Shown in pieces: positions 1-40,876 of a stretch of DNA of 40,876 nucleotides; position 1 is the stretch's first letter, and every line of letters begins with the position of its first letter. The notes under the pieces are model-generated. The model was not told where the DNA came from. It ran no database searches and saw only the letters and a program-made list of their open reading frames with translations. The translations under genes were made by a program, and so were the position numbers. The DNA lies in assembly GCA_025352785.1 (NCBI GenBank), contig JANXSD010000076.1, positions 1-40,876 of the forward strand, in the 5' to 3' direction. The stretch is from Bacteroidota bacterium (lineage in GTDB: Bacteria > Bacteroidota > Bacteroidia > AKYH767-A > OLB10).

Positions 1-1
1 T

Positions 2-3000
2 TCTGGCGCAATTAATTTTGATAGCAAAGGCATAGCAATGAACGATGGTGCAATGGCAGTATATAGTGGAACTTGTGGCGCACTAACTGAAATTGCTTGT
101 GATGATAATAGCAGTGGAAATTTATTGTTTCCAGCTCTTTCTTTAACCGGACAAACACCAGGAAATACTTTGTGGGTTCGCTTTTGGGCATGGAATAATA
201 CCAACAATGGATCGTTTCAAATCTGTGCAAGTACGTTTACTCCCCTCCCCAATGATAACCCTTGCAATGCTATTGTTGTCCCCGTAAATACAACATGTAA
301 TTTTTCCACATATACGAACGCTGGTGCAACTGCAACACTCGGTGTTACTGCTCCCACTTGTTCGAATTATGCAGGTGGTGATGTGTGGTTTACTGCCACA
401 ATTCCTGCTTCAGGATTATTAATTATTGATTCGAATACAGGCGTGATATTAGATGGCGGAATGTCTGTTTACACAGGATCATGCGGTGCGCTAACACAAG
501 TAGCATGTGATGACGATGGTAGTGCAAATGGATTGATGCCAATGCTCACTATTTCAAATTTGGCTCCTGGAACACAAATATGGATTCGCTTTTGGGAGTA
601 CGGTGATGATAACGAAGGAACTTTTTCAATGTGTTTGTACAACCCTTGCAGTGCTGGTCCTCCCGTAAATGATAATTGTATTAATGCCGTTACTTTGATT
701 TTAGGAGTACCAGCCACAGGAACAAATGTATGTGCTACAAATACTGGTGAACCTACTGCACCTGCTTGCTGGATAACCGTGAATCCCATCAATAGTGTTT
801 GGTATGCAGTTCAAGCACCTGCTTCTGGTCAAATTAGAGTTCGTGTAATCCCTAATACATTAACAAATCCTCAAGTAGCAATGTATGGCGGATCGTGTGG
901 TGTTGGAATGACGCTCTTAGGGTGTAACGATAATGCTACTGGATGTGGTACTGCTATCAATTACAGTGCTGATTTAACCGTTAGTGGTTTAATAAATGGA
1001 ACAACTTATTACATCGTGGTAGATGGGTATACTTCTTCCGCAGGCGTATTTGGAATTCTTGCTATTGATGGATCTCAACCACTACCCAATTTATCAAACG
1101 GTCAAGATTGTGGAACCTATTTAGCAGTTTGTGATACGACAATGAGTTTCGGTAATCCCGGATTTCAATCTTTCGGAAATATTTGTGATTATCCGGGGGG
1201 TGGATCAAATTGTTTACTCTCAGGTGAAAGAGGCTCTGTTTGGTTTGAAATCCCTATCAATGCAACTGGATCTTTAGCTTTTAATATCATCCCTAAAGAT
1301 TGGCCTGGATCTCCCAGTACAGGTGGAACGGATTATGATTTCGCAGTATGGAAAACAGCAGGTGCTGGTGCAGTAACATGTGCTCAAATAGCTACCGGAT
1401 CAGCTCCAGTAAAATGTAATTACGATTTCCTTGGAGTGACAGGTCTGTACGGTGCTGTAAACGGTGTAGCTCCTCCGCAATACCCAGGTTTTGGAACCGC
1501 ATACTTGAGTACTATTCCAGTTGTCGCTGGCGAAATCTATGTATTAGTTGTATCTAATTTTTCGAATAGCTCTGCCGGTTTTGATGTTCAGTTTTCAAAT
1601 ACTTCACCAGTCGTTTACGCTTCAACAGGGACTTCGTCTACTTGGTCGGGTGGGTTGGATAATGGTTGGTTTAAAAAAGAAAACTGGGGTGGATGTCCTG
1701 TGCCCACGTGTACTAGAGATGCCATTATTAATGGTGGAATTTCTATCCAGCCAACAATAAGTGCCGTTGGTGCGAATGCGCGATCTGTTATCATAAATCC
1801 TGGTGCAGTTTTGACATTAATGGCTGGTCAAACGCTAAACGTTTGTCAGGATTTTACGAACTATGGAAGCTTCATTGCTTCAACAACGTCAACCTTGTTA
1901 TTCGCCAATGCCAATGTAAATCAAAATCTAAATGGGAGTTTAGTATCTCCAAACTCGATGGGAAATGTTACGATAAATAAAACTGGTGGTTTCGTAAAAC
2001 TTTTACAGAATGCGGAGATGACTGGTGATTTTCTTGTTGCCAATAATACTTCAACTTTTGATGCCAATAGTAAATTACATCGATTAGGCGGAGACTTTAC
2101 AAACTCAGGATTTTATAACTCGGGTATAGGTACACTTGAATTAAATGGTTTGTCACCTCAATCTTATTTTAATAGTACATCAGTAAATAATGTAACAATG
2201 AAACATACAAGTACAGGCGTTACACTAAACACAAATTTAATTTTAGCAAATACTGGTATTTTAACATTAACATCAGGAAAAATTATAACATCCGGCACTA
2301 CTGAAGTACAAATTTTTAATCGTGCATCTGCATCATCAACTTCAGGAAATGCATCGAGTTATGTGGAAGGATTATTAAGAAGATATATTAACGCAACGGG
2401 GTCGTATGATTTTCCTGTTGGTAATTCTGTAAAAGGTTATGAAATGGCAAATGTAAATTTTGCGTATGTAGGAAATCCAACCGTTATTGATTATGTGCTT
2501 GCAAGTTTTCAATCGTATGGTGCTGTTCCTGTTGCATTGAATGTTACCAACTGTGCTGCTAATTTTACTTCGCCCGCTCTTGATAATGGCAAATGGATTT
2601 TTACAACTTCTGGAACTTCAACCTCTGGTAATTTCGATCTGACATTGCATAATTCTAATTATTCTAATGCCGGTGGAATATGGACTATCATGTCTGATTT
2701 TGGTGGTGGATGGGCTCTTGCAAATGGAAATTGTGTTGTTTCACCTGTCACAGCAGTAACACGAACTACAATGAATGGTTTAAGTGGAAGTTTTGGAACT
2801 GCACAAGGACCTAGCGCATTACCCATCGAATTATTGTCAATCAATGCAATTGTTGTAAATAATTTAATCCAATTGAAATGGATAACAGCGAGTGAAGAAA
2901 ATAATAAGGGCTTTAAAATTTTGCGCGCTGCAGAGAATGGTATTTTTGAAAAAATAGGATGGGTAAATGGATTTGGAAATTCATCTGTACTAAGAAATTA

Positions 3001-3385
3001 TTCTTTCAATGATTTTAATGTGAAAAGTGGTTCGTATTATTATTATAGATTGCAACAAGTAGATTTTGATGGCATTGAAACATTGAGCCCAATTGTATCT
3101 GCAAATATAGCAGTGAAATATAACGATGCATCAATATTTCCAAATCCAGTATTCGACGAATCTTTATTAACTTTTACTAATGAATCTAACGAAGGACTTA
3201 CTATTGAAGTGGTAAATACATTTGGTCAATCTATCGTGATACTAAATAATCAAACATTTCCTTTAGGGATCAATAAGCTGCTTATTAATCCTGAACATTA
3301 TGCTTGTAAACCTGGAATTTATAATTTGTTAATTCGATCAAATAAAAGCGAAACTCATTTAAAATTTCTTTATTTGGATAAGTAG
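2..3385 (+). CDS. Giant T9SS-secreted modular protein, 5' end outside window (paralogue 1)
   Basis: The reading frame is open to the left edge, so the 1127 residues visible are the C-terminal part of a longer protein; the ATG at 38 is internal, because the codons before it continue a repeat. Visible modules in order are: end of a beta-sandwich repeat (to about nt 240), a full copy (about 251-645, sharing VYTGSCGALTQVACDDD with the first), a third related repeat (about 665-1080), a GQDC...FGNICD domain (from 1100), the WSGGLDNGWF...NWGG motif (from about 1643), a repetitive beta-rich stretch resembling a solenoid, an Fn3-like domain starting LPIELLS (2819), and a T9SS type A sorting domain starting near ASIFPNP (3128). 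The N-terminal repeats resemble PPC/CUB-like adhesive sandwiches. The sorting domain implies export by T9SS and retention at the surface or release. No catalytic motif is seen, so adhesion or binding is an inference only. Confidence 0.85.
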   Translation, partial: SGAINFDSKGIAMNDGAMAVYSGTCGALTEIACDDNSSGNLLFPALSLTGQTPGNTLWVRFWAWNNTNNGSFQICASTFTPLPNDNPCNAIVVPVNTTCNFSTYTNAGATATLGVTAPTCSNYAGGDVWFTATIPASGLLIIDSNTGVILDGGMSVYTGSCGALTQVACDDDGSANGLMPMLTISNLAPGTQIWIRFWEYGDDNEGTFSMCLYNPCSAGPPVNDNCINAVTLILGVPATGTNVCATNTGEPTAPACWITVNPINSVWYAVQAPASGQIRVRVIPNTLTNPQVAMYGGSCGVGMTLLGCNDNATGCGTAINYSADLTVSGLINGTTYYIVVDGYTSSAGVFGILAIDGSQPLPNLSNGQDCGTYLAVCDTTMSFGNPGFQSFGNICDYPGGGSNCLLSGERGSVWFEIPINATGSLAFNIIPKDWPGSPSTGGTDYDFAVWKTAGAGAVTCAQIATGSAPVKCNYDFLGVTGLYGAVNGVAPPQYPGFGTAYLSTIPVVAGEIYVLVVSNFSNSSAGFDVQFSNTSPVVYASTGTSSTWSGGLDNGWFKKENWGGCPVPTCTRDAIINGGISIQPTISAVGANARSVIINPGAVLTLMAGQTLNVCQDFTNYGSFIASTTSTLLFANANVNQNLNGSLVSPNSMGNVTINKTGGFVKLLQNAEMTGDFLVANNTSTFDANSKLHRLGGDFTNSGFYNSGIGTLELNGLSPQSYFNSTSVNNVTMKHTSTGVTLNTNLILANTGILTLTSGKIITSGTTEVQIFNRASASSTSGNASSYVEGLLRRYINATGSYDFPVGNSVKGYEMANVNFAYVGNPTVIDYVLASFQSYGAVPVALNVTNCAANFTSPALDNGKWIFTTSGTSTSGNFDLTLHNSNYSNAGGIWTIMSDFGGGWALANGNCVVSPVTAVTRTTMNGLSGSFGTAQGPSALPIELLSINAIVVNNLIQLKWITASEENNKGFKILRAAENGIFEKIGWVNGFGNSSVLRNYSFNDFNVKSGSYYYYRLQQVDFDGIETLSPIVSANIAVKYNDASIFPNPVFDESLLTFTNESNEGLTIEVVNTFGQSIVILNNQTFPLGINKLLINPEHYACKPGIYNLLIRSNKSETHLKFLYLDK

Positions 3386-3676
3386 TTTTTTGATTATTGT
3401 ATTTTTCAAGAAGACTAATTTAAGTGCCATAACTTGCCCATAATTTGCTGGTTTTTTTATCTTTTTCTCGATATAACTTCCTTATAGGCCTTAAATTTCA
3501 ACTATAATAGAACTTTTTACGCCTCAATTTTTGGTAACATTTTACGAATTCCATCGTTAAAATAAGTTGCTTACTTAATAATTCTAACCATTCGCCCATG
3601 CTATTATGCCAATTACGTTAAAAGTGAATAAATCGCAATATCATAATAGTATTTTGTAATTAAGAACTAATTTCCC
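3386..3676. other. AT-rich intergenic stretch before the first small secreted gene
   Basis: These 291 bases separate giant paralogue 1 from the small gene at 3677. I see no exact TAnnTTTG box, no hairpin with a T tract and no RNA gene. Whatever promoter serves the 3677-8999 gene pair should lie here, but it cannot be placed by eye. Confidence 0.4.
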
Positions 3677-4069
3677 ATGATCTCACCACAAAAATTTTCT
3701 GGTTATAAATTATTATTTCTAATAGCCATTTTGACTATAGCAAGTTTTACCCTGCAGGGACAAAATAGGTTGGAAAGGAATGACGCGGCAGTTATTGAAC
3801 TTAAGAATTTTTCAGAAGAAAAGATGCTTCCTGTATTGAATCAACTATTGAATAAAAATTCTGGGTTGAAAATTCAAGGTTACTGTTTAGGACAAGATTT
3901 AGTGGTGTTCACTTTTGATGAGAAAAAATTTGCAACATCAAAAGATGTTTCAATATTTTTAGAAGACAATGGATATATCGCATATCTAAAAGAAAATATG
4001 AATTCATTAGATGTAATCGCTAATTGTAAAAGTCCTTATAAAAAAAGTATAGAGAAAGTTAAATTGTAA
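3677..4069 (+). CDS. Small secreted protein paired with giant T9SS protein (copy 1)
   Basis: This 130-residue protein begins with a signal peptide (hydrophobic core about residues 11-25, likely cleavage after the LQGQ near residue 29). The mature part reads as strand-helix-strand-strand-helix-strand, the order of a ferredoxin-like/HMA-type fold; this is my reading of the pattern, not a computed prediction. It has two cysteines (70 and 117) and no CxxC metal site. It is paralogous to the gene at 9074: both have a G[YF]C motif, a DV before the second helix, a [LI]K.N segment and a final cysteine exactly 13 residues from the C-terminus. It lies 64 bases upstream of a giant T9SS gene, as its paralogue does. 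I do not recognise a named family. An accessory, chaperone or surface-partner role for the neighbour is inferred only from position. Confidence 0.75.
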   Translation: MISPQKFSGYKLLFLIAILTIASFTLQGQNRLERNDAAVIELKNFSEEKMLPVLNQLLNKNSGLKIQGYCLGQDLVVFTFDEKKFATSKDVSIFLEDNGYIAYLKENMNSLDVIANCKSPYKKSIEKVKL

Positions 4070-4133
4070 ATCGATAAAGAATAAAGATAAAATATTCTAA
4101 AAAATTTTATAGTCCATTTTCAATAATTATGTC

Positions 4134-7100
4134 ATGAAAAATAGTTGTAGAATAAAGAAATTGTTTTCGGTTATATTAATGATGTTCATCTTTGTATATT
4201 CAGGGTATGGACAAATTCCTTATTTGACATCTGGTTCAAATTATAATCAAACTTTTGATGGGATTCTATCATCTGTCCCATCCAATAATACTACTCAATC
4301 AATACCCGTATTACCAACTGGATGGGTTTGGATAGAAACCGGTTCAAATGCAAATTCCACATATCGCGTTGATAATGGAACATCAAACACAAGTGACTTT
4401 TATTTACTTGGTGCAACCAATTCTACTGAACGTGCAATCGGAGGTTATTCAAGTAATAATTTGCAATCGGAATGGGGTGCTTCTTTAATAAATAATGCTG
4501 GAGTAACATTAACGGATTTCACTCTTACCTACACTGGTGAACAATGGCGAGATGGGGGAAGTCCATCTGCTGTAAAAAATGTGGATGCGTTCTCTTATTC
4601 TGTAAATAGTGCAACATCATTAACAACAGGGATATGGAATAATGTTACTCAATTAAATTTCACTGCACTTGTAAATAATAATTCTTCCGATATAACATTA
4701 AATGGAAATTCAGTTGCAAATAAAATAGTAATAACATTTACTGTAACTGGAATTTCATGGGCACCAGGACAAACATTATGGATACGTTGGACAGATCCAA
4801 ACGAAAGTGGTAATGATGATGCCATGGGCATTGATGATTTAATATTTTCTGCAGCAGTTCCAACAATAACTACCTCTTCTATTTCACCTTTAACGTATTG
4901 TTCTGGATCTACTGTGTCAGTACCGTACACTAAAACAGGAAGTTTTGCTGGTGGAAACGTTTTTACTGCTCAACTTTCTGATGCAACAGGTTCATTTGTT
5001 TCACCAATAAATATTGGTTCCCTTTCTTCAACAACATCTGGAACAATAACAGCTACAATTCCCGTAGCGACTTCTACAGGAACACTGTATAGAATTAGAG
5101 TTGTTTCAAGTACACCCTCTATTATTGGAACAAATAACGGAAGTAATATTTCGATTACATCAAAACCAACAGCAACAATTTCATATTCAGGTAGTCCGTT
5201 TTGTACTAATTATTCTGGTGCACAATCAGTTAATTTAACGGGTACTTTAGGAGGAACATTTAGTTCAGCAGGAGGATTAACAATTGTACCATCATCGGGA
5301 CAAATAACACCATCATCAAGCACTGCAGCTTCTTACACAGTAACCTATACGATGTCTGCAACGGGTGCTTGTCCTTTGCAAACCGCAACAACAAATATTA
5401 CTATTTCATCTCCACCACCTTGTACCTTAGGAACTGGTGTTGTAAACGTTGCTTCCTTACCCTTTATCTCTAACGGAAGAACTACATGTGGTAAAGTAAA
5501 TAACCTAACATCCGCAAATACATTGTCATGTGGCATTTCAAATTACCTTAGTGGTGAGGATGAAGTGTTTATTTTTACTCCTACATCATCAGGAAATATT
5601 ACAATTAATCTTATCTCAAATGGATCAAGAACGGGTTTAATGTTGTATGATGGTTGCCCTTTAAGTGGAAGTTGTTCTACTACTTCATGTATCGGTTACG
5701 AACAAAGTAGTTCTGGAAATAAATCACTTTGTGCAAATGTTACAAGCGGTGTTACCTATTATTTAATAGTTGATTCGTGGGCAAATCCTAATTGCAATAG
5801 TTATGATATTAATATTGATGCACCCATATCTTCTTTACCAGGATCAGTATGTGCAAATGCAATTACAATTCCTTCGATGCCTTATACTCTTACCAATGAA
5901 ACAACAAAATGTAGAGGTAATGATTATACAAATGCAAGTATAGGTTCTTGTGGTACTATTTATGAATCGGGAGAAGATAAAGTGTATGTTTACAATGCTG
6001 TTTCTGCAGAGTGTATCGGAATTACAATTACGGGTGCTAATAGTAATTCAATAGGGTTTCAAGTTTATTTAGGTTGTCCTGGTTCTGCTGGAACATTGTG
6101 TGTTGGAAATTCTGGTGGTGCAGTAAGTGGAACATTATCGGGTACCGTAACGCTTAGTACACCTGGCACTTATTATATCGTTGTAGATAATCAAGCTGCT
6201 CCTAGTTATGTTAATTATAATATTTCAATTGCATCTTTCGGTGCAGGAGTAACAAATGATCTTCCATGTAATGCAATACCATTAACATTAGGAGTATCTT
6301 ATGTTGGAACAAATACTTGTTCATCGGGGGCTAGTGAACCAGCTACACTTCCTGCATGTTGGGGACCTGGTGGGAACGTAAGAAATACTGTTTGGTTTAA
6401 AGTGGTAGCTCCATCTTCTGGAAGTATTCGTGCACGTGTAATTCCTAACTCCTTAACGAATCCACAAATTGCACTTTATTCAGGAACATGCGGAACATCC
6501 ATGACATTAAAAGGGTGTAGTGATGACGCTTCATCATGCGGAACAACTACTAATTATAGTTCAGATTTAACAGTTTCAGGATTGATAGCGGGTAATACTT
6601 ATTTTATTGTTGTTGATGGTTATGGAATTCTTACAGGAAGTTTTGGAATTTTAGCTATTGATGGAAGTCAACCATTGCCTCCTTTATCAAATGGTCAAGA
6701 TTGTGGAAGTTATATTCAAGTTTGTGATACCACGATGAGTTTTGGAAATCCTGGATTTCAATCGTTCGGAAATATTTGTGATTTCGATGGCTCTGGTGCA
6801 AATTGTTTGAACGCTGGTGAAAGAGGCTCTGCATGGTTTGAAGTAACAATGAGTACTAATGGTGTTCTTGAATTTTCAATCGTTCCTAAAGATTGGTCTG
6901 GCCCTGCAATGCCTGTTGGTAATGAAACAGATTACGATTTTGCTGTTTGGAAAACTGTAGGAACTGGCGCTGTAACATGTGCCGACATCGCTACACCGAT
7001 TAATGCAGTACCTCTTAGATGTAACTATAGTGCTCTTGGTCTTACTGGATTATATAGTGCAGCAAATGGAGTACAACCTCCGCAATATCCAGCCGGTTAT

Positions 7101-8999
7101 GCAGGAGCTTTTTCTAGTCAAATAAATGCTTTAGCTGGTGAACATTATGTGATTTTAGTTAGTAACTACGCAACTAGTACATCTGGTTTTGATATTATTT
7201 TCAGTAATACTTCACCTATAGTTTATGGTGGTGGCGGATCCAATGCTGTTAGTTGGTCAGGTGGCACTGATACCGATTGGTTTAAAAAAGAAAATTGGGG
7301 TGGTTGTGCAATTCCTTCTTGCTCACTTGATGCAATCGTAAATGGCGGAATAATTTTGCAACCTGCTATTAGTGCTCCCGCTAATGCGAAGTCAATTTTA
7401 ATTAATCCAGGTGCAACACTTAAATTAAATTCAAATAAGACCTTAACAGTTTGTGAGAATTTTACAAATCTCGGAACATTTAATTCTGGTTCAGGATCAA
7501 CTGTAATTTTTAACAATAATACTTTCAATCAAAATATTGATGGAAATTTATTAGGAACGAATGCTTTCTCAAATGTTACAATAACAAAATCAGGAGGTGT
7601 AGTAAAAATATTTAAAGATGTGGAAATGAAAGGTGATTTCATGATCTCCAATGGTTCATCCGCATTCTCTGCAAATAGTAATTTGCATATAGTCGGTGGT
7701 GATTTTACAAATAATGGAAATTACTTAACTGGCATTGCTGGAATCCTAGAATTAAATGGCAGTACTCCTCAGAATTATTACAATTTTGGAACCTTGAACA
7801 ATGTAAACATCAATAATGTAAGTGCAAGTGGTGTTACTATTTATTCAGATCTTGAAGTTGGAAATAACGGAATTCTTACTTTAACAAATGGAAGAATTAA
7901 TACAACTCCATTTACAGAAGTTAGAGTATTAAATAGAAATATTTCTTCTGTTACAAGTGGAAACAATTTTAGTTTCATTAATGGAAATTTACGAAGAAGA
8001 ATAAATTCACAAGGCTCTTATAATTTTCCAGTTGGAGAGGCAAGTAAAGGATACCAATTGGCAAATGTAAATTTTAATAATATCTCCAATCCAACTACCA
8101 TTGATAATATCGTCGTCAACTTTCAACCCTATGCTTCATTACCTCCGTCTACTGGTGCTACTGATTGCGGGATTAATTACACATCTCCTGTGCTCGATAA
8201 TGGTAAATGGAATTTCGTTTCTACTTCTAATGCTTATTCGGGAGACTTTGATCTTACTCTTCATAATTTGAATTATACGAATGCGGCTGCCCAATATACG
8301 ATCATGAATGATCAAGGCGGTGGATGGATGATCGCAAATGGAAATTGTGCTCCTTCCATTGTAACTGCAGTAAAACGAAATAGCATGACTGGTTTAATTG
8401 GAGATTTTGGAACAGCACAAGGACCAGGTTTATTGCCAATCGAGTTGCTCTCATTCACTGCAAAGCCACTTTCAACATTCATTCAATTAAACTGGACAAC
8501 CGGCTCTGAAAAAGAAAATCGAGGCTTCGATATACAACGCTCTGATGCTAATGGTGCATTTGAAACAATCGGCTGGATAAATGGTGCTGGTACAACCAAT
8601 ATTCAAAAGTATTATCAGTTTAATGATATTAATGTAAAAGCAAGTACACTTTATTATTATCGATTACATCAAATTGATTTTAATGGAAAGGCATCGTACA
8701 GTCCTATAATTTCTTGTCAACTGAAAGGACGATTCCTTAATGCATCTGTTTTCCCAAATCCAGTTGCCGAAGAGTCGGTACTTACTTATTTTCTAGAAAA
8801 TGATGCTAACGTAATGGTTAGTTTGATAAACACTTTAGGAGAGGAAATAATTATTCAAGAAAACACACTTTTGCATCAAGGGACCCAACATTTATTTATC
8901 AAAACAACGCCTCTCCATGTTTCCGATGGTTTATATACTCTTAAAATTAATGCTTCTGGGAAGGAGGAATTTTTGAAAATAATCATATCATCCAAATAA
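4134..8999 (+). CDS. Giant T9SS-secreted modular protein (paralogue 2)
   Basis: This is a complete 1621-residue protein. A signal peptide (about 1-26, ending YSGYGQ) leads into a 235-residue beta-rich domain with FDG...LPTGW and DDAMGIDDL landmarks, of the kind found at the N-terminus of many Bacteroidetes secreted proteins. Ig-like segments follow (about 240-428). Three PPC-like sandwich modules come next (about 430-565, 570-700, 707-850), with EDEVF.F or EDKVY and YY[LI]VVD landmarks. Then come the GQDCGSY domain (from 854), the WSGGTDTDWF...NWGG motif (1040), a repetitive beta-rich stretch, an Fn3-like domain (from 1434, LPIELLSF) and a T9SS type A sorting domain (about 1537-1621, ASVFPNP). 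It is very close to paralogue 1 from the GQDC domain onward. The many cysteines suggest disulfides formed in the periplasm. No enzyme motif is visible. It is probably co-transcribed with the small gene 64 bases upstream. Confidence 0.9.
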   Translation: MKNSCRIKKLFSVILMMFIFVYSGYGQIPYLTSGSNYNQTFDGILSSVPSNNTTQSIPVLPTGWVWIETGSNANSTYRVDNGTSNTSDFYLLGATNSTERAIGGYSSNNLQSEWGASLINNAGVTLTDFTLTYTGEQWRDGGSPSAVKNVDAFSYSVNSATSLTTGIWNNVTQLNFTALVNNNSSDITLNGNSVANKIVITFTVTGISWAPGQTLWIRWTDPNESGNDDAMGIDDLIFSAAVPTITTSSISPLTYCSGSTVSVPYTKTGSFAGGNVFTAQLSDATGSFVSPINIGSLSSTTSGTITATIPVATSTGTLYRIRVVSSTPSIIGTNNGSNISITSKPTATISYSGSPFCTNYSGAQSVNLTGTLGGTFSSAGGLTIVPSSGQITPSSSTAASYTVTYTMSATGACPLQTATTNITISSPPPCTLGTGVVNVASLPFISNGRTTCGKVNNLTSANTLSCGISNYLSGEDEVFIFTPTSSGNITINLISNGSRTGLMLYDGCPLSGSCSTTSCIGYEQSSSGNKSLCANVTSGVTYYLIVDSWANPNCNSYDINIDAPISSLPGSVCANAITIPSMPYTLTNETTKCRGNDYTNASIGSCGTIYESGEDKVYVYNAVSAECIGITITGANSNSIGFQVYLGCPGSAGTLCVGNSGGAVSGTLSGTVTLSTPGTYYIVVDNQAAPSYVNYNISIASFGAGVTNDLPCNAIPLTLGVSYVGTNTCSSGASEPATLPACWGPGGNVRNTVWFKVVAPSSGSIRARVIPNSLTNPQIALYSGTCGTSMTLKGCSDDASSCGTTTNYSSDLTVSGLIAGNTYFIVVDGYGILTGSFGILAIDGSQPLPPLSNGQDCGSYIQVCDTTMSFGNPGFQSFGNICDFDGSGANCLNAGERGSAWFEVTMSTNGVLEFSIVPKDWSGPAMPVGNETDYDFAVWKTVGTGAVTCADIATPINAVPLRCNYSALGLTGLYSAANGVQPPQYPAGYAGAFSSQINALAGEHYVILVSNYATSTSGFDIIFSNTSPIVYGGGGSNAVSWSGGTDTDWFKKENWGGCAIPSCSLDAIVNGGIILQPAISAPANAKSILINPGATLKLNSNKTLTVCENFTNLGTFNSGSGSTVIFNNNTFNQNIDGNLLGTNAFSNVTITKSGGVVKIFKDVEMKGDFMISNGSSAFSANSNLHIVGGDFTNNGNYLTGIAGILELNGSTPQNYYNFGTLNNVNINNVSASGVTIYSDLEVGNNGILTLTNGRINTTPFTEVRVLNRNISSVTSGNNFSFINGNLRRRINSQGSYNFPVGEASKGYQLANVNFNNISNPTTIDNIVVNFQPYASLPPSTGATDCGINYTSPVLDNGKWNFVSTSNAYSGDFDLTLHNLNYTNAAAQYTIMNDQGGGWMIANGNCAPSIVTAVKRNSMTGLIGDFGTAQGPGLLPIELLSFTAKPLSTFIQLNWTTGSEKENRGFDIQRSDANGAFETIGWINGAGTTNIQKYYQFNDINVKASTLYYYRLHQIDFNGKASYSPIISCQLKGRFLNASVFPNPVAEESVLTYFLENDANVMVSLINTLGEEIIIQENTLLHQGTQHLFIKTTPLHVSDGLYTLKINASGKEEFLKIIISSK

Positions 9000-9073
9000 T
9001 TAAGTAATCAAAAGTCGATTTCCGCAACTCTCATGGTTTCTTTTTCGTAAGAAAGGCATAAATATGCCCATCT

Positions 9074-9448
9074 ATGAAACCATTATGCCTGTTTTTGACC
9101 TTTTTTTTAAGTTTTCTTACATCTGCACAACTCGAAGCGCAGGATAATTCTGCAACTATAAATGTTACGGGAGACTTAGTGATTGAAATCCCTAAAGCAG
9201 ATTTAATAAAAACAATACCATCCCTTAAATTGAAACTAAAAGAGATAAAAAATATTTCTTTTGATGGATTTTGTGACAGTAGAAAATTGCTTTTTCTGCA
9301 TACCAATGGTGAATCCCTTTCTGATGTTTTGACAATAATGAAAGAAATGAATCTAATTTATTATATCAAGCAAAATACATCAATAGAACGTGCAAAGAAA
9401 GCATGTTTGAATGAAGATGAAATCAAAAGTAGTTTCATAACAGAATAA
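9074..9448 (+). CDS. Small secreted protein paired with giant T9SS protein (copy 2)
   Basis: This 124-residue protein has a signal peptide (core about residues 4-17, likely cut after QLEAQ, residue 23). Like its paralogue at 3677, it has a mature domain of alternating strands and helices, a GFC motif (Cys67), and a last cysteine (Cys111) exactly 13 residues from the end. Cysteine spacing is 44 residues, against 47 in the other copy. Sequence identity between the two is low outside the landmark positions, so they are old paralogues or fast-evolving. The ATG at 9074 is preferred because the signal peptide begins there. It lies 74 bases after giant paralogue 2 and 30 bases before paralogue 3, so it is probably co-transcribed with the latter. 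Function unknown. Confidence 0.75.
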   Translation: MKPLCLFLTFFLSFLTSAQLEAQDNSATINVTGDLVIEIPKADLIKTIPSLKLKLKEIKNISFDGFCDSRKLLFLHTNGESLSDVLTIMKEMNLIYYIKQNTSIERAKKACLNEDEIKSSFITE

Positions 9449-9478
9449 TTTATTTAACAAAACCGAATCATCCAAACC

Positions 9479-12400
9479 ATGAAACGACTAATAACTATTT
9501 TTAGTTTGCTTATATGCATTCAACAAATTAATGCACAATGTATCGGTGGTACATTCGCTACAAATGTTACCCCTTCTACTTCTTGGCAATTTGTTAATAG
9601 TGTTGCTGGTGGAACATATTATACTTTTAATGGAACTGCAGGAAACACGTATACATTTTCTTTTTGTGCAGCAGACGGTGCAAGTAGTAGTTATGATACA
9701 CAAATTTCATTATTAAATTCTTTTGGAAATTATTTGCAAATAGGTGTTGATGATTATTGTGGCTTAAATGCACGATTAGATTTTTACTGTGCAAGTACTG
9801 CTGCTTATCGTGTGTTACTAACAAAATACAATTGTGTAAGTCAAATCAATATGGGTAAGATAGCTTATAAATATGTTGCAACTCCAATTTGTCCATCTGG
9901 TCTTGGCAATGGTGTAACAAATGTTGCTTCATTACCTTATACTTCAGGTGCAGGTTCAACCGCAGGAGGAACAAATGATCTTACATCCTACAATATGAAT
10001 GTTTGTAGTAATGCTTCTTATTTATATGGTGAAGATAAAGTTTGGATCTTTTCACCTGTAACTGGAGGAAATTTAACAATCACCTTATTAACCTCAAGTA
10101 CAAAAGCTGGTATGTATTTGTTTAAAGGTTGTCCTTTAAATGGAAACACAAGTTCATGCGTTGCATCAAGTTTGGGAGGAGGAAATCCTACTATGACAAT
10201 TTGTGTAGAGCAAGGTGCAACTTATTATTTAGTTATCGATTCAAAGTCTAATACATCTAATTTTACATATTCCAATTTAACAATTACTGCACCATCTGCT
10301 GTTTCAACTTGCTCCATAGGAACTGAAATAAATATTCCTAGTCTTCCATATAATTCAATAGGTAGAACAACTTGCGGAAAGGGAAATGAAATTACAAGTG
10401 CTAATACATTAACATGTGGAAATAATTCCTATTTATTTAGCGAGGACGAAGTGTTTACATTTACGCCGATATCATCTGGAAATATAACAGTTGGAATTAC
10501 TACCTCTTCCTCTTATTCAGGAATATTTTTATTTGAAGGTTGTCCATTAACAAGTTATTGCGCAGCTACTGGCAACAAGTGTATTGGAAGTTCAACTTCT
10601 GCTAGTGGAACAAAATCATTGTGTGGATATGTAATTGCGGGAAGAACTTATTATGTTGTTGTTGATAATTATAATAGTTGTTTTCCCTATTCCATAAATA
10701 TCTCTTCGCCAGCATCAAATTTAACAGGAGCTACTTGTGCTAATCCAGTAATGGTTTCTTCATTACCATTTATTGCAACAAAAGAAAGTACAACATGCAT
10801 GGGTGATGATTACAATAATTTTACAGCTGGTTCATGTGGTTCATTGTATGAATCAGGAGAAGATAAAGTTTATCGTTATGATTCACCAGGAGCAGAATGT
10901 ATAGGTATTACGTTGTCTGCATCTAGTACAAATAGTATAGGTTATCAAGTGTATAATGGAATCCCAGGAAATGTTGGTGTTACATGCATCGGTTCAGGTG
11001 GAGGTGCCTACGCTGGCACGTTAACAGGAAGCGTTACTTTATCCATTGCTGGAACTTATTATTTTATGGTCGATACGTGGGCTGATCCTACGAACGCAAA
11101 TTATAATATTACATTATCATCTTATGGAAATGCTGTTGCAAATGATTTGCCTTGTAATGCTATTATGATTCCAGTTGGTAATTCTGTTACAGGTGATAAT
11201 AGTTGTTCTAATGGTAGTGGAGAACCTTCCGTACCTGTATGTTGGACAACTCCGAATAGCGCAAACACGGTTTGGTATAGTTTCGTTGCGCCATCATCGG
11301 GAAAGGCAATCATCCGAACTTCAACAGGATCATTGCGCAATACACAAATTGCACTTTATGGTGGAACATGTGGTAGCGGTTTATCTTATGTTGCATGTAA
11401 TGATAATGCCGCAGCTTGTGGAGGCAGTTCAACAACTATGTCGCAAATATCGGCTACAACATTAGTGGCTGGAAATACTTATTACGTTGCCGTTGATGGT
11501 TATAGTTCGTTTACAGGATCATTTGGAATTTCCGTACTCGATGGCGCAAATCCATTGCCTGCTGTTCCGGGTCAAGATTGTTCAATGGCATTGTCGGTTT
11601 GTAAATCTGTAACAACAGTTGGTGACCCAGGCTTTCAAACATTTGGTAATATTTGTGATTTTAATGGTGGTGGTACTAATTGTATTTCTACAGGTGAACG
11701 TGGTACTGTTTGGTACGAAATTCAAATTGCTTCTAATGGCACCATGGAATTTACGATAACTCCAAATGATTGGGAAGGCTCACCAAGTTTAGTAAGTACT
11801 GATTATGATTTTGTCATGTGGAAAACAAGCGGATCAGGCGCAACAAGTTGTGGTGGAATTTCTTCAGGAGCAACTCCTATTCGATGTAATTATAGTTTTC
11901 TCGGCGTTACAGGATTATATGGTGCTAGTAACGGTTTAGATAACCCATCCTATCCTGGATTTGGTGCAGCTAATCAAGCACAATTACCTGTTGTAGCAGG
12001 AGAAGTTTACGTTCTTGCAATTTCAAATTACTCTAATTCTGTTTCTGGATTTAAATTAGAATTTAGTAATAGTTCGCCAATAAATTATACTCCTACACCA
12101 TCAACAGTTGTATGGACTGGTGGAGTGGATAACGATTGGTTTAACACGGAAAATTGGGGAGGATGTGCTTTGCCAAGTTGCGCAACAAATGCAATTATAC
12201 TTTCTGCATCTGCAAATCAACCCATAATAAATGCATCTGGTAGCGCTGCAAAGTCGTTAACGGTTAATGCGGGATCAAGTTTAACAATTAATTCTGGTAA
12301 TACTTTAACATTATGTCAGAATTTTTCTAATTCAGGATTATTAAATGCACTTGGTAATGCAACAATTTTGCTCAATGGAAATTTGAATCAAACTATTTCT

Positions 12401-13900
12401 GGAAGCTTGGCAGATAAAAATGCATTGGCGAATTTTACAGTCACAAAAACTGGTGGAACAGCAACGCTATCGAATGATATAGATGTAAATGGTAGTTTAA
12501 TAATTTCTGACGCATCAAGTACGCTCGATGGTAACGGAAAGAAAATAAATTTAAAAGGAAATTTTGCAAATAATGGTGGAAGTTTTATAGCGGGAAATAA
12601 TGGAAATCTAACATTTATAGGAAATTCAAATCAAACATATTTTAATCTCGGAACTATTAATTCTGTTGTAATGTCACATAGTGGATCAGGAATTACATTA
12701 CTTTCAAATATGAATGTAGGAACAAATGGTGTGATGAATTTTAGTAGTGGAAAAATCGTAACAACAAATAACTTTGAAGTAAATGTAACCAATAGTAATT
12801 CATCAGCAATCAATGCAGGTAATGCTACGAGTTTTGTTGAAGGTACGCTAAGAAGATCTCTCCCAATTGTTCAGTTGCCACGTATTTTTGAATTTCCTGT
12901 AGGCAATGCTGCTAAAGGATTTCAACGTGCTACTTTAAATTTATATACCGGAACAGCACCAAGTATTTCAAGTTTGGCATTAACGTTTAATAATTATCCT
13001 GGTTCTATACCTAATTCATTAGGACAAGATCCTTCTTGTTCTCCTAAATTTAATTCAGCTTCTTTAGACAATGGATATTGGACATTAACTCCACAAGGAA
13101 ATGGTCAAGCTGATATGAATATGACATTGTATAATACAAACTATACTAATCCGTCAAATGTTTTTTCGATTATGGAAAGCGTGAATAGTGGATCATGGTT
13201 TGTCCCTAATATTATAAGTGGAAATTGTATATCATCTTCCATTACTTCCGTTACTCGAAACGGTATTGGAATAACACATGCTGCAGGTGTGCCAATTAGT
13301 TTTGGAATAGCACAAGGAAATTCTGCATTGCCTATTACATTACTATCATTTATTGCAGAAGCAGGGAACAGCAGTATCATGACGACATGGATAACCGCCA
13401 CAGAAAAAAATAATAAAGGCTTCGAAATTCAACGTGCAACGAAACCAGATCAATTTGTAGTTGTTGGTTGGGTAAATGCTGCTGGAAATGGAAATTCAAC
13501 TATTCTGAACACTTATAATTTTGAAGATAAAAATGTAAATGCAAATGTGCTTTATTATTATCGCTTACATCAAATTGATTTAGATGGAAAAGAGTCGTAT
13601 TCCAAAACTGTTGCTGCAATCATTCATGAAAAAGGTGTTGTGATTCTAAATGCATATCCTAACCCTTATAGTGAAGCTACTACCATAAAATATATTCTTA
13701 GTCGACCGACTATAGTTACTATTGAAATTTCTGATATGAGTGGCAAATTAGTAAAAAAATATCAACAAGGATTGCAAAATGAAGGAAACTATTCAGTGCC
13801 ATTTTCAGGAAAGGAATTGGGGCTGAATGCAGGTTTGTATAATGTAGTAGTTTGGTGCGACGACGAACGACATCAATTACGTTTAACTGAAACGGAATAG
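9479..13900 (+). CDS. Giant T9SS-secreted modular protein (paralogue 3)
   Basis: This is a complete 1473-residue protein with a signal peptide ending INAQ (residue 19), so the mature chain would begin with a cysteine. A first domain (about 20-135) is followed by PPC-like sandwich modules at about 140-275, 278-415, 418-552 and 555-695, with EDKVW.F, EDEVF.F, EDKVYRY and NTVWYSF landmarks. Next are the GQDC...FGNICDF domain (from 698), the WTGGVDNDWF...NWGG motif (879), a repetitive beta-rich stretch, an Fn3-like domain (from 1284) and a T9SS type A sorting domain (about 1392-1473, NAYPNPYSEAT). Modules 2 and 3 closely match those of paralogue 2. The region before the Fn3 domain diverges from paralogues 1 and 2, which share a YxFPVG..KGY..ANVNF segment. 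It is probably a surface adhesin or matrix protein; no catalytic motif is seen. Confidence 0.9.
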   Translation: MKRLITIFSLLICIQQINAQCIGGTFATNVTPSTSWQFVNSVAGGTYYTFNGTAGNTYTFSFCAADGASSSYDTQISLLNSFGNYLQIGVDDYCGLNARLDFYCASTAAYRVLLTKYNCVSQINMGKIAYKYVATPICPSGLGNGVTNVASLPYTSGAGSTAGGTNDLTSYNMNVCSNASYLYGEDKVWIFSPVTGGNLTITLLTSSTKAGMYLFKGCPLNGNTSSCVASSLGGGNPTMTICVEQGATYYLVIDSKSNTSNFTYSNLTITAPSAVSTCSIGTEINIPSLPYNSIGRTTCGKGNEITSANTLTCGNNSYLFSEDEVFTFTPISSGNITVGITTSSSYSGIFLFEGCPLTSYCAATGNKCIGSSTSASGTKSLCGYVIAGRTYYVVVDNYNSCFPYSINISSPASNLTGATCANPVMVSSLPFIATKESTTCMGDDYNNFTAGSCGSLYESGEDKVYRYDSPGAECIGITLSASSTNSIGYQVYNGIPGNVGVTCIGSGGGAYAGTLTGSVTLSIAGTYYFMVDTWADPTNANYNITLSSYGNAVANDLPCNAIMIPVGNSVTGDNSCSNGSGEPSVPVCWTTPNSANTVWYSFVAPSSGKAIIRTSTGSLRNTQIALYGGTCGSGLSYVACNDNAAACGGSSTTMSQISATTLVAGNTYYVAVDGYSSFTGSFGISVLDGANPLPAVPGQDCSMALSVCKSVTTVGDPGFQTFGNICDFNGGGTNCISTGERGTVWYEIQIASNGTMEFTITPNDWEGSPSLVSTDYDFVMWKTSGSGATSCGGISSGATPIRCNYSFLGVTGLYGASNGLDNPSYPGFGAANQAQLPVVAGEVYVLAISNYSNSVSGFKLEFSNSSPINYTPTPSTVVWTGGVDNDWFNTENWGGCALPSCATNAIILSASANQPIINASGSAAKSLTVNAGSSLTINSGNTLTLCQNFSNSGLLNALGNATILLNGNLNQTISGSLADKNALANFTVTKTGGTATLSNDIDVNGSLIISDASSTLDGNGKKINLKGNFANNGGSFIAGNNGNLTFIGNSNQTYFNLGTINSVVMSHSGSGITLLSNMNVGTNGVMNFSSGKIVTTNNFEVNVTNSNSSAINAGNATSFVEGTLRRSLPIVQLPRIFEFPVGNAAKGFQRATLNLYTGTAPSISSLALTFNNYPGSIPNSLGQDPSCSPKFNSASLDNGYWTLTPQGNGQADMNMTLYNTNYTNPSNVFSIMESVNSGSWFVPNIISGNCISSSITSVTRNGIGITHAAGVPISFGIAQGNSALPITLLSFIAEAGNSSIMTTWITATEKNNKGFEIQRATKPDQFVVVGWVNAAGNGNSTILNTYNFEDKNVNANVLYYYRLHQIDLDGKESYSKTVAAIIHEKGVVILNAYPNPYSEATTIKYILSRPTIVTIEISDMSGKLVKKYQQGLQNEGNYSVPFSGKELGLNAGLYNVVVWCDDERHQLRLTETE

Positions 13901-14639
13901 GTGGTACATTGCCATATAAATTAATCCAATTTACTTAGTCTTATTCGCGCGCATTACCTTAATGATTGTTTAGCAGATAAGCATATTGGCAATTTATTAA
14001 AATCACTTTGGTAAAAAATTACTTTATATTTTTAGACTAAATCATAAATACATTTGTTGTAAAATGAAAAACATATCTACAAATTGAAGGCAAGTTTTTG
14101 AATACTATTAATTATAATTATTTAATAGTCTACTGAAGTTTTTTACAATTTTATTAATTGTATTTTGATACTAATAAAAATTTACATGGTATTATTTTAG
14201 TGATGTGAAGCTTTTTTCAAAAAGACCAGAAGCATTTCGATGACGTGACTCATCTGATTTTTTCTTTTAGCAAATTACAAACACTTCTATTCGGTTGCTC
14301 CCATTTATGCAATTATTTATTCGTAAATTTGAGTAGGATGGGATACGTAGTATCCCGCAATTTTCTCTAGCAGCAAATTACAAACACTTCTATTCGGTTG
14401 CTCCCATTTATGCAATTATTTTTTTGTAAATTTGAGTGGGATGGGATACGTAGTATCCTGCAAAAATTTCAAATGAATCTGATTTTTCTTCTGAAAAAAG
14501 TATTCGCTTAAAAAAACATTCACAATCATGAAATTTACATATCGAAGTACATCAAATAAATTTTTCACGGGTTAATGTCAAAAAAATAGTAGAAATTTAA
14601 AAGGGACTAACTATTTTCAAGGAGCGTTTTATTCTAGCA
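13901..14639. other. 739-base gene-free stretch between convergent genes
   Basis: Both flanking genes end here. No open frame of protein-like character, RNA gene or clear T-tract terminator is visible. The only structured content is the 92-bp tandem duplication at 14269-14463. A short sequence close to ATCTGATTTTTTCTT occurs on both sides of the duplication (near 14252 and 14476), perhaps a remnant of a larger repeated unit. Confidence 0.6.
14269..14463. repeat. 92-bp direct repeat, two copies, each with a GGGATAC/GTATCCC palindrome
   Basis: Copy 1 is 14269-14360 and copy 2 is 14372-14463, separated by 11 bases and differing at 4 positions by eye. Near its end each copy carries GGGATACGTAGTATCCC (14340-14356, a perfect 7-bp stem with a 3-base loop) or the same with a final T (14443-14459). 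The repeat is non-coding. It could be a dispersed genomic repeat (REP-like or MITE-like) that happens to lie twice here, or a local duplication. Confidence 0.8.
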
Positions 14640-15893
14640 TTACCTGCTTTTAATAAAGTCATGCAACAGAGAAAATACTTCTTTGTATTTCGTTAAAGGC
14701 AAAGTATTCGCTTTGTCATAAATGTCATGGTAGGCAGCAATCCCACCCATGGTATAACAAAAAAAAGAAGGTACTCCTTTTTCGGAAAAGTAATAGTGAT
14801 CACTGTTATGTGCAGCACCTCTTTTGCTAATTGTTTTTAGATATTGATGCTCGCTATTTATCTTTTCTAATGAACTAAATGCTTCTGTATATATATCTCC
14901 ATTCACTACCATTAAACCATCTTCGCCCGTACCTAATAAATCAAGATTCATTAAAAAATTTATTTTTTTGAGATCTACTATTGGATGATCAGTATAATAT
15001 TTTGATCCTATTAATCCCGCTTCTTCACCTGCAAATGCAATAAACACCATAGTGTATTTTATTTGATTTTTAGATTGCTTAAAATATTTTGCAAGGTTTA
15101 ATAACATCGAAACTCCTGAAACATTATCATTTGCTCCAGGAAAATAAGTATGCTTACCCATTTTTCCAAGGTGATCGTAATGTGCCGTAATAAAAATAAA
15201 CGAATCGGGTATGCTGAAGCCTGGAATAATTGCTACAACATTTTGTGTATGATGTTTTGGGATAAATTCATTAACAATATTTAATTTAATTTTCACTGGA
15301 TTTAAAGGAATAGCATTTCTTAAAATATGAAATTTAAAAATGGAGTCAACTGTAGTACTAACACTCCAAGTAAGTTTTTTTTCACTTATAAAGATTAATC
15401 CTGCTGCATTTAAAGGATTGTTTTCCCACAGGCGAACCGAATCAGTTGTAAATATTTTTCCGTTTCCAGAAGTGTCAATTAGTAAAATGACATTCTGAAA
15501 ATTTTCTGATATATAATAAGTTGGCGAATGGTTTATAACCTTTATAGTAAATGTCCCTTTAATTCCTGATGAGGAGGGATCGATAATATAATCCTTTCCA
15601 GGAAACAGTAGATGATCATTAATTGAAATGTTTAACTTAGAGGGAAAAGTATTTACGGAGAATGAAAAATTTTGATAGAAATTATTTGATCCTGCTACTA
15701 ATCCAATTTTTATGAATTCTTTTTTTAAAAAGGACGCTGCTTTTAGATCTCCTTTGTTAACATAACCTCTCCCGGAAAATGATTTATCTGTGAGATGTTT
15801 TATTATGCTTCGTGTATAGATACTGTCTTGGGCTTGCAACTTAATCGATGCAATAATTGCAATGCAAATAATGACATAAATTCTACTTTTCAT
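14640..15893 (-). CDS. Secreted M28-family zinc aminopeptidase
   Basis: This 417-residue protein has a signal peptide (about 1-22, ending LQAQ) and a C-terminal M28 peptidase domain (about 215-415). All expected zinc and catalytic residues are visible in order: His238 in AHYDH, Asp256 in GANDN, Glu290/Glu291 in AGEEAG, Asp318 in NLDLLG and His389 in YHDIYD. The N-terminal part (about 85-200) fits the PA-like insert common in this family. It likely removes N-terminal amino acids from peptides in the periplasm or outside the cell. The ATG overlaps the TAA of the upstream gene by one base (TAATG), so the two are translationally coupled. No T9SS sorting domain is present. Substrate unknown. Confidence 0.9.
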   Translation of the reverse strand: MKSRIYVIICIAIIASIKLQAQDSIYTRSIIKHLTDKSFSGRGYVNKGDLKAASFLKKEFIKIGLVAGSNNFYQNFSFSVNTFPSKLNISINDHLLFPGKDYIIDPSSSGIKGTFTIKVINHSPTYYISENFQNVILLIDTSGNGKIFTTDSVRLWENNPLNAAGLIFISEKKLTWSVSTTVDSIFKFHILRNAIPLNPVKIKLNIVNEFIPKHHTQNVVAIIPGFSIPDSFIFITAHYDHLGKMGKHTYFPGANDNVSGVSMLLNLAKYFKQSKNQIKYTMVFIAFAGEEAGLIGSKYYTDHPIVDLKKINFLMNLDLLGTGEDGLMVVNGDIYTEAFSSLEKINSEHQYLKTISKRGAAHNSDHYYFSEKGVPSFFCYTMGGIAAYHDIYDKANTLPLTKYKEVFSLLHDFIKSR

Positions 15894-16837
15894 TAAGAAC
15901 TGAACCTTCGTTTAATAAGATCGTTTAGCTCAAGAAAAGTTGGTGATTTTTTATTCCAATTCATTTTACTTGCTAACTCAATATGTAATTCATGATAAGC
16001 TTCTTCGTAATTCGTAAATCCATTTATCTTATCAATACTCTCACTAAACTGGTGCTGATTACCAGAAAATAATTCATTAATAAATGAAAATCGTTCATTA
16101 ATTCCTATCGATTTCTTCAAGTCGACAAGCGGTTTTTTATGTAACTTATCTGCAACAGTTTCATCATTCCTTGATTTAGAAATTTGTGCATATAAGGTTT
16201 CTTGTTCTTTAAATTTGCCACCTATTGTACTTGAAGGCTGATCGAATAAGATTGCAGATTGATGTATTGTTGTAGTTTCTTTTTTCTCGATTATCACGTC
16301 TTTGTCTTTCTCTATTACAACAGGTTTTTCCACTTCTGTTTTTATCTCTGTTGGGGATGCAGTAATGGAGGCACTAGCAACAAATGCATTTGTTAATTGA
16401 ATTATTGGTTGCTCCATTCCAGTTTTCATTTCTGGGATTTTTTCTTCGGATAATTCAGTTTCAACATTCTGTATTGTATTTCCGATCAAAGGAGTTTCAA
16501 CTATAGTTGCCTCATCTTCTAATAATAAATTTGCAAATGCAATACTTTTATCAGATGGTATATTGATTTCGGATTCTGGATATTCAGAAAGATTGGATTG
16601 GGCGATTGATGGAATAGGATTCACTACACTTTTTACTGGTTCTTCACGAAAAGAAGAATCTTGGATCTTACTCAAATGATCTAATTGCTGATATAAATTT
16701 TGTAAGGAGTTTTTCATCAAATCAATTTCAATTAGTGGAATAATTTGAAGATGTTCTCTAGCGTTTAAATATTGTTCTGTAAATGTTTCTAGAAGTCTGT
16801 CAATTTCTTGAAGGATCCTATTTCGTTCGTTAATCAT
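15893..16837 (-). CDS. Conserved hypothetical protein with a long acidic linker
   Basis: This 314-residue protein has no signal peptide or membrane segment. Residues 1-60 look helical and partly coiled-coil, residues about 65-215 are a low-complexity linker rich in Glu, Thr, Ile and Val, and the C-terminal 75 residues form a conserved helical module with IGINERFSFINELFSGN as landmark. I recall this C-terminal module from hypothetical proteins across the Bacteroidetes, but no function is known to me. It is the first gene of a two-gene leftward unit, coupled by TAATG to the M28 peptidase, and is divergent from the TonB receptor operon across 233 bases. Confidence 0.75.
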   Translation of the reverse strand: MINERNRILQEIDRLLETFTEQYLNAREHLQIIPLIEIDLMKNSLQNLYQQLDHLSKIQDSSFREEPVKSVVNPIPSIAQSNLSEYPESEINIPSDKSIAFANLLLEDEATIVETPLIGNTIQNVETELSEEKIPEMKTGMEQPIIQLTNAFVASASITASPTEIKTEVEKPVVIEKDKDVIIEKKETTTIHQSAILFDQPSSTIGGKFKEQETLYAQISKSRNDETVADKLHKKPLVDLKKSIGINERFSFINELFSGNQHQFSESIDKINGFTNYEEAYHELHIELASKMNWNKKSPTFLELNDLIKRRFSS

Positions 16838-17058
16838 GGTAGAGTTATAACTAGCACTGCTTATATTTATTGTAATTATTTAAGTACAAATGTGCATGTT
16901 TTTGATCTTTTTATGGCAGTTTTCTATAAATCCTTTCAACAACAGATCGTTAATTGGATTATTCTAATATTCTATTCTCTTTGTCAGATGATTGTCAGAA
17001 ATAGGAGAATATGACATTTATCAACCTTCATTACGATTCTCCTCTGAGTTGAGCAACC

Positions 17059-17066
17059 TACTTTCG
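17059..17066 (+). promoter_or_regulatory. Possible -7 box (TACTTTCG) of the receptor operon
   Basis: This differs by one base from the Bacteroidetes consensus TAnnTTTG and lies 4 bases before the GTG start at 17071. No TTG is found at the expected -33 distance, so the call is weak alone; it gains weight from the same layout at other genes here. Confidence 0.35.
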
Positions 17067-17070
17067 CAGA

Positions 17071-19287
17071 GTGTTTCGCATACAGGTATTACTCGTAACT
17101 TTTATAATCTTCGGCTTCTTGTACAATTCTAAGGGGCAGGGCGTCAAGTTATATTCACCAAACCATCTTCCACTTGAAGGTGCAATGGTTATATTTAGCA
17201 CTATAGATAACCAAAAAGCGGTTTTTCATTATTCCGATAACCTTGGTGAAGTTGAATCACCAAAAATTGGATTTCCACTGGTTCGAAAAATTGTCTCAAC
17301 AGGTTTTGAATATCATATCGATACACTAACAGCACCTAAAGCTGAATTGCAAGTTATCTACCTCGCTCCTTTGCAGAAAAATTTAGATGAAGTTACGGTT
17401 ACAGGTTCGTTGTCGCAGCAGTATCAATCTAATTCGGTTTATTCAATTCAAGTTATTAATAGAGAAGAGATTGATCGGAAAGCGGCAAACAATCTCAAGG
17501 AGTTACTCTCTAGCGAATTGAATGTCAAAATCGCAAATGACGCCTTATTAGGCTCCAGCCTTAGTATTCAAGGTAATGGTGGTGAAAACATAAAATTTTT
17601 AATTGATGGTGTTCCCGTTGTGGGTCGTCAAAATGGTAATATCGACCTTAATTCTTTAAATCTTTCCAATGTTGATCGCGTGGAAATAGTCAAAGGACCA
17701 ATGTCGGTGTTATATGGTACAGATGCATTAGCAGGTGTTATCAACCTTATTTCTAAATCGAATACGAAGCAGAATTTATCCTTAGGTGTTAATTCCTATT
17801 ATGAAACTAACGGCCAGTATAATGCGGATGCTTTTTTAGGATGGGGTTTCAGAAAATCTTCTTTAATGATTAGTGGTGGTAGAAATTATTTTGATGGATG
17901 GAACGAAGATGAAACTACACGAAATCAATTGTGGAAACCTAAAGAGCAATTTTTTGGCAATATCAAATTTAATAGGATTATCAATAATTGGAAATGGAAT
18001 ATTCAATCTGATTTTAATAAAGATAAAATTACGGATAAGGGTATTCCAATCGTTACTCCCTATTCTGCAAAAGCATTTGATTATTATTTCACTACCCTTC
18101 GATCTAATAGTCAGTTTTCAATCAACAAATCTTTTAGTGAGTCAACGGCAATTCAAATGACTGGAGCATATTCTTTTTATCAACATATCAGAAATAGTTA
18201 TGTAAAAAATATGGTTGATTTAACAGAACATCTTATCAATGGTCATTTTGATAATGATACTACAACATTTAATGCATTTTTTGCTAGAATAAATTATACG
18301 AATGATAAAATTTTCGATAAAATATCTCTGTTAAGTGGTGTTGATTATAATTTTGAATCAGCAAAAGGTTCTAGGATCGATAATAATAATCATGATGTTA
18401 TCGATTATGCAATGTTTGCTAGTATCGAATATAAACCAATTTCTATTTTGTCTATTCGCCCAGCCCTTCGTGCAATTTATAATACTAATTATGATGCCCC
18501 ATTAATACCTTCCGTTAACGTGCTTTATAGACCTTTTAAATTTTATGAATTTCGTTTATCATGTAGCAAAGGATTTAGAGCACCTTCATTAAAAGAACAG
18601 TTTCTTGATTTCGAAGATAGCAATCACAACGTACACGGAAATCCAAATTTGAAGGCGGAAAATTCAATGCATTATCTCGCATCTTTTTCTTATAAAAAAG
18701 TTTGGAATAAAGTGGTATTCATGGCAGAACCTTCTGTTTTTTATAGCCAAATTGAAAATAGAATTTCTTTAGTGGAAGCCGATGCAACAACTAAATTATA
18801 TCAATATACTAATATTGAAAATTTTAATTCAAAGGGAACTGAGCTTATGCTAAAGTGCAATTTGTCAAGCTTTCATCTAGCTGCTGGAACATCTTATACA
18901 GGGGTTCACGAATCTTATGGTTCTACAACAAAGCAAACAGATATTGCGTGGTTCCCTGAATATAATGCTTCTGTTGACTATACTTTTAATCGATTTAAAA
19001 CTACTTTTTTTGCACAGTGGAAAGGAATAGGAAAAAAGCCTGTTTATCGTATTAATATAGATGAGAGTGTTTCCCGTTTTGAAAACGATTCCTATCAATT
19101 ATTGGATGTGAATGTTCGTCAACAATTTTATAAAAATCATTGTAGTGTTACACTTGGTATAAAGAATATTTTAAATGTTAAACAAGTGAATGCTTATGAG
19201 TCGAGTGGTGTACATAGTGATGGTAGTAATGAATCTTCTATAGGAACAGGAACCACCTGTTTTGTAAAAATTGGTATCACATTGTAA
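17071..19287 (+). CDS. TonB-dependent outer-membrane receptor, heme-receptor-like
   Basis: This 738-residue protein starts at a GTG: an in-frame TGA lies at 17050-17052, no ATG lies between, and the signal peptide (to about residue 23, NSKGQ) begins right there. A carboxypeptidase-regulatory-like domain (24-100) leads to a TonB-box-like LDEVTVTGS (105-113), a plug (to about 230, with LIDGVPV and VEIVKGPMSVLYGTDALAGVINLI) and a beta-barrel. FRAP (502-505) and NPNL (524-527) boxes enclose His519 and His522, the arrangement described in heme receptors such as HmuR and HemR. It would import ligand across the outer membrane using TonB energy. The downstream genes encode HmuY-like proteins, which supports heme or iron ligands. 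Its stop overlaps the next start (TAATG). A siderophore or corrinoid receptor remains possible, since similar boxes occur there. Confidence 0.88.
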   Translation: MFRIQVLLVTFIIFGFLYNSKGQGVKLYSPNHLPLEGAMVIFSTIDNQKAVFHYSDNLGEVESPKIGFPLVRKIVSTGFEYHIDTLTAPKAELQVIYLAPLQKNLDEVTVTGSLSQQYQSNSVYSIQVINREEIDRKAANNLKELLSSELNVKIANDALLGSSLSIQGNGGENIKFLIDGVPVVGRQNGNIDLNSLNLSNVDRVEIVKGPMSVLYGTDALAGVINLISKSNTKQNLSLGVNSYYETNGQYNADAFLGWGFRKSSLMISGGRNYFDGWNEDETTRNQLWKPKEQFFGNIKFNRIINNWKWNIQSDFNKDKITDKGIPIVTPYSAKAFDYYFTTLRSNSQFSINKSFSESTAIQMTGAYSFYQHIRNSYVKNMVDLTEHLINGHFDNDTTTFNAFFARINYTNDKIFDKISLLSGVDYNFESAKGSRIDNNNHDVIDYAMFASIEYKPISILSIRPALRAIYNTNYDAPLIPSVNVLYRPFKFYEFRLSCSKGFRAPSLKEQFLDFEDSNHNVHGNPNLKAENSMHYLASFSYKKVWNKVVFMAEPSVFYSQIENRISLVEADATTKLYQYTNIENFNSKGTELMLKCNLSSFHLAAGTSYTGVHESYGSTTKQTDIAWFPEYNASVDYTFNRFKTTFFAQWKGIGKKPVYRINIDESVSRFENDSYQLLDVNVRQQFYKNHCSVTLGIKNILNVKQVNAYESSGVHSDGSNESSIGTGTTCFVKIGITL

Positions 19288-20306
19288 TGAAAACAAAATT
19301 AATAATTTTACTTTTGGCGATAATCACTTTTTCTTCTTGTGAAAAGGAAGATACAGCTATTGTTTTGCCTTCTCCCGGATTACTAGAGCACCAATCCGTA
19401 AGCCTTGGTGCTAATTTTGAATATCAAGCTTATATAAGTTTAGGAAATAACAGTATCGTTACTCGTGATTACATGCATGCTTATGATCTTGCATTTGAAG
19501 CATCGTCACATGGAACTAGAGTGTATCTTAATAATGCAAGGATGATGTTCGCTTGCAATACGGGCTTAGTAGATATGACAATCGCTGATTCTACTAGTAA
19601 ACATTGGCGTTTCGATCAAGAGAAATTAAATCCTGATAGTACAGCGATTGGAAATTGGTGGATAACTGCTGCAACTAATAATAATATTAGTAATGTTTTT
19701 TATATCGATAGAGGTGCGCAAATTGTTGGTAATGATCGTTACAAAAAATTTCAAATTCTTTCAGTAACGAATCAAAAGTACCGTATTCGATTTAGTAATT
19801 GTGACAACAATGGAATCATTGATATGGATGTGCCTAAGGACTCTACTTATTCGTTAATGTATTTGAGTTTTGATAATGGTGGAAAAGTAGTTCAAATCGC
19901 TCCGCCAAAAGATCAATGGGATTTTGTTTTCACTCGGTATACTCATGAATATTTTGAATATCCTGAATCATCGCCTTATCGTCATTATACCGTTACTGGT
20001 GCGCTTCTTAATGTTTGGAATGATGTGCAAGGTTGTAAAAATAAACTTGATTCAACACCTAATTATGTTGTATTCGATAGCTGTAATGCAAATTATATGA
20101 GCCAATATTCATTTAGCAAACAGGGCGATATAATTGGTTACGATTGGAAATATTATGTTATCAATGACAACCATTATTATCTAACTCCCAATTTATATTT
20201 TTTAATAGAAGATAAAAATGGATTTTATTATAAACTGCGAATCTTAGATTATTATGATCCGCAAGGAAATAGAGGTACTGTTACTTTTCAGTATCAACGT
20301 ATGTAA
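19287..20306 (+). CDS. HmuY-like surface lipoprotein
   Basis: This 339-residue lipoprotein has the lipobox FSSC (Cys18). The residues after the cysteine, E-K-E-D, match the XK(D/E)2 lipoprotein export signal described in Capnocytophaga, so it is predicted to face outward on the outer membrane. The body has two halves with a W/Y-D-x-x-F motif (AYDLAF 65-70, QWDFVF 210-215), then IGYDWKYY (283-290) and YYKLRILDYYD...VTFQYQRM at the C-terminus. These are hallmarks I associate with the HmuY family of heme-binding lipoproteins, although this protein is longer than a typical HmuY. It is coupled by TAATG to the TonB receptor and would pass ligand to it. The heme-coordinating residues cannot be assigned by eye; ligands other than heme are possible. 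Confidence 0.8.
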   Translation: MKTKLIILLLAIITFSSCEKEDTAIVLPSPGLLEHQSVSLGANFEYQAYISLGNNSIVTRDYMHAYDLAFEASSHGTRVYLNNARMMFACNTGLVDMTIADSTSKHWRFDQEKLNPDSTAIGNWWITAATNNNISNVFYIDRGAQIVGNDRYKKFQILSVTNQKYRIRFSNCDNNGIIDMDVPKDSTYSLMYLSFDNGGKVVQIAPPKDQWDFVFTRYTHEYFEYPESSPYRHYTVTGALLNVWNDVQGCKNKLDSTPNYVVFDSCNANYMSQYSFSKQGDIIGYDWKYYVINDNHYYLTPNLYFLIEDKNGFYYKLRILDYYDPQGNRGTVTFQYQRM

Positions 20307-20350
20307 AAAAATATAAAATTAATCTCAATAAAATAAATCAATAATTAATC

Positions 20351-21631
20351 ATGAAATCAAGTTTACTTCAAAAGGCATTACTATTTAGTTGTATTGTTTT
20401 ATCTTCCGCATTTAATGCTACAGCGCAGGTTAGTCAAACAGTATCTATTCAACCAGGATATACGAATCGTACATTCTATAAAATGAGTTCTGGTACTGTG
20501 AGTTCAGTATCTAACATTGATTGGGATTTAGGGTTTCAATTACGTGGTCGTTCAGGGGCTATCACTACTAATGCCAAAAACAATGTGCATTTATGGAAAT
20601 CAAATAAAGCGATTAGTAATTGGTCATCTATTATTAGCGCTGATACAACAGGGATTTTAGTTTCATCTAATGAATTGCATAATTCAGAAACTACGTGGAA
20701 TAATGGGGCATTTAATACAACTAATAATCCTGCAAATCTTTTTGATTTAGGTTGGGGATTATATGATCAAGTAACCCATCTTATAACAGGAGATTCGATT
20801 TATTTTATTAGCCTAGCTAACAATACTGTTTATAAAAAACTTGAAATAATTCAGTTAGATGGTTTTACTTATGATTATATTTTCCGTTACGCAAATTTAG
20901 ATGGATCGAATGAAGTCACCGATACAATAGTAAAATCTGCTTTCCCAAATAAATTCTTTGCGTATTACTCATTGGTAAATGGGGTTGATGTGGATCGTGA
21001 ACCAGTTTATAATGCATGGGACTTAAGTTTCGAAGGATATAAATCAGCAAATGTTATTCCTGGTAGTTACTATTCTGTAACAGGTGTATTGAGTAACGAC
21101 AGTGTATTAGTCGCTAAGGCATATCCAGTTGATACAGCGTCTACATCCTACAACGGTCTAACGTATAGTAATGAAATAAATACTATTGGATTTAATTGGA
21201 AATATTATGATCAAACATTAATGACGTATGTTATTGAAGATTCAACAATTTATTTCGTAAAAGATCGTAGTCATCAAACTTGGAAAGTAGTGTTTACTGG
21301 ATTTGGTGGTAGTGCAAATGGAAATTTTTATTTTATGAAAACTCCAGTTTCTGCAACAGGAATTATTGAAAATTCAATAATTCAAACGTTAGCAACTTAC
21401 CCCAATCCAGCACATGATCATGTAAGAATTATGCTAGACGCTAAATCAAAAGGAGATGCTTCCCTTTCAATTTATGATCTTTCCGGAAAAAGGATGCAAC
21501 AAAATGCGATTCATCTAAATGGCGGACTACAAGCTGTTGATATGTCGTTAAACAATTATTTACCTGGCCTGTATCAAGTGATTTTTACGCAAGGTACTGA
21601 ACGACAAGTAAGCAGAATTATCATCCAATAA
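20351..21631 (+). CDS. HmuY-like protein carrying a T9SS sorting domain
   Basis: This 426-residue protein has a signal peptide (1-26, ending NATAQ) without a lipobox. Its body parallels the lipoprotein upstream: DWDLGF (57-62), AWDLSF (222-227), IGFNWKYY (279-286) and a closing TWKVVF...GNFYF segment. The last 80 residues (347-426, from LATYPNPAHD) form a T9SS type A sorting domain. It is therefore predicted to leave the cell through T9SS, unlike its paralogue, which is lipid-anchored. It lies 44 bases after the lipoprotein gene and before an intrinsic terminator, so it is the last gene of the operon. A role as a released or surface-bound scavenger that hands heme or iron ligand to the lipoprotein and receptor is an inference from homology and position. 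Confidence 0.82.
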   Translation: MKSSLLQKALLFSCIVLSSAFNATAQVSQTVSIQPGYTNRTFYKMSSGTVSSVSNIDWDLGFQLRGRSGAITTNAKNNVHLWKSNKAISNWSSIISADTTGILVSSNELHNSETTWNNGAFNTTNNPANLFDLGWGLYDQVTHLITGDSIYFISLANNTVYKKLEIIQLDGFTYDYIFRYANLDGSNEVTDTIVKSAFPNKFFAYYSLVNGVDVDREPVYNAWDLSFEGYKSANVIPGSYYSVTGVLSNDSVLVAKAYPVDTASTSYNGLTYSNEINTIGFNWKYYDQTLMTYVIEDSTIYFVKDRSHQTWKVVFTGFGGSANGNFYFMKTPVSATGIIENSIIQTLATYPNPAHDHVRIMLDAKSKGDASLSIYDLSGKRMQQNAIHLNGGLQAVDMSLNNYLPGLYQVIFTQGTERQVSRIIIQ

Positions 21632-21652
21632 TTCAAATTCCTTATATATATC

Positions 21653-21684
21653 GAGGAGTATTCTATGAATACTCCTCTTTTTTT
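21653..21684 (+). terminator. Rho-independent terminator of the receptor/HmuY operon
   Basis: A perfect 11-bp stem (GAGGAGTATTC at 21653-21663 with GAATACTCCTC at 21667-21677), a 3-base loop and seven T residues (21678-21684) lie 21 bases after the last gene of the operon. Confidence 0.93.
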
Positions 21685-21808
21685 ATGCTAAAATGTGTCG
21701 ATTTATAGAGGTAAAAATGGTTGATCTACTTCCTTCTACCTGATTTTTTCAACAGACATTAAACGAACTAGCCATTCTAAGAATCTTTCATTAATTTTAG
21801 AGCATTAT

Positions 21809-21816
21809 TATCCTCG
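21809..21816 (+). promoter_or_regulatory. Weak -7-like box (TATCCTCG) just before tdk
   Basis: It matches TAnnTTTG at six of eight positions and lies 3 bases before the ATG. It is listed because several genes here share this geometry; on its own it is poor evidence. Confidence 0.2.
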
Positions 21817-21819
21817 AAA

Positions 21820-22431
21820 ATGTTTCTTGAACAAACTAAACTAAATTCCCAACGAAAGGGATGGATTGAAGTAGTAACTGGTAGTATGTTTTCTGGAAAA
21901 ACAGAAGAATTAATCCGACGATTAAAACGCGCGCAAATCGCTAAACAACATGTCGAGATTTTTAAACCAGCTATAGAACGTCGTTATGATATAGTAAATA
22001 TCGTATCACATGATGCTAATCAAATTCCAAGTACTCCAGTACCATCATCATCTAATATTTTATTGCTTGGAAATGGTGTGGATGTAATTGGGATTGATGA
22101 AGCCCAATTTTTTGATGATCAACTTCCTTACGTTTGCGAAACACTAGCAAATAATGGAACACGTGTAATCATTGCTGGTTTAGATATGGATTACTTAGGT
22201 AAACCTTTTGGTCCAATGCCCATGCTGTTAGCAATAGCAGATTACATTACAAAAGTTCACGCAATTTGTATGAATTGCGGTGATCTTGCTAACCACTCCT
22301 TCCGTACTACGCGCGGTGAAGAATTGATTATATTAGGAGAAAAAGAAAGTTATATTCCACTCTGCCGATCTTGCTTTGTAAAGAACATGAGAAATGTTTC
22401 AAATGAAACTCTTCAAGTGAAAAGTACCTAA
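21820..22431 (+). CDS. tdk: Thymidine kinase
   Basis: This 203-residue type II thymidine kinase phosphorylates thymidine to dTMP with ATP in the salvage pathway. The P-loop GSMFSGKT (21-28), the DEAQFF motif with probable catalytic Glu94, and two zinc-binding cysteine pairs (CMNCG near 150 and CRSC near 187) are all present, and the length is usual. It is separated by only 8 bases from murF-alr, so the two and the PLD-family gene after them are probably one transcription unit, starting after the terminator at 21653-21684. Confidence 0.95.
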   Translation: MFLEQTKLNSQRKGWIEVVTGSMFSGKTEELIRRLKRAQIAKQHVEIFKPAIERRYDIVNIVSHDANQIPSTPVPSSSNILLLGNGVDVIGIDEAQFFDDQLPYVCETLANNGTRVIIAGLDMDYLGKPFGPMPMLLAIADYITKVHAICMNCGDLANHSFRTTRGEELIILGEKESYIPLCRSCFVKNMRNVSNETLQVKST

Positions 22432-22439
22432 TTTTAATT

Positions 22440-24935
22440 ATGCCACATAAAAGTTATTCCGTTCAACAAATCGCAGAAGTAATTAATGCTGATTTGATAA
22501 TTAACGATTCCGATCATTTAGGAATAATGTATTTAGTAACGGATAGTCGACGAATAAGCAATGCGGATCTTTCACTCTTTTTTTCTATCAAGGGTGAACG
22601 AAGAGATGGACATGATTTCATTCTGGATTTATTTGAAGCAGGTGTTCGTAATTTCGTTATCAGCGATAAAAATGCAATTCTTGCAATGCAAAATTGCAAT
22701 TATCTTGTTGTTGAAGATACTCTTAAAGCAATGCAAGAGTTAACAGCTTGGCATCGTTCGCATTTTAATATTCCTGTAATTGGTATCACTGGAAGTAATG
22801 GCAAAACAATTGTTAAAGAATGGCTCTTTCAATTGCTTCGCGAGGATTACAATATCGTTCGTAGTCCCAAGAGTTATAACTCTCAAATTGGTGTTCCTCT
22901 CTCTGTCTGGCTTACTCAAGCAGATGATACATTAGGAATCTTTGAAGGTGGAATTTCCAAACCTGGCGAGATGCAGAAACTTGAAAAAATGATTCTGCCT
23001 ACAATTGGTGTTTTTACAAATATTGGATTAGCTCACGACGAAAATTTTTCCAATCAAGCGGATAAAATAAATGAGAAGTTACAACTCTTTGCGCATACAA
23101 GAAAGTTAATTTATTGTAAAGATTATTTAGGAATTCAAGAGCAAATTGCACAGTCGAAAATTTTGCCAAATAACTTAAGCACGTTTACTTGGTCGAGAAA
23201 ATCGAAAGCTGATTTGCAAATTGGACGAATCTCAAAACAAGAACATGAAACAGAGATTCAAGGAATCTATCAAAATAATTTTATTAGTATTCGTATTCCA
23301 TTTATCGATGAAGCATCAATAGAAAATTCTATCCATTGTTGGAGTTTGCTATTATTTTTGGATTACCCTCCAGAAGTAATTGCCGAAAGGATGGAATTAC
23401 TCAGTCCTGTTGCAATGCGATTAGAAATGAAAGAAGGTGTAAATAATTGTTCTATTATTAATGATTCTTATAATTCTGATTTAGGTTCATTAACGATCGC
23501 ACTCGATTTTTTAAATCAACAAAAACAACATAATAAACGAACAGTTATATTAAGTGATATTCTTCAAAGTGGACGAGATGAAGCAGTCTTATACAAGGAA
23601 GTGGCAAAATTATTAAATGAAAAGCAAATTGTTCGACTAATAGGTATTGGACCTTCCATAACGCGCCAAAAACATTTATTCAATCTTGATAAATCATTCT
23701 ACGATAATACCGACGAATTTTTACGGGAATTAAATTATTCTTCCTTTTCTCATGAAACAATTTTGATTAAGGGTGCTAGATCTTATGGTTTTGAAAGAAT
23801 TAGTAAAGCGCTTCAACAGAAGGCTCATGAAACAATTTTAGAAATTAATTTGAATGCGGTAATTCATAATCTAAATTTATTTCGCTCACGATTAAAGTCG
23901 GATACTAAATTAATGGTGATGGTAAAAGCTTTTTCTTATGGAAGTGGAAGCTTTGAAATCGCAAACGTTTTGCAGTTTCACCGTGCCGATTATCTCGCGG
24001 TTGCTTATGCTGATGAAGGTGTTGAATTGCGTAAAACAGGAATCACTTTACCTATCATGGTGATGAATCCCGAAGAGCAAAGTTTTGATGCGATGATCAG
24101 CTACCGCCTCGAACCAGAAATTTATAGCTTCCGAGTGCTTAATCATTTTTCTGAAGCATTGCGAAGACGATCGCAAGATTTATTAAATCATAAGTTTCCA
24201 ATCCATATTGAAATCGAGACAGGAATGAATCGATTAGGATTCGAAGAAAGCGAATTGAATGAATTAATTATTCGATTGAAAAATAATAAAACTATTCGTA
24301 TCGCTTCTGTATTTTCTCACTTGGTTGCCAGTGATGAAATAGCACATGATAGTTTCTCTCGTCAGCAAATTGCAAAGTTTGCAGCAATGAGTGCAACAGT
24401 ACAATCGCATTTTAATTATCCAATTTTACGTCACATATTAAATTCTGGTGGAATACTTCGTTTTCCAGAAGCACAATTTGAAATGGTTCGTTTAGGAATT
24501 GGCTTGCACGGTATCGCATCAAGTTCACATGAGCAACGTCAACTGCAAATGGTTTCTACTTTAAAGACAACTATCTCTCAAATTAAACACATTAAAGTAG
24601 GTGAGTCAGTGGGATATAGTAGAAAATTTGTTGCACAAAAAGATTTAACAATTGCAACCGTTGGTGTTGGATATGCCGATGGATTAAGTCGTCGTTTGGG
24701 AAACGGTGTAGGGAAGATGTTAATAGATGGATTGTTCGCACCAATAGTTGGAAGTGTTTGTATGGATATGACAATGATCGACGTAACAGGGATTCCCGCA
24801 CGTGAAGGTATGGAGGTAATAGTGTTCGGACCAGATTATACTATTTTAGATTTAGCAGAACAAACAGATACTATTCCTTATGAAGTGTTGACAGGTATAT
24901 CAGAAAGAGTGAAACGCGTTTATTTTCATGAATAA
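22440..24935 (+). CDS. murF-alr: Bifunctional UDP-MurNAc-tripeptide-D-Ala-D-Ala ligase / alanine racemase
   Basis: This 831-residue fusion is typical of Bacteroidetes. The MurF half (about 1-455) has the ATP-binding GITGSNGKT (115-123) and an NDSYNSD motif; it adds D-Ala-D-Ala to the peptidoglycan precursor. The Alr half (from about 463) has the PLP-binding lysine (Lys496 in VKAFSYGSG) and the catalytic tyrosine in GYADG (Tyr745); it makes D-alanine from L-alanine. Joining the two couples supply of D-Ala to its use in the cytoplasm. In the MurF P-loop region the residue after the Thr is Ile (GKTIVKEW). The gene sits 8 bases after tdk and 11 bases before a PLD-family gene. Confidence 0.95.
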   Translation: MPHKSYSVQQIAEVINADLIINDSDHLGIMYLVTDSRRISNADLSLFFSIKGERRDGHDFILDLFEAGVRNFVISDKNAILAMQNCNYLVVEDTLKAMQELTAWHRSHFNIPVIGITGSNGKTIVKEWLFQLLREDYNIVRSPKSYNSQIGVPLSVWLTQADDTLGIFEGGISKPGEMQKLEKMILPTIGVFTNIGLAHDENFSNQADKINEKLQLFAHTRKLIYCKDYLGIQEQIAQSKILPNNLSTFTWSRKSKADLQIGRISKQEHETEIQGIYQNNFISIRIPFIDEASIENSIHCWSLLLFLDYPPEVIAERMELLSPVAMRLEMKEGVNNCSIINDSYNSDLGSLTIALDFLNQQKQHNKRTVILSDILQSGRDEAVLYKEVAKLLNEKQIVRLIGIGPSITRQKHLFNLDKSFYDNTDEFLRELNYSSFSHETILIKGARSYGFERISKALQQKAHETILEINLNAVIHNLNLFRSRLKSDTKLMVMVKAFSYGSGSFEIANVLQFHRADYLAVAYADEGVELRKTGITLPIMVMNPEEQSFDAMISYRLEPEIYSFRVLNHFSEALRRRSQDLLNHKFPIHIEIETGMNRLGFEESELNELIIRLKNNKTIRIASVFSHLVASDEIAHDSFSRQQIAKFAAMSATVQSHFNYPILRHILNSGGILRFPEAQFEMVRLGIGLHGIASSSHEQRQLQMVSTLKTTISQIKHIKVGESVGYSRKFVAQKDLTIATVGVGYADGLSRRLGNGVGKMLIDGLFAPIVGSVCMDMTMIDVTGIPAREGMEVIVFGPDYTILDLAEQTDTIPYEVLTGISERVKRVYFHE

Positions 24936-24946
24936 ATAAACTTTTT

Positions 24947-26134
24947 ATGCCGCAAAGAAATTATTTACCCGGACATAAGATTAAACTTATTCATAGTGGA
25001 AATGAATATTTCGATGACTTAATAACGCTTATTGAATCAGCGAGAAATATTTTGCATTTACAAGTTTATATTTTTGATGATGATGCAACAGGAAAACAAA
25101 TTGTTTCTTCACTAATAGAGGCTACCCAAAGAGGAGTAAAAGTATATCTGATGGTAGATGGTTTTGGATCTCATAGCTTGAAGCATGATTTTCAAGAAAT
25201 GTTAAAATCAGCTAACATATTTTTTCGATTTTTTTCTCCATTGCCATTTCCTGGTATTACTCAAGCTGCTCGTCGATTGCATCAAAAAGTTTGTGTAGCA
25301 GATGGAAAGAGAGCAATTGTTGGAGGAATAAATATTGCAGATAAATACCACGGCGATGCGCAACACTTACCATGGCTGGATTATGCCCTTTATGTGGAAG
25401 GTGAGGTGTGTGAACAATTGAATTCCTTTTGCAATAAAGTTTGGGAAAGAAAATTCACAGCGTCTAAAAATAATTTGCACAAACATAAAATGGCAAGTGA
25501 GCCTGTTCTCGTTCGCATGAGTCAGAATGATTGGATTCGAGGTAAAAATGAAATCTCGGCAGGATATAAGTACATGCTGAGCAATGCTAAAAAAGAAATT
25601 ATAATTGTCGCAAGCTATTTTATTCCAACGCAACGATTATTGAAAATTCTCACTTACGCTGCACGACAAGGACGGATAATTCATATTGTGCTCGCTCAGA
25701 ATAGCGATGTTCCTTTTATTAAAAGTGCAATTACTTATCTGTATGATCTTTTACTTCGAAATAAAATCCGAATTTACGAATATAATGATGCCGTTTTACA
25801 TGCAAAGGTTTGCGTGATTGATAATAGCTGGGTTAGTATTGGTTCCCACAACTTAAATCACTTGAGTGAATTTATGAGTGTGGAAATGAATCTAGATGTT
25901 TTGGATGAAAATTTTGCGCATAGTTTTGCTGATGAATTAAAGACACTTATTCGTGATCATTGTACAGAAATAAATATTGTTGAACATAAAAATTCGAAAT
26001 CTGTTTTTAAACAAGTGTTCAACTGGGCAAGCTATAGATTCATTAGTTTCACGCAACGAATTTTGTACATGCTAAATCGAAGGGAGGGTAAAGCAATCAA
26101 TAAATCGAAAAAGAAAATTTATCCTTCTTCTTAA
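24947..26134 (+). CDS. Phospholipase D family protein, cardiolipin synthase-like
   Basis: This 395-residue protein has two HKD motifs: LHQKVCVADGKRAIVGG (His112, Lys114) and LHAKVCVIDNSWVSIGS (His285, Lys287). The pair is the signature of PLD-type phosphatidyltransferases. It begins straight at the first catalytic domain and lacks the N-terminal membrane helices of ClsA, so it is closer in layout and length to ClsB. Likely role: cardiolipin formation from two phosphatidylglycerols, or another phosphatidyl transfer at the inner membrane. The basic C-terminal tail (KKK near the end) could help membrane contact. It is probably co-transcribed with tdk and murF-alr, and it ends 17 bases from the convergent radA. 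Confidence 0.87.
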   Translation: MPQRNYLPGHKIKLIHSGNEYFDDLITLIESARNILHLQVYIFDDDATGKQIVSSLIEATQRGVKVYLMVDGFGSHSLKHDFQEMLKSANIFFRFFSPLPFPGITQAARRLHQKVCVADGKRAIVGGINIADKYHGDAQHLPWLDYALYVEGEVCEQLNSFCNKVWERKFTASKNNLHKHKMASEPVLVRMSQNDWIRGKNEISAGYKYMLSNAKKEIIIVASYFIPTQRLLKILTYAARQGRIIHIVLAQNSDVPFIKSAITYLYDLLLRNKIRIYEYNDAVLHAKVCVIDNSWVSIGSHNLNHLSEFMSVEMNLDVLDENFAHSFADELKTLIRDHCTEINIVEHKNSKSVFKQVFNWASYRFISFTQRILYMLNRREGKAINKSKKKIYPSS

Positions 26135-26151
26135 AAAAAACGAGAATTATA

Positions 26152-27528
26152 TTATCCGAAAAGATTCGTGAATACTTCTTCTACTTTTCCAACTGGAACA
26201 ATTTCAATGGTCTGATCTTTTTTTAGCTCCAGTCCTTGAAGGTTATATCGTGAAATAAATATCTTTTCAAAACCTAATCGCGCAGCTTCATTAATGCGTG
26301 ATTCAATTCGTGAAATTGGGCGAATCTCGCCCGTTAAACCAACCTCTCCTGCAAAGCAAATGTTAGCAGCAATCGCAATGTCTTCCGCTGATGAAAGTAT
26401 TGAACAAATAATTGATAAATCAATAGCTGGATCTTCAACACGAATACCACCTGCAATATTTAGAAATACATCTTTCGCTGCTAATTTGAATCCACATCTT
26501 TTTTCCAATACTGCTAAAAGTATATGTAGTCTTCTTAAATCAAATCCTGTTGTAGTGCGTTGAGGTGTTCCATAAACGGCTGAACTTACCAGTGCTTGTG
26601 TCTCAATCAAAAATGGGCGAACACCTTCCATGGTAGAGGCAACTGATGTTCCGCTCAATGAATGATCACGTTGAGATAATAAAAGTTTTGATGGATTGGC
26701 TACTTCTGCTAAACCTGCTCCTTGCATTTCATAAATTCCTAATTCAGCGGTAGAACCAAAGCGGTTTTTTATTGCACGAAGAATTCTATACACATGATGA
26801 CGGTCACCTTCAAATTGTAAAACAGTATCAACCATGTGCTCCAAAACTTTCGGGCCAGCAATTGTTCCATCTTTTGTGATGTGTCCGATAAGTAATACAG
26901 GCGTTCCCGTTTCCTTTGCAAAACGTAATAATTCTCCCGTACATCCTCGTATCTGCGAAACTGTTCCAGGTGCCGATTCATACGTTGCAGAATAAAGTGT
27001 TTGTATGGAATCAACAATTACAATATCCGGTTGCAATCCTTCAATCTGCTTAAAAATTTGTTGTGTAGTAGTTTCTGTAAGGATATAACATTCACTTTGT
27101 AATTTGCCAACACGTTCAGCCCTCATCCGAATTTGTTGCTCACTCTCTTCTCCTGAAATATACAATACTCGTTTGCCAGGAAGATGTACTGCAATTTGGA
27201 GCATTAAAGTCGATTTCCCAATACCCGGTTCACCACCTAATAGTGTTAAAGATCCAGGCACTAATCCACCTCCTAAAACTCTGTTTAATTCTTGATCTGG
27301 TAACACAATCCTCGGAGTTTGTTCAAGGTTTATTTCCGTAATTAATCGAGGCTTAGCACTTTTCTTTTCACGAGGCTGATCACTCTGCCATTTTCCATGC
27401 TCACTCGTAGGTTGAATTACTTCTTCTACATAGGTATTCCATTGGTTGCAAGAAGGGCATTTTCCAATCCATTTTGGAGTTTGTGCGCCACATGATTGAC
27501 AAAAAAATACGGTTTTAGTTTTAGCCAT
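26152..27528 (-). CDS. radA: DNA repair protein RadA (Sms)
   Basis: This 458-residue protein has the full RadA layout: an N-terminal zinc finger (Cys10, Cys13, Cys24, Cys27), a RecA-like ATPase with Walker A GGEPGIGKST (98-107), the RadA-specific KNRFGS motif (254-259) and a Lon-protease-like C-terminal domain. It promotes branch migration of recombination intermediates during DNA repair. It is a single gene, convergent with the PLD-family gene and divergent from the acetyltransferase at 27675. Confidence 0.97.
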   Translation of the reverse strand: MAKTKTVFFCQSCGAQTPKWIGKCPSCNQWNTYVEEVIQPTSEHGKWQSDQPREKKSAKPRLITEINLEQTPRIVLPDQELNRVLGGGLVPGSLTLLGGEPGIGKSTLMLQIAVHLPGKRVLYISGEESEQQIRMRAERVGKLQSECYILTETTTQQIFKQIEGLQPDIVIVDSIQTLYSATYESAPGTVSQIRGCTGELLRFAKETGTPVLLIGHITKDGTIAGPKVLEHMVDTVLQFEGDRHHVYRILRAIKNRFGSTAELGIYEMQGAGLAEVANPSKLLLSQRDHSLSGTSVASTMEGVRPFLIETQALVSSAVYGTPQRTTTGFDLRRLHILLAVLEKRCGFKLAAKDVFLNIAGGIRVEDPAIDLSIICSILSSAEDIAIAANICFAGEVGLTGEIRPISRIESRINEAARLGFEKIFISRYNLQGLELKKDQTIEIVPVGKVEEVFTNLFG

Positions 27529-27532
27529 GTCA

Positions 27533-27540
27533 CAAAGATA
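27533..27540 (-). promoter_or_regulatory. -7 box (TATCTTTG) 4 bases before the radA ATG
   Basis: It matches the Bacteroidetes TAnnTTTG element exactly. With transcription normally starting a few bases downstream, the radA mRNA would begin at or near its ATG. No clear TTG -33 element is seen. Confidence 0.5.
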
Positions 27541-27674
27541 ATGATTTGTATGTCGATGGAAGTTAGGTAATCATCCTGTTGTAAATTGATAATATATTTT
27601 TTTCTATTTTGTTAATTTTTATCAAATAAATTGTAAACTTAGCATATTATTTATTTCGTAATAAAATTATTTTT

Positions 27675-28184
27675 ATGTTAGCTATTCGCCCCGCTTCTGA
27701 AATGGATATTCCAACAATAACAGAAATCTACAATGAGGCTATACTTTATACCACTGCAACTTTCGATACAGAAATTAAAACTGTTGATGAACGATTAGAA
27801 TGGTTTAAAATGCACGATAAAATGCATCCAATTTTAGTGGCAACTTTTCATGACGAAGTAATTGGTTGGGCTTCCCTAAATAGATGGAGTGATCGTGTTG
27901 CGTATGATTGTACAGCAGAAGTTTCCTTATATGTGCATAAAGATTATAGAGGAAAAGGAACAGGAAAATTGTTGTTAGAAATGTTAACTATTGAAGGAGA
28001 AAAAGTAGGTTTACATACCTTGCTTGCTCGTATTACTGAAGGAAATGAAAAGAGTATTTATTTGCATGAAAGATTAGGTTTCGAAAACATTGGAATCTTA
28101 CGGGAAGTAGGAAAAAAATTTGGAAAATATTTAGATGTGTTTATGTTGCAAAAAGTTTTTAATCCAGTAAAAAATTGGGATTAA
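27675..28184 (+). CDS. GNAT N-acetyltransferase, phosphinothricin acetyltransferase-like
   Basis: This 169-residue single-domain GNAT protein opens with IRPASEMDIPTITEIYNEAI and has the acetyl-CoA site in HKDYRGKGTGKLLLE, followed by IYLHERLGFENIG. These features and the length fit the PAT/MnaT subgroup, which acetylates methionine sulfone or sulfoximine and phosphinothricin-like amino acids. The natural substrate cannot be told. It ends one base before the convergent dipeptide epimerase gene. Confidence 0.88.
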   Translation: MLAIRPASEMDIPTITEIYNEAILYTTATFDTEIKTVDERLEWFKMHDKMHPILVATFHDEVIGWASLNRWSDRVAYDCTAEVSLYVHKDYRGKGTGKLLLEMLTIEGEKVGLHTLLARITEGNEKSIYLHERLGFENIGILREVGKKFGKYLDVFMLQKVFNPVKNWD

Positions 28185-28185
28185 T

Positions 28186-29223
28186 TTATTTTGTGAAATC
28201 ATTTACAAGTGTTATTCCTAATCCAGCATTTGTATTCGGAAGCAAAACTCCATCTTGATAAATAATTCCATTAAATGGATCATTAGAAATTAATTTTGGT
28301 CCGTCAAGATCAACCCAATCTGCCCAACCAGCTAATTGACTCGCAGCAGCAGCCCCACAACTACTCTCCGACATACATCCTACAAGGACTTTCTTATTTA
28401 ATTTTCTCGCTCTTCGTATGAGTTCCATCGCTGGATTTATTCCACCGCATTTTGTGAGCTTAACATTTATTCCATGACAGACGCCATGTAAATTTTCAAG
28501 ATCAAGAATGTTCTGTATTGATTCATCCAAAATAATTGGCAACGAACTTTTTGAGTGCAGTTCTGGCATCTCCTTATTCATTGAAACAGGAAGAGGTTGC
28601 TCCACAAATAAACATCCTTTTTCTTTGAGCCAGGCAATTTCATCTAAAGCATCATTCACATTTTTCCATGCTTGGTTTGCATCTACACAAAATGGCTGCT
28701 TGCTATTTTTCAAAAAGGCTTCCACTCTTTCACGATCATTCTCATCACCAAGTTTTAATTTGAACAATCGAAATTCTGGCGCTTCATTTATTTTTTCAAT
28801 CAATTCTTCAACACTACTTATCCCTAGCGTAAATGTACAAAGAGTTTTATTCCCAGGAGGAATTCCCAACAAATCACGGATTGGCTTTCCCGTTAATTGC
28901 CCCCATAGATCCAATAAAGCAATATCTGTTGCTGTTTTTGCTGGTGTTGGAATGGTTGTATTGCTCTTATTTAGTTGCGATAAAACTTCTGTAATTGCAG
29001 TAATTCCATTTGATGATTGTGGAAACCAAATATTATATCCTGCAACTAAATCTTTCACGTCGTAACCAAGATAAGGCGGCAACGCAGCTTCTCCATATCC
29101 AGATTTCCCATCAAATGATGCTGTAACAAATAATGTATCCGTTGAATTACGAGTGCCATGAGCAATCCCAAACGGATGGACAAATTTTAAACAATAAGAA
29201 TAAGCTTTTAGAGAAAGTTCCAC
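28186..29223 (-). CDS. L-Ala-D/L-Glu (dipeptide) epimerase, enolase superfamily
   Basis: This 345-residue protein starts at a GTG. The enolase-superfamily residues of the muconate-lactonising subgroup are present: the KxK pair Lys155/Lys157 (LFKLKLG), metal ligands Asp181 (DANQAW), Glu208 (EQP) and Asp233 (DES), and the opposite-face lysine in NVKLTKCGG. The TFTLGI segment also fits dipeptide epimerases. The enzyme epimerises L-Ala-D-Glu from peptidoglycan recycling to L-Ala-L-Glu so that it can be hydrolysed. Other dipeptide specificities occur in this family, so the exact substrate is inferred. Confidence 0.87.
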   Translation of the reverse strand: MELSLKAYSYCLKFVHPFGIAHGTRNSTDTLFVTASFDGKSGYGEAALPPYLGYDVKDLVAGYNIWFPQSSNGITAITEVLSQLNKSNTTIPTPAKTATDIALLDLWGQLTGKPIRDLLGIPPGNKTLCTFTLGISSVEELIEKINEAPEFRLFKLKLGDENDRERVEAFLKNSKQPFCVDANQAWKNVNDALDEIAWLKEKGCLFVEQPLPVSMNKEMPELHSKSSLPIILDESIQNILDLENLHGVCHGINVKLTKCGGINPAMELIRRARKLNKKVLVGCMSESSCGAAAASQLAGWADWVDLDGPKLISNDPFNGIIYQDGVLLPNTNAGLGITLVNDFTK

Positions 29224-29227
29224 GCGG

Positions 29228-29235
29228 CAAAAATC
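29228..29235 (-). promoter_or_regulatory. Possible -7 box (GATTTTTG) 4 bases before the epimerase GTG
   Basis: It differs by one base from TAnnTTTG and has the same 4-base spacing to the start codon as radA and the acetyltransferase at 39811. Weak by itself. Confidence 0.3.
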
Positions 29236-29383
29236 AACATTATTTCATTTAAAATAAGAATATTCTTAAAATATAGTTTATTTATTAAGAATTCGAGATC
29301 AATAATTCTCCATGCTAATAATTACTAAATTCGTCGTGGAATATTGCAATTGATATATTCTTTTAAAAAGCACAAATAAATTG

Positions 29384-30703
29384 GTGAAAAATAATTCTGG
29401 TTGGATATCTTTAGGTCTAATTCATCTCGTGTTTTTTTGTCTTGCATTGTCTTTAGGAAACATTCATCTTAAAGATTCTCTCGAATACTTACAACAAGCA
29501 AGTAATATTCGCAGCCATGGTTCTTGGTATTGTGGAAACTTATTATTGCCGATAGAACCACCATTGTATAGTCAACGCCCTCCTTTGTATGGATTGTTTT
29601 TATCTATCACAAACTGGCTCTCTATCGGTGAATGGTTTCCTTTATTGATCCAAAATATGTTGAGTTTTTACAATTGCATTCTCGCCTTGTGGCTATTCGA
29701 AGTGATTACTGAAAAAAAAATAAGTAGTATAAAACTTCTTTGGCCGATGTTGTTTTTTGCCTCGCAATTTATCTATGCGAATATGATCATGTCAGAAGTA
29801 TTATTTCAAACATCTTGGATACTGGCAACTTACTTTGCAATAAAGTTTCTGAAAGATTTTAAACCTATCCATCTTATTTTTCATCAAGTATCAATCACCG
29901 CAGCACTATTGATAAAGCCAATTGCGTATGCATTTCCTATATTAAGCACATTAGGACTGATTATTTTGGTGATGCAGAAAAAAATTCCCTCTAAAATAAT
30001 ATCAACTGCTCTTATTCCACTATCAGGAATTGTAATTATTTTATGTGTTAATTATTATCATACTTCTGTTGTAGAGTTTTCAAGTATCCAGCGAAAGTTG
30101 ATGATCAATTACAACATCCCTCAATTGCTAAGTAAAAAGATGGACGATAAATCTGCTATTGCAAAAGTAGATAGTGTACAACAATTGGCAGGCACCTTAT
30201 CATATCCCGATCAAACAAAATTTATTGATCAACAATGTTTGCATTTCATTGCTCAATCACCAATTACATATTTGTCATTACACCTGAAAGGAGTCTTTCG
30301 CTTTTTTCTTGACCATGGGCGATGGGATCTTTATACTTTTTTTACAGGAGTAAATTTGGATCAAAATACAATCACTACATTACAAAAATCGTTTGATAGT
30401 GGCGGAATATCTAGTGCCACTTCTTATATAATTTCATTCCCAAAGGCAATTGTTGCATATTTACTACTCGTATTTATTATGAATTTGCTTTTGTTTATTT
30501 ACTTCATGAGATTCCTCTTCAATAAATATATCTCTAAAAGTATTCGAATTGCACTTGCATTAATGGTTTTCTATCTTGCTATTCTTACAGGTCCTACAGG
30601 AAGTGCAAGATTTCGTGTCCCCATTTATCCAATTTTATTGGTGAGTTTTGCTATTACTTCAATTAGTGATCAGAAAAGAATTGCACGTTCATTAAAATTA
30701 TGA
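29384..30703 (+). CDS. Polytopic membrane protein, probable GT-C-type glycosyltransferase
   Basis: About 439 residues with roughly ten hydrophobic membrane segments. The first loop carries an acidic motif (KDSLEYL) after the first helix, followed by RPPLYGLFLS and, near the end, GSARFRVPIYP. This pattern recalls PMT/ArnT-like (GT-C) enzymes, which move sugars from lipid-linked donors outside the inner membrane. The match is by landmarks only, and the acceptor is unknown. The start is uncertain: GTG at 29384 or the TTG directly before it at 29381 both give the same protein within one residue, and no ATG lies close by. It ends 21 bases before lnt, so the two may be co-transcribed. Confidence 0.7.
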   Translation: MKNNSGWISLGLIHLVFFCLALSLGNIHLKDSLEYLQQASNIRSHGSWYCGNLLLPIEPPLYSQRPPLYGLFLSITNWLSIGEWFPLLIQNMLSFYNCILALWLFEVITEKKISSIKLLWPMLFFASQFIYANMIMSEVLFQTSWILATYFAIKFLKDFKPIHLIFHQVSITAALLIKPIAYAFPILSTLGLIILVMQKKIPSKIISTALIPLSGIVIILCVNYYHTSVVEFSSIQRKLMINYNIPQLLSKKMDDKSAIAKVDSVQQLAGTLSYPDQTKFIDQQCLHFIAQSPITYLSLHLKGVFRFFLDHGRWDLYTFFTGVNLDQNTITTLQKSFDSGGISSATSYIISFPKAIVAYLLLVFIMNLLLFIYFMRFLFNKYISKSIRIALALMVFYLAILTGPTGSARFRVPIYPILLVSFAITSISDQKRIARSLKL

Positions 30704-30711
30704 TTAAATAT

Positions 30712-30719
30712 TAATTTTG
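30712..30719 (+). promoter_or_regulatory. -7 box (TAATTTTG) 5 bases before the lnt ATG
   Basis: It matches TAnnTTTG exactly in the 21-base gap upstream of lnt. No TTG lies at -33 spacing. If active, it gives a leaderless lnt mRNA separate from the upstream gene. Confidence 0.45.
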
Positions 30720-30724
30720 CATCG

Positions 30725-32323
30725 ATGCAATTACTTAAAACAAAATCAGGCCGTCTTCTAGCTGTAATTTTAACTGGGATATTATTCTGGATCGCTTGGC
30801 CTTCTGCTGGTTTAGCGCCAATATTATTTATCGCACTCGTACCGCTTCTTTTGGTGGAAGATTTTATCTGCAAAGAAAAATTAGCAGGACGAAAAACTGG
30901 ATTGTTTTGGTATAGTTATTTAGGATTTTTAATATTTAATATTTTAACTACATGGTGGATTTATTTCGCAAGCCCTTTTGGTGCTGTAGGAGCAATTTTT
31001 GCCAATGCTTTACTGATGTCGATTACCTTTCAATTGTTTCATATAGCACATCAAAAACTAGGTGATAAATATGCTTACATCGTATTAATTATATTTTGGA
31101 TTACATTCGAGTATTTTCATCTAAATTGGGATTTAAGTTGGCCGTGGTTAACATTCGGAAATGGTTTTGCGTCATGGATAAATATGGTGCAATGGTATGA
31201 ATATACAGGTGTAGAAGGGGGAACACTCTGGGTGTTATTGGTAAATATTTTAATAGCCAAAATAATTCTTGCCGAAAAAAATAAACGTAAAGAAAAAATT
31301 ATTTTAGTTTCTTTCGTACTAATTATTCCCTTGCTTTTCTCTGCCATCATCCGGATAAATTATAAAGAAGAAATTCATCCAATCGAAGTTGTTGTTGTAC
31401 AACCCAATGTTGATCCATACAACGAAAAATTTTCAGGAGCTGGCAACGTATGGCAACTAGAAAAAATTTTAAAATTGGCAAGTCCATTTGTAACATCAAA
31501 AACACGGTTAATAGTTTGTCCTGAGACAGCATTGCCTGATGGTATTTGGGAGCAAAATTTAAATCACTCTCCTGAAATTGAAAATATACGTTCGTTCATT
31601 TATCCATTTCCTGGATTACGCTATTTAACAGGATTAACTTCTTATCAAATTTATTATCCCAATCAACCAAAGAGTTTAACAGCTCGTGAGTTTCCAAGTG
31701 GTGCTGGTTCGTTTGATGCTTACAATGCTGCAATGCAAATTGAAGCGGACACAATTATTCAGTTACACCATAAATCTAAATTGGTTCCTGGCGTAGAAAA
31801 AATGCCTTTCCCGATGTTCTTTAAATATTTCGAGAATTTTGCAATTGATCTCGGAGGAACAAGTGGAAGTTTGGGCGTACAAGAACATCCTTCTGTTTTT
31901 ACCGGTGATTCTATAATCGCAGCACCTGTTATTTGTTACGAATCAATTTATGGTGATTATTTAAGTGAATATGTTCGAGAAGGCGCCAACATTATTTGCA
32001 TCATGACCAACGATGGTTGGTGGAAAAAAACTCCAGGCTATCGACAACATTGCCAATATGCAAGACTAAGAGCTGTAGAACATAGAAGAAGTATTGCACG
32101 CTCTGCAAATACTGGTACTTCATGCTTTATCAATCAGCTTGGTGATGTTTCGCAAGCAACTGAATGGTGGGTGCCCGCAGTAATTCGTCAGGAGTTGAAC
32201 CTTAATAACAAAGAAACTTTTTATTCTCAAAATGGCGATTACCTCGGGCGATTTGCTATTTATCTCTCTGCACCAATTTTGCTAATTCTTGTAATAATTA
32301 ACATGAAAAAAAAGAAGGGATGA
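30725..32323 (+). CDS. lnt: Apolipoprotein N-acyltransferase
   Basis: This 532-residue protein has about six N-terminal membrane helices (residues about 10-215), a periplasmic nitrilase domain and a final C-terminal helix. The catalytic triad of the family is visible: Glu267 in CPETALP, Lys350 in HHKSKLVP and Cys404 in VICYESIYGD. It adds the third acyl chain to lipoproteins in the inner membrane. Lipoproteins such as the HmuY-like protein at 19287 would be its substrates. The length is usual. Confidence 0.95.
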   Translation: MQLLKTKSGRLLAVILTGILFWIAWPSAGLAPILFIALVPLLLVEDFICKEKLAGRKTGLFWYSYLGFLIFNILTTWWIYFASPFGAVGAIFANALLMSITFQLFHIAHQKLGDKYAYIVLIIFWITFEYFHLNWDLSWPWLTFGNGFASWINMVQWYEYTGVEGGTLWVLLVNILIAKIILAEKNKRKEKIILVSFVLIIPLLFSAIIRINYKEEIHPIEVVVVQPNVDPYNEKFSGAGNVWQLEKILKLASPFVTSKTRLIVCPETALPDGIWEQNLNHSPEIENIRSFIYPFPGLRYLTGLTSYQIYYPNQPKSLTAREFPSGAGSFDAYNAAMQIEADTIIQLHHKSKLVPGVEKMPFPMFFKYFENFAIDLGGTSGSLGVQEHPSVFTGDSIIAAPVICYESIYGDYLSEYVREGANIICIMTNDGWWKKTPGYRQHCQYARLRAVEHRRSIARSANTGTSCFINQLGDVSQATEWWVPAVIRQELNLNNKETFYSQNGDYLGRFAIYLSAPILLILVIINMKKKKG

Positions 32324-32335
32324 TGCAGATTAATG

Positions 32336-32343
32336 TAATTTTG
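32336..32343 (+). promoter_or_regulatory. -7 box (TAATTTTG) upstream of lpdA
   Basis: Exact match to TAnnTTTG, 24 bases before the lpdA ATG. This gives a short conventional 5' leader. No -33 TTG is seen at the expected distance. Confidence 0.4.
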
Positions 32344-32367
32344 TATCCCGTTAAAAAAAATAAATAG

Positions 32368-33774
32368 ATGGCAAATTATGATGTAGTAATCATCGGATCT
32401 GGACCTGGTGGTTACGTGGCTGCAATTCGTTGTGCGCAGTTAGGATTAAAAACTGCTTTGATTGAAAAATATAAATCACTAGGTGGAACGTGCCTTAATG
32501 TGGGTTGTATCCCTTCAAAAGCATTATTAGATTCTTCCGAACATTTTTATCAAGCATCACATCAATTTTCTGCACATGGAATTAATGTGAAAGAATTATC
32601 AATTGATTTTTCGAAAATGTTAAAACGTAAGGATGATGTCATCAAACAAACTGTTGATGGTATTAATTTTTTAATGAAGAAAAATAAAATTGATGTCTTT
32701 ACTGGATCTGGTTCGTTTGTAGATGCAACAACAATTCGAGTTGCAAAAGATGATGGTACAAACGAAGATTTAAAAACAATAAATACAATTATTGCTACAG
32801 GGTCAAAACCAGCTTCATTAAAAGGTGTAACGATCGATAAAAAACGTGTCATCACTTCTACAGAGGCTTTAAAATTGGAAGAGATTCCTAAACAACTTTT
32901 AATAATTGGAGGTGGAGTAATCGGATTAGAATTAGGTTCTGTTTACGCACGATTGGGAAGCAAGGTGAGTGTAGTGGAGTACCTCGATTCAATTATTCCA
33001 ACAATGGATCGTACACTGGGAAAAGAGTTGCAAAAATCATTACAGAAAATCGGATTTGAATTTTATCTACAACATAGTGTTACTGCTGTTGAAGTAAAAG
33101 GCAAACAAGTGATGTTGAAAGCAACAAATAATAAAGATCAAAAGGAAATTGAACTAGTTGGTGATTATTGTTTGTTAAGTGTTGGACGAACACCCTATAC
33201 TGAAAATTTGGGATTAGAAAATGCTGGCGTTGTTAAAGATGATCGAGGTAAAATTTTTGTTGATGATCATCTGCAAACAAATGTAAAAGGTATTTATGCA
33301 ATTGGTGATGTGGTGAAAGGTGCAATGCTTGCACATAAGGCAGAAGAAGAAGGTGTTTTTGTTGCTGAATCACTTGCAGGACAAAAACCACACATCAATT
33401 ATTTATTAATTCCGGGTGTTGTTTACACGTGGCCTGAAGTTGCTGCAGTGGGTTATTCGGAAGAAGAATTAAAGAAAAGCGGACGCGCTTATAAAACAGG
33501 ATCATTTCCTTTTAAAGCTAGTGGAAGAGCACGAGCAAGTATGGATACTGACGGACTGATAAAAGTTTTAGCAGATCAACAAACAGATGAAATTCTTGGT
33601 GTTCACATGATCGGACCACGTTGCGCAGATATGATTGCGGAAGCAGTTGTTGCAATGGAGTTCCGCGCTTCCGCTGAAGATATTGGTCGCATGAGTCACG
33701 CACATCCAACCTATACAGAATCATTTAAAGAAGCATGCTTAGCCGCAACTGGTAACAGAGCTCTTCATATTTAG
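32368..33774 (+). CDS. lpdA: Dihydrolipoamide dehydrogenase
   Basis: This 468-residue flavoprotein has an FAD-binding GSGPGG (10-15), a redox disulfide in GGTCLNVGCIPSK (Cys42, Cys47), an NAD site in GGGVIGLELGS and the C-terminal catalytic His446/Glu451 in HAHPTYTES. It reoxidises dihydrolipoyl groups for the 2-oxoacid dehydrogenase complexes (E3) or glycine cleavage. None of the partner E1/E2 genes is in the window. The stop codon lies inside a large palindrome (33764-33814). Confidence 0.96.
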   Translation: MANYDVVIIGSGPGGYVAAIRCAQLGLKTALIEKYKSLGGTCLNVGCIPSKALLDSSEHFYQASHQFSAHGINVKELSIDFSKMLKRKDDVIKQTVDGINFLMKKNKIDVFTGSGSFVDATTIRVAKDDGTNEDLKTINTIIATGSKPASLKGVTIDKKRVITSTEALKLEEIPKQLLIIGGGVIGLELGSVYARLGSKVSVVEYLDSIIPTMDRTLGKELQKSLQKIGFEFYLQHSVTAVEVKGKQVMLKATNNKDQKEIELVGDYCLLSVGRTPYTENLGLENAGVVKDDRGKIFVDDHLQTNVKGIYAIGDVVKGAMLAHKAEEEGVFVAESLAGQKPHINYLLIPGVVYTWPEVAAVGYSEEELKKSGRAYKTGSFPFKASGRARASMDTDGLIKVLADQQTDEILGVHMIGPRCADMIAEAVVAMEFRASAEDIGRMSHAHPTYTESFKEACLAATGNRALHI

Positions 33775-33814
33775 GTTAATAAATTACAAAGTAATTTTTT
33801 AACCTAAATATGAA
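33764..33814. terminator. 51-nt near-perfect palindrome over the lpdA stop codon
   Basis: Two 24-base arms (33764-33787 and 33791-33814) pair with a single T-T mismatch around an AAA loop, giving an outer stem of 16 perfect pairs and an inner stem of 7. The TAG of lpdA (33772-33774) lies in the left arm. An AT-rich hairpin of this size at a gene end probably stops transcription or protects the mRNA 3' end. It is symmetric and so could serve both strands. It lacks a separate T tract. Confidence 0.75.
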
Positions 33815-33841
33815 ATACGAATCAAAAATTACGAATTACGA

Positions 33842-33941
33842 TGCTGTCCTGAGTTTGCAACCCACTGCTGTCCTGAGTTTGCAACCCACTGCTGTCCTGA
33901 GTTTGCAACCCACTGCTGTCCTGAGTTTGCAACTCAGGACA
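33842..33941. repeat. 24-bp tandem repeat, about four copies, ending in a hairpin
   Basis: Three identical 24-bp units (33842-33865, 33866-33889, 33890-33913; core GCTGTCCTGAGTTTGCAACC) are followed by a fourth that is identical for 20 bases and then turns back on itself. TGTCCTGAGTT (33917-33927) pairs perfectly with AACTCAGGACA (33931-33941) around TGC. A decayed similar hairpin (GTCTTT/AAAGAC) follows at 33959-33980. The repeat is non-coding and lies between the convergent lpdA and dsbD. Confidence 0.9.
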
Positions 33942-34067
33942 TTCCAGTTTTAAAGAACGTCTTTTTTGCAAACTAAAGACAGCTTTGGCTTTAATATTTT
34001 AGCACTCGTTAACCTTTTTAATTTGAATTAACTCATTTTCAAATTTTCAAATTGCCTAATCTTCAAA

Positions 34068-36170
34068 TCAATTCCTTTTTTTAAATCTACACAATCCTTC
34101 ATCTAAAAATTTAGAGTAAGTATCTACATCAGGAGTATAACCTCTTGGAATAGCAAGTAACTTTCCATTGTGATCTAACAACACATAATAGGGTTGTGAA
34201 TTTGTTTGGAAAATTTTACTTTGTAAATCACTCCATCTATTTCCTGTAGTTTTAATTTTCTTTCCAGTGAATGGACTTACGTACTGTTGTTCAGTTGGCA
34301 AAGGAGTTTTATCATCAACGTAAAGTGATATCAAAACATAATCATTAGTTAGTTTTTTCAATACCGTTGGTTGCGACCAAACATTATCTTCCATCTTACG
34401 ACAATTCACACAACTCCATCCAGTAAAATCAATCATTACGGGTTTGCCAGTTTGTCGTGCGTAAGCCATGCCAGCTTCATAGTCGTGATAACAATTTAAA
34501 TTATGCGGACAATCACCCCCGTTCGCTTCACCAGGTTGAACCCATTCTTTATAAAATTCAGGAGGAGGAAAGCCACTAATCATTCGTAATGGTGCGCCCC
34601 ATAATCCAGGAATTAAATACATCATAAATGTTAAAGCTACTATTCCAGAAATCAATCTGCCAATGCTTACATGTTTTGTTTCACTATCATGTGAAAAACG
34701 AATTTTACCTATAAGATATAATCCCATCAATCCAAAGATGACAATCCAAATAGAAATAAATAATTCACGTTTCAAAATTCCCCAATGATATGCAAGGTCA
34801 ACATTGGATAAAAATTTCATTGCTAATGCAAGTTCTAAAAATCCCAATGTTACTTTTACTGAATTCAACCATCCACCAGATTTTGGTAAAGAATTTAACC
34901 AACCTGGAAACATTGCAAACAACGCAAACGGTAATGCTAATGCGAATGAAAATCCTGTCATTCCTGCAATTGGTCCGAGATAACTTCGTCCGTGTGCTGC
35001 TTCAACTAATAATGTTCCAATGATTGGTCCTGTGCAAGAGAACGAAACCAAACTTAACGTGAATGCCATGAAAAATATTCCAATAAGACCACCTTTGTCA
35101 GATGCTGAATCTGCCTTGTTAACCCATGAACTTGGCAATGTAATTTCGAATGCTCCAAAGAAAGAAAGCGAAAAAATAAAGAAGATCACAAAGAATAAAA
35201 TATTGAAGAAAGCAGAACTCGCCATCTCATTTAATTTATCAGAACCTAATGTTACGGTGATGATAAATCCTAATGTTACATAAATTAATATGATTGATGC
35301 TGCATAAATTAATGCATTCGCCAAACCCTTTTGACGTGTAGGACTACGTTTGGTAAAGAAGCTTACTGTGAGTGGAATCATTGGAAAAACGCAAGGAGTG
35401 AGTAATGCTAAAAACCCCCCAATCATTCCGGCTAAAAATATTCCAAGTATAGAAAGATCTGCATTTGTTTTACCTGCGCCTTCACCACAACCTGATTCTA
35501 AAATTTTTGTATCTGCACTTGGTTCAGGAATTTTTCCACTCGAGATAGTTGATGGTGGAATCGAACTTGATGTTTGAACAACAGTATCATTTCCATTGAT
35601 AAGAATTTTTACTGTTGAATCAATCTTAATAATTTTCTCAGATCCTTTGGCAGTATTTTCAATATTCGTTTTCGCGTCTTCTTTATTTCCTGTAACAGCA
35701 AAACTAAATTCAACTTCATCAGGTGGCAAACACATTTTGTCATTACACGACATAAACTCAAGAGAGCCTTCAATCTTAAATGCTTTAACTGAATTGAGTT
35801 TTACTTTTTGCTTAAAAATTACCGACTCTTCAAAAAACTTCACCTTCATATCGAAGTTAGGGTCAAGAAATTCCTCTGCCTTTGGTTCCGTTACTTTTCC
35901 AACTAAACTATAACCTGCATGGGGAGTAAATTTGAACGAAGTAGGTATCGGCCCACCCGAACCAATATCTTGAGAGTATAAATGCCAAGGCTTATCGATT
36001 TTCGCTTTCAATAGCAATGTTGCCTCACTTCCTTTTTGTTCAATCGTAAAACTCCATTTTACAGGACGCTCTATCTGAGGAGTATTTGAAAATGAAGAGA
36101 ACGTGCCTGTTAACAGGAGAAGAAGAGTTACCAAGGAATAGTTTAACCTTGATTTTTTTGATAATTTCAT
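34068..36170 (-). CDS. dsbD: Thiol:disulfide interchange protein DsbD
   Basis: This 700-residue protein has a signal peptide (about 1-29), an N-terminal DsbD alpha-like domain (about 35-160, with Cys pair CNDKMC), a linker, a CcdA-like membrane domain of about eight helices (with cysteines in LTPCVFPM and SFSCTGPI) and a C-terminal thioredoxin domain with WSCVNCRK (Cys587, Cys590). It carries electrons from cytoplasmic thioredoxin to periplasmic thiol proteins and supports cytochrome c maturation and disulfide repair. All three cysteine pairs needed for relay are present. It is convergent with lpdA and is a single gene. It may matter for the many cysteine-rich secreted proteins in this window, but that link is inference. 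Confidence 0.93.
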   Translation of the reverse strand: MKLSKKSRLNYSLVTLLLLLTGTFSSFSNTPQIERPVKWSFTIEQKGSEATLLLKAKIDKPWHLYSQDIGSGGPIPTSFKFTPHAGYSLVGKVTEPKAEEFLDPNFDMKVKFFEESVIFKQKVKLNSVKAFKIEGSLEFMSCNDKMCLPPDEVEFSFAVTGNKEDAKTNIENTAKGSEKIIKIDSTVKILINGNDTVVQTSSSIPPSTISSGKIPEPSADTKILESGCGEGAGKTNADLSILGIFLAGMIGGFLALLTPCVFPMIPLTVSFFTKRSPTRQKGLANALIYAASIILIYVTLGFIITVTLGSDKLNEMASSAFFNILFFVIFFIFSLSFFGAFEITLPSSWVNKADSASDKGGLIGIFFMAFTLSLVSFSCTGPIIGTLLVEAAHGRSYLGPIAGMTGFSFALALPFALFAMFPGWLNSLPKSGGWLNSVKVTLGFLELALAMKFLSNVDLAYHWGILKRELFISIWIVIFGLMGLYLIGKIRFSHDSETKHVSIGRLISGIVALTFMMYLIPGLWGAPLRMISGFPPPEFYKEWVQPGEANGGDCPHNLNCYHDYEAGMAYARQTGKPVMIDFTGWSCVNCRKMEDNVWSQPTVLKKLTNDYVLISLYVDDKTPLPTEQQYVSPFTGKKIKTTGNRWSDLQSKIFQTNSQPYYVLLDHNGKLLAIPRGYTPDVDTYSKFLDEGLCRFKKRN

Positions 36171-36193
36171 AAAGAAGCTTCAATATTATGTAC

Positions 36194-36201
36194 CAAAGAT
36201 A
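36194..36201 (-). promoter_or_regulatory. -7 box (TATCTTTG) of dsbD
   Basis: Exact TAnnTTTG match on the minus strand, with a TTG (36226-36228) 24 bases further upstream as a slightly wide -33 element. The 5' leader to the ATG at 36170 would be about 20 bases. Confidence 0.5.
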
Positions 36202-36351
36202 CTGATTGCAGGAAAATAAATTTAGCAAAGGGAGGCTTTAGAAAAATGATTTATTTATTTGATTTTATAGCGCTTAAATTCAAGCTTAGCAGGAATTTTT
36301 AACAAGAAAGAAGGACTCTTTTCCTACAATATGATCAAACGTAACAGGATC

Positions 36352-36384
36352 TTGATCCCAAAAAGTATAAATTTTTTATATTTG
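36352..36384 (+). promoter_or_regulatory. Bacteroidetes-type promoter of the YfiT/BstA-like gene
   Basis: TTG at 36352-36354 and TATATTTG at 36377-36384 are separated by 22 bases, within the range reported for the TTG/TAnnTTTG promoter of the phylum. The ATG follows 17 bases later. This is the clearest two-element promoter in the window. Confidence 0.6.
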
Positions 36385-36401
36385 TTAAAGAAACAATCAA
36401 G

Positions 36402-36935
36402 ATGTCGACTGAAGATTTACGTTACCCAATTGGTAAACACAAAAAGCCTGAGCATATTTCGCATAAAGATATCACAGGATTTATTCGGATCATCGAACAA
36501 TTACCTCTTAAAATGCGCGAAGCAGTAAATGGTTTGCATACGGATCAACTCAATACTCCTTATCGTGAAGATGGTTGGACAATACGTCAAGTGGTACATC
36601 ACGTTGCAGATAGTCACATGAATGCCTACATACGTTTTAAGTTGGCATTGACCGAAGAGAATCCTTCTATCAAACCGTATAATGAAAATCTTTGGGCTGA
36701 GTTACCTGAAGCAAAATTCGGAACACTAGAAATTTCACTAAAACTTCTCGAGGCGCTACATGCACGTTGGGAGATCGTTTTAACTTCGATGAATGAAAAT
36801 CAATGGACACGAACGTATGTTCATCCAGAAAAACAAATAACAAGTAGATTAGATGAAGTACTTGCGCTCTATGCTTGGCATAGTGAACATCACTTAGCAC
36901 ATATTACTAATTTGCGAAGAAGAATGAAATGGTAA
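36402..36935 (+). CDS. DinB-superfamily protein of the YfiT/BstA type (putative metal-dependent thiol S-transferase)
   Basis: This 177-residue cytoplasmic helical-bundle protein matches the YfiT/BstA group: LRYPIGKHKKPE at the N-terminus, GWTIRQVVHHVADSHMNAYI, and WHSEHHLAHI at the C-terminus. His67, His160 and His164 fit the metal-binding histidine triad of the family. In Bacillus the relative is a bacillithiol transferase; whether this host makes bacillithiol cannot be seen here. The ATG at 36402 follows a good promoter. It ends 8 bases before the convergent ctaA. Confidence 0.85.
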   Translation: MSTEDLRYPIGKHKKPEHISHKDITGFIRIIEQLPLKMREAVNGLHTDQLNTPYREDGWTIRQVVHHVADSHMNAYIRFKLALTEENPSIKPYNENLWAELPEAKFGTLEISLKLLEALHARWEIVLTSMNENQWTRTYVHPEKQITSRLDEVLALYAWHSEHHLAHITNLRRRMKW

Positions 36936-36943
36936 TTTTTTTT

Positions 36944-37996
36944 TCAAGAATGAATTTCGTTGCTGTAACTTAATCGGTGTATGAAATAAATTGTTGCTGC
37001 AAATAAAAAGAATGCTACTGCTTGATGTGTCACCCCCATCCATATTGGTACACTGGAAAGGAGAGTCATAATTCCTAGTAAAACTTGAGTCGTAACAAGA
37101 ATCAATAGGATATTTGCTCCTTGCTTTTGAGCTAAACTCAATCGATCATCTTTTCCTGTTTTCCAATAAAGGAAAACAATTACGATGGCAATTAAATAGG
37201 CCAAACAACGATGTATAAATTGCACTGATGCGAGGTTATTTATCAAACTACTGATTCCATCCTTTGCGAATGCGAAACTGATAGATGCTGGTATCCATTC
37301 ATTGTCCATTTTTGGCCAAGTATTATAAGTCAAACCTGCTTTCGTTCCTGCTACAAATGCTCCGTAAATAATTTGCAAGGTTAACAAAATCAAAATTCCT
37401 TTTGCAGATTTACGATAGATGGAAAGTCCTTTGTCATTAGGAATTTTGTTGGTAAAAATTTGTGTTAATGCAATCCAAAAAACATATCCAAAAGTGATGA
37501 AGGCAAATGTCAAATGAATCGCTAATCGTATATGACTCACTCTCACATTTTCTGTTAAACCACTCGATACCATATACCATCCTAGGAAACCTTGGATACC
37601 ACCCAATGCGAACATGAAAAGTAGTCGTGGCATTAATTCTTTTGTAATTACTTTCTTTCGCCAGAAGAAAATAAAACCAATAAGAAAAACTACACCAATC
37701 ATTCTTCCAATAAGGCGATGAATGAATTCCCAGAAATAAATAAATTTAAAATCACTTAATGTAAATCCTGAATTCAATTCCTTGTATTGAGGAATCTGTT
37801 GATACTTTTGAAACTCCGAAAACCATTGCGATTCGTTTAGTGGTGGAATCGTTCCAGTAACAACTTTCCATTCTGTAATCGATAATCCTGAACCTGTTAA
37901 TCTTGTAATGCCGCCAACAACAACCATCCCGAAAACGAGAAAGCATCCCATAAATAACCAAAGAATTAATTTGCTTTTTAACGATGCCGTACTCAT
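36944..37996 (-). CDS. ctaA: Heme A synthase (CtaA/COX15)
   Basis: This 350-residue protein with eight hydrophobic helices belongs to the COX15/CtaA family. Landmarks are GGITRLTGSGLSITEW near the start, EFIHRLIGR, a middle HIRLAIHL, and QFIHRCLAY plus VTHQAVAF in the second half, which supply the heme-ligand histidines. It oxidises heme O to heme A in the inner membrane for cytochrome oxidase. The upstream aspartate kinase gene ends 41 bases away on the same strand, so co-transcription is likely. Confidence 0.94.
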   Translation of the reverse strand: MSTASLKSKLILWLFMGCFLVFGMVVVGGITRLTGSGLSITEWKVVTGTIPPLNESQWFSEFQKYQQIPQYKELNSGFTLSDFKFIYFWEFIHRLIGRMIGVVFLIGFIFFWRKKVITKELMPRLLFMFALGGIQGFLGWYMVSSGLTENVRVSHIRLAIHLTFAFITFGYVFWIALTQIFTNKIPNDKGLSIYRKSAKGILILLTLQIIYGAFVAGTKAGLTYNTWPKMDNEWIPASISFAFAKDGISSLINNLASVQFIHRCLAYLIAIVIVFLYWKTGKDDRLSLAQKQGANILLILVTTQVLLGIMTLLSSVPIWMGVTHQAVAFFLFAATIYFIHRLSYSNEIHS

Positions 37997-38037
37997 GATG
38001 ATTAAAATATTACTTGATATTACAACAATGATTTACA

Positions 38038-39324
38038 TTATTTGTTTTCTGATTTTTCTTCTGCCTTCATCACTAGATGCGCTGTATTTCTACTGCGTTG
38101 TTCCAATAAAATTTCCCTTCCTTGACTTAAATTCTCAAGTGTTGATGGATAATAATGACGAATAGTATACAGCTGCAAATCGGTATTGTAACGAATGCGA
38201 TAATTCTGTTGTAATAGCTCAATTAATTTTGGGATCTTCTGCGAATCATTATCCAAACACACTGAAAAACTGATAGCAGAATTCTGCATCAAATTAACCT
38301 TTAATCCTAACGTTGCGAAGGTTGCAAAGATGTTGCTGATATTTTCTTCTGCAATGAATGAGAAATCTTTTGCAGCAATACTAATCAACACTTGATTACT
38401 TTTGAAAATAAATGAAGGAACGAGTGGTTTTGTCTGTAAATCTTTTCCAATAACAGTTCCTTTTGCTTGATGATTCAAAAATGATTTAACATACAAAGGA
38501 ATTCCTTTGTTTTCTAAGGGCTTTATCGTTTTAGGATGAATGACAGATGCACCATAATAGGCTAATTCAATCGCATCAAGATAACTTAACTGCTCAAGCT
38601 TTTGTGCATCCGTAAAATATTTTGGATCCGCATTTAATACACCTGGAACATCTTTCCAAATAGTCACTGATTCAGCATCTAAAAGATAAGCAAGAATTGC
38701 TGCAGTGTAATCGGAACCTTCTCTGCCTAATGTGATCGAATAGTTTTCGGAGGTACTTGCAATATATCCTTGCGTTAGTACAATTTTGTTTTGCGTAGTA
38801 AAAAGAGGCAAAAGATTTTTCTTAACTAATTGATCACTCTCTTCCCAATTAATTTTTCCTTCGCGATAAGTATTATCTGCATTCAAACAATCACGAATAT
38901 CTAACCAGGTACTCGCTAAATTTGATTCCTTTAACCATGCATTTACTATTGAAGAAGAAATCAACTCGCCAAAAGAAACGATTTGATCGTAAATGAAATT
39001 ATATTCACGAGGTTCGTCTTCTAATGCCCAATGTATTTCAACAAAATAATTATTTACTTTTTCAAATATTGGATTATTTAAATCAAGAAAAAGAGATTCC
39101 ATAATTTGATAGTGGAATGTTTTAACCTCTTCTAAAAATAATTCTGCTTCCCCTGACTTTTTAACATAAGCATCAACAACTTTTTCAAGGGCGTTAGTAG
39201 TTTTTCCCATAGCTGAAACGATGACAAGAATTTTTTCCTCTTTAAAATCTTGCATTATTGTTGCAACATTTTTTACCGCATCCGCATCTTTAACAGAAGC
39301 ACCCCCAAATTTAAATACTTTCAT
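38038..39324 (-). CDS. lysC: Aspartate kinase
   Basis: This 428-residue monofunctional enzyme has KFGGASV at residues 5-11, an amino-acid kinase domain with SAMGKTTNALE and GREGSDYTAAIL, and two ACT-like regulatory segments in the last 130 residues. It phosphorylates aspartate as the first step to lysine, threonine, methionine and the peptidoglycan diaminopimelate. The usual family motif is KFGGTSV; Ala here replaces Thr, as in some Bacteroidetes enzymes. It sits 16 bases after the acetyltransferase gene and 41 before ctaA. Confidence 0.94.
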   Translation of the reverse strand: MKVFKFGGASVKDADAVKNVATIMQDFKEEKILVIVSAMGKTTNALEKVVDAYVKKSGEAELFLEEVKTFHYQIMESLFLDLNNPIFEKVNNYFVEIHWALEDEPREYNFIYDQIVSFGELISSSIVNAWLKESNLASTWLDIRDCLNADNTYREGKINWEESDQLVKKNLLPLFTTQNKIVLTQGYIASTSENYSITLGREGSDYTAAILAYLLDAESVTIWKDVPGVLNADPKYFTDAQKLEQLSYLDAIELAYYGASVIHPKTIKPLENKGIPLYVKSFLNHQAKGTVIGKDLQTKPLVPSFIFKSNQVLISIAAKDFSFIAEENISNIFATFATLGLKVNLMQNSAISFSVCLDNDSQKIPKLIELLQQNYRIRYNTDLQLYTIRHYYPSTLENLSQGREILLEQRSRNTAHLVMKAEEKSENK

Positions 39325-39340
39325 TATAAAATAATTTATT

Positions 39341-39811
39341 TTAATCCAGATGAATTAATTCGCTTCTTGTGAGTTTGCAATTAATCCATTCACTATCCAT
39401 CTGTGCATTATATTTTTTGTAAAAATTAATTGCTGGTTCATTCCAATCTAGCACTTGCCAATGCAATTGTTGAGCACCTATATCAAAAGCATCTTTCATC
39501 ACTGCATCGAACAATTGTTTTCCAACTTTTTTGCCGCGCATGGTTTTCGTAACAACAATATCATCTAAATAAACGCCTTTACCTTTCCAGGTCGAATATT
39601 TGATGAAATAGATTGCCATTCCAACAATTTTTTCTTCGAGTTGAGCCACCAAACAAAAAAATATTGGGTGCTCCCCAAAGCCATCACGAATCATATCGTC
39701 TACAGTATTGGTAACTTCTTGCGGTGCCTTCTCATATTCTGCCAATTCGCAGATGAGTGCATGTACTTGAGCCATATCAGCTTTTGTACCTTTGCGTACT
39801 ATAATTTGCAT
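39341..39811 (-). CDS. GNAT acetyltransferase, SSAT (diamine acetyltransferase)-like
   Basis: About 156 residues from MQIIVRKGTKADM. The frame is open upstream to 39928, but those 39 extra codons are not GNAT-like and would overlap the divergent gene's promoter region and start, so the ATG at 39811 is chosen. Landmarks are YSTWKGKGVYLDDIVV, the acetyl-CoA loop MRGKKVGKQLF and WQVLDWNEPAINFYKK, all typical of spermidine/spermine or thialysine N-acetyltransferases. The substrate is probably a polyamine-like amine. It is first in a leftward unit with lysC and ctaA. Confidence 0.87.
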   Translation of the reverse strand: MQIIVRKGTKADMAQVHALICELAEYEKAPQEVTNTVDDMIRDGFGEHPIFFCLVAQLEEKIVGMAIYFIKYSTWKGKGVYLDDIVVTKTMRGKKVGKQLFDAVMKDAFDIGAQQLHWQVLDWNEPAINFYKKYNAQMDSEWINCKLTRSELIHLD

Positions 39812-39815
39812 GGCG

Positions 39816-39823
39816 CAAAAGTA
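39816..39823 (-). promoter_or_regulatory. -7 box (TACTTTTG) 4 bases before the SSAT-like ATG
   Basis: Exact TAnnTTTG match on the minus strand. It would give a leaderless mRNA for the acetyltransferase-lysC-ctaA unit. No -33 TTG is evident. A similar GAATTTTG (39837-39844, plus strand) could serve the divergent hydrolase. Confidence 0.45.
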
Positions 39824-39888
39824 TTCCGAAATGAACGAATTTTGCAGAGAATGGAAGAAAGAATTATCATTAGGATTAAAAGAATAGT

Positions 39889-40650
39889 ATGAAACTGAAT
39901 TATAGACAAGTAGGAGCTGGAAATCCAATCGTTATTCTCCATGGATTGTTTGGAATGAGCGATAATTGGCAATCTTTCGCACGTATGTTAGCGCAAAATA
40001 ATTTAGCCGCCTATCTTGTCGATCTGCGGAACCACGGACAATCGCCTCATGATTCTATTCACAATTATTCTGTAATGGCTGCTGATGTTGCAGAACTTAT
40101 TACAGATTTGCATCTACAACAACCAGTAGTTTTAGGACATAGTATGGGCGGAAAAGTTGCAATGCAATTATTAATTAATAACCCTGAATCGGTTTCGAAA
40201 TTAATTGTTGTTGATATTGCACCATATAATTATCCAGTTCATCATCGTGAAATACTTGATGCACTTTTATCAATTAATTTGAATGAAATTAAATCACGTG
40301 GTGAAGCGGAAAAAATTCTTTCTGATAAAATTGATGATGTTGGAACACGGCAATTTTTATTAAAAAATTTATACTGGATTACTCCAGAAAAATTAGAATG
40401 GAGATTTAATTTACCCGTGTTAAATGCACAGATTGAAGAAGTAGGAAATGCAACGTGGCCATCTGTTCCAATCAATACAGAAGTTTTATTTATTCGAGGA
40501 GAAAACGCTGGATATCTTGATACAACACGTTATAATGAAATTATACAATGGTATCCAAATGCACAATTTGAAACCATTGCAAATGCAGGTCATTGGGTAC
40601 AAGCCGAACAACCAAAATTATTACTCGAGGCAATCTTAAAATTTATTTGA
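39889..40650 (+). CDS. ybfF: Alpha/beta hydrolase, YbfF-like esterase
   Basis: This 253-residue cytoplasmic protein has an oxyanion-hole segment HGLFGMSDNW near residue 19, DLRNHGQSP, the nucleophile elbow GHSMGGK (Ser about residue 86) and a C-terminal NAGHW histidine (about 235). These and the length match the YbfF/ABHD11 group of acyl-CoA or carboxyl esterases; the physiological substrate is not known. It is divergent from the SSAT-like gene with 77 bases between them. Confidence 0.88.
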   Translation: MKLNYRQVGAGNPIVILHGLFGMSDNWQSFARMLAQNNLAAYLVDLRNHGQSPHDSIHNYSVMAADVAELITDLHLQQPVVLGHSMGGKVAMQLLINNPESVSKLIVVDIAPYNYPVHHREILDALLSINLNEIKSRGEAEKILSDKIDDVGTRQFLLKNLYWITPEKLEWRFNLPVLNAQIEEVGNATWPSVPINTEVLFIRGENAGYLDTTRYNEIIQWYPNAQFETIANAGHWVQAEQPKLLLEAILKFI

Positions 40651-40705
40651 ATTATAATTTAACTAGTGAATATTTGATTTCAAATTATCCCATTACCCCA
40701 TTCCC

Positions 40706-40876
40706 TCATTCTTTTACTAACCTCTTCATAACAGTATATTTTTCATTCGAAATTTTTACAAAATAAAATCCGGGTGGATAGGGTTGGAGATTAAGTTGTG
40801 ATGAATTTGAGTTTTCTATTAGTTGCGAATAAATGGTTTCACCTAATAAATTTACGAGTTCTATTTTTTTGATATT
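40706..40876 (-). CDS. C-terminal T9SS sorting domain of a gene cut by the right edge
   Basis: On the minus strand an open frame enters from the right edge and ends at TGA (40706-40708), giving 56 residues. They read as a T9SS type A sorting domain: KIELVNLLGETIYSQ, then LNLQPYPPGFYFVKI, and a basic end (VMKRLVKE). The PNP segment that normally opens the domain and the whole functional part lie outside the window. It is convergent with ybfF, 55 bases away. Confidence 0.85.
   Translation of the reverse strand, partial: NIKKIELVNLLGETIYSQLIENSNSSQLNLQPYPPGFYFVKISNEKYTVMKRLVKE

Follow-up and report, generated by a model that had tools for sequence, protein, structure and literature searches.

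Small exported proteins with a predicted HMA-like fold encoded directly before giant T9SS proteins: candidate dedicated escorts in a class of Bacteroidota

At the left end of contig C33 of a Bacteroidota bacterium, the gene of a giant type IX secretion system (T9SS) protein is directly preceded by one that encodes a small exported protein, and the same order is then repeated in tandem. This arrangement raises the question of whether the small protein serves the large one, and in what capacity. The window considered here is the whole stretch of DNA that was analyzed, with a length of 40,876 nucleotides.

Tandem pairs in the window and a third pair across a contig boundary

The small-then-giant order had been noticed in the first-pass annotation as occurring twice, and the coordinates of the open reading frames, their lengths and the gaps of 64 and 30 bases were all confirmed. 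All genes of the window's pairs lie on the forward strand. The window opens with the C-terminal part of giant 1 (1–3385), a T9SS type A substrate with a GQDC domain, whose reading frame runs on beyond the left edge and whose first in-window ATG lies at position 38. Small protein A (3677–4069; 130 aa, exported, with Cys70 and Cys117 and without CxxC) is followed by giant 2 (4134–8999; 1621 aa), with a C-terminal T9SS type A sorting domain and a GQDC domain at 6684–7238. The second pair consists of small protein B (9074–9448; 124 aa, exported), with Cys67 and Cys111 besides a Cys5 that falls within the leader, and of giant 3 (9479–13900; 1473 aa), with a type A sorting domain and a GQDC domain at 11570–12088; a fold like that of heavy-metal-associated (HMA) domains is predicted for both small proteins. 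Scans for promoters and terminators gave no signal above chance. A 103-bp tandem duplication was observed 3' of giant 3 (14257–14462), its copies 92% identical and each with a TGGGATACGTAGTATCC hairpin. At least 150 sorting domains of type A were counted in the genome of the window (3.46 Mb), where 150 candidates were scored, representing a large T9SS secretome. The window's giants and their relatives are cysteine-rich (median about 42, roughly 2.8%) whether paired with a small gene or unpaired.

If the pairing is a rule, a third small gene would be expected before giant 1, beyond the left edge of the window. One end of contig C154 from the same genome is identical to window bases 1–94 (a 94-bp exact overlap), and this contig carries on its minus strand both the N-terminus of giant 1 (L096 909–1) and, overlapping its start by 4 bp, a third small gene (L096 1304–906) that would fall about 811–1209 bases left of window base 1. 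The predicted gene is therefore present, but its product, an exported protein of 132 aa with no Cys, belongs to a different, mostly cysteine-less subfamily (no mature Cys, or one). Members of the same subfamily were found directly 5' of GQDC giants in two other genomes (L202:4377–4805 and L288:7538–7936). When this three-member subfamily was compared by profile with the main family, the match was confined to the second half of the fold (probability 70%, E = 4e-5), and the subfamily likely belongs to the HMA-like family. Adjoining the third pair is a divergent gene for an outer-membrane beta-barrel of ~204 aa (PF13568; L096:1599–2210), followed by UbiX; this barrel gene is conserved at syntenic places in L062, L063, L064 and L069–L073.

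One protein family with a predicted HMA-like fold

Direct comparison of A and B by BLASTP gave a weak match (23% over 69 aa, E = 0.002), and their kinship was therefore tested via relatives. Whole-genome searches for homologues of A and of B found them in the same GTDB family, and an HMM trained on 27 relatives, with A and B both excluded, gave A a score of 70 bits (2e-20) and B one of 67 bits (2e-19); when the groups nearest to either protein were left out as well, the scores were 54 and 48 bits. Since a model built without them still recognizes both, A and B are truly homologous members of one family, and the earlier view of them as paralogues is borne out. The shared features described at first sight were also seen, as both proteins have a signal peptide, in the form of a hydrophobic N-terminal leader with a Q-rule-like AQ/GQ site at its end, and a G[YF]C motif. 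The reported spacing of exactly 13 residues after the last cysteine is true of A and B, but the tail ranges from 0 to 22 residues across the family, and the fixed length is a matter of chance and no family feature. In an alignment of 21 sequences, only the two cysteines are invariant. Neither A nor B matched a T9SS sorting domain in Pfam or NCBIfam, and no lipobox was seen in the leaders of the small proteins. The family is unnamed and appears to be undescribed.

A and B were modeled in separate AlphaFold2 jobs on one shared five-sequence alignment. Both models place the elements in the order strand-helix-strand-strand-helix-strand-helix (pLDDT 80.7 for A and 76.1 for B), and the two folds agree rather than being unrelated. 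In Foldseek searches against the PDB, HMA domains dominated for both proteins (ATP7B, MerP, Atox1, CopZ, ZntA), with TM of about 0.7–0.78 over the target and a probability of about 1, at E-values of 0.008 or weaker; they were the best matches of A, and in the case of B a few non-HMA ferredoxin-like matches with poor rmsd topped the E-value ranking. The best matches of the family profile to PDB sequences were mostly copper-ATPase HMA domains, all of them weak, and hmmscan of 29 members returned a single weak HMA match (E = 0.027) below the Pfam cut-off. A and B are predicted to have an HMA fold, that is, a ferredoxin-like beta-alpha-beta-beta-alpha-beta arrangement.

The cysteines of the family do not form a CxxC site in the HMA beta1-alpha1 loop, where no Cys was found in the aligned family members. 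They lie where strand 2 ends and within an added C-terminal helix, about 45 residues apart. Among 54 members, both are present in 45 and neither in five, with the first alone in four and the second alone in none; this pattern of being mostly both present or both absent suggests an internal disulfide, which may stiffen the fold. No clear link was apparent between cysteine-less small proteins and cysteine-poor giants when Cys counts were compared: for the five paired small proteins that have neither cysteine, the complete giants keep 15–47.

Recurrence of the pair and the giants that carry it

A 29-member profile, which recognized the family in the window's order, was also used for a class-wide search that covered about 420 genomes of the window's class. 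A match at E <= 1e-3 was found in 48 of the 395 class genomes drawn, some of these being ordinary HMA proteins, and 395 genomes drawn from the phylum yielded, at the stricter E <= 1e-6, three weak matches besides the window's own. At E < 1e-9 there were 51 distinct profile matches, including two ordinary HMA metallochaperones (CC-type or related) and two at contig ends. In every one of the 47 informative matches that remain, a giant T9SS protein lies 3' on the same strand (40 complete, six cut by a contig end and one separated from its small gene by an insertion sequence), at a distance of -28 to 69 bp with a median of 20. More than half of the 51 matches had themselves served to train the profile, the training set having been picked by sequence; among the class-wide matches outside that set (L243–L255), a giant follows in all except the metallochaperone and contig-end cases. 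Downstream tails were scanned for 48 proteins, counting giant 1 of the window and the protein partnered with a metallochaperone match (L263); 47 of them matched the T9SS sorting model TIGR04183 and three the type B model TIGR04131.

The search also returned sequences that fall outside the pairing. Among weak matches (E about 1e-3 to 1e-6), some were rejected as CxxC/CC metallochaperones (for example L257, L263 and L268), two as HMA-like genes 5' of TonB receptors (L265, L278), and two as an ankyrin and another chance match (L272, L274). Stand-alone relatives of the small family were seen at L142:7474–7866, at L143:7468–7860 and, in the window's own genome on contig C55, at L262:5959–6336; they adjoin a conserved 633-aa gene and have no T9SS gene behind them, and the cysteine-less L142 (9.6e-10) was left out of the count of 51. 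Variant arrangements were observed as well: at L250:6341–7440, a transposase gene flanked by inverted repeats lies between a small gene and its giant, whose linkage is thereby naturally disrupted; at L273:3271–3594, a two-cysteine small gene lies 3' of, not before, a T9SS-type protein; and in L260 and L266, a two-cysteine small gene, a type B giant and a PorP/SprF-like gene form a three-gene unit.

The pair recurs in many families of the class with varying flanks (UbiX, aspS and others), and this recurrence, together with the cognate matching described below, upholds the initial suggestion that small and giant genes belong together as a conserved pair. To determine which giants have a partner, the GQDC domain of giant 2 was searched in the window's order, giving about 80 places, and the 5' gene was inspected where the giant was retrievable. 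In a tree of 61 GQDC domains, the giants closest to those of the window make up a clade with full SH-aLRT support in which 26 of 32 giants are paired; outside it, a partner was found for two of the 28 scored GQDC giants. The paired or unpaired state changes five times on this tree, against 20.2 times in shuffles. Close GQDC giants of one genus (g5), which adjoin aspS, are without the small gene and represent losses, and the small gene is therefore not indispensable. Whether small genes always precede GQDC giants had been put forward as a check, and such a rule did not hold, since the GQDC domain is undetectable in some paired giants, the sorting domain of a few partners is of type B and many of the distant GQDC giants are unpaired; partners of the first two kinds imply that the domain is not required for pairing. 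Three pairs among at least 150 sorting domains in the window's genome further indicate that the small protein is client-specific and no general part of the T9SS.

Distances between small proteins were found to correlate with the distances between their giants. To remove shared species history, giants were swapped only among pairs within one genome, and for the sorting domain (CTD) the observed correlation (r = 0.687) compares with 0.430 +/- 0.079 in these shuffles, 1 of 5000 reaching the observed value. The correlation was 0.601 for the 200 residues before the sorting domain (0.389 shuffled) and 0.420 for the giant N-terminus (0.281 shuffled). The higher value for the CTD than for the N-terminus is no proof of a binding site, because the N-terminal domains differ and align poorly. 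These sequence comparisons indicate that the pair is inherited as a unit, and the cognate matching would be compatible with a physical partnership, with the caveat that co-inherited adjacent genes yield matching trees even without contact.

Possible roles of the small proteins and known systems

Among the hallmarks of a dedicated chaperone are client specificity and a gene beside that of its client, and these two are found here in the pairing, the cognate matching and the clade of paired giants. We therefore favor the view that each small protein acts in the periplasm as an escort or chaperone dedicated to a single T9SS substrate, a reading that we regard as evenly balanced between right and wrong. 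The leader, in combination with neither a sorting domain nor a visible lipobox, points to residence in the periplasm, and the lack of an own sorting domain together with client specificity favors an escort located there. The small protein would be made just before its giant, exported by Sec and retained in the periplasm, where its HMA sheet would serve as a protein-binding surface and keep its own giant secretion-competent or unaggregated until PorV and the SprA translocon take over. Foldseek matches of B include structures of rice Pik HMA domains with fungal effectors, an example of the HMA fold binding proteins. Counting against an escort are the close GQDC giants that do without a small gene and the reliance of both AlphaFold models on one and the same set of five sequences. 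More tentatively, and with our expectation leaning slightly against it, the class-wide family of HMA proteins without a metal site may consist of private escorts of giants, each recognizing its own client possibly via the C-terminal region and together forming a cargo-specific layer for type A substrates.

The main rival, which we consider unlikely yet worth serious attention, is that the small protein leaves with the giant and acts as a surface-bound subunit, cap or ligand. Cognate matching and tight linkage would suit a subunit as well as a chaperone, and the giants are long, cysteine-rich and likely surface-acting; against this, the small proteins have no sorting domain and could therefore exit by piggy-back only, a route that is undescribed for the T9SS in the literature surveyed.

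It is improbable that the small protein has a redox or metal-related role, in which it would carry a metal or make or shuffle disulfides in its giant. The predicted HMA fold, the two conserved cysteines and the some 42 cysteines per giant would all be consistent with such a role, but the aligned family members are without CxxC, five paired small proteins have neither cysteine while their giants still have 15–47, and unpaired GQDC giants are just as cysteine-rich. By analogy, the small protein could tie the exported giant to the T9SS or gliding track by disulfide exchange, given the finding that SprF and PorG use Cys pairs to attach to the gliding track through disulfides with GldK (PMC12635249). 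Permanent intermolecular disulfides are thus known in the T9SS (PMC12635249) and the small protein would be a periplasmic two-cysteine partner of a T9SS substrate; we nevertheless hold this highly improbable, as SprF and PorG form barrels in the outer membrane and carry a Cys-Xaa-Cys tail, the small protein has no membrane anchor, its cysteines lie about 45 residues apart, and the existence of cysteine-less members makes a disulfide link less likely. Neighboring genes may persist together by chance or for expression, but mere linkage, with the small gene having an unrelated periplasmic role or acting as a translational leader, has very little probability given a pairing that recurs across many families in changing surroundings, survives tandem duplication and involves a partner of the same kind in 47 of 47 informative cases.

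If the small proteins are indeed dedicated escorts, T9SS secretion would include a cargo-specific layer for type A substrates that is absent from current models, and a copper-chaperone fold would have been put to new use in the absence of the metal site. A one-to-one partner of some of the largest substrates would also help to explain how proteins that have 1000–2000 residues and some 40 cysteines get through the periplasm. A search of openly licensed articles on the T9SS and HMA proteins found no paper on the small-giant pair; tandem colony-spreading genes (PMC9950754) were considered as a parallel and set aside as Wza/Wzz-like and unrelated. Type A substrates are thought to have a common carrier, PorV, and the T9SS reviews and recent work consulted describe PorV, PorP/SprF-like shuttles and a Skp-like chaperone, with no dedicated periplasmic helper of type A substrates.

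Among known systems, dedicated periplasmic foldases or chaperones can be encoded beside one secreted protein, as are the lipase-specific foldases. These resemble the small family in having one helper, one client and adjacent genes, whereas their sequence and secretion system are unrelated to it. Within the T9SS, PorP/SprF-like shuttles are outer-membrane beta-barrels encoded beside type B substrates, for which they are specific and which they anchor (PMC9143113, PMC12618676). Each member of the small family is likewise dedicated to one T9SS substrate and has its gene next to that of the substrate, but the small proteins are soluble-looking, of about 100 residues and predicted to be alpha/beta, and mostly precede type A substrates. 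HMA metallochaperones (PF00403/PF19991; CopZ, MerP, Atox1) share the predicted fold and weak profile similarity, and the small family differs from them in having no CxxC, an extra C-terminal helix with a conserved Cys and a T9SS giant as genomic partner. SkpA, a general trimeric Skp homologue, is recruited by the T9SS extended translocon (PMC10994853), and the presence there of a general Skp-like chaperone counts against a dedicated escort. Both SkpA and, in the role proposed here, the small family would handle T9SS substrates in the periplasm, SkpA as a general chaperone and the small proteins as client-specific helpers with an unrelated fold.
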